Shown piece by piece: positions 1-64,000 of a stretch of DNA of 64,000 bases (its first letter is position 1; each line of letters opens with the position of its first letter). Origin of the DNA: Bacteroidota bacterium (GTDB lineage: Bacteria > Bacteroidota > Bacteroidia > Flavobacteriales_F > PHOS-HE28); the NCBI GenBank assembly GCA_014584605.1, contig JACTMO010000083.1:1-64000 (forward strand). Reading direction: 5' to 3'. The notes under the pieces were generated by a model. It saw nothing but the letters and a program-made list of their open reading frames with translations, was not told the DNA's origin and ran no database searches. Position numbers and translations under genes: made by a program.

Positions 1-109
1 CCCAAAACCGCATGAGACCAGCGAAATAGGCAGGAAATGAACACCCAGAGTCCTCAACTCAACAACCGCGCGGCGTCCGTGAGGTTGTTAGAGGTGCCCC
101 CTTTCCAAT

Positions 110-1126
110 GTGAACGACATGATGGCGGAGTTCGAACGGAAGTACGGCAAGGAGATCCCCACTTGGAGCGGCGACTTCACGCCGTATTGGGAGGACGGTG
201 CCTACAGCACGGCGAAGGAAGAAGGCGATGTGCGCGTGCTAAGCGCGCGTCTTACGAACCTGATCGACGCGGCGAAGATCTTGAAGAAGCCCATCGACCC
301 GCACTTGCTCTACCGCGCGAAGCGCAGCATCGTGCTATGGCATGAGCACACGTGGGGCGCGTGGAACAGCATCAGTGCACCCGACGACCCGGAGGTGATC
401 GCGCAATGGAAATACAAGAAGGCGTTCGCGGACAGCGCGGGGTGGTACCTCGCAGAGATCGAAAAGCGGATCGGAGTGAAGCCAGCCGCGATGACCGGCT
501 ATTCATTGGATGCCTTGCCACCAGAGTTTGACTGGTACATCGTTGAAGGATCGGATCCAGCAACAGCCCGAAGACAGGATGCTAGCGGTTTGGTAGAGGA
601 TGAAATGGATGATTCATACCAGCACGTCCACTACAAGATTGACTTGGACCCGATCCGTTCGAAGCACTCAAGGCACCTCGCCTTCCCCTTCAAAATCCCC
701 AACGCCACGGTCCGCATCGGCATCAGCGATACCTGCGTGACGCCCGAGAGCGGACGGTTCCCCGGCAGCAACAACGATTTCTTCTGTGTTCAACGTTGGA
801 TCGACGTGAGCAACGACAGCATGGGCGTCACCATCGTCTGTCCGCAAGGCGCGCTGTGGGAAGTGGGCGAAATGGTGGACGAACGCAAGGTGAACCCCGG
901 TCATGGAACGAATCCGGAGATGTACAAGGCCTGGAAGACCGAGGCGAAGAGCAGCAGCACCATCTACCTCTACGCCCTCAACAATTACTGGCACACCAAC
1001 TTCAAGGCCGACCAGGCAGGTCCGATCACCTTCGACCTCTACCTGAAGATGCACGGCCCCTTCAAGCTGAAGGACGCACGACGCTTCGGACTGGAGATGA
1101 CGAGGCCGGTGATCACGTGGCGGTAG
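110..1126 (+). pseudogene. probable 5'-truncated glycoside hydrolase family 38-like / DUF5054-type protein (C-terminal part)
   Basis: ORF opens at GTG 110 with an in-frame TAG at 89-91. The first residues (NVNDMMAEFERKYGKEIPTWSGDFTPYWEDGAYSTAKEE) look like the middle of a GH38-like protein, with no signal peptide or N-terminal catalytic half. Confidence 0.5.
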
Positions 1127-1198
1127 TCGTGGATCGATCGGATGATCAGATGATCGTACGGTGAGGTGATATCCCGTTTGCCGCTGATCTTTGACCCG

Positions 1199-1534
1199 AT
1201 GAAGAAGCGTCCCACCCTCTCCGACCTCGGTGGCCTGGTGTACAGCACCAACAAGAACATCGGCACGGAGCGCGAGCCTGCCACATTGCCCCCGCAACAG
1301 CAGGACCTGCGCATCCACCTGGACCGCTTGAAGGGCAACAAGGTGGTGACGCGCATCGTCGGCTTCGTTGGCAAGGAAGGCGACCTGGAGGATCTGGGCC
1401 GTTTGCTGAAGAGCAGGTGCGGTGTGGGCGGCAACACCAAGGATGGCGTGATCCTGCTGCAAGGCGACCACCGCGACAAGGTGTTGGCGCTATTGGCGGA
1501 GAAGGACTACAAGGCCAAGAAGGCTGGCGGGTGA
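1199..1534 (+). CDS. SUI1/YciH-family translation initiation factor-like protein
   Basis: MKKRPTLSDLGGLVYSTN...LRIHLDRLKGNKVVTRIVGFVG...LLKSRCGVGGNTKDGVILLQGDHRDKV is typical of bacterial SUI1 (eIF1-like). Confidence 0.9.
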   Translation: MKKRPTLSDLGGLVYSTNKNIGTEREPATLPPQQQDLRIHLDRLKGNKVVTRIVGFVGKEGDLEDLGRLLKSRCGVGGNTKDGVILLQGDHRDKVLALLAEKDYKAKKAGG

Positions 1535-1635
1535 TCTGCCTTCCGCAAAACTTCGGCGGGGTGAAAAGCTGAAAAGAGCGCCGGGCCGGAACCAAATGAT
1601 GGCCGAAATGTTTCCTTGTCGTGAACCAATCGATC

Positions 1636-1980
1636 ATGGACATCCGCATCAAACGCATTTATGAGGACCGGGCCAAGGACGATGGCTACCGCGTGTTGGT
1701 GGACCGCCTGTGGCCACGCGGCATCAGCAAGGACGGGGCGCACGTGGATGAATGGCTGAAGGAGATCGGTCCTTCCAACGAACTGCGGAAATGGTTCGGC
1801 CACGAGCCGCCGAAGTACCCCGAGTTCAAGAAGCGCTATGCGCAGGAATTGCACGCGCAGCCTGAGCTGCTGAAGCATCTCCGCGAGCTGGCGAAGAAGC
1901 AGCGTGTTACGCTGGTGTACAGCGCCAAGGACGAAGCCCACAACCAGGCGGTGGTGCTGCGTGAAGTGCTGCTGAGCTGA
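1636..1980 (+). CDS. DUF488 family protein
   Basis: MDIRIKRIYEDRAKDDGYRVLVDRLWPRGISK...WFGHEPPKYPEFKKRY motif. Confidence 0.9.
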   Translation: MDIRIKRIYEDRAKDDGYRVLVDRLWPRGISKDGAHVDEWLKEIGPSNELRKWFGHEPPKYPEFKKRYAQELHAQPELLKHLRELAKKQRVTLVYSAKDEAHNQAVVLREVLLS

Positions 1981-2015
1981 CCGGTGCGGCGTTGATGCCC
2001 GCTACTTTCGGCGCG

Positions 2016-2786
2016 ATGAAACTGCAACATGAGGAGGCCGGGAGCGGGATCCCGCTCGTGCTGATCCACGGCTTCCCCTTGGACCACACGCTCTGGCACC
2101 CGCAACTGCGGGGCCTCGCCAAATCGGCGCGCGTGATCACGCCGGACCTGCGCGGGTTCGGCAACAGCCCGCGACCCCGTGGACCGGTGACCATGGAGCG
2201 CCATGCACTGGATGTGAAGGAACTGCTGGATCATCTCGGCATTGACCGGGCCGTGATCGGCGGCCTTTCCATGGGCGGCTACGTGGCCCTGGCCTTCGCG
2301 GAGCTCTTCCCCAAGGCACTGGCCGGACTGCTCCTGTGCAACACACGGGCCGTGGCGGATGGTGAGGCCGCCCGGAAAACACGGGAGACCGTGGCCCTGA
2401 GGGCGGTGGAGGAAGGCATGGCCGCACTGGCGCCCGTCATGGTACATCCCCTGTTATCCGCCGCGACGCGTAATGCAAAGCCGGAGCTGGCCGGTTTCAT
2501 CGAAGCGATGATCGGACGGCAGGCCCCGGCCGGGGTGGCCGCCTCCTCGCGCGGCATGGCGATACGTCCCGACCGAAGGCCCTGCCTGCCAAAGATCCAC
2601 GTACCGGCCTTGGTGGTCACCGGTAGCGACGACACGCTGATCCCTCCGGCCGAGAGCGAGGCCATGGCCGCCCTGTTGCCCGATGCACAACTGGTGGTGG
2701 TCCCGAAAGCGGGACACCTGTCCAACCTGGAAGCGCCGGAAGCCTTCAACCGGGCTGTCCACAGTTTGCTGGGGCAGGTGGCCTGA
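2016..2786 (+). CDS. alpha/beta hydrolase
   Basis: VLIHGFPLDHTLW, GGLSMGGYVAL nucleophile elbow, C-terminal GHLSNLE. Confidence 0.9.
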   Translation: MKLQHEEAGSGIPLVLIHGFPLDHTLWHPQLRGLAKSARVITPDLRGFGNSPRPRGPVTMERHALDVKELLDHLGIDRAVIGGLSMGGYVALAFAELFPKALAGLLLCNTRAVADGEAARKTRETVALRAVEEGMAALAPVMVHPLLSAATRNAKPELAGFIEAMIGRQAPAGVAASSRGMAIRPDRRPCLPKIHVPALVVTGSDDTLIPPAESEAMAALLPDAQLVVVPKAGHLSNLEAPEAFNRAVHSLLGQVA

Positions 2787-2947
2787 ACGGCCCCACCTCC
2801 GACCCGCGCGCCCCGCCTCGACCGGGTGGATACGCGACTTCGTCGGAGATCGCTTGCAGCGCTGCGGATCCAATGCCCTGGCGCTGGGATGACCCGCGAG
2901 CGGCGTGATGGAAGGTTGCAGATCGTACCTTGTGCTCCTTGTTGCGC

Positions 2948-4798
2948 ATGAACATGCTCCGTTCCCTTTCCCTCCCCGGCCTGGTGCTGATCACCCTGCC
3001 GCTGGCCGCACAATTCCCGGCCGCCGTGCCCGGCGACCGCACCTGGGTGAACGCCCTGGGCCAGCACATCGCCATCAGCCCGCCGGTGCCCGCCCGTACC
3101 GTGGGCCCGGTGCGCGAGCTGCCCTCCCTGGAGGACCTGGACCTGGGGCCGGGCGAGCGCAAGCTCACGCGCAACATCCAGGTGCAGCGGGCCGCGGTGA
3201 ACCCGGCGGCCCTGCCGCATGGCGAGGACCCCGCCTTGCAGAAGGGGAGCGCCTCACGGCTCTCGCGGCAGCCCATCCTGAGCTTCGCGGGACAGAACGG
3301 ATCAGGCATTCCTCCGGACCCCACGGGCGCTGCGGGCACCACCCACTACCTGCAGTGCGTGAACACCTCCTGCCGTCCGTACACCAAGACGGGCGGCACC
3401 GCAGGTGGGACGTTCAGTCTGGCCAGCCTGTGGCCCGGCAGCACCAACGACGGTGACCCCATCGTGCTGTACGACCGCCACGCCGACCGCTGGTTCGTCA
3501 GTCAGTTCCAGGTGAACAACAACGAGATCCTGATCGCCGTGAGCGAGACGAACGACCCCACGGGCAACTATTACACCTATTCATGGTCGTTCGGCCAGTT
3601 CCCGGACTATCCGAAGTTCTCCGTGTGGTGGGACGGCTACTACATGACCTCGAACAGCACGCACACCGCCGTGGTGTTCGAGCGGGAGAAGATGCTGCAG
3701 GGTCTTCCCGCGCAGCGCGTGGTGCTCACCGCCCCCGGCGCCGCCACCGCGGGTTTCCGTTCGGTGTTGCCCGCCGATGCCGACGGCGACCTGCCGCCCA
3801 ACGGCACGCCCTGCTACTTCTTCAACCTGGAGGATGACGCCTGGAGCGGCGTGTCGGCGGACAGGATCAAGGTGTACGCCATGACCACCGACTGGGCCAC
3901 GCCATTGAACACCCAGGTGGTGCAGACCCAGACGTTGACCACCACCCCCTTCGACACCGACTTCGGCTGGGGCTTCGACAACATCAGCCAGCCGGGCACC
4001 AGCGACAAGCTGGACGCGGTGGCGCAGGTGCTCTACTTCCGCGCCCAGCACGTGCGGTTCGTGGACCACAGCAGCGTGATGCTATGCCACGTGGTGGACG
4101 TGAACGGGGGCAACCGCGCCGGTGTGCGCTGGTACGAGCTGCGCGACAACAACGACGGCAACTTCAGCATTCATCAACAGGGCACCTGGTCGCCGGACAA
4201 CGGCAACCGCTGGATGGCGAGCATCGCCATGGACGCACAGGGCAACATCGGCCTGGGCTATTGCCACACCAACCCGAGCACCAGCGTTTTCCCCGGCCTG
4301 CGGTTCACGGGCCGCTATGCCAACGATCCTGCGGGCGTGATGACGGTGCCCGAGCAGACCATCATCGACGGGGGCGACTTCCAATCCGGGTTCAACCGCT
4401 ACGGCGACTACTCGCACACGGCCCTGGACCCCAACGGCACCACCTTCTGGTTCACGGGCGAGTACCTCAGCGCCAGCGGGCAGCCGCGCACGCGCATCGC
4501 CTCCTTCGACCTGGCCGCCACCGTGGGGCTCGACGGGGATGTGCCGGCGCCCCAGGCCACGATCGAGGTCTGGCTGGAGGGTCGCGAGATCCTGGTGCGG
4601 TACAACGGGGTCGCAGGTGCTGGTCTGGTGGCCGACCTGATCGGGATGGACGGCCGCGTGCTGCGTGCCCAACCGGTGACGACAACGGCGGGCACCTGGT
4701 CGGGCCGCTTCGCCACCGACGGGCTTGCCTGCGGCACGTATTTCGTACGCGTGGGCAACGCGGCCGGACAGAAGGTCCAACGCATCGTACTGCCATGA
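2948..4798 (+). CDS. secreted protein with T9SS type A sorting-like C-terminal domain
   Basis: Signal peptide MNMLRSLSLPGLVLITLPLAAQ; C-terminus ...GTYFVRVGNAAGQKVQRIVLP. Confidence 0.7.
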   Translation: MNMLRSLSLPGLVLITLPLAAQFPAAVPGDRTWVNALGQHIAISPPVPARTVGPVRELPSLEDLDLGPGERKLTRNIQVQRAAVNPAALPHGEDPALQKGSASRLSRQPILSFAGQNGSGIPPDPTGAAGTTHYLQCVNTSCRPYTKTGGTAGGTFSLASLWPGSTNDGDPIVLYDRHADRWFVSQFQVNNNEILIAVSETNDPTGNYYTYSWSFGQFPDYPKFSVWWDGYYMTSNSTHTAVVFEREKMLQGLPAQRVVLTAPGAATAGFRSVLPADADGDLPPNGTPCYFFNLEDDAWSGVSADRIKVYAMTTDWATPLNTQVVQTQTLTTTPFDTDFGWGFDNISQPGTSDKLDAVAQVLYFRAQHVRFVDHSSVMLCHVVDVNGGNRAGVRWYELRDNNDGNFSIHQQGTWSPDNGNRWMASIAMDAQGNIGLGYCHTNPSTSVFPGLRFTGRYANDPAGVMTVPEQTIIDGGDFQSGFNRYGDYSHTALDPNGTTFWFTGEYLSASGQPRTRIASFDLAATVGLDGDVPAPQATIEVWLEGREILVRYNGVAGAGLVADLIGMDGRVLRAQPVTTTAGTWSGRFATDGLACGTYFVRVGNAAGQKVQRIVLP

Positions 4799-5124
4799 AG
4801 TACACGTTCAACAGCCTGCTGGCCGCTGCCGCCTTGCTCTGGGGATGTGCAGGGGGGAAAAGCACACCCAGCGGTACCAGCCCCCCCCCACCGCCCGGTC
4901 ACACGCTGGGTACGGTCACCCTGGCACATGCCGCGGATGGCTGCCCGGTGCTGGTGGCCCTGGAGCCACCCGGCACGCCCGGTTTCCTGATGCCGGTGGG
5001 GCTGGACGAGCGATACCGGAAGGACGGGCTGAAACTGAGCTTCACCTACACGCTGTCGCGCATCAATTCCGGGGGCTGCGCCAAGGGCACCCCGGCGGTA
5101 TTGGACAGCATCGCCGTGCGCTGA
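4795..5124 (+). CDS. small putative lipoprotein
   Basis: ATGA overlap with upstream stop; MKYTFNSLLAAAALLWGCAGG lipobox. Confidence 0.65.
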   Translation: MKYTFNSLLAAAALLWGCAGGKSTPSGTSPPPPPGHTLGTVTLAHAADGCPVLVALEPPGTPGFLMPVGLDERYRKDGLKLSFTYTLSRINSGGCAKGTPAVLDSIAVR

Positions 5125-5128
5125 GCGG

Positions 5129-5878
5129 TCAGCGCTTCCGGAAGTACCCGTTGGAGTACTCGTTGGCGTAGAGCACACGCACATCCTCGGGTTTGCCCGC
5201 GAAGAACTCGTCGCAGGCCCGCTTCACACCAGGTGAGCGGTAGCCGCCGGAAAGACCCCGACGTGGCAGGACCTTCTCGTCGTAGTACACCGCGATCATG
5301 CCGATGGCCCCGGGGGCCATGCGCTCGTACACTGCGGGCAGCACTTGCCGGGTGCTCTCGTACAGGTCGCCGTCGATAAGGGCGAAGGCGATGCGCTCCG
5401 GCAGGTACTGCGGCACCGTGTCCTGGAACCAGCCCATATGCACATGGGGGTGCGGCAGCCCCAGCTGGTCGAACTTCCGGCGGAAGACCTCCAGCGGTGC
5501 GGCCATGTAGCCCTTGGCATAGACCCCATCCTGCCTGTCCGAGCCGGAGACCTCCGGCAGGCCCTCGAAGCTGTCGAAAGCGTGCAGCTGGCGGTCGGGG
5601 GCGAGCGCCTTGAGGACCCGTTGCATCACGATGCTGCTGTCCCCCGCATTGCAGCCCAGGTCCACCACATCGCCCGGCACCCCGTAGGCGATCACCTGTT
5701 CCAGCAAATGGAAGAGGTTCATGCGCGCCTCCACATTGGCCATATGGCCGGGGGCCGGGCTCAGGCGGACCGGTACCCGCAGCTTGTTGAAGGTCTTGTT
5801 CGCATACATCTGCCACGGTTTCGGCGTGCGGTGGTCCCAGTCGAAGGTGGTGGCGATGAAGGCATTATCCATGCACAT
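5129..5878 (-). CDS. TylF/MycF-family O-methyltransferase
   Basis: GDVVDLGCNAGDSSIVMQRVL...LHAFDSFEGLPE...FALIDGDLYESTRQVLPAVYERMAPGAIGMI. Confidence 0.85.
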   Translation of the reverse strand: MCMDNAFIATTFDWDHRTPKPWQMYANKTFNKLRVPVRLSPAPGHMANVEARMNLFHLLEQVIAYGVPGDVVDLGCNAGDSSIVMQRVLKALAPDRQLHAFDSFEGLPEVSGSDRQDGVYAKGYMAAPLEVFRRKFDQLGLPHPHVHMGWFQDTVPQYLPERIAFALIDGDLYESTRQVLPAVYERMAPGAIGMIAVYYDEKVLPRRGLSGGYRSPGVKRACDEFFAGKPEDVRVLYANEYSNGYFRKR

Positions 5879-5995
5879 GTGCGGTGGGCGCAAGGGGAAG
5901 GTCCTTACGCTTCGGTCAAAAATAACGCAATGACCAAGGTCATGTCCATCGCCATAGGGTGGCCACGAACAGGGCACGGTGAAGATCCGGGGCGG

Positions 5996-6682
5996 TCAGG
6001 TCTCGAACACGAGGCTGTCCGCCGTGGCGCCCAGGTCCAGGAGGATCGCCTTGAGGTCCTCGACGAAAGCCTGCGGGCCGCACAGATAGAAGCGCTGGGA
6101 GAAGTCGCGCACCAGGTCCACCAGGTCCTCGCGGTCGATGCGGCGGTCGCGGAAGCCGATCACGTTCTCCCGGGTGAAGGTCTTCAGGTAGTGCTTATGG
6201 AGCATGCGGCCCAGTTCGGCGTCCAGGAACACGTCGGCGGCCGTGCGGTTGGACCACACCAGCGTGTGGCCTTTCAGGGCCTTGTCGCGGTGGAGCTGGC
6301 GCAGGATGGCCAGGAAGGGCGTGATGCCGGCCCCGCCGGCGAAGAACATCCCGGGCCCCTTGTAGGCGATGGTGCCGAAGGGCCGGCCCAGCAGGAAGTG
6401 CTCGCCCTTGCCCACGGTGCCCAGGCGCCAGGTCACGCCGTGGTGGTCGGGATAGAGTTTCACGATAAGCTCCAGCCGGCGGGCGGAGGGCAGGGCGGTG
6501 AAGGTGAAGGGGCGCTCCTGGTCGCGCCATCCCTCCTGGTCGAGGGCCACCATGCACCCCTGGCCCGGAGTGAAGGCGAACCCCTTGGGTTTGCGGAGGG
6601 TGAAGCGTTTCACCCCGGCGTTGAGGAATTCGGTGCCCAGCACCTCCACACGAAGCCGTTGCGCCGGGTCGGCCCCGGTCAT
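5996..6682 (-). CDS. flavodoxin reductase-like FAD/NAD(P)-binding oxidoreductase
   Basis: RPFTFTALPS, FAGGAGITPFLAILRQL, FYLCGPQAFVEDLKAILLDLG. Confidence 0.85.
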   Translation of the reverse strand: MTGADPAQRLRVEVLGTEFLNAGVKRFTLRKPKGFAFTPGQGCMVALDQEGWRDQERPFTFTALPSARRLELIVKLYPDHHGVTWRLGTVGKGEHFLLGRPFGTIAYKGPGMFFAGGAGITPFLAILRQLHRDKALKGHTLVWSNRTAADVFLDAELGRMLHKHYLKTFTRENVIGFRDRRIDREDLVDLVRDFSQRFYLCGPQAFVEDLKAILLDLGATADSLVFET

Positions 6683-7359
6683 GGCAGGGCGCAGTAGTAG
6701 GCGGCCGCCATGGGGTCGCAACGCTCGAACAGGGGCAGTTCCATACCGGGACGGACCAGCAGCAGTTCCCACGGATCGGCCACGACCAGGAAGCGCTCGC
6801 CCGAGGGGGTGGGCGCCGACCCCAGGGCGCGTTCGTGGGGTTTTTCGCTGCGGGGGGTGCAGAGCATGTTCCGCAGCAGGGCCCCCTCCCCGATCCCGGT
6901 GCGCTTGGTGAAGCTGCGGAAGTCCAGGTAGCCTTCCATCAGGCGGTCGCGCAGGTGGTCCGCACGCTGTACCTTCCACACGTCGCGGCCGGCCTGTTCG
7001 CGCATCTGCCGCACCAGCTCGAACTGCTCGTGGGTGGGTTCGGCGAAGGTGGGCTTGAACACGGCGTCGGGGGCCGGGTCCTTGCGCAGTTCGGCCATGA
7101 GGGCCACCCCGCGGTTCTGCCTCACCAGGATGAGTTCCTTCTCGGGGATGTGGAGCAGCAGGTCGCTGCCCGTGGGCGTGGGCACATAGCCGTGGTAGCG
7201 CTGGAACTCCTCATTGCGCTCGCGGCGGCGCAGCAGGCCCAGGCGCACCATGGGGCCCAGATCGGCCCTGGGGCCGAGATAATCGGTCAACTCCTCCTGT
7301 CCCTGTTCACGGGCGCGGAGGATCCTGTTCCAGCGGATGTCGAACACGGCCGAGCTCAT
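6679..7359 (-). CDS. hypothetical protein
   Basis: Overlaps the downstream oxidoreductase start (operon); no family recognised. Confidence 0.6.
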   Translation of the reverse strand: MSSAVFDIRWNRILRAREQGQEELTDYLGPRADLGPMVRLGLLRRRERNEEFQRYHGYVPTPTGSDLLLHIPEKELILVRQNRGVALMAELRKDPAPDAVFKPTFAEPTHEQFELVRQMREQAGRDVWKVQRADHLRDRLMEGYLDFRSFTKRTGIGEGALLRNMLCTPRSEKPHERALGSAPTPSGERFLVVADPWELLLVRPGMELPLFERCDPMAAAYYCALP

Positions 7360-7489
7360 GGTGCCAAAGTGAAGGCACGCACGCCCCGGTGCGCAGGCCG
7401 GACCCGTGGCGTTCATCAACAGGCCCCATTTGAAGGCGGGGGCCGAAAGGGCTTATCCGCTTGGCGGTCAAGCGGTGTCGATCATCGAA

Positions 7490-7521
7490 CGGATTGTTCA
7501 CCGCAGGCTGTGCACAATCCG
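7490..7521. terminator. hairpin downstream of the 43-aa ORF
   Basis: CGGATTGTTCA-N10-TGCACAATCCG, 10/11 paired; no T-tract. Confidence 0.4.
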
Positions 7522-7556
7522 CCCCCGGGCGGGCTGCGGACCGTCGCAGGCGTGCA

Positions 7557-7688
7557 TCAGTTCGGTTGCGCCTGCTCGCGCTCCTGCGCGGCTCGTTGCT
7601 CCTCTTCCTCGCGGGCGATCATGCGCTTCACGAGCTTGAGGGTGGCCTTGCGTTTGCGGTTGCGGTTCTGACGGCTCTTCTGGGGCAT
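7557..7688 (-). CDS. small basic protein, 43 aa (MPQKSRQNRNRKRKATLKLVKRMIAREEEEQRAAQEREQAQPN)
   Basis: Read by hand on the minus strand; absent from the ORF track because it is under 60 aa; CATCTTTG box upstream (7713-7720) and a hairpin downstream (7490-7521). Confidence 0.5.
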   Translation of the reverse strand: MPQKSRQNRNRKRKATLKLVKRMIAREEEEQRAAQEREQAQPN

Positions 7689-7829
7689 GGTCCGGAGGAT
7701 CGCTGCAAAGATGCGGGTGCTTCCGCAGGCCGGTGCCAGGGCCCAGGCACGCGACCTCCCTCGCCGGGTCCCGGCCTTTGTGCTTCGCCGGTCCAGCGGG
7801 GCGTGGAGCCGGCCCCCGGCCTCCCCCGC

Positions 7830-9851
7830 TCAGTAGCGCGCCAGCCGCTCCACGGCGGCCTTCAGACGCTCCCTGGGCAGGAAGCCCTGCTCCAGCGGGA
7901 CCGCAAAGGGCACCGGGGTATCCCAGCTGGCCACGCGCACGATGGGCGCGTCCAGGTGTTCGAAGGCGTGCTCGGCGATCAGGGCCGCCAGCTCCCCGCC
8001 GAGGCCGGCGGTCAGGGTGTCCTCGTGCAACAGCAGCACTTTGCCGGTCTTCCGTACGCTGGCCAGGATGGTCTCGACATCCAACGGCACCAGGGTGCGC
8101 AGGTCGACGACCTCGATGTCGGTCCCGGTCTCTTTCTGCACGGCGGTGGCCCAGTGCACGCCCATGCCGTAGGTGATGATGCTGAGCGCTGATCCATCGC
8201 GCACCACTCGCGCCTTACCGAAGGGGATGGCATAGGGTTGCCCGGGAACAGGGCCGCTGATGCTGCGGTACATGGCCTTGTGCTCGAAGAACATCACCGG
8301 GTTGGGGTCGTCGAAGGCCGCCATCAGCAGCCCCTTGGCATCGTACGGGTTGCTGGGGTAGGCCACTTTCAGGCCGGGGGTCTTCACGAACCACATCTCG
8401 TTGCTCTGGCTGTGGAAGGGCCCCGCCCCCACCCCGGCGCCTGTGGGCATGCGCACCACCACGTCCGCGTTCTGGCCCCAGCGGTAATGCATCTTCGCCA
8501 GGTTGTTGCAGATCTGGGTGATGCCCTCGCTGACGAAGTCGGCGAACTGCATCTCCATCATGGCCTTCATGCCCTTGATACTGAGGCCCAGCGCGGCCCC
8601 GAGGATGGCGCTCTCGCACAGCGGGGTGTTGCGCACGCGGTCCTTGCCGAAGCGCTCCACGAAGCCCTCGGTGATCTTGAAGGCCCCTCCGTACTCGGCG
8701 ATGTCCTGGCCCATGAGCACCAGGTGGGGATGGCGCTCCATGCTTTGCGCCAGACCTTCCTGGATGGCGTCGATCATGCGCTTCTCCGGGGCGCCCGTCG
8801 CTCCCGGGTCCACGGCCAGGGCGGTGGTGCCCACGGGCCGGGCGGGTGCGTACACGTCGCCCTCCTCCTGTTCCTTCACCGGCACGGGCTCGGGCTCCTC
8901 GAAGGCGTGCTTCAGGTCCTCCTCGATGCCCTCCTTGAGCCGCGCACGGACCTCGTCCCGCTTGGCGATGCTCAGCACGCCGTGTTTCAGCAACCAGGCC
9001 TCGTAGTTGGCCACCGGGTCCTTGCGGCCCCATTCCTCGAAGAGCTCCCTGGGCACGTACTTGGTGCCGCTGGCCTCCTCGTGGCCGCGCATGCGGAAGG
9101 TCATGCACTCCACCAGGATGGGCCGCGGGTTCTCGCGCACGCTGTCGGCCAGCCGGGCCATGGTGCCGTACACTTCCAGGATGTTGTTGCCGGCCACCTG
9201 CACACCCTCGATGCCGTAGCCGACGGCCTTGTCCACGAAGCTCTTCATCCGGAACTGCTCGCTGCTGGGCGTGCTCAGGCCGTAGCCGTTGTTCTCGATG
9301 ACGAAGAGCACCGGCAGGTCCCACACGGCCGCCACGTTCATGCTCTCATGGAAGTCACCCTCGCTGGTGGCCCCGTCGCCGGTGAAGACGACCGTGCAGC
9401 GGTTCTCCTTCTTCAGCTTGTGGGCCAGGGCTATGCCGTCGGCGATGCCCATCTGGGGGCCCAGGTGGCTGATCATGCCCACCACCCGGTGCTCCTGGCT
9501 GCCGAAGTGGAAGCTGCGCTCGCGCCCCTTGCTGTAGCCCGTGGCCTTGCCCTGCCACTGGGCGAAGAGCTTGCGGAAGGGCATACCGCGCGTGGTGAAC
9601 ACGCCCAGGTTGCGGTGCATGGGCAGGATGTACTCGTTCTCACGCAGGGCCATGGTGGCCCCCACGGCGATGGCCTCCTGGCCGATGCCGCTGAACCACT
9701 TGCTGATCCTGCCCTGGCGGAGCAGGCTGAGCATCTTCTCCTCGATGATGCGCGGATACAGCAGCTTGGCGTAGGTGTCCAGCAGGAAGGCGTCGTCGTG
9801 GGCGCCGCGTTCGAAGCGCAGCTGGCGGTCCTCGGTGGTCGATGCGGTCAT
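7830..9851 (-). CDS. 2-oxoacid dehydrogenase E1, alpha-beta fusion (673 aa)
   Basis: N-terminal E1 alpha (GQEAIAVGATMAL, GDGATSEGDFHESMN, VIENNGYGLST) fused to E1 beta (GQDIAEYGGAFKITEGF, C-terminal transketolase domain). Confidence 0.9.
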   Translation of the reverse strand: MTASTTEDRQLRFERGAHDDAFLLDTYAKLLYPRIIEEKMLSLLRQGRISKWFSGIGQEAIAVGATMALRENEYILPMHRNLGVFTTRGMPFRKLFAQWQGKATGYSKGRERSFHFGSQEHRVVGMISHLGPQMGIADGIALAHKLKKENRCTVVFTGDGATSEGDFHESMNVAAVWDLPVLFVIENNGYGLSTPSSEQFRMKSFVDKAVGYGIEGVQVAGNNILEVYGTMARLADSVRENPRPILVECMTFRMRGHEEASGTKYVPRELFEEWGRKDPVANYEAWLLKHGVLSIAKRDEVRARLKEGIEEDLKHAFEEPEPVPVKEQEEGDVYAPARPVGTTALAVDPGATGAPEKRMIDAIQEGLAQSMERHPHLVLMGQDIAEYGGAFKITEGFVERFGKDRVRNTPLCESAILGAALGLSIKGMKAMMEMQFADFVSEGITQICNNLAKMHYRWGQNADVVVRMPTGAGVGAGPFHSQSNEMWFVKTPGLKVAYPSNPYDAKGLLMAAFDDPNPVMFFEHKAMYRSISGPVPGQPYAIPFGKARVVRDGSALSIITYGMGVHWATAVQKETGTDIEVVDLRTLVPLDVETILASVRKTGKVLLLHEDTLTAGLGGELAALIAEHAFEHLDAPIVRVASWDTPVPFAVPLEQGFLPRERLKAAVERLARY

Positions 9852-9951
9852 GGGTGCGCCGGCGGGTCGGGTGCCCCTGTTGTTCCGGCGGGCCAAAGGT
9901 ATCGGCAGGGGCCCCTTCGGCCGGGCAAGGGGCGGCCAGTACTTTCGCGCG

Positions 9952-11838
9952 GTGCTGCGAGGTCCCTTTCTGGTCCTGACGGTTCGCTTCCTGCTGCTGG
10001 TGGGGATGTACTCCCTGCTGCGCGGGCTTTTCGTGCGGTTCAACGCGGCGGCCTTCGGCGCGGTGGCGGCTCCGGCGTACTGGGGCGGCATCCGGTTCGA
10101 CCTCTGCGCGCTGGCCTGGCTGAACGCCTTGTGGGTGCTGTTGAGCCTTGCGGTGCCCCGGCCCCGCGGCTCCTGGCGCGCCGTGCTCACCGGGCTGTAC
10201 CTGGGCGTGAACGGCCTGGCGCTCTTCTTCGCCTGCGTGGACCTGGAGTACTACAAGTTCAGCCTGAAGCGCAGCACGGCGGACTTCCTGGACATCCTGA
10301 CCGCGGGCAGCGACACCGCCAACCTGGCCCCGGCCTTCGCCCGCGACTACTGGTACATCGTGCTGCTGTACGCGGGCCTGCTGGCGTTGCTGGTCGTGGC
10401 CCACCGCCGGGCCGCCCGGCTGGACGACGGGGCTCCGCTCCGCACCGGGCGCCGGGTCCTCGGGGCCGTGCTCACCCTCGCGGCCCTGGTGGTGGCCACG
10501 CGCGGCGGGCTGCAGCTCATCCCCTTGCAGGTGATCGATGCCGCGCGCTACGCCCCGGCCGCGCAGGTGCCCGTGGTGCTCAACACCCCCTTCACCCTGC
10601 TGACGACCCTGGGCAAGCCCACGGTGAAGGAACGCCACTACATGGCGCCCGAACAGGCCGATGTGCTGTGGCCGGTGGTGCATCGCTTCGATGCGCCGCC
10701 CGATCCAACGGTGCGGATCCCGGAGCGGCCCAATGTGGTGGTGATCGTGCTCGAGAGCTTCAGTGCCGCGTACAGTGCACGGCTCACCGGCGGACCGGGG
10801 TACATGCCCTTCCTGGACGAGCTGATGGGCCAGAGCCTGAACATGACCCATGCCTACGCCAACGGCCGGCGCAGCATCGACGGCATTCCCGCCGTGCTCG
10901 CCTCCATGCCCGAGCTGATGGACGAGGCCTTCATCACCTCGCGCTACGCCCAGCAGCCTTTCACGTCCCTGGCCGGTGTGCTGGCGGCCCAGGGCTACAG
11001 TACCAGCTTCTTCCACGGGGGCAGGAACGGCACCATGGGTTTCGACGGGTTCGCGCGCAGCGCGGGGTTCCAGCGCTACGTCGGCCGCGATGAATACCCC
11101 GTGCAGGGGCATTACGATGGGCACTGGGGCGTCTGGGACGCGCCCTTCCTACAGTTCTTCGCCGAGGAGCTCGGCCGGGAGCGCCAGCCGTTCATGAGCT
11201 GTGTGTTCACCCTCAGCAGCCACCATCCGTACGAACTGCCGGCCGACCTCGCCGCACAGTTCAGCGGGGGCACGCACAAGATCCACCCGGTGCTGCGCTA
11301 CACGGACGAGGCCCTGCGCCGCTTCTTCGACCGGGCGCGCACCCAGCCTTGGTTCGCCAACACCCTGTTCGTGATCACGGCGGACCACACGGCGGATCTG
11401 GAGCGCAACGGCCAGCAGTACAGCAAGGCCATCGACTACTGGGTCCCGCTGCTCTTCCACATGCCCGCGCACCTGCCGGCGCGTGATCAGCACCGCGTGA
11501 CGCAGCACATCGACATCCTGCCCACGGTGCTGGACCTCATCGGACATCGCGAGCCCTTCTTCAGCTTCGGCCACAGCGCCCTGCGCCCGTCCAGCCCGCC
11601 CTATGCCGTGATGGCCAGCAACCAGGTGTTCCATGCCGTGGGCGACCGCTTCGCCATCCACTTCGACGGGGAGCGCCTGCTCGGGGTGGACCAGCTCGGG
11701 CCGGACAGCACGGGCCCCTCCGGCGAACCACGCGACCTGGTGGCGTACGACATGCTCACCCGCCTGCAGGCGGTGGTGCAGCAGTTCAACGGCCACCTGC
11801 TGCACAACACGCTGACCGTACCCCGGGAGGGCCCATGA
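9952..11838 (+). CDS. LTA synthase family / sulfatase-like membrane protein
   Basis: N-terminal TM helices; NVVVIVLESFSAAYSARLTGG, FFHGGRNGTMGFDGFARSAGF, SSHHPYELP, ITADHTAD. Confidence 0.9.
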   Translation: MLRGPFLVLTVRFLLLVGMYSLLRGLFVRFNAAAFGAVAAPAYWGGIRFDLCALAWLNALWVLLSLAVPRPRGSWRAVLTGLYLGVNGLALFFACVDLEYYKFSLKRSTADFLDILTAGSDTANLAPAFARDYWYIVLLYAGLLALLVVAHRRAARLDDGAPLRTGRRVLGAVLTLAALVVATRGGLQLIPLQVIDAARYAPAAQVPVVLNTPFTLLTTLGKPTVKERHYMAPEQADVLWPVVHRFDAPPDPTVRIPERPNVVVIVLESFSAAYSARLTGGPGYMPFLDELMGQSLNMTHAYANGRRSIDGIPAVLASMPELMDEAFITSRYAQQPFTSLAGVLAAQGYSTSFFHGGRNGTMGFDGFARSAGFQRYVGRDEYPVQGHYDGHWGVWDAPFLQFFAEELGRERQPFMSCVFTLSSHHPYELPADLAAQFSGGTHKIHPVLRYTDEALRRFFDRARTQPWFANTLFVITADHTADLERNGQQYSKAIDYWVPLLFHMPAHLPARDQHRVTQHIDILPTVLDLIGHREPFFSFGHSALRPSSPPYAVMASNQVFHAVGDRFAIHFDGERLLGVDQLGPDSTGPSGEPRDLVAYDMLTRLQAVVQQFNGHLLHNTLTVPREGP

Positions 11839-12698
11839 GAGCGTGGCTGCTGTTGAACCCGCGCGCCGGCAGGAGGCGCGCGCCCACGGTGCGACAGGCC
11901 GCCGAACGCATCGCGGCGGAGCTGGGCTGGGCCCTGGAGGTCCGGATGATCGACGGGCCCGGCGAAGGCACCGTGCTGGCGCGGGAGGCGGTGCAGCAGG
12001 GTGCGGAACGCGTGCTGGCCGTGGGGGGCGACGGCACCTTGAACGCGGTGGCCGGAGGCCTGGTGGGCACCAAGGTGGCGCTCGGCGTGGTGGCCATGGG
12101 CAGCGGCAACGGTTATGCGCGCTCGCTGGGCCTGCCGCTGCGACCCGAGGCCGCCGTGCGCCGGGCCCTCAGCGGCTCGCCCGCATTGATGGACATCTGC
12201 CGCCTGAACGACAGGCTCTTCCTGGGCACCGCCGGCATCGGCTTCGACGCTCGTGTAGCCTGGGCGTTCGACCGGAGCGCCGGGCGCGGCATGTCGGGCT
12301 ATGCCCGGATCATCCTCAAGGAGGTCCTGAGCGCCCCGCCCATGCGCGTGGTGGTGAAGGCGAACCAGGAGACCACCGAGCACCGGGTGCTGATGATGGT
12401 GTTCTGCAACACGCGCGAGTTCGGCAACGGCGCGATCATCAGCCCGGGCTCCGCACCGGACGATGGGCTGGCGGAACTTCAGCTCGTGCGCAAGCCCCCG
12501 CTCCTGCCGCTGCTCAAGGCCTTCTACGACGTGTACACCGGTCGTGCGGACCGGAACCGGAACGTCCGCACCATCATCGGCCGCGAAGCCCTGGTCCACC
12601 AGGAAGGCACGCTGGCCCACCTCGATGGCGAACCCGTGGAGATCGGCCACGAGGTGCGCTTCAAGCTGGAACCAAGGCGGCTGTGGGTGGTGCGGTAA
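11835..12698 (+). CDS. diacylglycerol kinase family lipid kinase
   Basis: LLNPRAGRRR, AVGGDGTLNAVAGGLVGTKVALGVVAMGSGNGYARSLG. Confidence 0.92.
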   Translation: MRAWLLLNPRAGRRRAPTVRQAAERIAAELGWALEVRMIDGPGEGTVLAREAVQQGAERVLAVGGDGTLNAVAGGLVGTKVALGVVAMGSGNGYARSLGLPLRPEAAVRRALSGSPALMDICRLNDRLFLGTAGIGFDARVAWAFDRSAGRGMSGYARIILKEVLSAPPMRVVVKANQETTEHRVLMMVFCNTREFGNGAIISPGSAPDDGLAELQLVRKPPLLPLLKAFYDVYTGRADRNRNVRTIIGREALVHQEGTLAHLDGEPVEIGHEVRFKLEPRRLWVVR

Positions 12699-12801
12699 CG
12701 CTCCGGAGGCCCGGCGACCACTCGGCGGAGCCGAAGCATCGGCAACAAGCCGGCCGAGCCTCCTGAACCGTGGGGGCGGCGATGGACGACGGCGGATCGA
12801 G

Positions 12802-15153
12802 CTATCGCCCCTTCAGCTCCCCACCCGTCATCCTGTTCCGTTCCTCCTGCATGGGGTTGGGCATGCGCCACTCGCGTTCCTTGAAGACATCGAAGCGGGT
12901 GGGTACCATCTTCGGCGGCCAGCTGTTGTTGTTGAGGTCGCAGTCGGCGGTCTCCAGAAAGGGATCGAGCGTCACGGCCTTCACCTCCTTGCGCTTCACG
13001 AAGACCTTGGCGACCTCGTCGCTGGTCTTCCACAGCTCGGCGGGGATGCGTTCCACCTCGGTGGTACCGTCGGCGTAGGTCCACTCCAGGATCACCGGCA
13101 TCACCAGACCGCCGACGTTCTTCAGGGCAAGTTCGTACAGATGCAGGTCCTGGCCCAGCATGGCCCGTTCCTCGGCGGTGAGGCCCGCCTCCCACTTCGC
13201 ATGGGCCTCGCGCTCGCGCTCGGTGGCCTTCAGCGGGTCATAGCGGTTGTAGAAGTCGCGCGTGGTGCTGTCGCGGTCCACCACGAAATCCAGCTTCGCC
13301 TCCATGTTGCGCTGGCGGCTGAGGTCCACGGGCTCTGCGGCCTTGTCCATGCGCTTCAGGTTCTTGGCGGCCACTGGATCGTGCGGGTCCATGCGCTTGT
13401 ACTTCAGCCCGGTGATGGCGATGTCCACGTGGTCGGTCGTGTAGAACCAACCGCGCCAGAACCAGTCAAGGTCCACCCCGCTGGCGTCCTCCATGCTGCG
13501 AAAGAAGTCGGCCGGGGTGGGGTGCTTGAACTTCCAGCGCTCGCAATAGGTCTTGAAGGCGTGGTCGAAGAGCTCCCGACCCATCACCGTTTCGCGCAGG
13601 ATGTTGAGCGCCGTGCAGGGCTTGCCGTAGGCGTTGTTGCCGAACTGCGTGATGCTCTCGCTGTTGGTCATGATGGGCTCGATGCGCGCCTTCACCTTGT
13701 CGGGGGCGGCACCGGGGTCGCCCTTCATGTAATCGACGATGTTGCGGGGCTTGCCGCGCCAGCTGGGGTAGTCCTTGTCCCACGCCTGCTCGGTGAGGTA
13801 CTGCACGAAGGTGTTCAGGCCCTCGTCCATCCAGGTCCACTGCCGCTCGTCGGAGTTGATGATCATCGGGAAGAAGTTGTGGCCCACCTCGTGGATGATC
13901 ACGCCGATCATGCCGTACTTGGTGCGTTCGCTGTAGGTGCCGTCCTTCTCGGGCCGCCCGCCGTTGAAGCAGATCATGGGGTACTCCATGCCGATGCGGT
14001 CGGTGTGCACGCTGATGGCCACCGGATAGGTGTAGTCGATGGTGTGCTTGCTGTAGGTCTTGATGGTGTGCGCCACCACCTTGGTGCTGTACTGCTCCCA
14101 CAGCGGATTGCCCTCCTTGGGGTAGAAGCTCATGCAGAGCACATTGTTCTTCCCGACGGGCTGGTTCATGCCGTCCCAGATGAACTTGCGGCTGCTGGCG
14201 AAGGCCACGTCGCGCACGTTCCGGGCCTTGAATACCCAGGTCTTCCTGCCGGTGGCCTTGTTCTTCTCGGCCTCGGCGGCCTCGGCGGGCGTCACGACCA
14301 TCACGGGACTGTCGGCCTTGCGGGCCCTGGCGAGGCGTTCGCGTTGCGAGGCGGTGAGCACCTCGCTCTCGTTCTGCAGGGTGCCGGTGGCCCCCACGAT
14401 GTGGTCGCTGGGCACGGTGATGCTGAGGGTGTAGTCCCCGAAGTCGAGGGTGAACTCGCCCTGGCCGAGGAACTGCTTGTGCATCCAGCCGCTGTAGTCC
14501 ATGTAGGCGCACATGCGCGGGTAGAACTGCGCGATGGTGTAGAGGTAGTTGTCCTCTGCGGGGAAATACTCGTAGCCGCTGCGGCCGCCCACCTTGTCGC
14601 GGTCGTTGATGGGGAACCACCAGGCCACCTTGAAGCTGAAGACCGCGTCGGGGGCCAGGGGTTTGGGCAGGTCGATGCGCATCATCGTCCTGTTGATGGT
14701 GTACTTCAGCTTGACGCCGGCCGCATCGGTCACACTGGTGATGCGGAAGCCGCCGTCGAAGGGCTGGGTCCAGCGTTCCAGTGTTTTCAGGCTCACGCTG
14801 TCGCCGATGGTGCCGGTGCGGATCAGGCTGGCATCGCTCCCGGGTTCGAAGATGTTCTGATCGAGCTGCAACCAGAGGTATTCGAGTTTGTCGGGGCTCA
14901 GGTTGTGGTAGGTGATGGTCTCGCTGCCGGTGAGCTTCTGCGTGGCATCGTCGATCTCGACCTTGATGTCGTAGTCGGCCTTCATCTGCCAATAGGCGTG
15001 GCCGGGGGCTCCACTGGCGGTGCGCTGCTCGTTGGGCGTGGGCAGTTCCTGGTCGAGCTGGCGGAACTTGTCGCGGCCGTACCGGGGGGAGTCCTGGGCC
15101 ATGCTCGCTGTAGCGAGGAGCGTGCAAAGGGTGAGGGCGTACGAACGAAGCAT
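12802..15153 (-). CDS. M1 family metallopeptidase
   Basis: GMEYPMICFNGG, HEVGHNFFPMIINSDERQWTWMDEGLNTF (HEXXH). Confidence 0.93.
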   Translation of the reverse strand: MLRSYALTLCTLLATASMAQDSPRYGRDKFRQLDQELPTPNEQRTASGAPGHAYWQMKADYDIKVEIDDATQKLTGSETITYHNLSPDKLEYLWLQLDQNIFEPGSDASLIRTGTIGDSVSLKTLERWTQPFDGGFRITSVTDAAGVKLKYTINRTMMRIDLPKPLAPDAVFSFKVAWWFPINDRDKVGGRSGYEYFPAEDNYLYTIAQFYPRMCAYMDYSGWMHKQFLGQGEFTLDFGDYTLSITVPSDHIVGATGTLQNESEVLTASQRERLARARKADSPVMVVTPAEAAEAEKNKATGRKTWVFKARNVRDVAFASSRKFIWDGMNQPVGKNNVLCMSFYPKEGNPLWEQYSTKVVAHTIKTYSKHTIDYTYPVAISVHTDRIGMEYPMICFNGGRPEKDGTYSERTKYGMIGVIIHEVGHNFFPMIINSDERQWTWMDEGLNTFVQYLTEQAWDKDYPSWRGKPRNIVDYMKGDPGAAPDKVKARIEPIMTNSESITQFGNNAYGKPCTALNILRETVMGRELFDHAFKTYCERWKFKHPTPADFFRSMEDASGVDLDWFWRGWFYTTDHVDIAITGLKYKRMDPHDPVAAKNLKRMDKAAEPVDLSRQRNMEAKLDFVVDRDSTTRDFYNRYDPLKATEREREAHAKWEAGLTAEERAMLGQDLHLYELALKNVGGLVMPVILEWTYADGTTEVERIPAELWKTSDEVAKVFVKRKEVKAVTLDPFLETADCDLNNNSWPPKMVPTRFDVFKEREWRMPNPMQEERNRMTGGELKGR

Positions 15154-15189
15154 GTGTGCGAAAGTAGTGGGCCTCGGGCTGAGGGCTGT

Positions 15190-15264
15190 GGGCCTTGGGC
15201 TGCGGGCTATTTGCTTCCATCGCAGTAAAGCACGAACCAGCTCGTGGCCCGCAGCCCAAGGCCC
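15190..15264. repeat. perfect 18-bp inverted repeat with 39-nt spacer between divergent genes
   Basis: GGGCCTTGGGCTGCGGGC (15190-15207) and GCCCGCAGCCCAAGGCCC (15247-15264); left arm preceded by related GGGCY-rich units. Confidence 0.9.
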
Positions 15265-15290
15265 GCAGCCATCCTCATCTTTGTACTGGC

Positions 15291-15770
15291 ATGAAAGCCT
15301 TCCTCCTCGCACTTCTGCTCTTCGGCTCCCTGGCGGCCCACGACTTCTTCGTCTCGATCCTCACCATCCGTCACACCCCGGCCACGCAGACGCTCGACCT
15401 CACCTGGCGCATCACCGCGCACGACATCGAGCATACGTTGGAGGACGTGGCCCTGCTGAAGCTCGGGTCGGACCGGGAGCATCCGAAGGCGGACAGCATC
15501 CTCAACGCCTACTTCGAGCGCCACCTGGTGCTGATGCAGGAGAAGCAGCTCCACTGGAGATGGATCGGCAAAGAGCTGGACGGCGAGACGCTGTACTGTT
15601 ACCTGCAGGTGGACAGCATCGCCACCCCGAACGACCTGCTGGTGCGCAACACCCTGCTGCAGGACCTCTTTTACGAACAGCAGAACCTGGTGCATGTGGA
15701 GGGCGCGGGGCTGCCGACGCGGTCGCACACGTTCGTGCATGGGTCCGGGCCGCACACCTTCGTGTGGTGA
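15291..15770 (+). CDS. DUF6702-like secreted protein
   Basis: Signal peptide MKAFLLALLLFGSLAAHDFFVSILTI; pattern typical of the small partner of M1 peptidases in Bacteroidota. Confidence 0.65.
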   Translation: MKAFLLALLLFGSLAAHDFFVSILTIRHTPATQTLDLTWRITAHDIEHTLEDVALLKLGSDREHPKADSILNAYFERHLVLMQEKQLHWRWIGKELDGETLYCYLQVDSIATPNDLLVRNTLLQDLFYEQQNLVHVEGAGLPTRSHTFVHGSGPHTFVW

Positions 15771-15775
15771 TCACG

Positions 15776-16549
15776 ATGCGCTGGTCCTGCACCCCGGTCA
15801 TCGCGGCCCTGGCCATGCTGGCCTGCGGTCCGGGCCGGCCGGAGGATCCGCGAGGCGGACCGTCGCCCGGAGCGGACAGCGTCCGTGCCATGGTGCCGGT
15901 GCCCCATAGCACCCTGGCCGACACCGCGGGCATGGCGGCGGACCTGCGCCTCATCGAGCGCAAGCTGGGGCCCTTGGCGCCGGGCGTCCGCGACCACCTG
16001 GTGGCCGTGGAGGTCCGCTATTTCTCCTTCGCCGACAGCACCTGCACCGCAGTGGACCGCCGGACGCTGCGGAGCGGCGTGCTGGTGGTTCATGCCTGCA
16101 TCGCCGGGGAGGTGCGGGAGATCTTCGAGGCGATGCAGCGGGACACCTTCCCCGTGGCCCGGGTGGTGCCGATCAACCGCTACGGCCTCAATGCCGACAG
16201 CACCGGCTGGAACGATGCCGCCTCCATGGCCGACAACAACACGAGCGGCTTCAACTACCGGCGCAAGCCTGGTTCCACGGAGCTTTCCGAGCATACGCGG
16301 GGCGTCGCCATCGATATCAACCCGCGCCAGAACCCCTGGGTGAGGCAGGGTCCGCACGGCATCGAGGTCCAGCCTCCGGATGGTCGGTACGTTCCGGGTC
16401 GGCCGGGAACGCTCGACCGCGCCAACACCGCGCGCTACCTCCCGCGAACGGGATGGACCTGGGGCGGTCACTGGCCCCGCCCGCAGGATCATCAGCACAT
16501 TGAAAAGAGCGGCGGGACCTGCGCCACCCTGGCGGACGGCATGCGCTGA
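15776..16549 (+). CDS. M15 family D-Ala-D-Ala carboxypeptidase-like lipoprotein
   Basis: LAMLACG lipobox; SEHTRGVAIDINPRQNPW and WGGHWPRPQDHQHIE zinc-binding motifs. Confidence 0.85.
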   Translation: MRWSCTPVIAALAMLACGPGRPEDPRGGPSPGADSVRAMVPVPHSTLADTAGMAADLRLIERKLGPLAPGVRDHLVAVEVRYFSFADSTCTAVDRRTLRSGVLVVHACIAGEVREIFEAMQRDTFPVARVVPINRYGLNADSTGWNDAASMADNNTSGFNYRRKPGSTELSEHTRGVAIDINPRQNPWVRQGPHGIEVQPPDGRYVPGRPGTLDRANTARYLPRTGWTWGGHWPRPQDHQHIEKSGGTCATLADGMR

Positions 16550-16723
16550 CGCTCCGCGCGGCGCCGCATCATTCAACGCCCCGGCCCTTCCTGTCACGGC
16601 CTGTTCACGCGCGCAGGGAGGCCCGCAGGCCACTGCACAGGACCCAGACGTGTTCGGGAGCGGAGGGTTCCGGGCAATACATGACACATATCATAAAATG
16701 CGCCCCGAGCGCTCCCTACCCTT

Positions 16724-16749
16724 GCACTGTTCCCCTCCAAGCACAGTGA
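16724..16749. promoter_or_regulatory. candidate operator copy 1 (dyad CACTGT-N12-ACAGTG)
   Basis: GCACTGTTCCCCTCCAAGCACAGTGA; 21/26 identical to 17162-17187; abuts a TACCCTTG box (16717-16724). Confidence 0.65.
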
Positions 16750-17108
16750 TGTCCCGGAAGAAGAACTACGCGCTCAAGCTGCGCATCTGGATCGAGGAGG
16801 ACCAGGGACCCTTCCTGGGCATCGGCAGGGTGACCTTACTGAACAAGATCCGCGAGACGGGTTCGATCACCAACGCGGCCAAAGCGATCAAAATGTCCTA
16901 CCGCAGCGCGTGGCAACTGGTGGAGGACATGAACCTGCGATCGGACCTGCCCCTGGTGGAGAAGATCCACGGCGGGCCCACCGGCAGCGGCGCGGTGCTC
17001 ACACCGGAAGGCGAACGGCTGGTGAAGGCGTTCGAGAAGGTCCAGGAGGAGATCCGTGCCCATGCGCGGAAGAAGATCCGCACCCTCTTCCCCAAGCAGA
17101 AGAGTTGA
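16749..17108 (+). CDS. ModE N-terminal-type winged-helix regulator
   Basis: GRVTLLNKIRETGSITNAAKAIKMSYRSAWQLVEDMN...GGPTGSGAVLTPEGERLVKAFEKVQEE; no C-terminal molybdate-binding (Mop) domain. Confidence 0.88.
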   Translation: MSRKKNYALKLRIWIEEDQGPFLGIGRVTLLNKIRETGSITNAAKAIKMSYRSAWQLVEDMNLRSDLPLVEKIHGGPTGSGAVLTPEGERLVKAFEKVQEEIRAHARKKIRTLFPKQKS

Positions 17109-17161
17109 CCCCGACCTGACCGGATGCACGGCCCGACAACACCAGCGACGATCCCGCAAAA

Positions 17162-17187
17162 GCACTATTCCTTTCCGAACACAGTGA
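17162..17187. promoter_or_regulatory. candidate operator copy 2 (dyad CACTAT-N12-ACAGTG)
   Basis: GCACTATTCCTTTCCGAACACAGTGA, 10 nt before the receptor ATG. Confidence 0.65.
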
Positions 17188-17197
17188 CCTCCACCCC

Positions 17198-19225
17198 ATG
17201 GACCACCGGACCGCCCCTACCTGCCTGATCGCCGTTCTGGCCTTGCTGGCCCATACGGTCTCCGCCCAATCGTCGGACACGTTGAAGCGGGCCGCTCCGC
17301 CCTCCCTGTCCGACCGGGTGTTCCAGCTCGGGGAGATCACCGTGCGGCCCGCCGGTGACAACGGGGCCGGCAGCCGGGTGGGCCGTAACGACATGGAGGC
17401 CCACAACACGGTGGATGTGCCCCGTGCGCTGGACCTGCTGCCGGGCGTCAGCGCCACCGCCGCCGGCCGGCGCAACGAGTCCATGGTGTCCGTGCGCGGT
17501 TTCGACCTGCGCGCCGTGCCCGTGTACATCGACGGCATTCCGGTGTACGTGCCCTACGACGGCTATGTGGACCTCGGGCGCTTCACCACCTTCGACCTGG
17601 CCACGATCGATGTGTCCAAGGGCTTCTCCTCGCTGCTGCTCGGGCCCAACGCGCTCGGCGGTGCCATCAACCTGGTGTCGCGCAAGCCCGTGGACACCCT
17701 GGAATGGGAAGGCGCGCTGGGCATGATCAACACCAACGGATATCGGGGGAGCGTGAACCTCGGCTCGCGGTTCAGGCAGTTCTACGTCCAGGGCGGCTAC
17801 GGCTACCTGCACCGCGACGCCTATCCCCTCTCGGACCGTTTCCAGCCCCATGCCCACGAGGACGGCGGCATGCGCCAGAACTCCTATCGCACGGACCGCA
17901 AGGTGAACCTGAAGGTGGGCTGGATGCCCCGGGAGGGCCAGGAGTACGTGCTGGGCTTCATCGACCAACATGGCGAAAAGGGCAATCCGGTGTATGCGGG
18001 GGACGATCCGCTCAACTCCATGCGCACCAAGCCCCGGTACTGGCAATGGCCCTACTGGGACAAGACCACCTACTATTTCCTTTCCAACTCCGGGCTGAAC
18101 GGCAAGAACCGGTTGAAGGCCCGTATCTACTACGACGTGTTCCGCAACTCGGTGGCCAGCTTCGACGACTCCACCTACACCACCATGAAGAAGCCGTACG
18201 CCTTCCAGAGCTGGTACAACGACTACACCTACGGGGCCGGGCTGGAGTACGGCACCACCCTGATCCCGCGGAACGAGCTGAAGCTCTCGGCCCAGTACAA
18301 GCGCGACGTGCACCGGGAGAACGATGTGGACGAGCCGGTACGCACCTTCGAGGACGTGACCATGAACCTCGCGCTGGAGGACCGCTGGCAGATCGGCGAA
18401 CGGCTGTTGCTGGTCCCCGGCATCAGCTTCAGTTCCCGGGAGAACGTGACGGCGCAGGACTTCAACAGCTCCACCAACGTCATCTCCGATTTCGCCTCCG
18501 CAGGGCCCAGCACCGCGCTCAACTACCAGGTCGGCGCGTTCTACAGCTTCAACGAACGGCACCGCATCAGCGCCACGGCCTCCCGAAAGACGCGCTTCGC
18601 CACCATCAAGGACCGTTACTCCTACCGCATGGGCACGGCCATCCCCAACCCGGAGCTGGGCCCCGAGACCTCGGACAACTTCGACCTCACCTGGCGCAGC
18701 GTGCTCTTCGGCAAGCTCCTCCTGCAGCCGTCGGCCTTCCTCTCGCGCATCAGCGATGCCATCATCAGTGTGTCCAATGTGGAGCCCGGCCGTTCGCAGA
18801 TGCAGAACACCGGGCGGGCGCAGTTCCACGGCGTGGAGATGCTGGTGCAGTACGACATCCGTCCGGACCTGTCCTTCGCCGCCAACTACACCTACATCGA
18901 GCGGCGCAACCTCACCGACCCGGACATCCTCTTCACCGATGTGCCCTGGACCAAGCTGTTCGGCTCGGTGCAGTACAGGCCGATCGAGCGCCTGCTGCTG
19001 GTGGTGGACGCCCAGTACTGCTCCCAGCGCTTCAGCACCAGCTACGGCACCCATGCACCCGCGTTCTCGCTGCTCAACGCCATGGCCTCCGTGAAGGTGT
19101 GGAAGCACGCGGACATCGACGTGGGCATGAACAACATCCTGGATGTGAACTACATGCTGGTGGAGGGCTATCCCGAGGAAGGCAGGAACTTCTTCGTCAC
19201 CCTGCGCGTGCACGGCAACCGCTGA
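17198..19225 (+). CDS. TonB-dependent receptor
   Basis: Plug domain (DLLPGVSATAAGRRNESMVSVRGFDLRAVPVYIDGIPVYVP) and beta-barrel to terminal aromatic strand (NFFVTLRVHGNR). Confidence 0.93.
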   Translation: MDHRTAPTCLIAVLALLAHTVSAQSSDTLKRAAPPSLSDRVFQLGEITVRPAGDNGAGSRVGRNDMEAHNTVDVPRALDLLPGVSATAAGRRNESMVSVRGFDLRAVPVYIDGIPVYVPYDGYVDLGRFTTFDLATIDVSKGFSSLLLGPNALGGAINLVSRKPVDTLEWEGALGMINTNGYRGSVNLGSRFRQFYVQGGYGYLHRDAYPLSDRFQPHAHEDGGMRQNSYRTDRKVNLKVGWMPREGQEYVLGFIDQHGEKGNPVYAGDDPLNSMRTKPRYWQWPYWDKTTYYFLSNSGLNGKNRLKARIYYDVFRNSVASFDDSTYTTMKKPYAFQSWYNDYTYGAGLEYGTTLIPRNELKLSAQYKRDVHRENDVDEPVRTFEDVTMNLALEDRWQIGERLLLVPGISFSSRENVTAQDFNSSTNVISDFASAGPSTALNYQVGAFYSFNERHRISATASRKTRFATIKDRYSYRMGTAIPNPELGPETSDNFDLTWRSVLFGKLLLQPSAFLSRISDAIISVSNVEPGRSQMQNTGRAQFHGVEMLVQYDIRPDLSFAANYTYIERRNLTDPDILFTDVPWTKLFGSVQYRPIERLLLVVDAQYCSQRFSTSYGTHAPAFSLLNAMASVKVWKHADIDVGMNNILDVNYMLVEGYPEEGRNFFVTLRVHGNR

Positions 19226-19264
19226 CCGGCCACCACCGGCGAACCGATACACCAAACCAACCCC

Positions 19265-19882
19265 ATGATCCGGACCACACGCACCCTCGCGGCCATCGCC
19301 TGCGCCCTTTCGCTCGTCATGTGCAATGAAGCACCACCCAGCGGGGCCCATACCCCACCGGGCGCCCCGACCGAAGTACCCGACAGCAGCGCCCACCGCC
19401 ACGACCACGGCGCGACGATGACCGCCGAAGACAGCGCGTCGTACATCAGCAAGCGGATCACCGTCTCCGGCGATGTGGAGCATGAGCTCACGCTCACGGT
19501 GGACTCGCTCAAGGCCATGAACGTGGCCACCATCGAGGACTTCGCCGTGGTGTGCCAGAGCGGCGACAGCACCCAGAAGGACCTCACCTGCAAAGGCGTG
19601 CTGCTGAAGGACATCCTGGACAAGGCCGCCATCGCCCAGCGCAACCACAAGGACCGCAACTTCTACATCGTGGCCCGCGCCTCGGACGGATACATGGCCA
19701 CCTTCTCCTGGGCCGAGCTGTACAACAACCCGGCGGGCGCCGGTGTGTACGTGATCTTCGAGGAGAACGGGGAGCCGATCAAGGCCCAGGGTGACATGGT
19801 CCTGATCAGCCGGACGGACATCAAGACCGGGCCGCGCCACGTGTACTGGCTGAAGGGGATCGAGGTGCACCGCGTGGGGTGA
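19265..19882 (+). CDS. putative lipoprotein with oxidoreductase molybdopterin-binding (SUOX)-like domain
   Basis: Lipobox LSLVMCN; ITVSGDVEHELTLTVDSLKAM...VVCQSGDSTQKDLTCKGVLLKDILDKAAI...GYMATFSWAELYNNPAG resembles small Moco-fold proteins. Confidence 0.7.
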   Translation: MIRTTRTLAAIACALSLVMCNEAPPSGAHTPPGAPTEVPDSSAHRHDHGATMTAEDSASYISKRITVSGDVEHELTLTVDSLKAMNVATIEDFAVVCQSGDSTQKDLTCKGVLLKDILDKAAIAQRNHKDRNFYIVARASDGYMATFSWAELYNNPAGAGVYVIFEENGEPIKAQGDMVLISRTDIKTGPRHVYWLKGIEVHRVG

Positions 19883-19926
19883 CGCAGGCCGGTCCAAGCG
19901 CGCGACGAAGCCCCTATCCTTGCTCC

Positions 19927-20364
19927 ATGGAGACCACCGTGGAGGAACGCGCGTCCTGGATGCGCCGCTGCATCGAGCTGGCCCGTGTGGCCAAGGAGCG
20001 CGGCGAAAGCGCGGTGGGCGCGGTGATCGTGCGAAACGGTGAAGTGGTCGCTGAGGGCATTGAATCGAGCAAAGGCAAGCAGGACGTAACCCGCCATGCC
20101 GAGGTGGAGGCCCTCACCGCTGCCCGAAAGGTGCTTGGCACCGCCGATCTCTCCGATTGCATCCTCGCCACCACCCACGAGCCGTGCATCATGTGCTCCT
20201 ATGTGATCCGCCACCACCGTATACCGCTGGTCGTTTTCGGCGTGGCCACGGGTGAGATCGGCGGGTACAGCTCGGAACTGGCCGTACTCAAGGGCCGCAC
20301 CGTGCAGCGCTGGGGCGAGCCGCCCCAAGTGATCGGCGGGGTGTTGGAGGATGCGGACGGCTGA
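19927..20364 (+). CDS. nucleoside deaminase (CMP/dCMP/guanine deaminase family)
   Basis: HAEVEALTAA and PCIMCSYVI zinc motifs. Confidence 0.92.
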   Translation: METTVEERASWMRRCIELARVAKERGESAVGAVIVRNGEVVAEGIESSKGKQDVTRHAEVEALTAARKVLGTADLSDCILATTHEPCIMCSYVIRHHRIPLVVFGVATGEIGGYSSELAVLKGRTVQRWGEPPQVIGGVLEDADG

Positions 20365-20440
20365 CCATGCGACGACTTGGCATTGGGGTGTGCCTCGGGT
20401 CGATAAGAAAGGTGAACCATCGACCCCAAAGTGGATACGT

Positions 20441-20470
20441 ATTTGCGCAAATTGCAGTTCATTGCGCAAT
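20441..20470. promoter_or_regulatory. two perfect palindromes sharing a TTGCGCAA core, 19 bp apart
   Basis: ATTTGCGCAAAT (20441-20452) and ATTGCGCAAT (20461-20470). Confidence 0.5.
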
Positions 20471-20658
20471 CGTGGCACGAGAATGGATGAACACGCCAAT
20501 GGACCGGTCCGTCCATCGCAAGCGCAGAACAGGCTTGATGGACCGAGCCCTGCCAACACGGGCACTCCTCCGATCACGGACCCTTCGGAACTGACCAGTA
20601 CTGAACCTGCCGAATTCCAAGCAGCAACAACCGACCATACCCGACCAAGAACGCACCG

Positions 20659-22731
20659 ATGACCAAGCACTACATGCTTTCCCTTATCTGTGGCCTTTGT
20701 CTGGCCTCAGCTTCATCCGGGCAAACCATCGTCACCGTGTCCGGCACGGGGGCTTCCGGGTTTTCGGGAGACGGCGGTCCTGCCGTTGATGCTCAATTGC
20801 ATGACCCCACCTGCGTGACCAGGGACCTGTATGGCAATCTTTACATCGCCGATCGCTTCAACCACCGTGTACGACGGGTGGATGCCAACACCGGGGTCAT
20901 TACCACCGTGGTCGGCACCGGCGTGGCGGGCTATTCCGGAGATGGTGGCCCGGCACTCGACGCACTCCTGCATGATCCGATCGGACTGGCCGTCGGGCCG
21001 GACGGCACCATCTACGTGGCGGACAACCTCAATGACTGCATCCGCAAGATCGACCCATCCGGGATCATTTCCACCTACGCCGGCACGGGCACGGCAGGCT
21101 ATTCCGGCGACAGCGGCCCCGCCACGGCCGGGCAGCTCCATGGGCCTTGGGGCTTGGCGCTGGACAGCGAGGACAACTTGTACATCGCCGACCGGGAGAA
21201 TGATCGCGTGCGCATGGTGGCCCACGCTACAGGCACCATCACTACCGTGGCGGGAACGGGTACCGCGGGCTATTCGGGCAATGGCGGACCGGCCACGGCA
21301 GCAAATTTCAACAAGCCCATTTCCGTGGCCCTGGACACGGCCGGGAACCTTTTCATCGCCGATGAGGACAACCACCGCGTGCGGAAGGTCTTCGCCTCCA
21401 CGGGCTTCGTGGAGAAGATCGCCGGCACCGGTACCGGCGGGTACAACGGCGACGGCATAGCGGCGGGGAGCGCCCGGCTCAACTACCCGAGCGGCGTGGG
21501 GGTGGACAATGCCGGGAATGTGTACATCGGTGATCGCGTCAACCACAGGATCCGCAAGGTGAACACCTCGGGGATCATCTCCACCATTGCGGGCACGGGG
21601 AACGTGGGCTTCAGCGGCGATGGCGGCAACGCCACCAGCGCCATGCTCAACTATCCCCGGAACCTGTTCGCGGATGGCTCGGGAAATATCTACTTCGGCG
21701 ATACCGGGAATGACAGGGTCCGGAAGATCACTTACTGCCACCTGCCGGACATTCCGGTCCTCGCCGCTTCCCAAGCGGTGATCTGCGGCGGTGAAAGCAC
21801 CATCTTGTCCATCGCCTCCGGGGATCTGAACGACGCGGCCGAATGGAACTGGTACAGCGGCTCCTGCGGAGGGATCCTGGTGGGCTCAGGCGACTCCATC
21901 ACCGTTTCGCCGGCCAGTACGACCAGCTACTTTGTTCGGGGCGAAGGCGGATGTGCCACGCCCTACGGCTGCGGCACGGTGACCATCCAAGTGCAGCAGG
22001 CACCCGACCAGCCCTCGGCCATCGTTGGCGATAGCACCATCTGCGCGGGCAGCAGTGCCACCTACTCGATCCCCGGCGTCCCCGGTGCAACATCGTATAC
22101 ATGGACCCTGCCCCAGGGCTGGACCGGAACCTCCAACACGACCAGTGTCGCAGCCACGGCCGGAACCACGGGAGGCATGCTTTCCGTGGTGGCGAACAAC
22201 AGCTGTGGCAGCAGCCCTGCACAAACCTTCGAGGTGGCCACCGTGCAGGCGGACACCGCCGTGTCCCTGTTGGACGGAGATCTCTCGGTTTCGGCGACGG
22301 CGGATGCCTACCAATGGCTTACCTGCCCGTCCATGGACCCGATCGTCGGCGCCACCGGCCCTTCCTTCACGCCCGACCAGAACGGCAGTTACGCGGTGAC
22401 CGTGACCATGGACGGATGCAGCCTGACCTCCGGCTGCCACGAAGTGCTCACCACGGGCCTTCCTGAACCGCCTTCCAGTGGGTCGGTATCGGTTGCGCCG
22501 AACCCCACGAACGGCCGGATCACCATCACCGCCGCGGGGATCGGGACAGGCATGTATCAGGTGGAGCTCTTCGACCTGTTGGGCCAACAGCTGCGCGTGT
22601 CCACGCTCCGGATCAACGGAGATCAAGCGGTCACCCAGTTCGACCTCACGGGCTTCCCCGACGGGATCTATTGGGTGCGCCTCGGTTCAAGCTCTGGCAG
22701 CCGGGTGGTGAAGGTGCAGAAAATACATTGA
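20659..22731 (+). CDS. NHL-repeat secreted protein with T9SS type A sorting domain
   Basis: Multiple GTG.AGYSGDGGPA...LYIADR.N.RVRKV repeats; C-terminus SVAPNPTNGRITI...YWVRLGSSSGSRVVKVQKIH. Confidence 0.9.
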   Translation: MTKHYMLSLICGLCLASASSGQTIVTVSGTGASGFSGDGGPAVDAQLHDPTCVTRDLYGNLYIADRFNHRVRRVDANTGVITTVVGTGVAGYSGDGGPALDALLHDPIGLAVGPDGTIYVADNLNDCIRKIDPSGIISTYAGTGTAGYSGDSGPATAGQLHGPWGLALDSEDNLYIADRENDRVRMVAHATGTITTVAGTGTAGYSGNGGPATAANFNKPISVALDTAGNLFIADEDNHRVRKVFASTGFVEKIAGTGTGGYNGDGIAAGSARLNYPSGVGVDNAGNVYIGDRVNHRIRKVNTSGIISTIAGTGNVGFSGDGGNATSAMLNYPRNLFADGSGNIYFGDTGNDRVRKITYCHLPDIPVLAASQAVICGGESTILSIASGDLNDAAEWNWYSGSCGGILVGSGDSITVSPASTTSYFVRGEGGCATPYGCGTVTIQVQQAPDQPSAIVGDSTICAGSSATYSIPGVPGATSYTWTLPQGWTGTSNTTSVAATAGTTGGMLSVVANNSCGSSPAQTFEVATVQADTAVSLLDGDLSVSATADAYQWLTCPSMDPIVGATGPSFTPDQNGSYAVTVTMDGCSLTSGCHEVLTTGLPEPPSSGSVSVAPNPTNGRITITAAGIGTGMYQVELFDLLGQQLRVSTLRINGDQAVTQFDLTGFPDGIYWVRLGSSSGSRVVKVQKIH

Positions 22732-22760
22732 GCGCCATTCTGCAACGCGCTTGAAGATCG

Positions 22761-22794
22761 GGACGCCGCACTTCCATCGGAAGCTGCGGCGTCC
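22761..22794 (+). terminator. strong hairpin after the NHL-repeat gene
   Basis: GGACGCCGCACTTCC-atc-GGAAGCTGCGGCGTCC, 15 bp with one bulge; no clear T-tract. Confidence 0.6.
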
Positions 22795-22945
22795 TCGCAT
22801 TCATGGGTGCGACCTGAACCGAAAGGGCCACCACTGCCCAAGGCGGTAACAAGCTCCGTCCGCATCCGGCGACCACCTTGGGCCACCGCGACACCGACAC
22901 GCTTCTTGTGGCCATGATCCCCCTATCCCCGCACAATGCTTGTTT

Positions 22946-22978
22946 TGAGTTTCCTAAAGTTGTACTTTAGAATTCTCA
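22946..22978. repeat. left 33-nt compound palindrome bracketing the AAA ATPase ORF
   Basis: TGAG-TTTC-CTAAAGT-TGT-ACTTTAG-AATT-CTCA; 27/33 identical to 24170-24202. Confidence 0.92.
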
Positions 22979-22981
22979 AAG

Positions 22982-24172
22982 ATGAGATACACCGACCGCG
23001 ACCTAGGGAAGGTCCTGCTGAAGGCCTCCCGCTCCTTTCCTGCCGTGGTGCTCACGGGGCCGCGCAGGGCTGGCAAGACCATGCTGCTGCGCAAGCTCTT
23101 CCCCAAGGCCTCGTACACCCTGCTGGAGGACCCCGACGTGATCGCCCGCATGCGTGCCGATCCCCAGGGCTTCCTTGATGAGCTGAAGCTGCCCGCCATC
23201 CTCGACGAGGTGCAGCACGTGCCGGAGCTGTTCTCGTACGTGCGCTCGCGCATCGACCGCAACCCGCGACGCACGGGCCAGTGGTTCCTCACCGGTTCGC
23301 AGGAGGCCGCGCTGATGAGCGGCGTCACCGAATCGATGGCGGGGCGCGCGGCTGTGCTGCAGCTCTACCCCCTGTCCGTCACCGAATCGTCGCGTGTGGG
23401 TTTGCTGTACGGCGGATACCCCGAGGCCGTGGCACGCCCCAAAGGCGCCGGGCTCTGGTTCAGCAGCTATGTGCAGACCTACCTGGAACGCGATGTGCGG
23501 GCGGTGACCAACGTGCGCGACCTGGCCACCTTCCGGCGGTTCATGGCCCTGCTGGCCACCCGGCACGGTCAGGTGCTCAACCGCACCGAGCTGGCCGCAC
23601 CGCTGGGTGTGAGCGTGCCCACCATCAACCAATGGCTCGGCGTGCTGGAGACCACCCAGCAACTGATCATCGTGCCGCCCTTTTACGAGAACCTGGGCAA
23701 GCGCCTGATCAAGTCGCCCAAGCTGTACTACGCCGACAGCGGCCTGGCCTGCCACCTGCTGGGCATCACCACCGGGGCCGAACTGGAGCGCTCCCCCTTC
23801 CTGGGGGCGCTGTGGGAAGGCTTCGTGGCCTCCGAGCTCATCAAAAGGCAGGTGAACAGCGGCCAGCGACGCGAACTCTACCACTTCCGCGACCAGCAGG
23901 GGTTGGAAGTGGACTTCCTGCTGCCCACGCCCAACGGCGGCGTGGACATGATCGAGTGCAAGGCCACGCGCACCCCCGTACCCGGCATGGCAACGGCCCT
24001 GGCCCAGCTTACCCGCGCCTTCGAGGAAAAGCGCAAGCTCGCACGCCCCGCGCGCTGCTTCATCCTGCACCGAAAAGGCGACCGGCGAACCCCGAGAAGC
24101 CTTGTCCATGGCGTGAAAGCAATGGAGTTGATCGAATGGTTGCGGCCGGGCCGGCTTTCCGGTAGATCATGA
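22982..24172 (+). CDS. AAA family ATPase with DUF4143-type C-terminal domain
   Basis: VVLTGPRRAGKTMLLRKLFP Walker A, PAILDEVQHVPELFSYVR Walker B, LTGSQEAALM, C-terminal LEVDFLLPTPNGGVDMIECKAT nuclease-like motif. Confidence 0.9.
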   Translation: MRYTDRDLGKVLLKASRSFPAVVLTGPRRAGKTMLLRKLFPKASYTLLEDPDVIARMRADPQGFLDELKLPAILDEVQHVPELFSYVRSRIDRNPRRTGQWFLTGSQEAALMSGVTESMAGRAAVLQLYPLSVTESSRVGLLYGGYPEAVARPKGAGLWFSSYVQTYLERDVRAVTNVRDLATFRRFMALLATRHGQVLNRTELAAPLGVSVPTINQWLGVLETTQQLIIVPPFYENLGKRLIKSPKLYYADSGLACHLLGITTGAELERSPFLGALWEGFVASELIKRQVNSGQRRELYHFRDQQGLEVDFLLPTPNGGVDMIECKATRTPVPGMATALAQLTRAFEEKRKLARPARCFILHRKGDRRTPRSLVHGVKAMELIEWLRPGRLSGRS

Positions 24173-24202
24173 GTTATTTAAAGTTGCACTTTAGGAATCT
24201 CA
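24170..24202. repeat. right 33-nt compound palindrome; first 3 nt are the ATPase stop codon
   Basis: TGAG-TTAT-TTAAAGT-TGC-ACTTTAG-GAAT-CTCA. Confidence 0.92.
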
Positions 24203-24441
24203 CAAGACGGGACCAAGTCGTGCGGACTTTCACTGGCCAAGAACAACGCCCTTCACGAGCGTTCGTGGATCATGATGGCAAAGCCATGGCGGCTGCACGG
24301 GCATAGCGGTCGCGCGATGGAGGACCGGCCCTTGTGGCCGGATCCCGGCCGATGAGGTGCGTGGACGGGAAACGCGGTATCTTCGGGTTCGGCGATCCTT
24401 CGCATCGATCCTGGCAACCCCGCTCACCGGAACCATGCACG

Positions 24442-25251
24442 ATGAACAGCGCGGACCTGTTCATTCCGACCGACCCCACCGAGAAGCGTTTCATCCGCTG
24501 CATCTGGCGTGTCGAGGAGCTTCACCGGCGGCCCTGCACCGAGACCATCCTGCCGAAGGGGACCGTTGAGCTCATCTTCAACTTCTCCGACCGGATCACG
24601 CACGTGGACCTGGAGACCGGCACCGCGACGGTGTTGCCCGACCTCTTCATCAACGGTATCAACTTCAAGCCGTTCCAACTGCAGAAACAGGGGGGGCAGC
24701 ACTTCCTCGGGATCCAGCTCACCACCTTCGGGATGCGCGGCCTGTTCGGGGCGGGTGTCGGGACCTACCATGACAAGGTGATCGAAGGTGCGCACGTGTG
24801 CCGGTCGCTGCATGCGTTGTTCGGCCAGGTGCAGGCGCGCAAGGCGTTCAGCGAACAGGTGATGGTGATCCGGGCGTGGCTGGAGCGGCGGATCGCGGCC
24901 TCCCGGTCCAGCGACCGCGTCGGGCGGATGCATGACCTGTTCTCCTTTGACCGGCCCGGCGAGCTGGACGTGGCACGGCTTTGCCGGGAGAAGGGCGTCA
25001 GCGACCGGCAACTGCGGCGGCTCTCCACGGAATGGCTGGGCATGAACACCGAGACCTTCCTGCTGTACCGCAAGTACCGCGCGGCCCTGCACCTGTTGCA
25101 CCGCACCGGCTTTTCCCTCGGCCAGGTGGGCCTGGAGGCGGGCTACTACGACCAGTCGCATTTCATCCGCGAGTTCCGCGCCTTCACCGGCATGACCCCC
25201 ACCGCCTACCGGGCTTCGGTCACCGGGCTGCCGGGCCACATCCTGGGCTGA
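24442..25251 (+). CDS. AraC family transcriptional regulator
   Basis: C-terminal LDVARLCREKGVSDRQLRRLSTEWLGM...FSLGQVGLEAGYYDQSHFIREFRAFTGMTPTAYR. Confidence 0.92.
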   Translation: MNSADLFIPTDPTEKRFIRCIWRVEELHRRPCTETILPKGTVELIFNFSDRITHVDLETGTATVLPDLFINGINFKPFQLQKQGGQHFLGIQLTTFGMRGLFGAGVGTYHDKVIEGAHVCRSLHALFGQVQARKAFSEQVMVIRAWLERRIAASRSSDRVGRMHDLFSFDRPGELDVARLCREKGVSDRQLRRLSTEWLGMNTETFLLYRKYRAALHLLHRTGFSLGQVGLEAGYYDQSHFIREFRAFTGMTPTAYRASVTGLPGHILG

Positions 25252-25413
25252 GAGCCTGTTTGGGATCTCCAGAACGAAGGACCCCGAGGCTATTTTTTGG
25301 TCAGGCACAGCCAAAAAATCATCGCGTAGCGGTGTCTACGGGATCATTTTTTGGCGAAGCATGGGCGAAAAAGAGACCGGGGGACGAGTTTGAGGAGACC
25401 CCGAACAGGCTCT
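25251..25413. mobile_element. MITE/REP-like non-coding element, 163 bp with 20-bp terminal inverted repeats
   Basis: AGAGCCTGTTTGGGATCTCC (25251-25270) vs GGAGACCCCGAACAGGCTCT (25394-25413), 18/20 paired; internal hairpins ATTTTTTGG/CCAAAAAAT and CGTAG/CTACG. Confidence 0.7.
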
Positions 25414-25488
25414 GTGGCCGGGATGTCCGCTCCGTACAATTCCGGCGGATATGAACGCCCTTGTTTTGGGTCACCATTCCCACGGGCC

Positions 25489-26526
25489 ATGATCCACAAA
25501 TTCTCCCTGATCGAGAAGATCCTGCTGTCGAACGACATCATCCCCCACCCTTTCGCGGATGCCTCCTCCTCGGTGGGGCTGGGCTTCGCCCTGGGCAGTG
25601 CGGTGAAGCTGAAGATCGCCGACCAGCTCACCATGGACCTGAAGGATGTCGGGGCCATCGCCCGCGGGGCCAACGTGAGCGAGGTGGGCGCCGAGTTGAT
25701 CCTGGACTGCCTCGATGCGTTGGGCTACGTGCGCAGGCAGGGCCGCCAATACACCTTCACCAAGCGGGGCCAAAAGGACCTCTCGCCCGATTCGCCGCGG
25801 AACTTCAGGCACTTCATCCTGTTCTGCAACTACCTGTACAAGGGCTACCTGGAACTGGACGAGACCATCCGCGCGGGCAAGCGCGTGCATTCGAGCATGC
25901 TCGATGAGATGACGGACCACGAATGGGAACTGTTCTCCCGGGCCATGATCGACATCTCCCGCACCAACGTCAAGGAGGTGGCCGGGAAGGTCCCGGTCCC
26001 GAAGAGCGCGACCCGGATGCTGGACCTCGGTGGCTCGCACGGGCTGTACAGCATCGAACTGTGCAAGCGCCACCCCCTGCTGAAGGCCACGGTGGTGGAC
26101 CTGCCGCCCGTGAAGAAGTACACCGACGAATGTGTCGCCGCGCACAAGGCAGGCGCGCAGGTTTCCTTCCTGGCCGCCGATTTCATGAAGGACGAGCTGC
26201 CGGCCGGCAACGACCTCATCCTGGCCTTCAACATCATCCACGGCCTGAACCCGGCAGAGAACGAGGCGCTCGCCCAAAAGGTGCACAAGGCGCTCAAGCC
26301 CGGCGGCCTCTACGTGATCCTGGACCAGATCAAGGGCATCGGCGGCGGCTCGCAAATGTCGAAGGCCACCACCTCGTACATGGCGCTGAACCTGCTGCAC
26401 CAGGCGGGCGGCAAGACCTACTCGAAGGACGAGGTGGATGCGTTCACCAAGAAGGCCGGGTTCAGCAGCACCACGCTCAAGAAATTGAACGCACCGGGCT
26501 TCGGGGTGGTCATCTGTACACGGTAG
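25489..26526 (+). CDS. class I SAM-dependent O-methyltransferase (dimerization plus methyltransferase domains)
   Basis: TRMLDLGGSHGLYSIELCKRHPLLKATVVDLPPV...LILAFNIIHGLNPAENEAL. Confidence 0.88.
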   Translation: MIHKFSLIEKILLSNDIIPHPFADASSSVGLGFALGSAVKLKIADQLTMDLKDVGAIARGANVSEVGAELILDCLDALGYVRRQGRQYTFTKRGQKDLSPDSPRNFRHFILFCNYLYKGYLELDETIRAGKRVHSSMLDEMTDHEWELFSRAMIDISRTNVKEVAGKVPVPKSATRMLDLGGSHGLYSIELCKRHPLLKATVVDLPPVKKYTDECVAAHKAGAQVSFLAADFMKDELPAGNDLILAFNIIHGLNPAENEALAQKVHKALKPGGLYVILDQIKGIGGGSQMSKATTSYMALNLLHQAGGKTYSKDEVDAFTKKAGFSSTTLKKLNAPGFGVVICTR

Positions 26527-26535
26527 GCCGGGACA

Positions 26536-26559
26536 ACCGCATCACACAGCTGATGCGGT
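26536..26559 (+). terminator. perfect 9-bp hairpin after the methyltransferase gene
   Basis: ACCGCATCA-CACAGC-TGATGCGGT. Confidence 0.5.
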
Positions 26560-26645
26560 CGGCGCGGCATGTGCGATACATCGCCTGACGCGCAGGCCGG
26601 AGCGGGAAGCCACCCGGACCGAACAGATCCCCGGTCGCAGGTGGA

Positions 26646-26850
26646 TCAGCTGAGGGCCCCCTTCACCTGCCAGGTCGTGACCACGAACAGGAAGAAGCGG
26701 TAAGCGTTGAGCGCGGCCACCATGGCCGCGAGGGCGAGCACGGCCCGCCAGGCACTGCCCGCCGCGGTGCACCCGTAGAACCGGCGCCCGGCCTGAAAGA
26801 ACAACCTGAGGTTCAGCACTACGGCCACCGCGCTCAGGAAGTCAAGGTCG
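26646..26850 (-). pseudogene. 5'-truncated membrane protein remnant
   Basis: Minus-strand reading FLSAVAVVLNLRLFFQAGRRFYGCTAAGSAWRAVLALAAMVAALNAYRFFLFVVTTWQVKGALS*; hydrophobic C-terminal-like segment, possibly DUF3667-like; upstream end approximate. Confidence 0.4.
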
Positions 26851-27365
26851 TACAAGGCCTGCGGATCCCCGTCGACACCCTGTTCGTCCGCACGCTCGTT
26901 GACCTCAGCCAACAATCCAAGGTGGACCTGGTGCAGTTCCATTGGCCGAACGTCATGTTCGGGCAGTTGACCTACGACCCGGCCACGCACGGCAACCTGC
27001 CGCCCGCGGAGATCCTCCACCTGGGTGCGCAAGTCGGCTACCTCAGCATGTTCCAGTTCAACCTGTCCCCCGTCGGGCTCTTCACCCGGAATGCGATCGA
27101 CAGCCTGTGCCTGCCGACCGCAGTAACGGAACCCAGCGCGGAACCCGCCGTCCGGGTCCATCCGAACCCGGCCCGGGATTTCATCCGCGTCAGCGGCGCC
27201 CCCGAACTTGAACGTGCCACCATCCTGGACCTGACGGGCAAGGTCGTCCTGGAGGCCAACGGTACCGACCGCATCGCCCTGACCGGTCTTCGGAACGGGG
27301 CCTACCTCCTGCGGATCGAAATGGCGAACAGCGCCCTGATCCACGAACTCTTCATCAAGGAGTGA
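26840..27365 (+). pseudogene. 5'-truncated T9SS-sorted protein (C-terminal fragment)
   Basis: Frame open without ATG or signal peptide (...VPVDTLFVRTLVDLSQQSKVDLVQFHWPN...) ending in T9SS-like VRVHPNPARDFIRVSGAPELERATILDLTGKVVLEAN...GAYLLRIEMANSALIHELFIKE; start approximate. Confidence 0.6.
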
Positions 27366-27428
27366 TCGACCCGCTCCCGCAGCGTGGCCTTTGACCGTCA
27401 GTCCGGCCTCGCCGGCATCGGCTTTCCG

Positions 27429-28817
27429 TCACCCGCGCACCACGGCCTGCACTTCGTGCACGAAGCGTTGGGCCAGTTCATCGGCTTGTTCCATGGCGGG
27501 GGCTTCGGCATAGACGCGGATGATGGGTTCGGTGTTGCTGCGGCGCAGATGGACCCAGGTGTCGCCGAACTCGATGCGCAGCCCGTCCACCGTGCTGTGG
27601 GGTTGGGCGGCGTGGCGGGCCTGAACGGTGTCCACGACGGCCTGCACATCCACTTCCGGGCGCAGCTCGATCTTGTTCTTGCTCATGAAATAGTCCGGGT
27701 AGCTGCGGCGAAGCGCCAGGCAGCTGCCGCCGCGCCGGGCCAGCAGGGTGAGGAAAAGGGCGATGCCCACGAGCGCGTCGCGGCCGTAGTGCAGCTCGCT
27801 GAGGATCACCCCGCCGTTGCCCTCGCCCCCGATGGGCGCGCTCACCTGCCGCATGCGTTCCACCACGTTCACCTCGCCCACGGCGCTGGCGTGCCGGGTA
27901 CGCCCGTGGCGGACGGCCACATCGTGCAGGGCGCGTGTGCTGCTGAGGTTGCTCACCGTGTCGCCCGGGCGGTGGGCCAGCACGTGGTCGGCGCAGGCCA
28001 CCAGGGTGTACTCCTCGCCGAAGAGGCTGCCGTCCTCGCACACCAGCGCCAGGCGGTCCACGTCGGGGTCCACACTGATGCCCAGGTGGGCCTTGCGCTT
28101 CACCACCTCGGCGCAGAGGTCGGCAAGGTGTTCGGGCAACGGCTCGGGGTTGTGGGGGAAATGGCCGGTAGGTTCGCAGTACAGCTTCACCACCTCCACA
28201 CCGAGGGCCTCGAGCAGCCGGGGTACGGCGATGCCGCCCACGCTGTTCACGGCATCCACCACCACGGTGAACTTCCTGGCCGCGATGGCCTTGACGTCCA
28301 CGAGGTCCAGCTTCAGGATGGCGTCGATGTGCTTTTGCGTCCAGCTGTCGTCCGTGCGCACGCGCCCCAGCCGGTCCACCTCGGCGAAAGTGTAGTCGTC
28401 CTGCCCGGCGATGCGGAGCACCTCGGCCCCTTCGGCCGCGCTGATGAACTCGCCCCTGGCGTTCAGCAGCTTCAGGGCGTTCCATTGCTTGGGGTTGTGG
28501 CTGGCGGTGAGGATGATGCCGGCATCGGCGTCTTCGCCGGGCACGGCCATTTCCACGGTGGGCGTGGTGGCCAGGCCCAGGTCGACGACCTCGAAGCCCA
28601 GGCCCACGAGGGTGCCGCGCACCAGGTCGGCCACCATGGCGCCGCTGAGGCGGGCGTCGCGGCCGAGCACGAGCCGGGGCGCCTCCTTGCCGCTGCGCTG
28701 ACGGATCAGCGTGGCGAACGCGGCGGTGTAACGAACGATGTCCAGGGGCGTGAGGCCTTCGCCGGGGCGCCCCCCGATGGTGCCGCGGATGCCGGAGATG
28801 GAGCGGATGAGCGTCAT
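27429..28817 (-). CDS. glmM: phosphoglucosamine mutase
   Basis: SISGIRGTIGG, GIILTASHNPKQWNALKLL, DPDVDRLALV, FGDTWVHLRRSNTEPIIRVYAEA. Confidence 0.9.
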   Translation of the reverse strand: MTLIRSISGIRGTIGGRPGEGLTPLDIVRYTAAFATLIRQRSGKEAPRLVLGRDARLSGAMVADLVRGTLVGLGFEVVDLGLATTPTVEMAVPGEDADAGIILTASHNPKQWNALKLLNARGEFISAAEGAEVLRIAGQDDYTFAEVDRLGRVRTDDSWTQKHIDAILKLDLVDVKAIAARKFTVVVDAVNSVGGIAVPRLLEALGVEVVKLYCEPTGHFPHNPEPLPEHLADLCAEVVKRKAHLGISVDPDVDRLALVCEDGSLFGEEYTLVACADHVLAHRPGDTVSNLSSTRALHDVAVRHGRTRHASAVGEVNVVERMRQVSAPIGGEGNGGVILSELHYGRDALVGIALFLTLLARRGGSCLALRRSYPDYFMSKNKIELRPEVDVQAVVDTVQARHAAQPHSTVDGLRIEFGDTWVHLRRSNTEPIIRVYAEAPAMEQADELAQRFVHEVQAVVRG

Positions 28818-29087
28818 GCGGTGGATGGGTCCACAGGGCCGGGATGGAACTTCCATGGCCGGGCGTGAGGACCGCAGCAAAGGTGGCCCGGTCGGTGGTC
28901 CGACCGGCGGTCGATCGTCGAGGTCATCAACGGGGTGCTGTGCGCAGCCGCTCCACCCGGCTCCCTGGGTGCGGCTGGGCCGGCGATCGAGGGGGGCCTT
29001 GTTCCTTCCCGCCGTCCGGCCGGCACGGGCCCGATCCCTCCGCGGCCTGTGCATAACCGCTGCGCCACACCCGCCCGCGGCCTGTCG

Positions 29088-29108
29088 GTTCCCTATTTTT
29101 GAGGGAAC
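29088..29108 (+). promoter_or_regulatory. TATTTTTG -7 box inside a perfect palindrome
   Basis: GTTCCCT-ATTTTTG-AGGGAAC; TATTTTTG (29094-29101) matches TAnnTTTG; ATG follows at 29119. Confidence 0.6.
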
Positions 29109-29118
29109 TTTGTCCCGC

Positions 29119-30531
29119 ATGAACGAAGGCCCTTCCCCCCTGCCGGAACGTGAGGACGACCGCGCGGACCATGTGCAGCGCTTCGAGGCGATGCTGAGCC
29201 GGAACGATCACTACTTCTTCGATGTCGAGGAGTTCGAGCTGATCATCGAACACTACCTGGACAACAACGAGCCGAAGAAGGCCCGGCAGGTGCTGGACTA
29301 CGCGCACAAGCAGCACCCGGGGTCGGTGGACCTGCTGTTCTGCGAGGCGCAGGTGCTGATGGGCATGGGCCGCCTGAACCGGGCTCTGGAGGTGCTGGAC
29401 AGCATCGCCAAGCTGGAGCCGTACAACGAGGACGTGCACCTGCACAAGGCCAGCATCCACAGCCAGTTGCGCAACTACCGCAAAGCCATCGAGCACTACC
29501 GCAAGGCGTTGGAGCTGGCGGAGGAGGGGCTGGACGACATCTATCTGGACCTGGCCTTCGAGCACGAGAACTGCGAGCAGTTCGACGAGGCCATCGGCTG
29601 CCTGAAGAAGGCCCTGGAGGTGAACCCCGAGAACGAAGCCGTGCTGTACGAGCTGGCCTACTGCTACGACCTGGCCGAGGCGCACGAGGCCAGCGTGGTG
29701 TTCTTCCGCAACTTCACCAACGAGCACCCGTACAGCTTCGTGGCCTGGTATGACCTGGGGAACGCCCTGGCCAAGCTGGGCCGTTTCGAGGAGAGCAACC
29801 AGGCGCTGGACCTCTGCCTGGCCATCGAGGAGGAGTTCAGTTCGGCCTACTTCAGCAAGGCGCGCAACCTGCTGCACCAGGGCGCCTACGAGGAGGCCAT
29901 CGCCTGCTACCAGGAGACGCTGAACATCGACGGCCCGCAGGCCGTCACCTTCAGCTATATCGGCGAGTGCTACGAGAAGATGGAGCGGCATGAACAGGCC
30001 CTGATCCACTACGACCAGGCGCTGGCGCTGGACCCCGAGTGGGTGGATGCCTGGATCGGCCGCGGGGTGGTGAAGGACTACCAGGGCCGCTCGGCCGAGT
30101 CCATCAAGGACCTGGAGCAGGCCGTGCGCATCGCCCCCGATTCGGGCGATGGCTGGTACTACCTGGCCAACGCCCTGGCACGCGCCGAGCGTTGGGCCGA
30201 CAGCATCAAAGCCTACGAACGGCTGAACGGCATGGAGCCGGAGAGCCTGGACGGCTGGCTGGACCACGCCGACCTGCTGCTGCACCTCAAGGGCCCGGAG
30301 GCCGCACTGGCCAAGCTCCGCGAAGGGGAGCTGGTGCACAAGCTGACGCCGCGCTACAAGTACCGCATGGCCGGCTACCTGTTGCGGTGCGGACGCCAGC
30401 AGCAGGCCCTGCTGGAGTTGGAGGAGGCCCTGATGGCCGACCACGCGGGGCACGTCCAGCTGCTGGAACACCTTCCGGAGGCGGCCTCGATGCCGCAGGT
30501 GATGCACCTGATCGAGCTGTACAAGCGATGA
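29119..30531 (+). CDS. tetratricopeptide repeat protein
   Basis: Serial TPR motifs (KKARQVLDYAHKQHPGSVDLLFCEAQVLMGMGRLNRALEVLDSIAKLEPYN...). Confidence 0.93.
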   Translation: MNEGPSPLPEREDDRADHVQRFEAMLSRNDHYFFDVEEFELIIEHYLDNNEPKKARQVLDYAHKQHPGSVDLLFCEAQVLMGMGRLNRALEVLDSIAKLEPYNEDVHLHKASIHSQLRNYRKAIEHYRKALELAEEGLDDIYLDLAFEHENCEQFDEAIGCLKKALEVNPENEAVLYELAYCYDLAEAHEASVVFFRNFTNEHPYSFVAWYDLGNALAKLGRFEESNQALDLCLAIEEEFSSAYFSKARNLLHQGAYEEAIACYQETLNIDGPQAVTFSYIGECYEKMERHEQALIHYDQALALDPEWVDAWIGRGVVKDYQGRSAESIKDLEQAVRIAPDSGDGWYYLANALARAERWADSIKAYERLNGMEPESLDGWLDHADLLLHLKGPEAALAKLREGELVHKLTPRYKYRMAGYLLRCGRQQQALLELEEALMADHAGHVQLLEHLPEAASMPQVMHLIELYKR

Positions 30532-31349
30532 ACTTCAGCCTGTCGCACATCCCCGCGCGCACGTCCAAACCGCGCGAGGAAGGGCTCACCATGGTGATGG
30601 ACAAGGGCCTGGGCCTGCGCCAGGTGGACGACCTGATCGAGAGCGCGGGCCATCTGATGGACCTGGTGAAGCTGGGCTTTGGCACCAGCTACGTGACACC
30701 CGGGCTGAAGGAGAAGGTGAAGCGGTACACGAAGGCCGGGATCAAGGTCTACCTGGGCGGCACGCTGTTCGAGGCCTTCATCGCACGGGGCCAGTTCGAG
30801 GCCTATCGCCGGTTGCTGGAGGACCTCGGGCTGGAATGCACCGAGGTCAGCGACGGCAGCATCGACCTGCCGCACGACGAGAAGTGCCGTTACATCAATA
30901 TCCTGGCGCAGGACCACACGGTGCTCAGTGAGGTGGGCAGCAAGGAGAGCGGCATCCTGATCAGCCCGGCCCGGTGGGTACGCATGATGAACGCCGAACT
31001 GGAGGCCGGCAGCTGGAAGGTGATCGCCGAGGCGCGCGAGAGCGGCAACGTGGGCATCTACCGGCCCAGCGGGCACGCGCACACCGCCCTGGTGAACCGC
31101 ATCCTGGCCAAGGTCCCGGGGCGCGACATCCTGTGGGAGGCCCCCCAGAAGGCCCAGCAGGTGTGGTTCATCAAGCAGCTCGGTGCCAATGTGAACCTGG
31201 GCAACGTGTCGGCGGAGGAAGTGATCCCCCTGGAGACCTTGCGGCTGGGGCTCCGTGGCGACACCTTCTTCCAGTACCTGCCGGAGGAGGTGGCCGCGAA
31301 ACTGCGGCAGGTGAAGCCGCCGCCACAGGACACCAAGGGCAAGGCCTAA
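30528..31349 (+). CDS. phosphosulfolactate synthase (ComA-like)
   Basis: ATGA-coupled; GLTMVMDKGLGLRQVDDLIESAGHLMDLVKLGFGTSYVTPGLKEKVKRYTKAGIKVYLGGTLFE. Confidence 0.88.
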   Translation: MNFSLSHIPARTSKPREEGLTMVMDKGLGLRQVDDLIESAGHLMDLVKLGFGTSYVTPGLKEKVKRYTKAGIKVYLGGTLFEAFIARGQFEAYRRLLEDLGLECTEVSDGSIDLPHDEKCRYINILAQDHTVLSEVGSKESGILISPARWVRMMNAELEAGSWKVIAEARESGNVGIYRPSGHAHTALVNRILAKVPGRDILWEAPQKAQQVWFIKQLGANVNLGNVSAEEVIPLETLRLGLRGDTFFQYLPEEVAAKLRQVKPPPQDTKGKA

Positions 31350-31416
31350 GAGCCCCGGCCCGGTCGCATCGGTCGCCACAACTTCGCGCCCCGTTCAAGC
31401 CCCCACTGCCCCGCCC

Positions 31417-31734
31417 ATGACCACGATCAGCCCGGAGGAACTGCAGCGCATGCGCCGGTCGGGCATCGACTTCCAGCTCATCGACGTGCGCGAGCCCTAC
31501 GAGGCCGAACGCTGCTCGCTGGGCGGCACCCTGATCCCCCTGGGGGAGATCCTTGACCGGATGGACGAGATCCGGCGCGACCGGCCGGTGGTGCTGCACT
31601 GCCGCACGGGCAACCGGGCCCTGGCCGCGATCACGGCCCTGGAGCGCCGCCACGGATTCACGGGCCTGATCCAGCTGGAGGGCGGCATCCAGGCCTACGC
31701 CGAACGGGTGGACCCCGGGCTGCGCTGCGAGTAG
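31417..31734 (+). CDS. rhodanese-like domain protein
   Basis: FQLIDVREPYEAERCSLGGTLIPLGEI...VVLHCRTGNRA. Confidence 0.92.
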   Translation: MTTISPEELQRMRRSGIDFQLIDVREPYEAERCSLGGTLIPLGEILDRMDEIRRDRPVVLHCRTGNRALAAITALERRHGFTGLIQLEGGIQAYAERVDPGLRCE

Positions 31735-31829
31735 GCACAGTGGGGGCGGCAGGGCCGAAGGAAGCCGGTCAGCACCGCTGACGGCCGTTGAACGACGCCG
31801 TACCTTTGCCCCCTTCCCCGAAAGCACCG

Positions 31830-33293
31830 ATGCCAGCCAGCAGCACCAATACGCACGTCACGTTGAGCCCGGGCCAGAAGGCCCGGAAGATCAACCTGGA
31901 CGCGGACCTGTACGGCACCTTCGCGGAGATCGGGGCGGGCCAGGAAACGGTGCGGCACTTCTTCCGGGCGGGCGGCGCCAGCCAGACCATCGCCAAGGCG
32001 ATGAGCGCCTACGACAAGGACTTCAGCAACGCCATCTACGGCAAGGAGCCGGACAACCGGTTCGTGTGCGAGAGCCGCCTGCGGAACATGCTGCGGCACG
32101 AGTATGGCCTGATGGTGGAGCGCCTCTCGCGCAAGGACCACCCCACCAAGAAGTTCTTCACCTTCGCCAACACCGTGGCCACCAGCACGCTGGACCGGCC
32201 CCACGCGGGGCATGGCTGGATCGGTGTACGCTTCCAGACCGGACCGGACAGGCCCACCAGCGACGTCATCATCCACGTCCGGCTGCACGACCCCGACATC
32301 AGCCTCCAGCAGGAGACCATCGGCGTGATGGGCGTGAACCTGCTTTACGGCTGCCTTTTCCAGCACCACGACCCGCAGGAGCTCATGACCTGCCTGTACG
32401 ACAACGTGAGCCGCCACGTGATCGAGGTGGACATGGTGCAGATGAACGGTCCGGACTTCGCACAGGTGGACAACCGGCTGATGAGCCTGCAGCTGGTGAA
32501 ACGCGGCTACACCGATGCGGTGATCTTCGGCCCCGACGGGCAGAACCTGCAGGCCAGCGAGGTGCTGTACAAGAAGAACATCCTCACCATTCGCGGCAGC
32601 TTCCGCCCGGTGACGAAGGTGAACATCGATATGATCATGAACGGTTATAACATGTTCATCAAGGAGAACCGGGTGGACCGCAGCAATCTACAGGTGCTCT
32701 TCGAGATCACGCTCAACAACCTGCAGGCCGATACGGGCAGCGTGGACGAGAAGGACTTCATCGACCGGGCGGACATCCTGTGCTCCCTGGGGCAGACCGT
32801 GCTGATCAGCAACTACCAGGAGTATTACAAGCTGGTGGAGTACTTCAGCAGGTACACCAAGGCGCGCATGGGCCTGATCATGGGCGTGAACAACCTGATC
32901 GAGGTCTTCAACGAGAAGTACTACCGCCACCTGAACGGCGGCATGCTGGAGGCCTTCGGCATCCTGTTCACGCGCGATCTGAAGATCTACGTGTACCCCA
33001 GCAGGCCCACGGCCGACGTGGAGCTGATGACCACGGCCAACATGCCCGTGCACCCGCGCCTGCAACCGCTGTACGACTACCTGCTGTACAACCGGCGGAT
33101 CGTGGACATCGAGACCTACGACCCCACGGTGCTCCACATCTTCAGTCAGCAGGTGCTGAACATGATCCGCGAAGGGCAGGACAACTGGGAAGGGATGGTG
33201 CCGCCATACGTGGACAACATGATCAAGGACAATCGCCTCTTCGGCTACCGGCCGAAGGGCGCGGTCCGCACGCCGGTGAACGCCAAGGCCTGA
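31830..33293 (+). CDS. conserved Bacteroidota protein of unknown function
   Basis: KINLDADLYGTFAEIGAGQETVRHFFRAGGASQTIAKAMSAYDKDFSNAIYG...; strongly conserved-looking, no catalytic motif recognised; TACCTTTG at 31801-31808. Confidence 0.8.
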   Translation: MPASSTNTHVTLSPGQKARKINLDADLYGTFAEIGAGQETVRHFFRAGGASQTIAKAMSAYDKDFSNAIYGKEPDNRFVCESRLRNMLRHEYGLMVERLSRKDHPTKKFFTFANTVATSTLDRPHAGHGWIGVRFQTGPDRPTSDVIIHVRLHDPDISLQQETIGVMGVNLLYGCLFQHHDPQELMTCLYDNVSRHVIEVDMVQMNGPDFAQVDNRLMSLQLVKRGYTDAVIFGPDGQNLQASEVLYKKNILTIRGSFRPVTKVNIDMIMNGYNMFIKENRVDRSNLQVLFEITLNNLQADTGSVDEKDFIDRADILCSLGQTVLISNYQEYYKLVEYFSRYTKARMGLIMGVNNLIEVFNEKYYRHLNGGMLEAFGILFTRDLKIYVYPSRPTADVELMTTANMPVHPRLQPLYDYLLYNRRIVDIETYDPTVLHIFSQQVLNMIREGQDNWEGMVPPYVDNMIKDNRLFGYRPKGAVRTPVNAKA

Positions 33294-33377
33294 GCGCCAC
33301 GATCCGACGAGACGTGCCGGGGGATCGACGGGACGGTGGGGGGCCGGGCCGGGGCCGATTATCTTGGCCGCGCCGAA

Positions 33378-34625
33378 ATGCATGAAGGGAAGGAATTGTT
33401 GACGCCCGCCGGGAACAGCCGCTCGGCACGGACCCGTCACCCCGCGGTGCGCCCCCTGCCCCACCCGTGGCGCGCCTGGCTCACCCTCAGCAACGACCCG
33501 GACAACACCACGCCCGCCGGGTGGGATGAGCTGCACCGCACCATCTGGGAGGAACTGCGGCTGCCCTTCGCCGACGCGCTCTTTCTGCGGTCGTACAACA
33601 CCGTGCTGCCCGACCAGGTGGACCTGCACGGCAGCCCCGGACTGCTCTCCGCGCACCCGCATGACAGCATCCACACCTGGGGCGATTACATGTTCGCACG
33701 CACCCGGGGCTTCGACCGCAGCGATGCCGAGGCCGCACTGGCCTGGATGGAGCGCATCGGGTTCAAGCCGCGCGTGTGGGTGGACCACAGCCAGTTCACG
33801 GGCAACATGCTGCACCTGCACCGCACCGGCTCGATCCCCGAGTTCCGCGATGCTTCCGGCCATGTGTACCCCAACCCGCTGTACACCCTGGACCTGGTGC
33901 GTGCCGCCGGCGTGCGCTACCTGTGGGACGGCACGGTGACCCCGGTGCTGGGGCAGGACCTTCCTTTGAGCGAACTGACCTATACCCTGGAGCACGCCGG
34001 CGACCGGCGGACCGGGCTGGTCCAGTACGCCCGGCGTCAGGTGCGTTCGGGCCTCCGGCCCGGCACGGTGCCTTCGGCGCGCGATGCCAACCGTGCCTAC
34101 CGTCGCCATCGCTTCCCCGACGGACGCACCCTCTACGTCTTTCAACGCCATGGCCAATGGCCGCTTGCCGATATCGACGGGCTGGGCACCCTGCTGGCCC
34201 CCGAGCGGATGGATGAGCTGGTGCGCCGCGGCGGCGTGTGCATCGCCTACACGCACTTGGGCAAACGCCCAGCCGCACGCATGAACGACCCCAGGCATGT
34301 ACCGCCGCACACACGCAAGGCCTTGGAGCATGTGGCCACCCTCCATCGGCAGGGTCGGCTCATGGTGAGCGGCACGGCCCGCCTCCTGGACCACCTGGTG
34401 ATCCGCGACCACATCGCTGTGGACCTGCAACAACACAAGCTCCATTTCACTGCGGACGGCATCGCCTTCGACCGGATCGGCGCGGAGGAACTGACCGGCC
34501 ATGCCTTCACCTTCGACCTGCCCGCCGAGCCGCGATGGACGGTGCTCGGGACGGATGGCGTGCTGAACCCACGCGTGGAGCAGCACGGGCGCAAAGCGTT
34601 CACCCTTCATTTCGACGCGGCATGA
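33378..34625 (+). CDS. hypothetical protein, possibly polysaccharide deacetylase-like fold
   Basis: FLRSYNTVLPDQVDLHGSPGLLSAHPHDSIHTWGDYMFARTRGF...RVWVDHSQFTGNML; weak family resemblance. Confidence 0.6.
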   Translation: MHEGKELLTPAGNSRSARTRHPAVRPLPHPWRAWLTLSNDPDNTTPAGWDELHRTIWEELRLPFADALFLRSYNTVLPDQVDLHGSPGLLSAHPHDSIHTWGDYMFARTRGFDRSDAEAALAWMERIGFKPRVWVDHSQFTGNMLHLHRTGSIPEFRDASGHVYPNPLYTLDLVRAAGVRYLWDGTVTPVLGQDLPLSELTYTLEHAGDRRTGLVQYARRQVRSGLRPGTVPSARDANRAYRRHRFPDGRTLYVFQRHGQWPLADIDGLGTLLAPERMDELVRRGGVCIAYTHLGKRPAARMNDPRHVPPHTRKALEHVATLHRQGRLMVSGTARLLDHLVIRDHIAVDLQQHKLHFTADGIAFDRIGAEELTGHAFTFDLPAEPRWTVLGTDGVLNPRVEQHGRKAFTLHFDAA

Positions 34626-35425
34626 GCCATCGCGTGGTGCTGCTCACCAACCGTTCCCGAGGGGCCAGAGCCCTGGCGCGTGCGCTGGTGGCCGAAGGTC
34701 TGGACCTGCGCCTGATCGTGGTCGGCAAGGACCCCGTTCCGGAGCGGTCCAAGCGCAGGTTTTTCCGCCTGCTCCGGAGCGTGCTCGGCGACGCCCTGGT
34801 GAACCGTGCAGGAATGCTGTTCCGGGACCCGGCCATGAAGCATGTACTGCGCGTGGAGCGCAGGCTGTTCGAGGAGGCAGACCTCGTGCTGGAGGGCGGG
34901 ATCGCCGCGATGGACCTGCTGCCCGGCTGGCCCGCAGGCCCGCCCCTGCTGGAGGTGGACGACATGAACAAGGCATTCGTGGCCGAACGGCTGCGGGCCG
35001 AAGCGCCGTCCGCCCTGGTGGTTTTCGGCACCGGCATCCTCCGGCGTGTGGTGCTCGACATCGCCCCGGCCATCAACGCCCACACCAGCCTGCTGCCTCA
35101 TTACCGGGGAACACGCAGCGAGTTCTGGCAATGCCGGCACAACGACCCGCAGACGGTGGGCATCACCTTCCACTTGGTGGACGAAGGCGTGGACACCGGC
35201 AGCATCCTGTTCCAGCGACCCACCGCGACCGCCTGGCCCACCACACCCTTCCTCCTCCGCAGCCACAACACCCTGGAGGTGATCCGGCACATGCCCGGCG
35301 CGTTGCGCGCCTACCTGGAAAAGCGGTTGACACCCTTTGCGCAACCGGAAGGGGGGACCACCTACCGCAACCGCGACATCACCTTCGCCGACCGCCAGGC
35401 GCTCTTCGGCTCCCTCGAGCCATGA
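34622..35425 (+). CDS. formyltransferase family protein (Fmt-like catalytic domain)
   Basis: ALVVFGTGILRRVVLDIAPAINAHTSLLPHYRGTRSEFWQCRHNDPQTVGITFHLVDEGVDTGSILFQ. Confidence 0.85.
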   Translation: MSHRVVLLTNRSRGARALARALVAEGLDLRLIVVGKDPVPERSKRRFFRLLRSVLGDALVNRAGMLFRDPAMKHVLRVERRLFEEADLVLEGGIAAMDLLPGWPAGPPLLEVDDMNKAFVAERLRAEAPSALVVFGTGILRRVVLDIAPAINAHTSLLPHYRGTRSEFWQCRHNDPQTVGITFHLVDEGVDTGSILFQRPTATAWPTTPFLLRSHNTLEVIRHMPGALRAYLEKRLTPFAQPEGGTTYRNRDITFADRQALFGSLEP

Positions 35426-36345
35426 ACGGCACGGGACCGGACGCCGTTCAACAACTGGCGGGACACCGGGGACCGGTGTACGCCCTGGGTCTCTGGCAGG
35501 GCCGCTTGTTGAGCGGCAGCGGGGACGGCACGGCGGCGCTGTGGGACCTGGGGACCGGCGATGGCCTCGCGCTGGCGCAGCTGGACCAGGCGGTCTTCTC
35601 GCTTTCCGTGCAGGAGCAGCAGGGCGTGCTTCTGATCGGCACCGAAGGCGGCGAGCTGCATGTGATCGACCTGCACCAACGGCGAGGAACTCAACAGGTC
35701 GTCAAGCATCGGCGCGGCATCTTCCGGATCATCGGGCTCGAGGATGATCGTGTGGCCTGCGCCGCAGGCGACGGTACGCTGTCCGTGTGGAAGCTCCACC
35801 GCGACGGCAACGGGCCCCGGCTGCACCTGCTGCGGCAACTGCCCCTGGCCGAAGGCAAGCTCCGCGATGTGGCCGTGAGCGCCGACGGCCTTCTGCTGGC
35901 CGTGGCCACCGGCGACGGCCCGGTACGGGTGCTGGACAGCCGGGACCTCAACGAACGGCTGACCCTTGCCGGGCATGAAGGAGGCAGCACCAGCCTGGCC
36001 TGGCATCCGGGCAAGGCGGTGCTGCTATCGGGTGGGAAGGATGGTCACATCCGGGCCTGGCACGCGCAGGATGGACGTGCTCTCCTGGCCCAGGCCGCGC
36101 ATCGGGCCGGCATCTATGCCCTGGCCTTCGACCCCGGTGGACGCGCCCTGGCCAGCGCGAGCCGCGACAAGACCGCCAAGCTGTGGACCTCGGTCGGCCT
36201 GGAGCCCAGGGCTCGCATGGACCGCGCCGCCGGGGGGCACACACACAGCGTGAACACCTTGTGCTGGTGGGGCGGCCGGTTGGTCACCGCCGGGGACGAC
36301 CGCCGGGTGCTGGTCTGGCCCGAAGCCATGACCGGCGACCGGTAA
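35422..36345 (+). CDS. WD40 repeat protein
   Basis: Repeated LAGHRGPVYALGLWQGRLLSGSGDGTAALWD-type blades; ATGA overlap with previous CDS. Confidence 0.9.
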   Translation: MNGTGPDAVQQLAGHRGPVYALGLWQGRLLSGSGDGTAALWDLGTGDGLALAQLDQAVFSLSVQEQQGVLLIGTEGGELHVIDLHQRRGTQQVVKHRRGIFRIIGLEDDRVACAAGDGTLSVWKLHRDGNGPRLHLLRQLPLAEGKLRDVAVSADGLLLAVATGDGPVRVLDSRDLNERLTLAGHEGGSTSLAWHPGKAVLLSGGKDGHIRAWHAQDGRALLAQAAHRAGIYALAFDPGGRALASASRDKTAKLWTSVGLEPRARMDRAAGGHTHSVNTLCWWGGRLVTAGDDRRVLVWPEAMTGDR

Positions 36346-36354
36346 CTTGCCGGC

Positions 36355-37674
36355 ATGGCACGCCGCGCACGGATCCCGGCCGATCGCCTGGTGCTGTGGG
36401 TGCTGGGCGCGTTGCTCCTGGCCACGACCAACAACATCAACTGGGGCCGCGACCACTGGCGCACGGTGCTGCAGGCCGATGCCAAGGGCTACCACGCCTA
36501 TCTCCCCGCGCTGTTCGTGCACCACGATCCGCACTTCGGGTTCCTGGAACTGGCCGACAGCCTGGGCAGCACCCCGGCGCTGCACTACGACTACCGGACG
36601 GCCCCCACGGGTGACACGATCAACAAATACTGGTGCGGCACGGCGGTGATGCAGGCCCCGTTCTACCTCGCCGCGCACGCGTTGTTGAAGACCGCCGGTC
36701 GACCGGCCACCGGTCACGGCAAGCCTTACGTGATGGCTGTATGCCTGGCCGCGATCACCTACGCATTGCTGGGCCTGTGGGCGGTGGTCCGGTTGCTGGA
36801 GGCCTGGTGCGTGGACGAACGATGGCGGGCCCTCACCCTGGTCGCGTTGCTCACGGGAACCCATCTTTTCTATTATACCGTCGTGGCCCCGGGCATGAGC
36901 CATGTGTACAGTTTCGCAGCGATGGCCCTGCTGCTGCTGGCCGGGCAACGCCATGCCGAACAGGGCGGCGCCCGGTGGCTGCCGGTGGTGGGTGCGCTGC
37001 TGGGCCTGTTGGTGCTCGTCCGGCCGGTGAACGGACTGGCCTTGCTGGCCCTGCCCGTGGTGGGCGGGGGATGGCGCGTGTGGACCGGCCGGCTCCGGTC
37101 CCTGGGCGGTCAGGTGCCCGCCCTGATGGGCGCCACGGCCATCGGCCTCTGCATCGCGGGCCTGCAACCGCTCTGGTACAAGTTCAGCACCGGGCATTTC
37201 TGGGTGGACAGCTACCCGGGCGAGCATTTCCGATGGACCGACCCGCACATGGCCGACCTGCTCTTCAGCTACCGCAAGGGATTGTTCGTGTACACGCCGC
37301 TGTGCGTGCTGGCCTTGGTGGGGCTCCTGCCGTTGTGGCGCCGATCGCGCTTCCAGACCGTGGCCTGGCTCGGCTTCATGGCCCTGCTCACCTATGTGCT
37401 GTCCAGCTGGTGGAACTGGTGGTACGGAGGCAGCTTCGGGGCCAGGCCCTTCGTGGAATACCTGCCGCTGATGGCGCTGCCTCTGGGGCTGGGGCTGCAG
37501 GACACGCGCGGCCTGGGGCGCCGGGCCATGGTGGCAGCCGTGGTGCTGCTCGTAGTGCTCTGCCAGGTACAGACCTACCAGGCGCGCTACTACCAGATCC
37601 ACTACGAGGATATGGACCGGGAGCGGTACTGGGACGTGTTCCTGCGGATCGATCGCCTGGCACAGGCGGGTTAG
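36355..37674 (+). CDS. multi-spanning membrane protein, GT-C glycosyltransferase-like
   Basis: About 10 hydrophobic segments; LLATTNNINWGRDHWRTVLQADAKGYHAYLPALFVHHDPHFGF. Confidence 0.7.
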   Translation: MARRARIPADRLVLWVLGALLLATTNNINWGRDHWRTVLQADAKGYHAYLPALFVHHDPHFGFLELADSLGSTPALHYDYRTAPTGDTINKYWCGTAVMQAPFYLAAHALLKTAGRPATGHGKPYVMAVCLAAITYALLGLWAVVRLLEAWCVDERWRALTLVALLTGTHLFYYTVVAPGMSHVYSFAAMALLLLAGQRHAEQGGARWLPVVGALLGLLVLVRPVNGLALLALPVVGGGWRVWTGRLRSLGGQVPALMGATAIGLCIAGLQPLWYKFSTGHFWVDSYPGEHFRWTDPHMADLLFSYRKGLFVYTPLCVLALVGLLPLWRRSRFQTVAWLGFMALLTYVLSSWWNWWYGGSFGARPFVEYLPLMALPLGLGLQDTRGLGRRAMVAAVVLLVVLCQVQTYQARYYQIHYEDMDRERYWDVFLRIDRLAQAG

Positions 37675-37986
37675 TGTGGTGGCCCCTAAGTTCATTAACC
37701 ATCTCCGCCCCTCTTTCGCCTTCCTGCCGCGTTGGAACATTTCGCCGTAGCGCCCGCCACGCCGCGCATGTTCCGCCTTGCATGAAGACGAAATAGGGGC
37801 AGATCTTCAGTTACTGAGGCGGCATCAAAGAACCGCACGAATGGGCGCAACGTTCATGCGGGTGAAATGGTGAGAATGTGAGGGTGGCAAGGACTTTCTC
37901 CCTGCTCTTACCGCCTTCACCTTGGCACGGACAGCGTGGAACTGCATCACCGGTTCAGTAGCCAACTTAAGAGCCACCACACTAAA
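37671..37986. mobile_element. MITE-like element, about 316 bp, between convergent genes
   Basis: TTAGTGTGGTGGCCCCTAAGTT (37671-37692) vs AACTTAAGAGCCACCACACTAA (37964-37985), 20/22 paired; possible 5-bp TSD GCGGG (37666-37670, 37987-37991); no ORF inside. Confidence 0.65.
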
Positions 37987-39781
37987 GCGGGTAGAACACC
38001 GGCAGCAGAACGGTGGCGATGAGCCAGAAGAGCAGGTGGAGCGGAGCGCCCACCTTCAGGAAATCCGCATAGCGGTACCGACCGGCGCTGTACACCATGG
38101 CATTGGTCTGATAGCCGATGGGCGTCATGAAACTGGCGCTGGCCGCGAAGACCACGGCCATGATGAAGGGCGTGGGGCTGGCGTCCATGCGTTCGGCGAC
38201 CTCCAGGGCGATGGGGGTGAGCAGGGCGGCGGTGGCCGTGTTGCTCATCAGTTCGGTGAGCAGGCTGGTGAACAGGTAGAGCCCACTGAGCACGGCCACA
38301 GGCCCGAGGTCGCGCAGAAGGTCCACCACCCCGCCGGCGAGCCTGGCGTCAAGGCCGCTGGCGTGCATGCCCACACCCAGGCTGAACGAGCCGGCCATGA
38401 GGAACACGATCTTCCAATCGATGGCCTCATACACGTCCTTCATGGAGAGGCAGCCGGTGAGGACGACGAACACCACGGCGGCCAGGGCGGCCACCATCAC
38501 CGGCAGCACGTTGAGGCCCGCAAGCACGACAACGGCCGCAATGGCGGCGGTCACCAGGGCGAAGCGGCGACGGTCGAAGGCGGCGATGCCGTCCTGCCGG
38601 GCCAGGATCGCGAAGGGCGCATCGGGTCCGCGTTGCAGGCGTTGGAGGGTGCCCACGTAGTGGCTGCGCACCTCGGCAAGCACCACGTCACCACTGCGCA
38701 GCACCACGTCGTGCAGGCGGTCGTGCAACACCTCCTCGCGGTGGCGAACGGCCAGGGGCACCGCACGGTAGGTCCGGATGAGGTCCGCCTCCCGCAGGGA
38801 TTTGCCTTCCAGGGGGCTGCTGGCGGTGATGACGAGCTCCACCAGCGTGGTCCCTCGGGCGCGCAGGTCGTCGTCGGCCAGCCGCAGGCCGGGGCGTACG
38901 CTCACCTGGGCGCGGTCCTTCATGGCCCGGATGCGGGCCACATCGCAGCGCACCTTCAGCAGGTCGCCCGCCTCCAGCACGGTATCCCCGCTGGGCAGAT
39001 TGAAGCGGTGCCCGCCGCGCTGGATGGCGATGACGTCCATCTCCATCTCGCGCACCAAGGGGGAGTCCATGATCCGCATACCCACGCTGCTGCCACCCGG
39101 AAGCAGCTCGATCTCGGTGAGGTAGCCCCCCATGCCGAACTGGTCCCCGAGGTCATCGCCACCGGGCCTGTCGCCGGGGAGCAGGTGCCGCCCCACCAGC
39201 AGCATGTAGGCCACGCCAGCCAAGAGGAAGATCAATCCCAAGGGCGCCATCTGGAACATGCCGATGGCCGGTGCGCCGAGCTTCTGGGCCAGGCCGCTCA
39301 CCACAATGTTGGTGCTGGTGCCGATCAGGGTGCAGGTGCCGCCCAGGATGGTACCGAAGCTCAACGGTATCAGCAACTTGCCCGGATGGATGCGGGCCGA
39401 ACGGGCCATCTGCACCGCCACCGGGATGAAGACGGCCACGATGGGCGTGTTGTTGATGAAGGCCGAGATGGCGCCGATGGCGAGCATGAACACGGCCAGG
39501 CCGCGGGCCTCGCTGGCCCGGAACAGCGGTCCAAGGCGCGGCCCGATGGTGCTCAAGGCCCCCGTGCGAAGCAGGGCGGCGCTGAGCACGAACATGAAGG
39601 CCACCGTCAGCGTGGCCGCATCGCTGAAGCCGGCCACGGCCTCCTCCGGGGTGATCACCCCCGTGAGCGTAAGCACCAGGGCGATGAGCAGCGCCACCAG
39701 ATCGATGCTCAGCTTCTCGGTGATGAAAAGCGCCAGCGCACCGATCACGGTGGCGAGGACGATCCATTCGTGCGGCGACAT
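37982..39781 (-). CDS. SLC13 family permease with TrkA-C domains
   Basis: SVGMRIMDSPLVREMEMDVIAIQRGG TrkA-C-like; GTILGGTCTLIGTSTNIVVSGLAQ and TPIGYQTNAMVYSAGRYRYADF transporter motifs. Confidence 0.9.
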   Translation of the reverse strand: MSPHEWIVLATVIGALALFITEKLSIDLVALLIALVLTLTGVITPEEAVAGFSDAATLTVAFMFVLSAALLRTGALSTIGPRLGPLFRASEARGLAVFMLAIGAISAFINNTPIVAVFIPVAVQMARSARIHPGKLLIPLSFGTILGGTCTLIGTSTNIVVSGLAQKLGAPAIGMFQMAPLGLIFLLAGVAYMLLVGRHLLPGDRPGGDDLGDQFGMGGYLTEIELLPGGSSVGMRIMDSPLVREMEMDVIAIQRGGHRFNLPSGDTVLEAGDLLKVRCDVARIRAMKDRAQVSVRPGLRLADDDLRARGTTLVELVITASSPLEGKSLREADLIRTYRAVPLAVRHREEVLHDRLHDVVLRSGDVVLAEVRSHYVGTLQRLQRGPDAPFAILARQDGIAAFDRRRFALVTAAIAAVVVLAGLNVLPVMVAALAAVVFVVLTGCLSMKDVYEAIDWKIVFLMAGSFSLGVGMHASGLDARLAGGVVDLLRDLGPVAVLSGLYLFTSLLTELMSNTATAALLTPIALEVAERMDASPTPFIMAVVFAASASFMTPIGYQTNAMVYSAGRYRYADFLKVGAPLHLLFWLIATVLLPVFYPL

Positions 39782-39873
39782 CGGTAGCGGCCCGCGAAGT
39801 AAGTGAACCTGTGGTGGAGGTCCCGCTTGAAAGCCGCTGGCACGGCGGGCCGGGGCTGCCCCGCAGCACGTCC

Positions 39874-40866
39874 TCAGGCCAGATGTTCCATGTACCAGGG
39901 CACCGCCCGGGCCAGGCCCTCCTCCACGTCATGGGGCGGATCGTAGCCGAGCACCGACCGGGCCAGCCGGATGTCCGCCAGGGAGGCGCGCACATCCCCC
40001 GGACGCTCCGGGCCATGCCGCACCGGCACCGCGGCAACCGCCGGGTCCTTCTCCTGGAGGGCCCGGCGCAGGAGCTCCACAAGGGCCAGGAGGTCGGTGC
40101 TTCGGCCGTACGCGATGTTGAACACCCCGCCGAAGGCCTCGGGGCGGTCCGTGCCCAAGGCGGCCTCCACGGCCCGCACGGCGTTGCCCACGTACGTGAA
40201 ATCGCGCGTCTGGCGGCCGTCGCCGTTCAGGATGGGCGGCTGGTGCCGGAGCAGTTGGGCGATGAACCGCGGGATGGCGGCGGCATACGGACCGTCGGGG
40301 TCCTGGTTCTCCCCGAACACGTTGAAGAAGCGCAGCCCGATGGTCTGCATCCCGAACAACCGGTGATAGAGGCCGGCATACGCCTCGTTCATGGCCTTGG
40401 TGACGGCGTACGGCGAGAGCGGCGTCCCCTCCGTGCCTTCCCGCTTGGGCGAGGCTGTGCTGTCGCCGTATACACTGGAACTGCTGGCATAGACCACGCG
40501 TTGCACCCCATGCCGACGGCAGGCCTCCAGCATGTGGAGGCATCCCTTCAGATTGGCGGCCTCGCTGGCCATGGGATCATCGATGCTCCGGGGCACGGAC
40601 CCCAGCGCGGCCAGATGTACCACGGCCCCCGCTCCTTCCACCGCCTTCACGCACGCCTCCAGATCGCGGATATCGGCCTCCAGCAGCTGGAACCCGGGAT
40701 GATCGATCAGGTCCGCGATGTTCTCGCGGCGACCGGTGACGAAGCTGTCCAGGCAGCGCACCCGGGCCCCTTGCTGCACCAGGGTGCGGCACACGTGACC
40801 GCCAATGAAGCCGGCCCCGCCGGTGACGAGGATGGTGGTCCGTGAACGGGGCTTGTGTTCAGGCAT
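39874..40866 (-). CDS. NAD-dependent epimerase/dehydratase (extended SDR, UDP-sugar epimerase-like)
   Basis: ILVTGGAGFIGGHVCRTL, YASSSSVYG, YAVTKAMNE. Confidence 0.92.
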   Translation of the reverse strand: MPEHKPRSRTTILVTGGAGFIGGHVCRTLVQQGARVRCLDSFVTGRRENIADLIDHPGFQLLEADIRDLEACVKAVEGAGAVVHLAALGSVPRSIDDPMASEAANLKGCLHMLEACRRHGVQRVVYASSSSVYGDSTASPKREGTEGTPLSPYAVTKAMNEAYAGLYHRLFGMQTIGLRFFNVFGENQDPDGPYAAAIPRFIAQLLRHQPPILNGDGRQTRDFTYVGNAVRAVEAALGTDRPEAFGGVFNIAYGRSTDLLALVELLRRALQEKDPAVAAVPVRHGPERPGDVRASLADIRLARSVLGYDPPHDVEEGLARAVPWYMEHLA

Positions 40867-40889
40867 GCGCTGTACGGACGGGGTTCATG

Positions 40890-41585
40890 TCAAACGGATC
40901 CGCCCTTGCGACAAACACCGGCAACCGCATAGCGCCATCGTTCGGGCAGCAAGGGCATCAGCAGGTCATCCACATGGGAAAGCACGGTGCGTTGCGCCTC
41001 GCTCCGCCCCAGGTTGGCCAGCAGGCCGAACAAGCGGAACTCGGAGGAGCTGAAGCGGCTGAAAAGGTCCTTGTCCTGCGGCCAAAGGAGGTAGCGCCAG
41101 TAGGTCACCCACGGTGCGAAACGCTGGCGCAAGCTGCGTTGAAGGCAATTCCCTTCGAGGTTCTCGGCGAAAAGGAGCACCCCTCCCGGCCGCAACACAC
41201 GATGCAGCTCGGCCAAGGCCTTTTCCTGGGCCTCCCTCGACCCCAAGGCGCCGATCACGGACTTGAACACGGCCACGTCGAAATGGGCATCGGGATGGTC
41301 GATGCGGCAGATGTCGATCGCCCGGTATTCGATCCGGTCCGCCACCCCATGGCGCTGATGCATCGCGCTCGTCCCGGGCGGCAAGGGCCTCAGGTCGCTG
41401 CACACCACCTGGTGCCCCATCAGAGCCAGCCACAGGCTCAGCCCCCCCTCTCTTTCCCCCACCGCCAGGGCCTTCAGGGGCGTCGGTCGCCCATCCAGCG
41501 CACGTTGCCACAGCGGCAGCGCCCTGGACCAGCTGCGGGCATCCCACTGGATCACGTCCCTGCGTTGGGCGGCGGTCAGCTGCAT
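40890..41585 (-). CDS. class I SAM-dependent methyltransferase
   Basis: ALAVGEREGGLSLWLALMGHQVVCSDL...FDVAVFKSVIGALG...LHRVLRPGGVLLFAEN. Confidence 0.85.
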   Translation of the reverse strand: MQLTAAQRRDVIQWDARSWSRALPLWQRALDGRPTPLKALAVGEREGGLSLWLALMGHQVVCSDLRPLPPGTSAMHQRHGVADRIEYRAIDICRIDHPDAHFDVAVFKSVIGALGSREAQEKALAELHRVLRPGGVLLFAENLEGNCLQRSLRQRFAPWVTYWRYLLWPQDKDLFSRFSSSEFRLFGLLANLGRSEAQRTVLSHVDDLLMPLLPERWRYAVAGVCRKGGSV

Positions 41586-41619
41586 GCGAAGCTCGATGGT
41601 GCAGGCGCAGGACAGCCAC

Positions 41620-43167
41620 CTACTTGGCCACGGCCACGCTCCGTTTCTCGCGGATCACGGTGATCTTGACCTGGCCCGGGTAGGTGAGCTCGTTCTGGAT
41701 GCGCTCGGCGATCAGCAGGCTCAGTTCATCGGACTGGGCGTCGGTGATGCGTTCGCTCTCGACCATGACCCGGAGCTCGCGACCGGCCTGGATGGCGAAG
41801 GCCTTGGTGACCCCCTGATAGCTCATGGCCAGGCTTTCCAGGTCCTTGAGCCGCTGGATATAGGCCTCCACCGCTTCGCGCCGGGCACCGGGGCGGGCGC
41901 CGCTGATGGCGTCGCAGGCCTGGACGATGGGCGAGAGCAGCGTGGTCATCTCGATCTCGTCGTGGTGCGCGCCGATGGCGTTGCACACATCGGGCTTCTC
42001 GCCATACTTCTCGGCCAGTTTCATGCCCAGCAGCGCGTGCGGCAGTTCGGGCTCCTCGTCGGGCACCTTGCCGATGTCGTGCAGCAGGCCGGCACGTTTG
42101 GCGGTCTTGGGGTTGAGCCCCAGTTCGGCGGCCATGATGGCGCTGAGGTTGGCCACCTCACGGCTGTGCTGCAGGAGGTTCTGTCCGTAACTGCTGCGGA
42201 AACGCATGCGGCCCACCATGCGCATCAACTCGTTGTGCAGACCGTGGATGCCCAGATCGATGCAGGTGCGCTTGCCCGTTTCGATGATCTCCTCCTCGAG
42301 GTGCTTCTTGGTCTTGGCCACGATCTCCTCGATGCGGGCCGGATGGATGCGGCCGTCCTTCACCAGCTGGTGAAGGGCAAGGCGTGCCGTTTCGCGCCGC
42401 ACCGGGTCGAAGCAGCTGAGGATGATGGCCCCGGGGGTATCGTCCACGATCACCTCCACACCGGTGGCCTCCTCCAGGGTGCGGATGTTGCGGCCCTCGC
42501 GCCCGATGATCCGGCCCTTGACGTCGTCGTTCTCGATGTTGAACACGCTGACGCTGTTCTCGATGGCGTGCTCGGTGGCCACGCGCTGGATGGTCTGGAT
42601 GACGATGCGCTTGGCCTCCTTGTTGGCGTTGATCCGCGCTTCCTCCTGGACCTCCTTGATGTGGGCCATGGCTGCCGTACGCGCCTCATCCTTCAGGCTG
42701 TCCATCAGCTGTTTGCGGGCCTCCTCGGCGTTCATGTTGGCCACCTTCTCCAGCAGGTCCACCTGCTTGTGGTGCATCTTGTCCACCTCTTCGCGGCGTC
42801 GGCTCAGGCCGTCCATCTTCTGGGTGAGCTCCTGCTTGAGCTGGTCCAGCTGTTTCTCCTTGTGGGACAGGTCCTGCTGCTGGCGACTGAGCTGCTGTTC
42901 GCGCTGTTTGATGCGCTCCTGACCTTGCTGGGCCTTCTTGTCGCGCTCGCGCAGGTCGCGTTCGTGCTCCTCCTTAAGTTGGAGGAACTTCTCCTTGGCC
43001 TGGACCAGTTTTTCCTTCTTGATGGCCTCGCCTTCGGCCTCGGCATCGCGCAGCAGGGCCTCCCGTCGCTTGCGCGACAGACCGTTCAGGAAGACGGCGA
43101 CGGCCGCTCCCCCGGCCACCAGGCCGGCCAGCAGGCCGATGATCACTGACAGTATGTCCATGTCCAT
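41620..43167 (-). CDS. rny: ribonuclease Y
   Basis: N-terminal TM, long coiled coil, KH domain [30 protein letters not shown] domain LLHDIGK, C-terminal [12 protein letters not shown]. Confidence 0.97.
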
Positions 43168-43224
43168 GTTCTTTTTTGGTTCACATGGACCACGTCCTCC
43201 GCAGTTGGGGGGCGGAACGCGAGA

Positions 43225-43512
43225 TCAGCCGGTGGCCGTGCGCAGCAGTTCCTCGAGGCGGTCAAGTTCGCCCTGGGCCTGGGCATGCTCCCTGACCATG
43301 GAGCCGTTCAGCGCCCGCACGCTCACTTCCAGGGCCGCCATGGCCAGCAGGTCCTGCTTGTCCGTGAGTGGGTAGTGCTTGCGCAAGCGTTCCATGCTCT
43401 CGTTGATCTCCTGTGCCGCCTGGCGGATATGCTGCTCCTCATCCGGGTGGATGTTGAGCGGGTATGCTCGCCCGGCGATCTCGATCCTGATCGATAGGTC
43501 CTCCATGGTCAT
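43225..43512 (-). CDS. zapA: cell division protein ZapA-like
   Basis: IRIEIAGRAYPLNIHPDEEQHIRQAAQEINESMERLRKHYPLTDKQDLLAMAALEV. Confidence 0.85.
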   Translation of the reverse strand: MTMEDLSIRIEIAGRAYPLNIHPDEEQHIRQAAQEINESMERLRKHYPLTDKQDLLAMAALEVSVRALNGSMVREHAQAQGELDRLEELLRTATG

Positions 43513-43528
43513 CCGCGTCTGGTCCGTT

Positions 43529-43816
43529 TCAATCGTTCAAAAGGGCCAGACAGTGGTCGATCTCATTCACCAGCTCATCGATCCGTTGATCCGCTCCCTG
43601 ATCCTCCCCGGCCCCATGACGGGCCTGGAAGGTCCGGAGGACCTCGTTCTCCTTCTCGAGCTCGGCGATCCGCGCCTCCAGCACGGCGATCCGCTGCCCC
43701 ATTTCCCGCTCGGCACTCCCGATGCGGTCCGCTTGGGCACGCAGTTCGCGGTGATGCCGAAGGAGATGGGCGACGCGGTCATGTACCGTTCGCAGCCGCT
43801 CCACCAGATCGCTCAT
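43529..43816 (-). CDS. small coiled-coil protein upstream of zapA
   Basis: ERLRTVHDRVAHLLRHHRELRAQADRIGSAEREMGQRIAVLEARIAELEKENEVLRT; TATCTTTG box on minus strand at 43848-43855. Confidence 0.7.
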   Translation of the reverse strand: MSDLVERLRTVHDRVAHLLRHHRELRAQADRIGSAEREMGQRIAVLEARIAELEKENEVLRTFQARHGAGEDQGADQRIDELVNEIDHCLALLND

Positions 43817-43994
43817 GCGCCAAGAAGGACTTTCCGTGGTCCGTGGTCAAAGATAGCCGCCCGGCCTTTTCACCCCCCGGAAAACTTTGAACCTGAACCT
43901 GTTGATGCCCTCCCCCCGCAGGCCCTCCTCCGTGTCGCCCCCGGCCGGTACGTTTGAGGAGCGAGGTGAGATACCCTAAAGACAACTTCAACCA

Positions 43995-45701
43995 ATGCGA
44001 TCTATACAACTACTACTCAGTATATTAACGACTGCATGGTGTTACGCCCAAGAACCTGCCTGGACCAGCACACTGCGAGCCCCGATGGACATCCCGCTGC
44101 TGGTGTCCGGGAACTTCATGGAGCTGCGGTCGGACCATTTTCATTCCGGGGTGGACCTGAAGACGAACGGCGTGGAAGGACTTCCCGTTCGTGCCGTGGC
44201 CGATGGGCGGGTGAGCCGGGTGAAGATGAGCCCTTGGGGGTATGGCATCGCGGTGTACATCGACCATGCGGGCGGGTTGACCACGGTCTATGGCCACCTG
44301 CGGTCGCTGGCCCCGGAACTCGCCCGGCAAGTCCTTGAGGCCCAGTACAAGGCACAGGACTACAGCGTGGACCTCAGCCCCCCTGCCGTGGACCTGCGGG
44401 TCGCCGCCGGTGACGTGATCGGCCAGAGCGGGAACACCGGGGGCAGTTCCGCACCCCACCTGCACTACGAGGTACGCCGCACGGTCGACCAGCACGCCCT
44501 GGACCCCGAGGCTTATGGCCTGGAGCTCGCCGACACCCGGGCGCCCGTGCTGCACGGGCTGCGGATCTACGCCTTGGACAGCACGGCACGATACAGTCCC
44601 TATCCTGGCAAGGCCAGGGGGTTCGCGGCCGAGGCCGGTCCCAACGGCTACCGGCTGCGGGCAGGTGCCGAACCGGCGGCCTTCGGCCCCATCGGGCTGG
44701 CCGTGCATGCCGTGGACCATTACGATGGGTCTTCCAACGTGTGCGGGGTGCGCCTCATCGCGCTTGAGGTGGATGGCCAACGGTTGTTCTCGGTGCACCT
44801 CGATGAGGTGGACTTCGCCCATCAGCGCTACGTGAACGCCCACATGGACCACGCCTTGTTCCGCGAGGACGACATGCACTACCACCGGTGCTACCGGCAG
44901 CCGAACGACCGGTCCCTCCTGTACGAAGGCGTAGGTGTCTTCACAGCGACCCCGGGCCAACTGCACCAATGCACCATCACGGTGACGGACGCCAACGGGA
45001 ACCATTCGGAGCTGCGCTTCGGTCTGCGGGGCGCCACCAAGGAAGAGGCGCGGGATTGGCCGGGGCGGCCCTCCGGAGTGAACCTATTCCACTGGGACCG
45101 AGAGAACGTTTTGGTTCAACCAGGCATACGTTTCATCCTGCCGGTCAATGCCTTGTACGATGACGAACGCATCGCCTACAACAGGGCTGACACCCCGGCC
45201 AAGGGCCTATCCCCCCTGCACCAGGTGCTCAGCGAACTGGTGCCGCTGCACGTGCAGGCCGAGGTGGCCGTTCAGGCCGATGCCCTGCCGCAAGACCTTC
45301 GGGCAAAGGCGGTGGTGGTAAGGCAAGATCGCAAGGGCCGCTCCAGCAGCCTGGGCGGCCGGTGGAGCGACGGGTGGGTGACGGCTCGCACCAGGTCCTT
45401 CGGCGGTTTCTTCGTCCAGGTCGACACCACGCCCCCCACCCTGCAACCGCTTGACCTTCGGGCGGACATGCGCGGTCGCGAGGGCTTCCGTTTCAAAGTC
45501 CAGGACGATCTGAGCGGGGTGGACAAGTGGACCGCCACCCTGGACGGCCGTTGGATCATGCTGGTCTATGACCCCAAGTCCAAGACCCTTACACACACCT
45601 TCGACCGGTTCAGCGAAGGGCCGGGTACCCGTCAGCTGGTGGTGGAGGTGACCGATGAACGCGGGAACCGAAGCCGGAGCAACCACCGCTTCCAGCGCTG
45701 A
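43995..45701 (+). CDS. M23 family metallopeptidase
   Basis: ELRSDHFHSGVDLKTNGVEGLPVRAVADGRVSRVKMSPWGYGIAVYIDHAGGLTTVYGHL. Confidence 0.92.
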   Translation: MRSIQLLLSILTTAWCYAQEPAWTSTLRAPMDIPLLVSGNFMELRSDHFHSGVDLKTNGVEGLPVRAVADGRVSRVKMSPWGYGIAVYIDHAGGLTTVYGHLRSLAPELARQVLEAQYKAQDYSVDLSPPAVDLRVAAGDVIGQSGNTGGSSAPHLHYEVRRTVDQHALDPEAYGLELADTRAPVLHGLRIYALDSTARYSPYPGKARGFAAEAGPNGYRLRAGAEPAAFGPIGLAVHAVDHYDGSSNVCGVRLIALEVDGQRLFSVHLDEVDFAHQRYVNAHMDHALFREDDMHYHRCYRQPNDRSLLYEGVGVFTATPGQLHQCTITVTDANGNHSELRFGLRGATKEEARDWPGRPSGVNLFHWDRENVLVQPGIRFILPVNALYDDERIAYNRADTPAKGLSPLHQVLSELVPLHVQAEVAVQADALPQDLRAKAVVVRQDRKGRSSSLGGRWSDGWVTARTRSFGGFFVQVDTTPPTLQPLDLRADMRGREGFRFKVQDDLSGVDKWTATLDGRWIMLVYDPKSKTLTHTFDRFSEGPGTRQLVVEVTDERGNRSRSNHRFQR

Positions 45702-45787
45702 GCTGTGGCTGTATACACTGGACGACACATCGTTGAACGACAGCCCGGTCGCCGCTCCTCAGGGTGGCGGCCGTGGCAGACCGTGGA

Positions 45788-46066
45788 TCAACGGTCCACC
45801 ACCAGGCGACCGCACCAGCCCCGGTCGTCGCCGATGACCCGCAGGGTGTACACCCCGACCGGCAACCCGGCCAGGTCCACCGTCATCACGGCCGATGGCC
45901 TGGCCCTGCCCACTTCGCGCACGAACTGTCCGTCGGCGTTCTGCAGTACCAGCACGCCGTTGACACCTTGGGGTAACCGGACGTGCATGACGTCCTCGCC
46001 GGTACGGCCATGCACGGCGGAGCTGGCGAAGAGGGACAGGACAAAGGCCAGGAGCAGGATGCGCAT
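45788..46066 (-). CDS. 92-aa secreted protein consisting of a T9SS-sorting-domain-like module
   Basis: Signal peptide MRILLLAFVLSLFASSAVHG, then VRLPQGVNGVLVLQNADGQFVREVG...LAGLPVGVYTLRVIGDDRGWCGRLVVDR. Confidence 0.6.
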   Translation of the reverse strand: MRILLLAFVLSLFASSAVHGRTGEDVMHVRLPQGVNGVLVLQNADGQFVREVGRARPSAVMTVDLAGLPVGVYTLRVIGDDRGWCGRLVVDR

Positions 46067-46132
46067 GGCCTCAAGGTAGGGCGGACAGGGGTGGTCTGGC
46101 AAGGTCCTTGGAAGGTCGGCGCCGGTGGCAGC

Positions 46133-46140
46133 TACCTTTG
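46133..46140 (+). promoter_or_regulatory. TACCTTTG promoter -7 box, 5 nt before ATG 46146
   Basis: Exact match to Bacteroidota TAnnTTTG. Confidence 0.6.
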
Positions 46141-46145
46141 GCCCG

Positions 46146-46778
46146 ATGCGGACATGCTTGTTGCTGTGGGCCCTGTTGGGCCTACTTGAGGTGCGGGCCC
46201 AGGCGGTCGACCCCGATCGGGACCTGGTCCAGTTCAGCGGCGTGGTGGTGAGCGGGGACAGCCTGCTGCCGGTGCCCTTCACCAACATCCTCATCAAGCA
46301 CAGTTACCGGGGCACCATCAGCGACGTGTACGGGTACTTCTCCTTCGTGGCGGCCGAGGGCGACACGGTCATTTTTTCGGCCGTGGGCTTCAAGCGTTCG
46401 CAGTTCGTGATCCCCACCGACCTGGAGGAGAGCAAGTACAGCATGATCCACCAGCTGACCACCGACACCATCCTGCTGGGGCAGGCCAACGTTTACCCGT
46501 GGCCCAGCCGGGAGCAGTTCCGCGACGCCTTCCTGAACCTGCGCCTGGCCGACGACGACTACCAGCTGGCCATGCGCAACCTGAGCGCGGCCGAGATGCT
46601 GCAGCGCATGGAGAACCTGCCCCCCGATGCGTACGAGAGCTTCGGTTACCAGATGGCGCTGGACCGCACACGGCTGTACCAGCAGGGGGGCATGCCCACG
46701 GTCAACCTCTTCAACCCCATTGCATGGGCCCAGTTCCTGCAAGCGTGGAAGTCGGGGGCCTTCAAGAAAAAGCAGTGA
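46146..46778 (+). CDS. carboxypeptidase-like regulatory (CarboxypepD_reg-type) domain protein
   Basis: Signal peptide; FSGVVVSGDSLLPVPFTNILIKHSYRGTISDVYGYFSFVAAEGDTVIFSAVGFKRS. Confidence 0.85.
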   Translation: MRTCLLLWALLGLLEVRAQAVDPDRDLVQFSGVVVSGDSLLPVPFTNILIKHSYRGTISDVYGYFSFVAAEGDTVIFSAVGFKRSQFVIPTDLEESKYSMIHQLTTDTILLGQANVYPWPSREQFRDAFLNLRLADDDYQLAMRNLSAAEMLQRMENLPPDAYESFGYQMALDRTRLYQQGGMPTVNLFNPIAWAQFLQAWKSGAFKKKQ

Positions 46779-48295
46779 CGGTGTCCTCCCCTGTCCCGGA
46801 CCATCTGTGGAGCTATTTCGAGCGTTCCTGGCGCCGTGATCCGGCGGCGGTGGCGCTGCATGTGGACGGCCGGTCCTGGACCTACGATGAGCTCGCCGTG
46901 CGGGCGCTGGCCGTGAGCCGGGCCGTGTGGGCGCAGGGCGGTCCGGGACCTTTCGTGGGCCTGCATGCCCAGCGCAGCATCGGTGCCTACGCGGGGCTGC
47001 TGGGCATCCTGCACGCCGGTCGGGCCTACGTGCCGCTGAACCCCCAACTGCCCATGGACCGGCGGGCGACCATCGCCGTGCTGGCCGATCTGGACCTGGT
47101 GGTGACCGACAAGGCGCACGAACACGAGGCCCGGGCGCTGGCCGCACGGACAGGTAAGACCTGCGCGGTGGCCCTGGCGGGAGAGTCCGCAGGCCCCTTC
47201 ACGGACCACGCTGCAGGTGATGCCGCCTACATGCTCTTCACCTCCGGAAGCACCGGTGTGCCCAAGGGTGTGCCCATCCGGCATGCGAACGTGGTGGCGT
47301 ACGTGGAGCACCTGCTGGAGCGTTTCGCCCCCGGGCCGGACGACCGGTTCTCCCAGACCTTCGAGCTCACCTTCGACCTCAGCGTGCACGACCTTTTCCT
47401 GTGCTGGGCCGCCGGGGCCGCGCTGTATGTGCTGCCGCAGGACCAGTTGATGGCCCCGGCACGCTTCATCCGGGACCACGGGATCACCCAATGGTTCAGC
47501 GTGCCCAGCGCGGCGGTGCTGATGGACCGCATGCGGCTGTTGAAGCCGGGCGCGTTCCCCAGCCTGCGGGTGAGCGCCTTCTGTGGTGAACCCCTGCCGG
47601 CGGACCTGGCCGTGAAGTGGGCCGCCGCCGCGCCCAACGGCCGCGTGGAGAACCTCTACGGCCCCACCGAGGCCACCATCGCCATCACGGGCCACGTCCT
47701 GGATGCCGCTGCGCCCAAGGCCCGGCTGGGCATCCTCAGCATCGGTCGCCCCTTTCCCACCGCCCGCATCAGGGTGGTGGCCGCGGACGGCAGCGATGCC
47801 GACGAAGGCGAACTGTGGCTGGGCGGCCCCCAACTGGGCCTCGGATACTGGAAGGACGATGTACGCACGGCCGTCGCCTTCGTGACGCACGGTACCGAGC
47901 GCTTCTACCGGACCGGCGACCTGGTGCAACGCGACGGCGACGGCGACCTCTTCTTCATCAGCCGAATGGACGACCAGGTGAAGGTGCGCGGGCATCGGAT
48001 CGAGCTGCAGGAGGTGAACCAGGTGCTGAAGGAGGTGAGCGGTGCGTCCTTCGCCTATGCCCTGGCCCACCCGGTGCGCGACGGCATCGCACAGGGCATC
48101 GAAGCCTTCCTGCCCATGACCGTACGGAACAACGGTGGATCCATCCTGGAGGCCTGTGCCGCAAGACTCCCGGACTACATGGTCCCGTCCCGCCTCCACT
48201 TCACCGACGACATCCCGTACACCAGCAGCGGCAAGGCCGATCTGCGGGCCCTGCGCGCCCGGCTGGACGGGCCTGCGAGCCCAACGGATCGATAA
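46775..48295 (+). CDS. amino acid adenylation (DltA/NRPS A-domain-like) enzyme
   Basis: MLFTSGSTGVPKGVPIRH (A3), FELTFDLSVHDLF (A4), NLYGPTEATI (A5), FYRTGDLVQRDGDGDLFFISRMDDQVKVRGHRIEL (A7/A8), SSGKADL (A10); GTG start at 46775 or 46781. Confidence 0.88.
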   Translation: MTVSSPVPDHLWSYFERSWRRDPAAVALHVDGRSWTYDELAVRALAVSRAVWAQGGPGPFVGLHAQRSIGAYAGLLGILHAGRAYVPLNPQLPMDRRATIAVLADLDLVVTDKAHEHEARALAARTGKTCAVALAGESAGPFTDHAAGDAAYMLFTSGSTGVPKGVPIRHANVVAYVEHLLERFAPGPDDRFSQTFELTFDLSVHDLFLCWAAGAALYVLPQDQLMAPARFIRDHGITQWFSVPSAAVLMDRMRLLKPGAFPSLRVSAFCGEPLPADLAVKWAAAAPNGRVENLYGPTEATIAITGHVLDAAAPKARLGILSIGRPFPTARIRVVAADGSDADEGELWLGGPQLGLGYWKDDVRTAVAFVTHGTERFYRTGDLVQRDGDGDLFFISRMDDQVKVRGHRIELQEVNQVLKEVSGASFAYALAHPVRDGIAQGIEAFLPMTVRNNGGSILEACAARLPDYMVPSRLHFTDDIPYTSSGKADLRALRARLDGPASPTDR

Positions 48296-48305
48296 CTTCG
48301 TCGCC

Positions 48306-48572
48306 ATGTCCTTGAACGAAGTCACCCTGCGCGACCGGGTCCGCTCGGCGCTGGCACCCCGGCTCGCCGAGATGGGCCTCACGCAGGCCGATGTGGGCGA
48401 CGGCATGAGCCTGACCCAGAGCGGTGTGCTCGACTCCTTCGCCCTGATGGAGCTGATCGGCGGATTGGAGCAGGGCCTGGGGGTGGAGATCGACTTCGAG
48501 GCGATCGAGCCCGAGCGGCTCACCACGATCAAGGGCCTGGCCGACGCCTTCGCCAAAGCCCTCGCCGCGTGA
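48306..48572 (+). CDS. acyl/peptidyl carrier protein
   Basis: 88 aa; SLTQSGVLDSFALMELIGGLEQGLGVEIDFEAIEPERLTTIKGLADAF with phosphopantetheine Ser in LDSFALMEL. Confidence 0.88.
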   Translation: MSLNEVTLRDRVRSALAPRLAEMGLTQADVGDGMSLTQSGVLDSFALMELIGGLEQGLGVEIDFEAIEPERLTTIKGLADAFAKALAA

Positions 48573-49072
48573 TCGGCATCCGCGCCCTGGAGCGGGAGGC
48601 GGACCCGGAGCATCTGCGGGCCGTGGAAGATCTGTTCACCGCCATGTACCGCCACATGGACGGCCTGGGGTTGATGGTGCCGCTGGCGCCGGATGGTGCG
48701 GCCATCTGGTTGAAGGCCCTGATGCCCATGCTCGGCAAACTGCACAGCATCCAGGTGGCCTGGGCGGAGCCCTCCGCCGCTGCCGATGCGCCGCCCCGTG
48801 CGGTGGGCTTCGCCGTGGGCAGCATCCGGGTGGGGCCCGCGCATCTGGGCGGCATCCGCTCCGGGGCGATCACGCACCTGTACGTGGACCCGGCCATGCG
48901 CGGCGGCGGGCTTGGGCGCCGGCTGTACGCGGCCCTCTCCTCCTGGTTCACCGAACGGGGGCTGCAGCATCAGGAACTGGAGGTGCTGGTGAACAATGAG
49001 CCGGCCCGGCGCTTCTGGGCCGGGCTCGGGTTCAAACCGGACCACCTCGTAATGCGCCGTCCGCCCGGCTGA
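48569..49072 (+). CDS. GNAT family N-acetyltransferase
   Basis: GAITHLYVDPAMRGGGLGRRLYAALSSWFTERGLQHQELEVLVNNEPARRFWAGLGFK; overlaps carrier protein stop. Confidence 0.9.
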   Translation: MIGIRALEREADPEHLRAVEDLFTAMYRHMDGLGLMVPLAPDGAAIWLKALMPMLGKLHSIQVAWAEPSAAADAPPRAVGFAVGSIRVGPAHLGGIRSGAITHLYVDPAMRGGGLGRRLYAALSSWFTERGLQHQELEVLVNNEPARRFWAGLGFKPDHLVMRRPPG

Positions 49073-49075
49073 CCC

Positions 49076-49954
49076 ATGGCGATCCAGGAGGACCAGGTGC
49101 TCTTCGCCAACGGCCCGCAGCGGGTCACGGCCGGCGACCTGCTGCGTACGCTTCGCGCTCTGGGGGTGCAGCCCGGCGACCTGCTGTTCCTGCATACCGA
49201 CCTGTTGCGTTTCGGCCGACCCGCACCGGAACTGATGCGTGAACGGGGCGCCCTGTTCAATGTACTGATCGCCGTGCTGCGCGAGGCCATCGGGCCGGAG
49301 GGCACCCTGATGATGCTCACCCTGTCCACCCGTACGCTGGACAGCGGGCGGTTCGACGTGGACCACACGCCTGGCGAGGCGGGCGCCCTCACCGAGCACT
49401 TCAGGCAGCTGCCCGGCGTGCGCCGCATCCCCCACCCCACGCACAGCGCGGCCGTCGAAGGGCCGTTGGCCGGCCGCTTCATGGACCCGCCCGTGCATCC
49501 CTTCGGCACCGCGTCCCTCTTCGACCTGCTCAAAAGGGAGGGCGGCAAGCTGCTGTTCCTGGGCGCCGACTTCCACTGGTGCACCTTCAACCACCACATC
49601 GAGACCATGCTGCCCGTGCGCTACCGACGGGAGGAGCGGGTGCCGATGCTCCTCGTGCACCAGGGCGTCGAGCGCCGCACCGAGGCCCTGCGTTTTCGAA
49701 AGCCGGCGCGCTACTGGACCAGCTTCGCCCGTTTTCGCGAGGCGTTGCTCGCGCGCGGCATCCTGCGCGAACAGGCGCTCGGCCGGGGGAAGGTCGCCGT
49801 GTCCGATGCCTTGGCGCAATTCGTCCTGGGCACCGAGCTGTTGGGCCGTGACCAGCGGTTCTTCATGAACGTGCAGCCGTGGGGCCGCTTTCTGTTGTTC
49901 AAGGTGAAGGAACGGGCCGGACGGCTGCTCCGCAGGCTCGGGCTGCGCCGCTGA
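49076..49954 (+). CDS. AAC(3)-family N-acyltransferase
   Basis: LRALGVQPGDLLFLHTDLLRFG...AIGPEGTLMMLTLST...GVRRIPHPTHSAAVEG...LLFLGADFHWCTFNHHIE. Confidence 0.85.
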   Translation: MAIQEDQVLFANGPQRVTAGDLLRTLRALGVQPGDLLFLHTDLLRFGRPAPELMRERGALFNVLIAVLREAIGPEGTLMMLTLSTRTLDSGRFDVDHTPGEAGALTEHFRQLPGVRRIPHPTHSAAVEGPLAGRFMDPPVHPFGTASLFDLLKREGGKLLFLGADFHWCTFNHHIETMLPVRYRREERVPMLLVHQGVERRTEALRFRKPARYWTSFARFREALLARGILREQALGRGKVAVSDALAQFVLGTELLGRDQRFFMNVQPWGRFLLFKVKERAGRLLRRLGLRR

Positions 49955-50121
49955 TCCGCGCCTGTGGTGCGGACCTCGGCCAGGTCCGTCGATCCCGAGG
50001 TCTTCACCGACCGGGCATGTCCGCCCAAGGGAACATCAGGTCCCCGGGGCCGATATCACGGGTGGCGCCCCATGGACCACAGCGCCCTGAACGCATTTCG
50101 GCCTTGCGATAGCTTCGCACC

Positions 50122-51225
50122 GTGACCCTAGCCTCCCTCCGGGCCCTTTCAGGGCGATCGTCCGGCCTCATGGTGTTGCTTGCCATCGGCTGCGGCCGCA
50201 AGCAGGGGACGATCAGGCCCACGGTGGGGCCCATCACCGAGAGCATCTATGCGAGCGGGATCGTGAAGGCCGCCGGGCAGTACCAGGTGTATCCCACGGC
50301 AACAGGCACGGTGACGGCCTTGCTGGTGCAGGAAGGCGACACGGTGAAGGCCGGCTCGCCCCTGCTCCGCATCGATGATCGTACGGCCGGGGCCGGGGCC
50401 CGCATCAGCGCGGCCCAGGTGCATCTGCTGGAGCGCAACGCCGCGGACGATGGTCCGGTGATCGCCCAGTTGCGGGAGGCCGTGGAGCAGGCGCGGGAGC
50501 GGTACCGGGTGGACAGCACGAACCACGCCCGTCAGCAAGCCTTGTGGGCGCAGGGCATCGGCAGCCGCAACGAGCTCGATCAGCGCGAACTGGCCCACCG
50601 CACGAGCAAGGCCGGACTGAACCGCGCCGTGAAGGCCCTGCAGGAAACGCGTGAACGGTTGCGCACCGAACTGGAGGTGGCCCGCAACAACGCCGCCATC
50701 AGCACCGCCGGCAACGACGACCGCACACCGCGCAGCCTGATCGACGGGGTGGTGTACGATCTGCTTGTGGAACCCGGTGAACTGGCCACACCGCAGCGCC
50801 CCGTCGCCGTGGTGGGCAGCGCCACGGACCTGTACCTGGAGCTGGAGGTGGACGAGCACGACATCCGCCTGGTGGAGCCCGGGCAGCGGGTGGTGCTCAC
50901 CCTGGACAGCCATGAAGGCACCGTGATCGAGGCCGTGGTCACACGCATCATCCCGATCATGGACCCGCGCTCGCGCACCTTCAGGGTGGAGGCGCGGTTC
51001 AAGGCCCGACCGCAGCGCCTTTTCCCCAACATCACCGCCGAGGCCAACATCGTGCTGCGCACCAGGGAGAACGCCCTGACGATACCCGCCGGGTACCTGC
51101 TGCCCGGCGACTCGGTGCTCACCGGGGATGGCCGTCGGCTGCGGGTGACCACCGGTGCGCGGGACCTGGAGAAGGTGGAGGTGCTCGAAGGCATCACGGC
51201 CACCACGGAGCTGGCGAAGCCGTAG
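50122..51225 (+). CDS. efflux periplasmic adaptor (HlyD/MacA-like) lipoprotein
   Basis: LLAIGCG lipobox-like; YPTATGTVTALLVQEGDTVKAGSPLLRIDD; LELEVDEHDIRLVEPGQRVVLTLD. Confidence 0.85.
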   Translation: MTLASLRALSGRSSGLMVLLAIGCGRKQGTIRPTVGPITESIYASGIVKAAGQYQVYPTATGTVTALLVQEGDTVKAGSPLLRIDDRTAGAGARISAAQVHLLERNAADDGPVIAQLREAVEQARERYRVDSTNHARQQALWAQGIGSRNELDQRELAHRTSKAGLNRAVKALQETRERLRTELEVARNNAAISTAGNDDRTPRSLIDGVVYDLLVEPGELATPQRPVAVVGSATDLYLELEVDEHDIRLVEPGQRVVLTLDSHEGTVIEAVVTRIIPIMDPRSRTFRVEARFKARPQRLFPNITAEANIVLRTRENALTIPAGYLLPGDSVLTGDGRRLRVTTGARDLEKVEVLEGITATTELAKP

Positions 51226-51231
51226 CACGGC

Positions 51232-52503
51232 ATGAAGCTCCTGCTCTCCATCGCCCTCACCCTGCTGCGCGCCAAGCTCAGGCAAAGCATCGTGGCGGCG
51301 GTGGGCGTGATGTTCAGCATCACCATGTTCGTGGCCTTGCTGGGCTTCATGAACGGGTTGAACGACCTGCTCGACGGACTGATCCTCAACCGCACCCCGC
51401 ACATCCGCCTGTTCAACGAGCTGCAAGCCTCGCCGCAGCAGCCCATCGCCCTTGATCAAGGGAACGACAGCGTCGCGGAGAACCGGGCGGCGCACCATTT
51501 CGTGCGCTCGGTGAAGCCCAAGGACGACCTGCCCCGGCTGCGCAACGGGGAGGCCATCATGCAGGCCATGGAGCGCGATCCCCGCGTGCTGGCGGTGTCG
51601 CCCCGGCTGGTGGCGCAGGTGTTCTTCAACGTGGGCACGGTGGACCTCAACGGGCAGGTGAGCGGCATTGATGTGGCCCAGGAGACCCGCCATTACCGCT
51701 TTGCGGACCACCTCATCCAGGGCGACCCGAAGGACCTGGCCACGGGCAGCAACACCCTTGTGCTGGGCAAGGGCCTGGCGGACATGATGGCGGCCGAGAT
51801 CGGGGAGACCGTGCAGGTGACCACGGCCACCGGCGACCGGGCGATGCTGCGCGTGGTGGGGATCTTCCAGAGCGGCATCGCCGACTACGACAAGGTGCAG
51901 TGCTACGCGAACATCCGGACGGTGCAGAAACTGCTCGCACGGCCGGGCGGGTACTACACCGACATCAACCTGAAGCTCCACGACCTGGCCACGGCCCCGG
52001 CCATGGCCAGGGAGCTTGCCGCCCGCTTCAAGGTGGACGCGGTGGACATCCAGACCGCCAACGCCCAGTTCGAGACCGGCACCACGGTGCGCACCATCAT
52101 CAGCTATGCCGTGGGCGTGGTGCTGTTGATCGTGGCCGGCTTCGGCATCTACAACATCCTGAACATGATGATCTACGAGAAGCTCGACACCATCGCCATC
52201 CTGAAGGCCACGGGGTTCAACGGTGCCGATGTGCGGCGGATCTTCCTGCTGTTGAGCATGATCATCGGCCTGGTGGGCGGCATCTCCGGGCTGATCGGCG
52301 GGCTGGTGCTGCAGATGCTGATCGATCACCTGCCGTTCAACACGGCGGCGCTGCCCACCATCACCACCTTTCCCGTGGACTATTCCGCCCGGTATTACAC
52401 CATCGCGGTGACCTTTGCGCTCCTCACCACCTGGGTGGCCGGGTGGTTCCCGGCACGCAAGGCCTCGCGCGTCGACCCGGTGGAGATCATTCGAGGAAAA
52501 TGA
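51232..52503 (+). CDS. ABC transporter permease (FtsX/MacB-like)
   Basis: N-terminal TM, large periplasmic domain, FGIYNILNMMIYEKLDTIAILKATGFNGADVRRIFLL, C-terminal RKASRVDPVEIIRGK. Confidence 0.92.
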   Translation: MKLLLSIALTLLRAKLRQSIVAAVGVMFSITMFVALLGFMNGLNDLLDGLILNRTPHIRLFNELQASPQQPIALDQGNDSVAENRAAHHFVRSVKPKDDLPRLRNGEAIMQAMERDPRVLAVSPRLVAQVFFNVGTVDLNGQVSGIDVAQETRHYRFADHLIQGDPKDLATGSNTLVLGKGLADMMAAEIGETVQVTTATGDRAMLRVVGIFQSGIADYDKVQCYANIRTVQKLLARPGGYYTDINLKLHDLATAPAMARELAARFKVDAVDIQTANAQFETGTTVRTIISYAVGVVLLIVAGFGIYNILNMMIYEKLDTIAILKATGFNGADVRRIFLLLSMIIGLVGGISGLIGGLVLQMLIDHLPFNTAALPTITTFPVDYSARYYTIAVTFALLTTWVAGWFPARKASRVDPVEIIRGK

Positions 52504-53183
52504 GCATCGCCAGGGACGTCCTCGTGGTGGAGAAGGTGAACAAGTCCTTCCACGACCCGGTGACCGTGCAGGTGCTGAAGGATGTCTCCCTCCGCGTTGC
52601 GCCAGGGGAGTTCGTCAGCATCACCGGCAAGAGCGGCTGCGGCAAGAGCACCCTGCTGTACATCCTCAGCACCATGGACACGGACTTCGACGGCGATGTT
52701 GTTATCGACGGGGAGCGCACCGCGGGGCTGGGCGGTGAACGGCTCGCCGCGATCCGCAACGAAAAGATCGGGTTCGTGTTCCAGTTCCACTACCTGCTGC
52801 CGGAGTTCAGCGTGCTGCGCAACGTGATGCTGCCCGGGCTTAAGCTGGGCCGCAAAGCGGCGGTCGAGGTGGAGGCCGACGCCATGGAGCGGCTCCGGGA
52901 GCTGGACATGGCCGACCAGGCCCTGAAGATGGCCAACCAGCTGAGCGGGGGCCAGAAACAGCGTGTGGCCATCGCCCGCGCCCTCATCAACGACCCGCTG
53001 ATCATCATGGGCGACGAGCCCACGGGCAACCTGGACAAGCGCAACGCGGATACCGTCTTCGACATCTTCCAGCGCATCGCGGCCGAGCACAAGCGCAGCC
53101 TGCTGATCGTGACGCACGACCCCGACTTCGCGGCGCGCACGGACCGCAACATCGTGATGGACGACGGCAGGATCGTGCGCTGA
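52500..53183 (+). CDS. ABC transporter ATP-binding protein (LolD/MacB-type)
   Basis: GKSGCGKSTLLY, NQLSGGQKQRVAIARALINDPLIIMGDEPTGNLD. Confidence 0.95.
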   Translation: MSIARDVLVVEKVNKSFHDPVTVQVLKDVSLRVAPGEFVSITGKSGCGKSTLLYILSTMDTDFDGDVVIDGERTAGLGGERLAAIRNEKIGFVFQFHYLLPEFSVLRNVMLPGLKLGRKAAVEVEADAMERLRELDMADQALKMANQLSGGQKQRVAIARALINDPLIIMGDEPTGNLDKRNADTVFDIFQRIAAEHKRSLLIVTHDPDFAARTDRNIVMDDGRIVR

Positions 53184-53186
53184 GGG

Positions 53187-56153
53187 TCAGCGGGTGCGTG
53201 CGGCCACCGCATCGTGCACCACCTCCTGGATGCGGGTGCGGATGTTCATCGTGCTCAGTGCCTTGTTGGCCGCAGTGGGATACACGCGGTTGCTGAGGAA
53301 GACGTACACCACACGCTGCTCGGGATCGGCCCAGGCCATGGTGCCCGTGAAGCCGGTGTGGCCGAAGCTGGCATAGCTCACACAGGAACAAGTGGGGCCG
53401 CCCTCGCCGCGCACCGGCTTGTCGAAGCCCAGGCCGCGACGGTTCTCCCCGGACCGGGGATCGGGTTCGCAGAACTGGCACTTGGTGAACTCGGCCACCA
53501 CCGCTTCGCTGAGATAGCGGCGACCGTTGTACACGCCCTTGTCGAGCAGCATCTGGAACACGGCGAACAGGTCCTCTGCGTTGCCGAAGAGCCCGGCATG
53601 TCCGGCCACTCCGCCCAGCAACGCGGCCGTGGGGTCGTGCACATCGCCCCACACCTGCTGGCGGCGCAGCTCGGGGTCGTACTCGGTGGGGGCGATGCGC
53701 CGACGGGGCACGCGCAGCAGGGGCTGGTAGCCCAGGCGGTCCAGGGCCATGGGCCGGTAGAACACCGAGTCCACGTAGCGGTCCAGGGGAGCGCTGGCCG
53801 TGCGTTCCACCACGCGTTGCATCAGCAGCAGGCCGAGGTCGCTGTACTTGTAGTCCCGGCTGCCTGACAACGGGGTGTTCAGCAGCCATAGGGCCAGGCT
53901 GTCCCGGTAAGCCGCGCTGATGTAGGTGCGTTCGGCCACGCGCAGGCTGTGGGTGCTGTCCGGCTTCTCGGCCACCACGCCGGCACGGGGCTCCTTGTTG
54001 TGCAGCAGCCGCAAGTGGAAAGGCACCCAGTCGCGCAGGCCGGCCTGGTGGGTGAGCACATCGCGCAGACCGAGGCGGGCATACGCTTCGTGCGCACCGT
54101 TCAGCTCGGGCAGGTAGGTGCCCAGATCGCGGTCGAGATCGATCCGCCTCTCGTCCACGAGCCGCATCACCGCCAGGGTGGTGGCCGCCACCTTGGTGAT
54201 GCTGGCCAGGTCGTAGAGGTCGTCGGTACGGACGCTGCGCCTGGCATCGTAGGTGGGACGTCCGTACGCCTTGTCCCACACCACCTTCCCGTCCACGGCC
54301 ACCAGCACCTGGGCGCCCGGGTAGGCCTTGGCGTCGATGCCCTCCTGCACGATGGCGTCGATGCGCGCCAGGTCGGCGCTGCGCAGGCCCTGCTCCTCGG
54401 GCAGCAGGTACGCCGTGCGGCCGGGCAGGGCCTCCCAACGGAGGCCATCACCGGCCTCGAACTGCGCCGAAGCGGTCACGGGCAGCACCCCGCTCACCGG
54501 TCGTGCGCCGAACAGGGCCTGGGCGCAGAGGTCATGTACCTCGGGATCGTCCTCGTAGCCCACCAGCAGCCCGTCCAGGTCGTTGCTTCCATATGCCCGG
54601 GTGAGGCGGTAGGGATTGCCGAACCAGGTGAGCACGGTGCGGTGGTGGCGCTGTACCTGTTGCAGCACCTCGAACACGCGGTCGGGCGCGCCGAAGTCCT
54701 TGTCCACCCGGAAGCTGGTGCGATGCACCGAGGCGATCACCAGGTCGTGCCCTTCCAATTGGCGCAGCAAGGGGGCGAGGCTGTCGCGGTGCAGGTCCTT
54801 GGGCACGCCGATGCTGGTGATGCGGGCGTGACGTGCCAGAAGGCGATGGAAGCCGTTCCCGGCCGAATCGCCGAAGGCAAGGGCGGCGATGCGCAGGTTG
54901 CCGGGATCGGCGATGGGCAGCAGCCCGTTGCGGGAGCGCAATGCGGTGATGGCCTGGCCGTACAGATCGCGGCGCAACACCCGGGCCTCGGCGGAGTTGA
55001 GGTCGTCCACCAGTCCTTCGGTGCGCACAGCGGGGCGTTGGTCCAGTCCCGCCCAATGCTTGGCACGCAGCACCTTGCGGCACTTGTGGTCGATCAGCTC
55101 GCGCGGAACCAGGCCGCTGTCCACCGCCTGCTGGATGCGGTCGATGGCCTTCACGGGGTCCTGGGGGAAGAGCAGCACGTCGTTGCCGGCGAGCAGGGCC
55201 CGCAGTTCGATCTCGCCGGGCTTGTCTGCGTTGGCCACGCCTTTCATGTTGAGGGCATCGGTGAACACCAGCCCCTGGAAGCCGAGCTCGCGTTCCAGCA
55301 ACTGGTTCACCACCGGCCGGCTCAGCGTGCTGGGCAGGCCCGGGGTGCTGTCCAGTGCGGGCACCTCCAGGTGGGCCACCATGATGGCGCTGAGCCCCTC
55401 GTCCATGAGCCGTTGGAAGGGATAGAGCTCCAGCGAGTCCAGCCGCCCGCGTGAATGGGCGATGAGGGGCAGGGCGTGGTGGCTGTCCGTGTCGGTATCG
55501 CCGTGGCCGGGGAAGTGCTTGGCGGTGGCGATGACGCCGGCATCCTGGAGCCCGCGCATGTAGGCCACGGCCTTGCGGGCCACCAGCTCGCGGTCCTCCC
55601 CGAAGCTGCGGTCGTTGATCACCGGGTTGGCCGGGTTGTTGTTCACATCGGCCACGGGGCTGAAGCTCACCTGCACGCCGAGGCGCTTCATCTGGCGCGC
55701 GATCTCCCGGCCCATGGCGGTGATGGCCCCGTCGTCGCGCATGGCCCCGAGGGTCATCTGCTTGGGGAAGCGCATGGTGCTGTCCAGGCGCATGGCCAGG
55801 CCCCACTCCAGGTCCATGCCCACCAGCAGCGGCACGCGGGCGGCGGCCTGCCACCGGTCGGTGAGGCGGGCCTGGCGCACCGGCCCGCCCTGGAAGAAGA
55901 TGAGGCCGCCCACCCCGTGGTCGCGCACCAGCGCGTCCACCTCGGCCACATGGCGGGCGTCCTTGTTGCTGTACGCGGCCACCATCATCAACTGGGCGAT
56001 GCGCTCGCGTGGGCCGAGGGTGGCCAGGACGCTGTCGGCCCATTCGACACCTTCATCCAGGAATGCGGGCGACCGGTGTTCGGGCGGCCGAACGCCGCCG
56101 AGGGCCAGCAAGCCGACCGAGGCCAGGAGCACGCGATGCAGGTGTTTGTGCAT
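53187..56153 (-). CDS. bifunctional glycoside hydrolase family 3 (NagZ-like) / serine hydrolase (beta-lactamase-type) fusion
   Basis: N-terminal KHFPGHGDTDTDSHHALP; C-terminal DDLYDLASITKVAATTLAVMRLVDE (SxxK) and YKYSDLGLLLMQ (YxN-like). Confidence 0.93.
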   Translation of the reverse strand: MHKHLHRVLLASVGLLALGGVRPPEHRSPAFLDEGVEWADSVLATLGPRERIAQLMMVAAYSNKDARHVAEVDALVRDHGVGGLIFFQGGPVRQARLTDRWQAAARVPLLVGMDLEWGLAMRLDSTMRFPKQMTLGAMRDDGAITAMGREIARQMKRLGVQVSFSPVADVNNNPANPVINDRSFGEDRELVARKAVAYMRGLQDAGVIATAKHFPGHGDTDTDSHHALPLIAHSRGRLDSLELYPFQRLMDEGLSAIMVAHLEVPALDSTPGLPSTLSRPVVNQLLERELGFQGLVFTDALNMKGVANADKPGEIELRALLAGNDVLLFPQDPVKAIDRIQQAVDSGLVPRELIDHKCRKVLRAKHWAGLDQRPAVRTEGLVDDLNSAEARVLRRDLYGQAITALRSRNGLLPIADPGNLRIAALAFGDSAGNGFHRLLARHARITSIGVPKDLHRDSLAPLLRQLEGHDLVIASVHRTSFRVDKDFGAPDRVFEVLQQVQRHHRTVLTWFGNPYRLTRAYGSNDLDGLLVGYEDDPEVHDLCAQALFGARPVSGVLPVTASAQFEAGDGLRWEALPGRTAYLLPEEQGLRSADLARIDAIVQEGIDAKAYPGAQVLVAVDGKVVWDKAYGRPTYDARRSVRTDDLYDLASITKVAATTLAVMRLVDERRIDLDRDLGTYLPELNGAHEAYARLGLRDVLTHQAGLRDWVPFHLRLLHNKEPRAGVVAEKPDSTHSLRVAERTYISAAYRDSLALWLLNTPLSGSRDYKYSDLGLLLMQRVVERTASAPLDRYVDSVFYRPMALDRLGYQPLLRVPRRRIAPTEYDPELRRQQVWGDVHDPTAALLGGVAGHAGLFGNAEDLFAVFQMLLDKGVYNGRRYLSEAVVAEFTKCQFCEPDPRSGENRRGLGFDKPVRGEGGPTCSCVSYASFGHTGFTGTMAWADPEQRVVYVFLSNRVYPTAANKALSTMNIRTRIQEVVHDAVAARTR

Positions 56154-56305
56154 GAGCGGTCAAAACTACCCGCGCACGACGCGGGCCTCGGGTGGGCCGA
56201 CGCTGCGTTTATCAACAGCGGCGCGGGGATGGCCGGGGCGGTCGGCGCCGTTCCACGCCGCCCGGACCCGCAGGCTACCTTTGGCCACCTGCCCGAAGCC
56301 TACCG

Positions 56306-58147
56306 ATGGAGCCTGTGATCCGCCTGCTTGCCGACCATGTGGCCAACCAGATCGCGGCCGGGGAAGTGGTGCAGCGCCCGGCCAGCGTGGTGAAGGAGCT
56401 CCTGGAGAACAGCGTGGACGCCGGTGCCGGGCAGGTGACCCTGGTGTTGCGCGATGCCGGGCGCACCCTGGTGCAGGTGACGGACGACGGACGGGGGATG
56501 GGCCCGGACGACGCGCGCTTGTGCTTCGAACGGCACGCCACCAGCAAGATCCGTTCGGCGGACGACCTGCAGACGTTGCGCACCAAGGGGTTCCGCGGGG
56601 AGGCCCTGGCGAGCATCGCGGCCGTGGCCCAGGTGGAGCTGCGCACGCGGCCCGCGACCATCGAGCTCGGCACCCGCGTGGTGATGGAAGGCGGCCGGGT
56701 GCGGGCGCAGGAGCCCGTGGCCATGGCCGCCGGCACCACCCTGCTGGTGCGCAACCTGTTCTACAACATACCGGCGCGACGGCAGTTCCTGAAGAGCGAT
56801 GCGGTGGAACTGAAGCATGCACTGGAGGAGTTCCAGCGCGTGGCCCTGGCGCATCCAGGCATCGGCTTCCAGGTGCGGCACAACGAACAGGACCTGTTCC
56901 ACATGCCGACGGCCACACCGGATGCCGCGCCGGGAGCGGCACTGCGGCAGCGGGTGGTGCATCTGCTGGGCCGGCGTTACGACGAACGGCTGGTGCCCGT
57001 GGAGGAATCCACCGGCCATCTGAGCGTCACCGGCTTCATCGGAAAGCCCGAGTTCGCGCGGCGTACAAGGGGCGAGCAGTACTTCTTCGTGAACCGCCGC
57101 TTCATCCGCAGCAGCTACCTGGAGCACGCGGTGCGCACGGCCTACGAGGACCTGGTGGCCCGCGACCATCATCCGGCGTGGTTCCTGTTCCTGGAACTGG
57201 ACCCCGGGCAGATCGACATCAACATCCACCCCACCAAGACCGAGATCAAGTTCCGCGACGACCGCAGCGTGTATGCCGTGGTGCATGCGGCATTGCGGCG
57301 GGCGTTGGGTCGGTTCAACATCGCGCCGAGCCTGGACTTCGAGCCCGAGCCGGCCATCATGACGGCCTTTGCGGGAATGCCCAGCGTGCCTGCGGTGGCC
57401 CCGGTGGTGAAGGCGCCCGAATGGAGGCCGCAGGACCTGGGCCTGCGGCCGGACCCCAGCGGCTGGCAGCAGCTCTTCGACCTGCGCGACAACGCGCCCA
57501 CCACCGCGGCACCCGTGGGCGGTGCGGACGGGCCCTTGCCGCAGGTGCTTCCGATGGGCGACGGCGATGGCGACCCGGGCCCCCGGCCCGTGTTCCTGGT
57601 GAAGGGCGGATACATCGTGTCACCCTTGCGGAACGGGCTGGTGGTGGTGGACCGGCGGCGGGCGCTGGAACGCATCGCGTACGAGCGGGCCCTGAAACGG
57701 CTGGAGCAGGGCAATGGGCCCAGCCAGGCCGAGCTCTTCCCGCGCAACATCGAGCTGGCGCCGCAGGACTTCGCGCTGGTGAGCGGACTGCTGCCCGAGC
57801 TACGGGTCCTGGGCCTCGACCTGGAGGTCTTCGGCGGACGCACCGTCACCGTGCGCGGATTGCCCACCGAGAGCATGAACGACGACCCGGCCGAGCTGCT
57901 GGACACCCTGATCGCGCAGTTGCAGGTCGAACGCGGCACGCTGAAGCTCGAACGGCACGTCGCCATCGCACGCAGCATGGCACGCAGCACGGCGGCACGC
58001 AGCCAGGAGCCCCCCTCCCCCGAGCACCTGCGCGACCTGATCGACCGGCTCTTCGCCTGCGAAGTACCATACTGGACACCCGGTGGCAAGCCCACACTCA
58101 TCACCTTCGGGCACGACGAGCTCGCCGAACGCTTCGAACGCGGATGA
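56306..58147 (+). CDS. mutL: DNA mismatch repair endonuclease MutL
   Basis: IAAGEVVQRPASVVKELLENSVDAGA, DDGRGM, HATSKI, TKGFRGEALASIAAVA; C-terminal ACEVPYWTPGGKPT. Confidence 0.96.
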   Translation: MEPVIRLLADHVANQIAAGEVVQRPASVVKELLENSVDAGAGQVTLVLRDAGRTLVQVTDDGRGMGPDDARLCFERHATSKIRSADDLQTLRTKGFRGEALASIAAVAQVELRTRPATIELGTRVVMEGGRVRAQEPVAMAAGTTLLVRNLFYNIPARRQFLKSDAVELKHALEEFQRVALAHPGIGFQVRHNEQDLFHMPTATPDAAPGAALRQRVVHLLGRRYDERLVPVEESTGHLSVTGFIGKPEFARRTRGEQYFFVNRRFIRSSYLEHAVRTAYEDLVARDHHPAWFLFLELDPGQIDINIHPTKTEIKFRDDRSVYAVVHAALRRALGRFNIAPSLDFEPEPAIMTAFAGMPSVPAVAPVVKAPEWRPQDLGLRPDPSGWQQLFDLRDNAPTTAAPVGGADGPLPQVLPMGDGDGDPGPRPVFLVKGGYIVSPLRNGLVVVDRRRALERIAYERALKRLEQGNGPSQAELFPRNIELAPQDFALVSGLLPELRVLGLDLEVFGGRTVTVRGLPTESMNDDPAELLDTLIAQLQVERGTLKLERHVAIARSMARSTAARSQEPPSPEHLRDLIDRLFACEVPYWTPGGKPTLITFGHDELAERFERG

Positions 58148-58917
58148 ACACGAACCTGCTGCTCCCCCCGGTGGTGAAGAACCTGCTCATCATCAACGGG
58201 CTCTTCTTCCTGGCCAAGCTCAACTTCCCCGATGATGAACTGGGGCGCAACGCCCTGGACGCCACCCTGGGCATGTACTACGTGGGATCTCCCCTCTTCC
58301 GGCCCTGGCAGGTGATCTCGCACCTGTTCATGCACGGCGATGTGGGGCACCTGTTCACCAACATGTTCGGCCTGTTCATGTTCGGCGGCCCGGTGGAGCG
58401 CTACCTGGGCTCCAAGCGCTTTTTGGTGTACTACCTGGCGTGCGGACTGGGGGCGGCGGCGCTCCACACAGGGGTGAACGCCTACGAGGTGCAACGCGAT
58501 GAGGCCGTGCTCGCCGCCTATGGCGTGGACGTCCAGGAAGTGCGCGATGCGGTGGCGGCGCCCACGCTGACCGAGGCCGACCAGGTCTTGAATAACGTGC
58601 TGACCACCTACGGGGCACCCCAGGAAGCCGTGGTGCAGGTGTTCCGCGACCACCTGGGCACCATCATCGGTGCCTCGGGTGCCGTGTTCGGCATCCTGCT
58701 CGCCTTCGGCATGCTCTTCCCCGAGCAGGAGATCTTCCTGCTGCTGCTGCCGATCCCCATCAAGGCCAAATACTTCGTGGTGATCTACGGACTGGTGGAG
58801 CTGTTCATGGGCCTCAAGCAGAGCCCCGGCGACAACGTGGCGCACTTCGCCCACCTGGGAGGCATGCTCTTCGGGTTCATCCTGCTGCGCCGCTGGCGGC
58901 GACAGCGGTTGATCTGA
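58144..58917 (+). CDS. rhomboid family intramembrane serine protease
   Basis: SHLFMHGDVGHLFTNMFGLFMFG, GASGAVFGILLAFG, HFAHLGGMLFGFI. Confidence 0.92.
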   Translation: MNTNLLLPPVVKNLLIINGLFFLAKLNFPDDELGRNALDATLGMYYVGSPLFRPWQVISHLFMHGDVGHLFTNMFGLFMFGGPVERYLGSKRFLVYYLACGLGAAALHTGVNAYEVQRDEAVLAAYGVDVQEVRDAVAAPTLTEADQVLNNVLTTYGAPQEAVVQVFRDHLGTIIGASGAVFGILLAFGMLFPEQEIFLLLLPIPIKAKYFVVIYGLVELFMGLKQSPGDNVAHFAHLGGMLFGFILLRRWRRQRLI

Positions 58918-59017
58918 CCGGCATCCGGCATCCGTTGGGGCGGCCCATGGAATACCTTTCCATCGGTGACCGAAGGGTCCGAACTTTGCAGTTGGAACAA
59001 CACATTCTTAGGCCGCG

Positions 59018-59908
59018 ATGGGCATCCGTGATGATGTGAGCATGCAATGGCGCACCGGTGGTGCCACCGTTCGGCTCATCCTCATCAACCTCGGGGTCTT
59101 CCTGCTCTACCATGCGGTGGGGCTGCTGCTCTTTCTTTTCGGCATCCAGGAGCCGGACCTGCTGCAATGGGTGATGGCCACCAGCCACCTGCCCACGCTG
59201 GTGCTTCGGCCATGGACGGTGCTGACCTACATGTTCACGCACGAAGCGCTTTTCCACATCCTCTTCAACCTGCTGATGCTCTGGTTCAGCGGGCGGCTGT
59301 TCGAGGACCTGCTGGGGGCCCGGCGGCTGGTGGGCAACTACCTGCTGGGCGGGCTCTTCGGGCTGGCGCTGTATGTGGCCGCATACAACCTGGTCCCGCC
59401 CTTCCAGCGCTATGCGGCGGGCAGCACCATCCTGGGGGCCTCGGCGGCCGTGATGGGGGTGTTCATCGGCATCGCCGCCTACCGGCCGGACATGGTGATG
59501 CACCTGCTGCTGCTGGGCCCGGTGCGCCTGAAGTGGATCGCGCTCATCTACATCGCCATCGACCTGATCAGCATCCGGCAGGGCAGCAACAGCGGCGGGC
59601 ACATCGCACACCTGGGCGGAGCGCTGCTGGGCTACCTCACCGCCGTGCAGCTCCGGCGCGGGCGCGACATGTCCGTGGCCTTCATCGGCCTGTTCGAGGG
59701 TGCGTGGGACCTGCTGAGCGGACGAAGGGCCCGCAGGTTGAAGGTGGCCCATCGCGGTCGTGTGGCGGTGATGGCCGACGAGGTGCCCGCCCACAAACGC
59801 GACAAGCAGGCCCGGGTGGACGCCATCCTGGACAAGATCAGCCGCAGCGGCTACGACAGCCTCAGCAAGGAGGAAAAGGACTTCCTGTTCAAAGCCAGCC
59901 ATGACTGA
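59018..59908 (+). CDS. rhomboid family intramembrane serine protease (second paralogue)
   Basis: TYMFTHEALFHILFNLLMLWFSG, GASAAVMGVFIG, GGHIAHLGGALLGYL. Confidence 0.9.
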   Translation: MGIRDDVSMQWRTGGATVRLILINLGVFLLYHAVGLLLFLFGIQEPDLLQWVMATSHLPTLVLRPWTVLTYMFTHEALFHILFNLLMLWFSGRLFEDLLGARRLVGNYLLGGLFGLALYVAAYNLVPPFQRYAAGSTILGASAAVMGVFIGIAAYRPDMVMHLLLLGPVRLKWIALIYIAIDLISIRQGSNSGGHIAHLGGALLGYLTAVQLRRGRDMSVAFIGLFEGAWDLLSGRRARRLKVAHRGRVAVMADEVPAHKRDKQARVDAILDKISRSGYDSLSKEEKDFLFKASHD

Positions 59909-61034
59909 GGCTCCGCGCCGCTCACGGCCCGGTTTCTGGCAACGCCCCTTCTGGTGGGCCAACCTGCTGGCGGTGCTGCTGCTCCTGCTGGCCTACCTGT
60001 CCGTGCGCGTGCCGCCTGAACGGGCATGGCCGCTGGCCTTCCTGGGCATGGCCTATCCCTTCATGCTCCCCGTGCATCTGTTCTTCCTGATCTGGTGGGC
60101 CCTCTTCCGGCCCAAGCGGATGCTCGTAAGCCTGGCGGCCGTGGCCCTGGGGGCCGGGCACCTCGGCGACCACGTGCAACTCTTCGGCCGTACGCGGGCG
60201 CCGGCGGACGCCGTGGGACCACACCTGAAGGTGATGTCCTACAACGTGCGGCTGTTCGACCTCTACAACTGGAGCGGCAACACCCGCACGCGCAACGAGA
60301 TCCTGGACCTCATCGCCTTCGAAGGGGCGGACATTCTCTGCCTCCAGGAGTTCTTCCTCGCCGAGGACCAACGGTTCTTCAACACCAAGGACACGCTGCT
60401 GCGCCACTTGGGCTACAAGAGCTGCCACGACAGCTATACGGCGCATACGCGTCGCGGCCACCATTTCGGCATCGCCACCTTCAGCACCCTGCCCATTGTT
60501 GGCAAGGGCACCCTGGAATTCCCCGACGACCTCAACAACCTGTGCATCTGGACGGACCTGATGTTGGGGGGCGACACCGTGCGGGTGTACAACGCCCATC
60601 TGGCCAGCGTGCGGTTCGGGGACACCGAGTACAGGTTCATGGAGGAGCTGGACCGCCGTGCGGACACCGACAGCCTGCGCAGCGGCGGATCGCGCATCGC
60701 GGGGCTGCTGCGCAACGCCTTCCTGCGGCGCGCCCGGGAGGCACGCATGATCACCACCCACATGGCCGGCAGTCCGCATCCGGTGCTGTATTGCGGCGAC
60801 CTGAACGATACCCCGATGAGCTACGGCTACGGCCTGCTCACCCAGCAGCTCACCGACGCGTTCGTGGAGAGCGGGCGGGGCACGGGGTCCACCTACATCG
60901 GGGTGTTCCCCAGCTTCCGCATCGACCACATCATGCACGGGCCCGGGTTCACCACGTGGAACTTCCGCACCCTTCCCGAGGAGCTCAGCGACCATCGCGC
61001 CATCGTTTGCGAGGTGGCGCGGCGCGCGTCCTGA
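59901..61034 (+). CDS. endonuclease/exonuclease/phosphatase family protein
   Basis: KVMSYNVRLFDLYNWSG, DILCLQEFF, VLYCGDLNDTPMSYGY, SDHRAIVCEV. Confidence 0.92.
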   Translation: MTEAPRRSRPGFWQRPFWWANLLAVLLLLLAYLSVRVPPERAWPLAFLGMAYPFMLPVHLFFLIWWALFRPKRMLVSLAAVALGAGHLGDHVQLFGRTRAPADAVGPHLKVMSYNVRLFDLYNWSGNTRTRNEILDLIAFEGADILCLQEFFLAEDQRFFNTKDTLLRHLGYKSCHDSYTAHTRRGHHFGIATFSTLPIVGKGTLEFPDDLNNLCIWTDLMLGGDTVRVYNAHLASVRFGDTEYRFMEELDRRADTDSLRSGGSRIAGLLRNAFLRRAREARMITTHMAGSPHPVLYCGDLNDTPMSYGYGLLTQQLTDAFVESGRGTGSTYIGVFPSFRIDHIMHGPGFTTWNFRTLPEELSDHRAIVCEVARRAS

Positions 61035-61052
61035 AGCCTGTCCGCGTGCGGG

Positions 61053-61922
61053 TCAGCGGCCTTCCACGGCCACAGGTGCAAGGCTGTAGCCCAGGACCCG
61101 CAGGCGCTCGAGCACACCGCCTTCCCCCGGCAGGTGGGCGGCGCCCACGGCGAAGAAGCAACTGCATCCCTCGCTCAATCGCGCCGCCATCCGTTCGGCC
61201 ATCCGTTCGTTGCGCCGGGCCAGCAGCGCCGCATCCATGGAGCTGGGCATTCCGCCCTCGCGCACCACGGCGAGCAGGGCCTCCATGTCCTGCCTCGCAT
61301 ACGCCTCCATCATGCGCTCCATCTCACCCCGGTACAGGTCCTTGCGCACCATTTCCAGCAGCATGGCGGCCTGGTCCTTCAACGGGATGGCATCGATGGC
61401 CTCCAGCTGCTCGGCGAAGGTCTCCAGGCCGCTCACCGGTTTGCCGGCGGCACGCGCCCGCAGTTGCAGAGCTTCGTCCAGTACACGGGCGCTGTCCTTC
61501 CCCATCATCGTCTCGGTGAGCAGGGCCATCGACCAGAACGGCTTCATGCGGTCGCTGGCGAGGGCCATGATGCCGAGGTGTTCCTTGAGGGCGGTGCGCA
61601 CCCGCTCCAGGTCCCTGGCCCGGTACAGGTCCGCCAGTGTACCGCCGTCGGGCATCTGCATGGCCCCCAGCATGGCCAGTCCGCCTTGTGCCAGCGCCTG
61701 GTCGTCCAACTCCCCCACCAGCTCGGCGCAGGCGTCCACGGCGCTCCACACGCTGTCGTTCCCCTGGTAGGCACGCGCATCGCGGCTGTGCATGGTGCCC
61801 AGCACATAGGCGGGGCCTGTGACCTCGGGACCGGTGATGCGCCAGAGCACACTCCGGGGCAACGCCTGGCCCCGGGCCGTTACGGCGGCTCCCAGAAGGA
61901 GCGCGAGCAGGAAGAGGCGCAT
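61053..61922 (-). CDS. TraB/GumN family protein
   Basis: LPRSVLWRITGPEVTGPAYVLGTMHSRDARAYQ...FFAVGAAHLPGEGGVLERLRVLGYSL. Confidence 0.9.
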   Translation of the reverse strand: MRLFLLALLLGAAVTARGQALPRSVLWRITGPEVTGPAYVLGTMHSRDARAYQGNDSVWSAVDACAELVGELDDQALAQGGLAMLGAMQMPDGGTLADLYRARDLERVRTALKEHLGIMALASDRMKPFWSMALLTETMMGKDSARVLDEALQLRARAAGKPVSGLETFAEQLEAIDAIPLKDQAAMLLEMVRKDLYRGEMERMMEAYARQDMEALLAVVREGGMPSSMDAALLARRNERMAERMAARLSEGCSCFFAVGAAHLPGEGGVLERLRVLGYSLAPVAVEGR

Positions 61923-61945
61923 GGGCGCCAAGGTAGGCCCTGCGG

Positions 61946-62059
61946 TCAGAGGTAGAGGAAGGCCAGCAGGAAGGAGGCGATGGAGAGGATGGCGCAGAGC
62001 GCGCCACCGGTGAGGATCAGCTGGCTGCGGTTGCCGGAGGGAGCGCGAAGGGTGCCCAT
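61946..62059 (-). CDS. 37-aa single-TM small protein
   Basis: MGTLRAPSGNRSQLILTGGALCAILSIASFLLAFLYL; C-terminal part of a longer ORF in the track, shorter start chosen. Confidence 0.4.
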   Translation of the reverse strand: MGTLRAPSGNRSQLILTGGALCAILSIASFLLAFLYL

Positions 62060-62247
62060 GAAGGTCGGATACGGGACGAAGACGGCGCGATCGAAAGAGG
62101 GTTGCCACGGCCCCCCGCCCCCGGTGTCGTGAAGGCCGGAACATCGCGGGGCGGGCGGTGTCGTGTGCCTCTCCGCCCGACGGCCTGCGGCGGGCACGTA
62201 CCTTCGCAGCCCGCCACGGGGGCCTGTACCCCGCGCGCACGGGCCTG

Positions 62248-63636
62248 ATGAGCTCCCCCCGCACCGTTGCCTTCCACACCCTGGGCTGCAAGCTCAACTT
62301 CGCCGAGACCAGCACGCTGGCGCGCAGCATGGAGGAGGCGGGCTATGCCCTGGTGCGGCCCGAGGGTCGGCCGGACGTGTTCGTGCTGAACACCTGTAGC
62401 GTTACCGAGAACGCCGACCGGGAATGCCGGCAGTGGGTGCGCCGCTTCCAGCGGAACGACCCGGATGCCTTTGTGGTGGTGGTGGGCTGCTATGCCCAGC
62501 TGAAGCCGGAGGAGATCGCGGCGATCCCGGGTGTGGACCTGGTGCTGGGCGCCAATGAGAAGTTCGACCTCGCGGCCCACATCGCCGCCTCGGGCGGCAA
62601 GGGACCGGCGGGGCGGGCGCTGCACGGACCGGTCAAGGACCTGCGCCGCTTCGTTCCCTCGTGGAACGACCCGGCAGGCCCCGCCGTGGGCGGTCGCACG
62701 CGCAGCTTCCTGAAGGTCCAGGACGGCTGCGACTACTTCTGCAGCTTCTGCACCATCCCCCTGGCCCGGGGGCGCAGCCGTAGTGGCACCATCGCGCAGA
62801 CCGTGGCCCTGGCGGAACGGATCGCCGCCACGGGGGTGAAGGAGATCGTGCTCACGGGGGTGAACACCGGCGATTTCGGCCGCCAGCATGGAGAGGACCT
62901 GCTGGGGTTGATCGAGGCGCTGGACCGGGTGGAAGGCATCGAACGCTTCCGGATCAGCAGCATCGAACCCAACCTGTGCCACGACGGCATCCTGGAGCAC
63001 GTGGCCCGCAGCCGGCGGTTCGTGTCGCACTTCCACATGCCCCTGCAGAGCGGCAGCGACCACCTGCTGCGCCGCATGCGGCGCCGCTATGACACCGCCC
63101 TCTACACCAAACGGGTGCAACGGATCCGGGCCCTGATGCCCGACGCCTGCATCGGTGCGGACGTGATCACCGGCACGCCGGGCGAGACCGAGGAGGAGTT
63201 CCTGCGGACCCACGCTTTCCTGCGCGAACTGGCCGTGGACCACCTGCACGTGTTCACCTACAGCGAGCGGGCCAATACCACTGCCGTGCGCCCGGGTGCC
63301 GCCGACGGCGACGAGCGCGTGCCCATGGAGCTGCGCCGTGCGCGCACCAGGCAGCTGCGCGTGCTCAGCGACAAGCTCCACCGCACCTTTCTGGAGCGGC
63401 ACCTGGGCACCGAGCGTCCCGTGCTGTTCGAGGCCGAGGAGTTGAACGGCCGCATGCTGGGCACCACCGACAACTACATCCGGGTGTCCATGCCCTACGA
63501 CCCGGCTCGCGTGAACACCGTGGTGCGGGTGCGGCTCGACCGGGTGGACGGGGACGGGCACGTGACGGGCGTGGTACCGAGCGCCCTGGGACGTACCGGA
63601 ACGGCCCTGGAAGCGGGCCTGACAACCGTCCGCTGA
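62248..63636 (+). CDS. mtaB: tRNA (N6-L-threonylcarbamoyladenosine(37)-C(2))-methylthiotransferase MtaB
   Basis: TLGCKLNFAETS, VLNTCSVTENADRECRQ, QDGCDYFCSFCTIPLARGRSRSG, GVNTGDFG. Confidence 0.93.
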   Translation: MSSPRTVAFHTLGCKLNFAETSTLARSMEEAGYALVRPEGRPDVFVLNTCSVTENADRECRQWVRRFQRNDPDAFVVVVGCYAQLKPEEIAAIPGVDLVLGANEKFDLAAHIAASGGKGPAGRALHGPVKDLRRFVPSWNDPAGPAVGGRTRSFLKVQDGCDYFCSFCTIPLARGRSRSGTIAQTVALAERIAATGVKEIVLTGVNTGDFGRQHGEDLLGLIEALDRVEGIERFRISSIEPNLCHDGILEHVARSRRFVSHFHMPLQSGSDHLLRRMRRRYDTALYTKRVQRIRALMPDACIGADVITGTPGETEEEFLRTHAFLRELAVDHLHVFTYSERANTTAVRPGAADGDERVPMELRRARTRQLRVLSDKLHRTFLERHLGTERPVLFEAEELNGRMLGTTDNYIRVSMPYDPARVNTVVRVRLDRVDGDGHVTGVVPSALGRTGTALEAGLTTVR

Positions 63637-63639
63637 GCC

Positions 63640-64000
63640 ATGTATCCCACGCTCTACCACGCACTGCTGGACCTGACGGGGATCGACCTGCCGTTCCTGA
63701 AGTTCCTCAACAGCTTCGGCTTCTTCGTGGCGGTGGCCTTCGTGGTCGCCAACCGGCTGCTGACCGCCGAGCTGCGGCGCAAGGCCGCCACGGGGCTGCT
63801 GCGGCCCTCCACCCGCACGGTCACCATCGGCCTTCCGGCAAGCCCGGGCGAACTGGCCGTGCAGGCCTTGCTGGGCTTCGTTCTTGGCTGGAAGGGGCTG
63901 TATCTGGTGATGCACGGTGCGGAGGCCACGGCGGACACCAAGGCCTTTCTCTTCAGCGGAACGGGCAGCATCGTGGGCGGCGTTCTGGGGGCCCTCGTCC
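63640..64000 (+). CDS. lgt: prolipoprotein diacylglyceryl transferase-like, partial (runs off window end)
   Basis: MYPTLYHALLDLTGIDLPFLKFLNSFGFFVAVAFVVANRLLTAELRRK...; open to the window edge, absent from ORF track for lack of a stop. Confidence 0.7.
   Translation, partial: MYPTLYHALLDLTGIDLPFLKFLNSFGFFVAVAFVVANRLLTAELRRKAATGLLRPSTRTVTIGLPASPGELAVQALLGFVLGWKGLYLVMHGAEATADTKAFLFSGTGSIVGGVLGALV

Follow-up and report, generated by a model that had tools for sequence, protein, structure and literature searches.

Proteins of the PDC-S01 family, DUF4143 / AAA_14 'ATP-binding proteins', are candidate phage-defence singletons; they are widespread, have been transferred between domains and rank fourth in frequency among the candidate defence systems of prokaryotes (PMC12988326). 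In a table entry, arCOG03166 is described as an archaeal 'AAA+ ATPase fused to HTH and RecB nuclease domains' and as a likely defence or plasmid gene (PMC4158269). No tested role for PDC-S01 was reported in the open-access literature searched. Palindromes go unmentioned in the main text of the PDC-S01 paper, and the passages found in the two sources make no mention of palindromes tied to the family (PMC12988326; PMC4158269). Open-access papers in general yielded no description of palindromes at DUF4143, AAA_14 or PDC-S01 genes. The protein family is already known, and its link to palindromes is new as far as the open-access literature shows.

The window (the whole 64,000-nt stretch of Bacteroidota DNA that was analysed) carries a gene of this family, with the following parts.

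22982 to 24172, plus strand: ATPase gene, 396 aa, with AAA_14, winged HTH and DUF4143 PD-(D/E)XK parts; PADLOC PDC-S01 (Pfam, PADLOC, AlphaFold2)
23057 to 23080, plus strand: Walker A motif GPRRAGKT, residues 26-33 (51-sequence alignment)
23522 to 23674, plus strand: predicted winged helix-turn-helix, residues ~181-231 (helices 181-193, 201-208 and 212-224 and strand 228-231 in the model)
23804 to 23971, plus strand: PD-(D/E)XK nuclease-like core, E279, D311 and E325-x-K327 (alignment; helix-strand-strand-strand order in the model)

AAA_14 (E=2e-23, 83 bits) and DUF4143 (E=6e-47, 160 bits) were the sole Pfam domains over the cut-off, and no known transposase or recombinase domain was found by Pfam. 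The PADLOC model PDC-S01, a candidate defence family, matched with E=8e-100 and 332 bits. An AlphaFold2 model with the 51-sequence alignment as input reached a pLDDT of 90.6 and was laid out as an ATPase, a winged-HTH-like segment and a nuclease-like core. G26, R28, G31, K32, the Walker B residues D75-E76, E279 and D311 were invariant in the 51 aligned homologs, and E325 and K327 were conserved in at least 90% of them. The top match in a fold search was the archaeal Walker-type ATPase PABY2304 of P. abyssi (PDB 2qen, E=2.7e-07), a distant relative (15% identity, TM ~0.44-0.49); Card1 nuclease and RuvB-type motors were also among the matches. Judged from the model, the winged-HTH segment is likely the DNA-recognition part. 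From knowledge of the family we infer nuclease and DNA-binding roles, and the gene product is probably a DNA-cutting ATPase. The gene resembles PDC-S01 in its protein family, in the fusion of an ATPase to PD-(D/E)XK and in standing as a single gene, and its defence role is that of a candidate (PMC12988326). The domain order described for arCOG03166 is the same, a likeness by the description in that table entry alone (PMC4158269).

Two palindromes bracket the gene.

22945 to 22979, no strand: left palindrome, TTGAG-N4-CTAAAGT-TGT-ACTTTAG-N4-CTCAA, kept in 31/31 orthologs from other phyla
24170 to 24202, no strand: right palindrome, the second copy, which starts on the stop codon; homology with other sites stops at or just past it

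The sequence-only reading had described them as 33-nt repeats with 27/33 identical positions, and the sequence confirmed this: the left copy at 22946-22978 is TGAGTTTCCTAAAGTTGTACTTTAGAATTCTCA, the right copy at 24170-24202 is TGAGTTATTTAAAGTTGCACTTTAGGAATCTCA, and 6 of the 33 positions do not match. The 33-nt left interval stands, but the symmetric unit is really 35 nt (22945-22979, TTGAG...CTCAA), and the gap to the ATG is 2 nt rather than the 3 nt first given. A strict motif search found the perfect core TAAAGTNNNACTTTA exactly twice in the 3,735,532-bp genome, both times in the window palindromes. When up to two mismatches were allowed, four unrelated sites with degraded cores appeared besides the pair, and a reversed control pattern gave 25. 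The pair is not a product of chance. The right copy overlaps the TGA stop codon of the ATPase ORF, as had been noticed at the outset; this holds in G000 and G005 only, whereas the copy starts ~14-18 nt past the stop in G002 and G009 and up to ~31 nt past it in Verrucomicrobiales.

Orthologs were found in seven congeneric genomes at 70-100% identity. All seven carried both palindromes, including the G009 ortholog (L016), which has an internal in-frame TGA and intact palindromes. No second full-length ortholog was found in any one genome, and the full-length copies occupied three sites, with neighbours at B and C named from their translations.

Site A (G000, G005): the neighbours are an NHL-repeat protein gene or a variable region, and an AraC-type regulator
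Site B (G002, G009): just past an Lhr-like helicase gene
Site C (G017, G019, G033): adjoining an EttA-like ABC-F gene

In the window, a ~166-bp repeat with dozens of copies across the genus lies at 25248-25413, at the point where the AraC-type gene adjoins a methyltransferase gene. Across 44 congeneric genomes, perfect cores lay at DUF4143 ATPase genes in 16/16 cases, 15/16 of them at the family of the window ATPase. Fourteen of the cores formed seven pairs, one was a contig-end copy in G036, and one belonged to a more distant paralog in G037. The palindrome is thus not the widespread, unrelated motif that the sequence-only reading had named as its own refutation.

Of the 40 loci found in a scan of 84,980 species genomes, five were congeners and 31 were orthologs from other phyla (58-71% identity; one fragmentary match, 51%). 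The hosts of the 31, as MAGs or genomes, were Verrucomicrobiota, Pseudomonadota, Nitrospirota, Acidobacteriota, Planctomycetota, Actinomycetota, Myxococcota and one Cyanobacteria bin, and the phyla were intermixed in the protein tree. Many loci come from MAGs, where misbinning can blur single host assignments; a complete chromosome and several >200-kb contigs are among the carriers. An upstream palindrome of the type TTGAG-N4-YTAAA...TTTAR-N4-CTCAA lay 0-4 nt 5' of the start codon in 31/31 orthologs, about seven times in imperfect form. A second copy past the stop was present in 8/31 (~6 sites), in Verrucomicrobiales, and the downstream copy was absent from most non-Bacteroidota orthologs. In these sequences the upstream copy is obligatory and the pair is not. 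The paired repeats that had been predicted around homologous ATPase genes were found, at all congeneric orthologs and at eight from Verrucomicrobiales.

The two arms of the palindrome changed together among orthologs (AAAGT/ACTTT, AAACT/AGTTT, TTAATAT/ATGTTAA). Watson-Crick arm pairs numbered 440/560 against 357 expected from column composition, and the observed count is too low because the script mis-centred four palindromes (L073, L074, L075, L077). G-T arm pairs fell below expectation (25 observed, 33 expected), which makes the symmetry look like a property of DNA and not of RNA. Among the congeners, the outer arms of left and right copies changed in step, with GAG/CTC at sites A and B and GGG/CCC in most site-C copies. 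In these comparisons the second copy, in lineages that have one, varies together with the first, and it stands at the opposite border. The palindromes might nevertheless act as RNA, in the form of a terminator, an attenuator or a start-codon hairpin, and folding of the left copy against shuffles (z -2.8) points that way. The right copy gave z -1.0, however, G-T pairs were not enriched, and the sequence (TGAG, TAAA) is conserved beyond mere pairing. A terminator scan found no rho-independent terminator (GC-rich stem and T run) at either palindrome, and the palindromes had no Rfam match. With folding, terminator scan and Rfam giving no support, the hairpin and terminator reading was rejected, including the terminator first suggested for the downstream copy; we consider any RNA function very improbable.

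Other DUF4143 genes also carry palindromes. A strong palindrome lay within 75 nt upstream of 21/32 other DUF4143 genes of the genus, compared with 5/108 control genes, and upstream palindromes occurred at 19/28 DUF4143 genes across Bacteroidota, compared with 1.4% of shuffles. The palindrome sequence differed by subfamily, and most were ~31-41 nt dyads near the ATG. A second subfamily (~411 aa; L122, L124, L138, L036) had palindromes TTCGCCACG...CGTGGCGAA on both sides, and a 41-nt palindrome pair at L210 marked a further paired subfamily. Three plasmid homologs with annotated starts (38-44% identity) had upstream dyads. A homolog of 40% identity (L236), likewise with an upstream dyad, is carried by the small Wolbachia plasmid pWALBA2, where it adjoins an Rpn-type putative transposase gene.

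Since the palindrome is kept over phyla, stands always at the ATPase gene and is different at paralogs, its reader must travel with it. The ATPase is the only gene inside the unit and therefore the only candidate reader. An AT-rich dyad at a promoter has the normal shape of an operator, and a widespread host regulator could in principle own it; yet the perfect core was at no non-DUF4143 gene in the 44 genomes, the same site recurs in many phyla, and other DUF4143 genes have different palindromes. These findings make a host operator hardly conceivable.

Some DUF4143 genes had flanks of another kind. L020/L177 (G032), L023, L025, L032/L172, L039 and L219 were flanked by 38-144 bp duplicates of a neighbouring host gene. 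At L020, the differences between the copies were synonymous by eye, which would suit an origin of one of them in another strain, and five relatives had the empty site. These long direct repeats were considered as DUF4143-specific target duplications and rejected; they are in fact duplicated host-gene ends (e.g. of the AsnRS gene and a LuxE-like gene). A ~9-kb type I restriction-modification island (HsdR-like, HsdM-like; G000:C36, L173 1000-10065), in which no integrase was recognised, has the AsnRS gene on one side and, on the other, a 54-bp duplicate of that gene's 3' end. Because the same duplications flank this island, they indicate a general cassette-acquisition route in the genus rather than one specific to DUF4143 genes.

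Bacteroidota promoters have a consensus other than the sigma70-type one. A sigma70-type promoter was found inside the left palindrome of the window.

22945 to 22950, plus strand: -35-like hexamer TTGAGT, within the left palindrome
22968 to 22973, plus strand: -10-like hexamer TAGAAT, after a 17-nt spacer, ending 8 nt 5' of the ATG

TTGAGT-17-TAGAAT was the only promoter-like site in 22850-24350, as a consensus match in a phylum whose consensus differs. The pattern TTGAGN-17-TAGAAT, at 8/12 matches or more, was present in 92% of 37 orthologs, where shuffles gave 19% and the 167 control genes 4%, and the -10 element lay a few nt before the ATG in orthologs. Since the promoter abuts the ATG and leaves no space for a ribosome-binding site, a leaderless mRNA is predicted. 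At other DUF4143 genes the sigma70-type promoter was less frequent (39%, against 22% of shuffles), and the Bacteroidota-type TAnnTTTG occurred near the starts of 14/48, against 4-5% of controls; no exact TAnnTTTG was found in the left palindrome of the window. By consensus match, the left dyad overlaps its own promoter in the manner of an autoregulated operator, and self-repression is its simplest function because of that overlap. Of the operator role proposed at first for both copies, the part concerning the left copy was supported.

The palindromes could be operators and nothing else, with the right copy as a loop or decoy, spread by ordinary horizontal transfer of the kind seen for other defence genes, and borders that reflect the functional unit of promoter plus ORF. 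The promoter set for a leaderless start, the upstream copy standing alone in most orthologs, the maximum of one full-length copy per genome, and the host-gene-end duplications that other imported cassettes (the type I island) have in common with some DUF4143 genes are all consistent with such an account. The borders of the unit bear on it directly.

22937 to 22944, no strand: left flank TGCTTGTT, 7-8 nt beyond the left palindrome and common to sites A and B; putative outermost left edge of the moved unit (pairwise comparison of G000, G005, G002 and G009)

Between sites A and B (~89% nucleotide identity), homology started 7-8 nt outside the left palindrome, where GCTTGTT of the flank was present in 4/4 sequences and its first T in three, and stopped at the right palindrome. 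Two betaproteobacterial copies (88% identity, one on a complete chromosome) were homologous only from the left edge of the palindrome to the stop codon. Sharp borders were visible at sites A and B and in this pair only, the other copies being too far apart in sequence, and part of their sharpness could come from selection that keeps the functional unit compact. At ~89% identity, however, unselected flanks should be recognisable, whereas homology stopped at the palindromes; palindromes were also found without the gene, and the second copy covaries with the first. We therefore give the operator-only account a minor, though real, likelihood.

Relics of the unit were found elsewhere in the genus. 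G021 had a palindrome pair 181 bp apart without an ATPase, upstream of a CoA-transferase-like gene (L190 1490-1709, G021:C350), which may represent a relic or else a non-autonomous element. A decayed solo palindrome without an ATPase stood beside the site-C gene in G036, and truncated ATPase remnants lay at other sites in G034, G001 and G037. Apparent site-A matches in G034 proved spurious, the locus being the remnant beside an endonuclease-III-like gene. These loci partly answer the sequence-only expectation of empty or one-repeat sites: the G021 pair and the single G036 copy were found, but no clean empty site matching the paired unit was found in congeners, where flanking regions are too variable. 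Neither of the two refuting conditions set by that reading held. A homing gene would keep a fixed insertion site, whereas here full-length copies occupied three sites and remnants others; copies at the different sites A and B had defined ends in common.

A more radical account holds that the unit is an autonomous mobile element of a new kind, whose ATPase-nuclease cuts or joins at the palindromes and moves its own gene, with single-palindrome forms being one-ended or homing-like. ATPase, DNA-binding and intact nuclease motifs are united in one protein, palindromes stand at both ends at several sites, and the G021 pair, the G036 solo relic and the three remnants would all suit such an element. 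Against it, no genome was multi-copy, no flanking repeat besides the palindromes (hence no target-site duplication) was found for the family of the window ATPase, and neither a clean matched empty site for the paired unit nor a known transposase chemistry was found; we regard it as doubtful, indeed quite improbable. The occurrence of the unit as a single copy and the absence of target duplications speak against a classical transposon. The original idea that the repeats are cassette ends of a mobile gene is partly supported by the pairs around all congeneric orthologs, the several sites and the borders, and is weakened by the absence of the downstream copy from most non-Bacteroidota orthologs.

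With moderate confidence, we consider the locus to be a unit of one gene that moves horizontally and regulates itself; its protein would recognise the palindromes of the unit, the left of which would be the promoter/operator. Comparison of sequences documents the horizontal movement of the unit. It also shows that within the genus the palindrome is specific to DUF4143 genes, that gene and palindrome were co-transferred across phyla, that the two arms changed in matched fashion, and that the units have borders at the palindromes, occupy different sites and have left relics. In the mechanism that we propose, the ATPase / winged-HTH / PD-(D/E)XK protein would bind its own palindrome. The left copy would act as a compact promoter-plus-operator joined to the start codon, from which the sigma70-type promoter would give a leaderless mRNA, and protein bound to the overlapping dyad would turn off its own transcription. 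The right copy may give the protein a further site to bind and so close off the unit. What moves would be the stretch between two palindromes or, in units that lack the second copy, the stretch between the palindrome and the stop codon. The benefit is probably defence, for which PDC-S01 is a candidate, or selfish persistence.

These results suggest that this gene, of a kind very often listed as 'candidate phage-defence', forms a unit complete in itself, which recognises a DNA tag of its own. If every such gene has a cognate palindrome at its start codon and often moves bounded by palindromes, then its DNA target, regulation and spread are directly testable. If true, counts of PDC-S01 genes as 'defence' may need rethinking, since they could be selfish or mobile genes. 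A wider proposal, which we think unlikely, is that DUF4143/PDC-S01 ATPases are an unrecognised class of minimal mobile genes, in which the protein regulates itself and mobilises its gene via a cognate palindrome serving as a lineage-specific 'address'.

The unit shares with insertion sequences with terminal repeats, IS200/IS605 and REP/RAYT a compact single-gene form and structured ends; it differs from them in that it encodes no transposase of a known type, no genome had more than one full copy, target duplications were not found, and each end is itself a full palindrome. Integron gene cassettes likewise consist of one ORF and a palindromic site, but the window unit is without an integrase, and no attC cores (RYYYAAC/GTTRRRY) were visible in the palindrome sequences when read by eye. 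The autoregulated operators of toxin-antitoxin or transposase genes also place a dyad over their own promoter; in contrast to these, the window unit is one gene, its operator crosses phyla, and a second copy stands at the gene end in some lineages.
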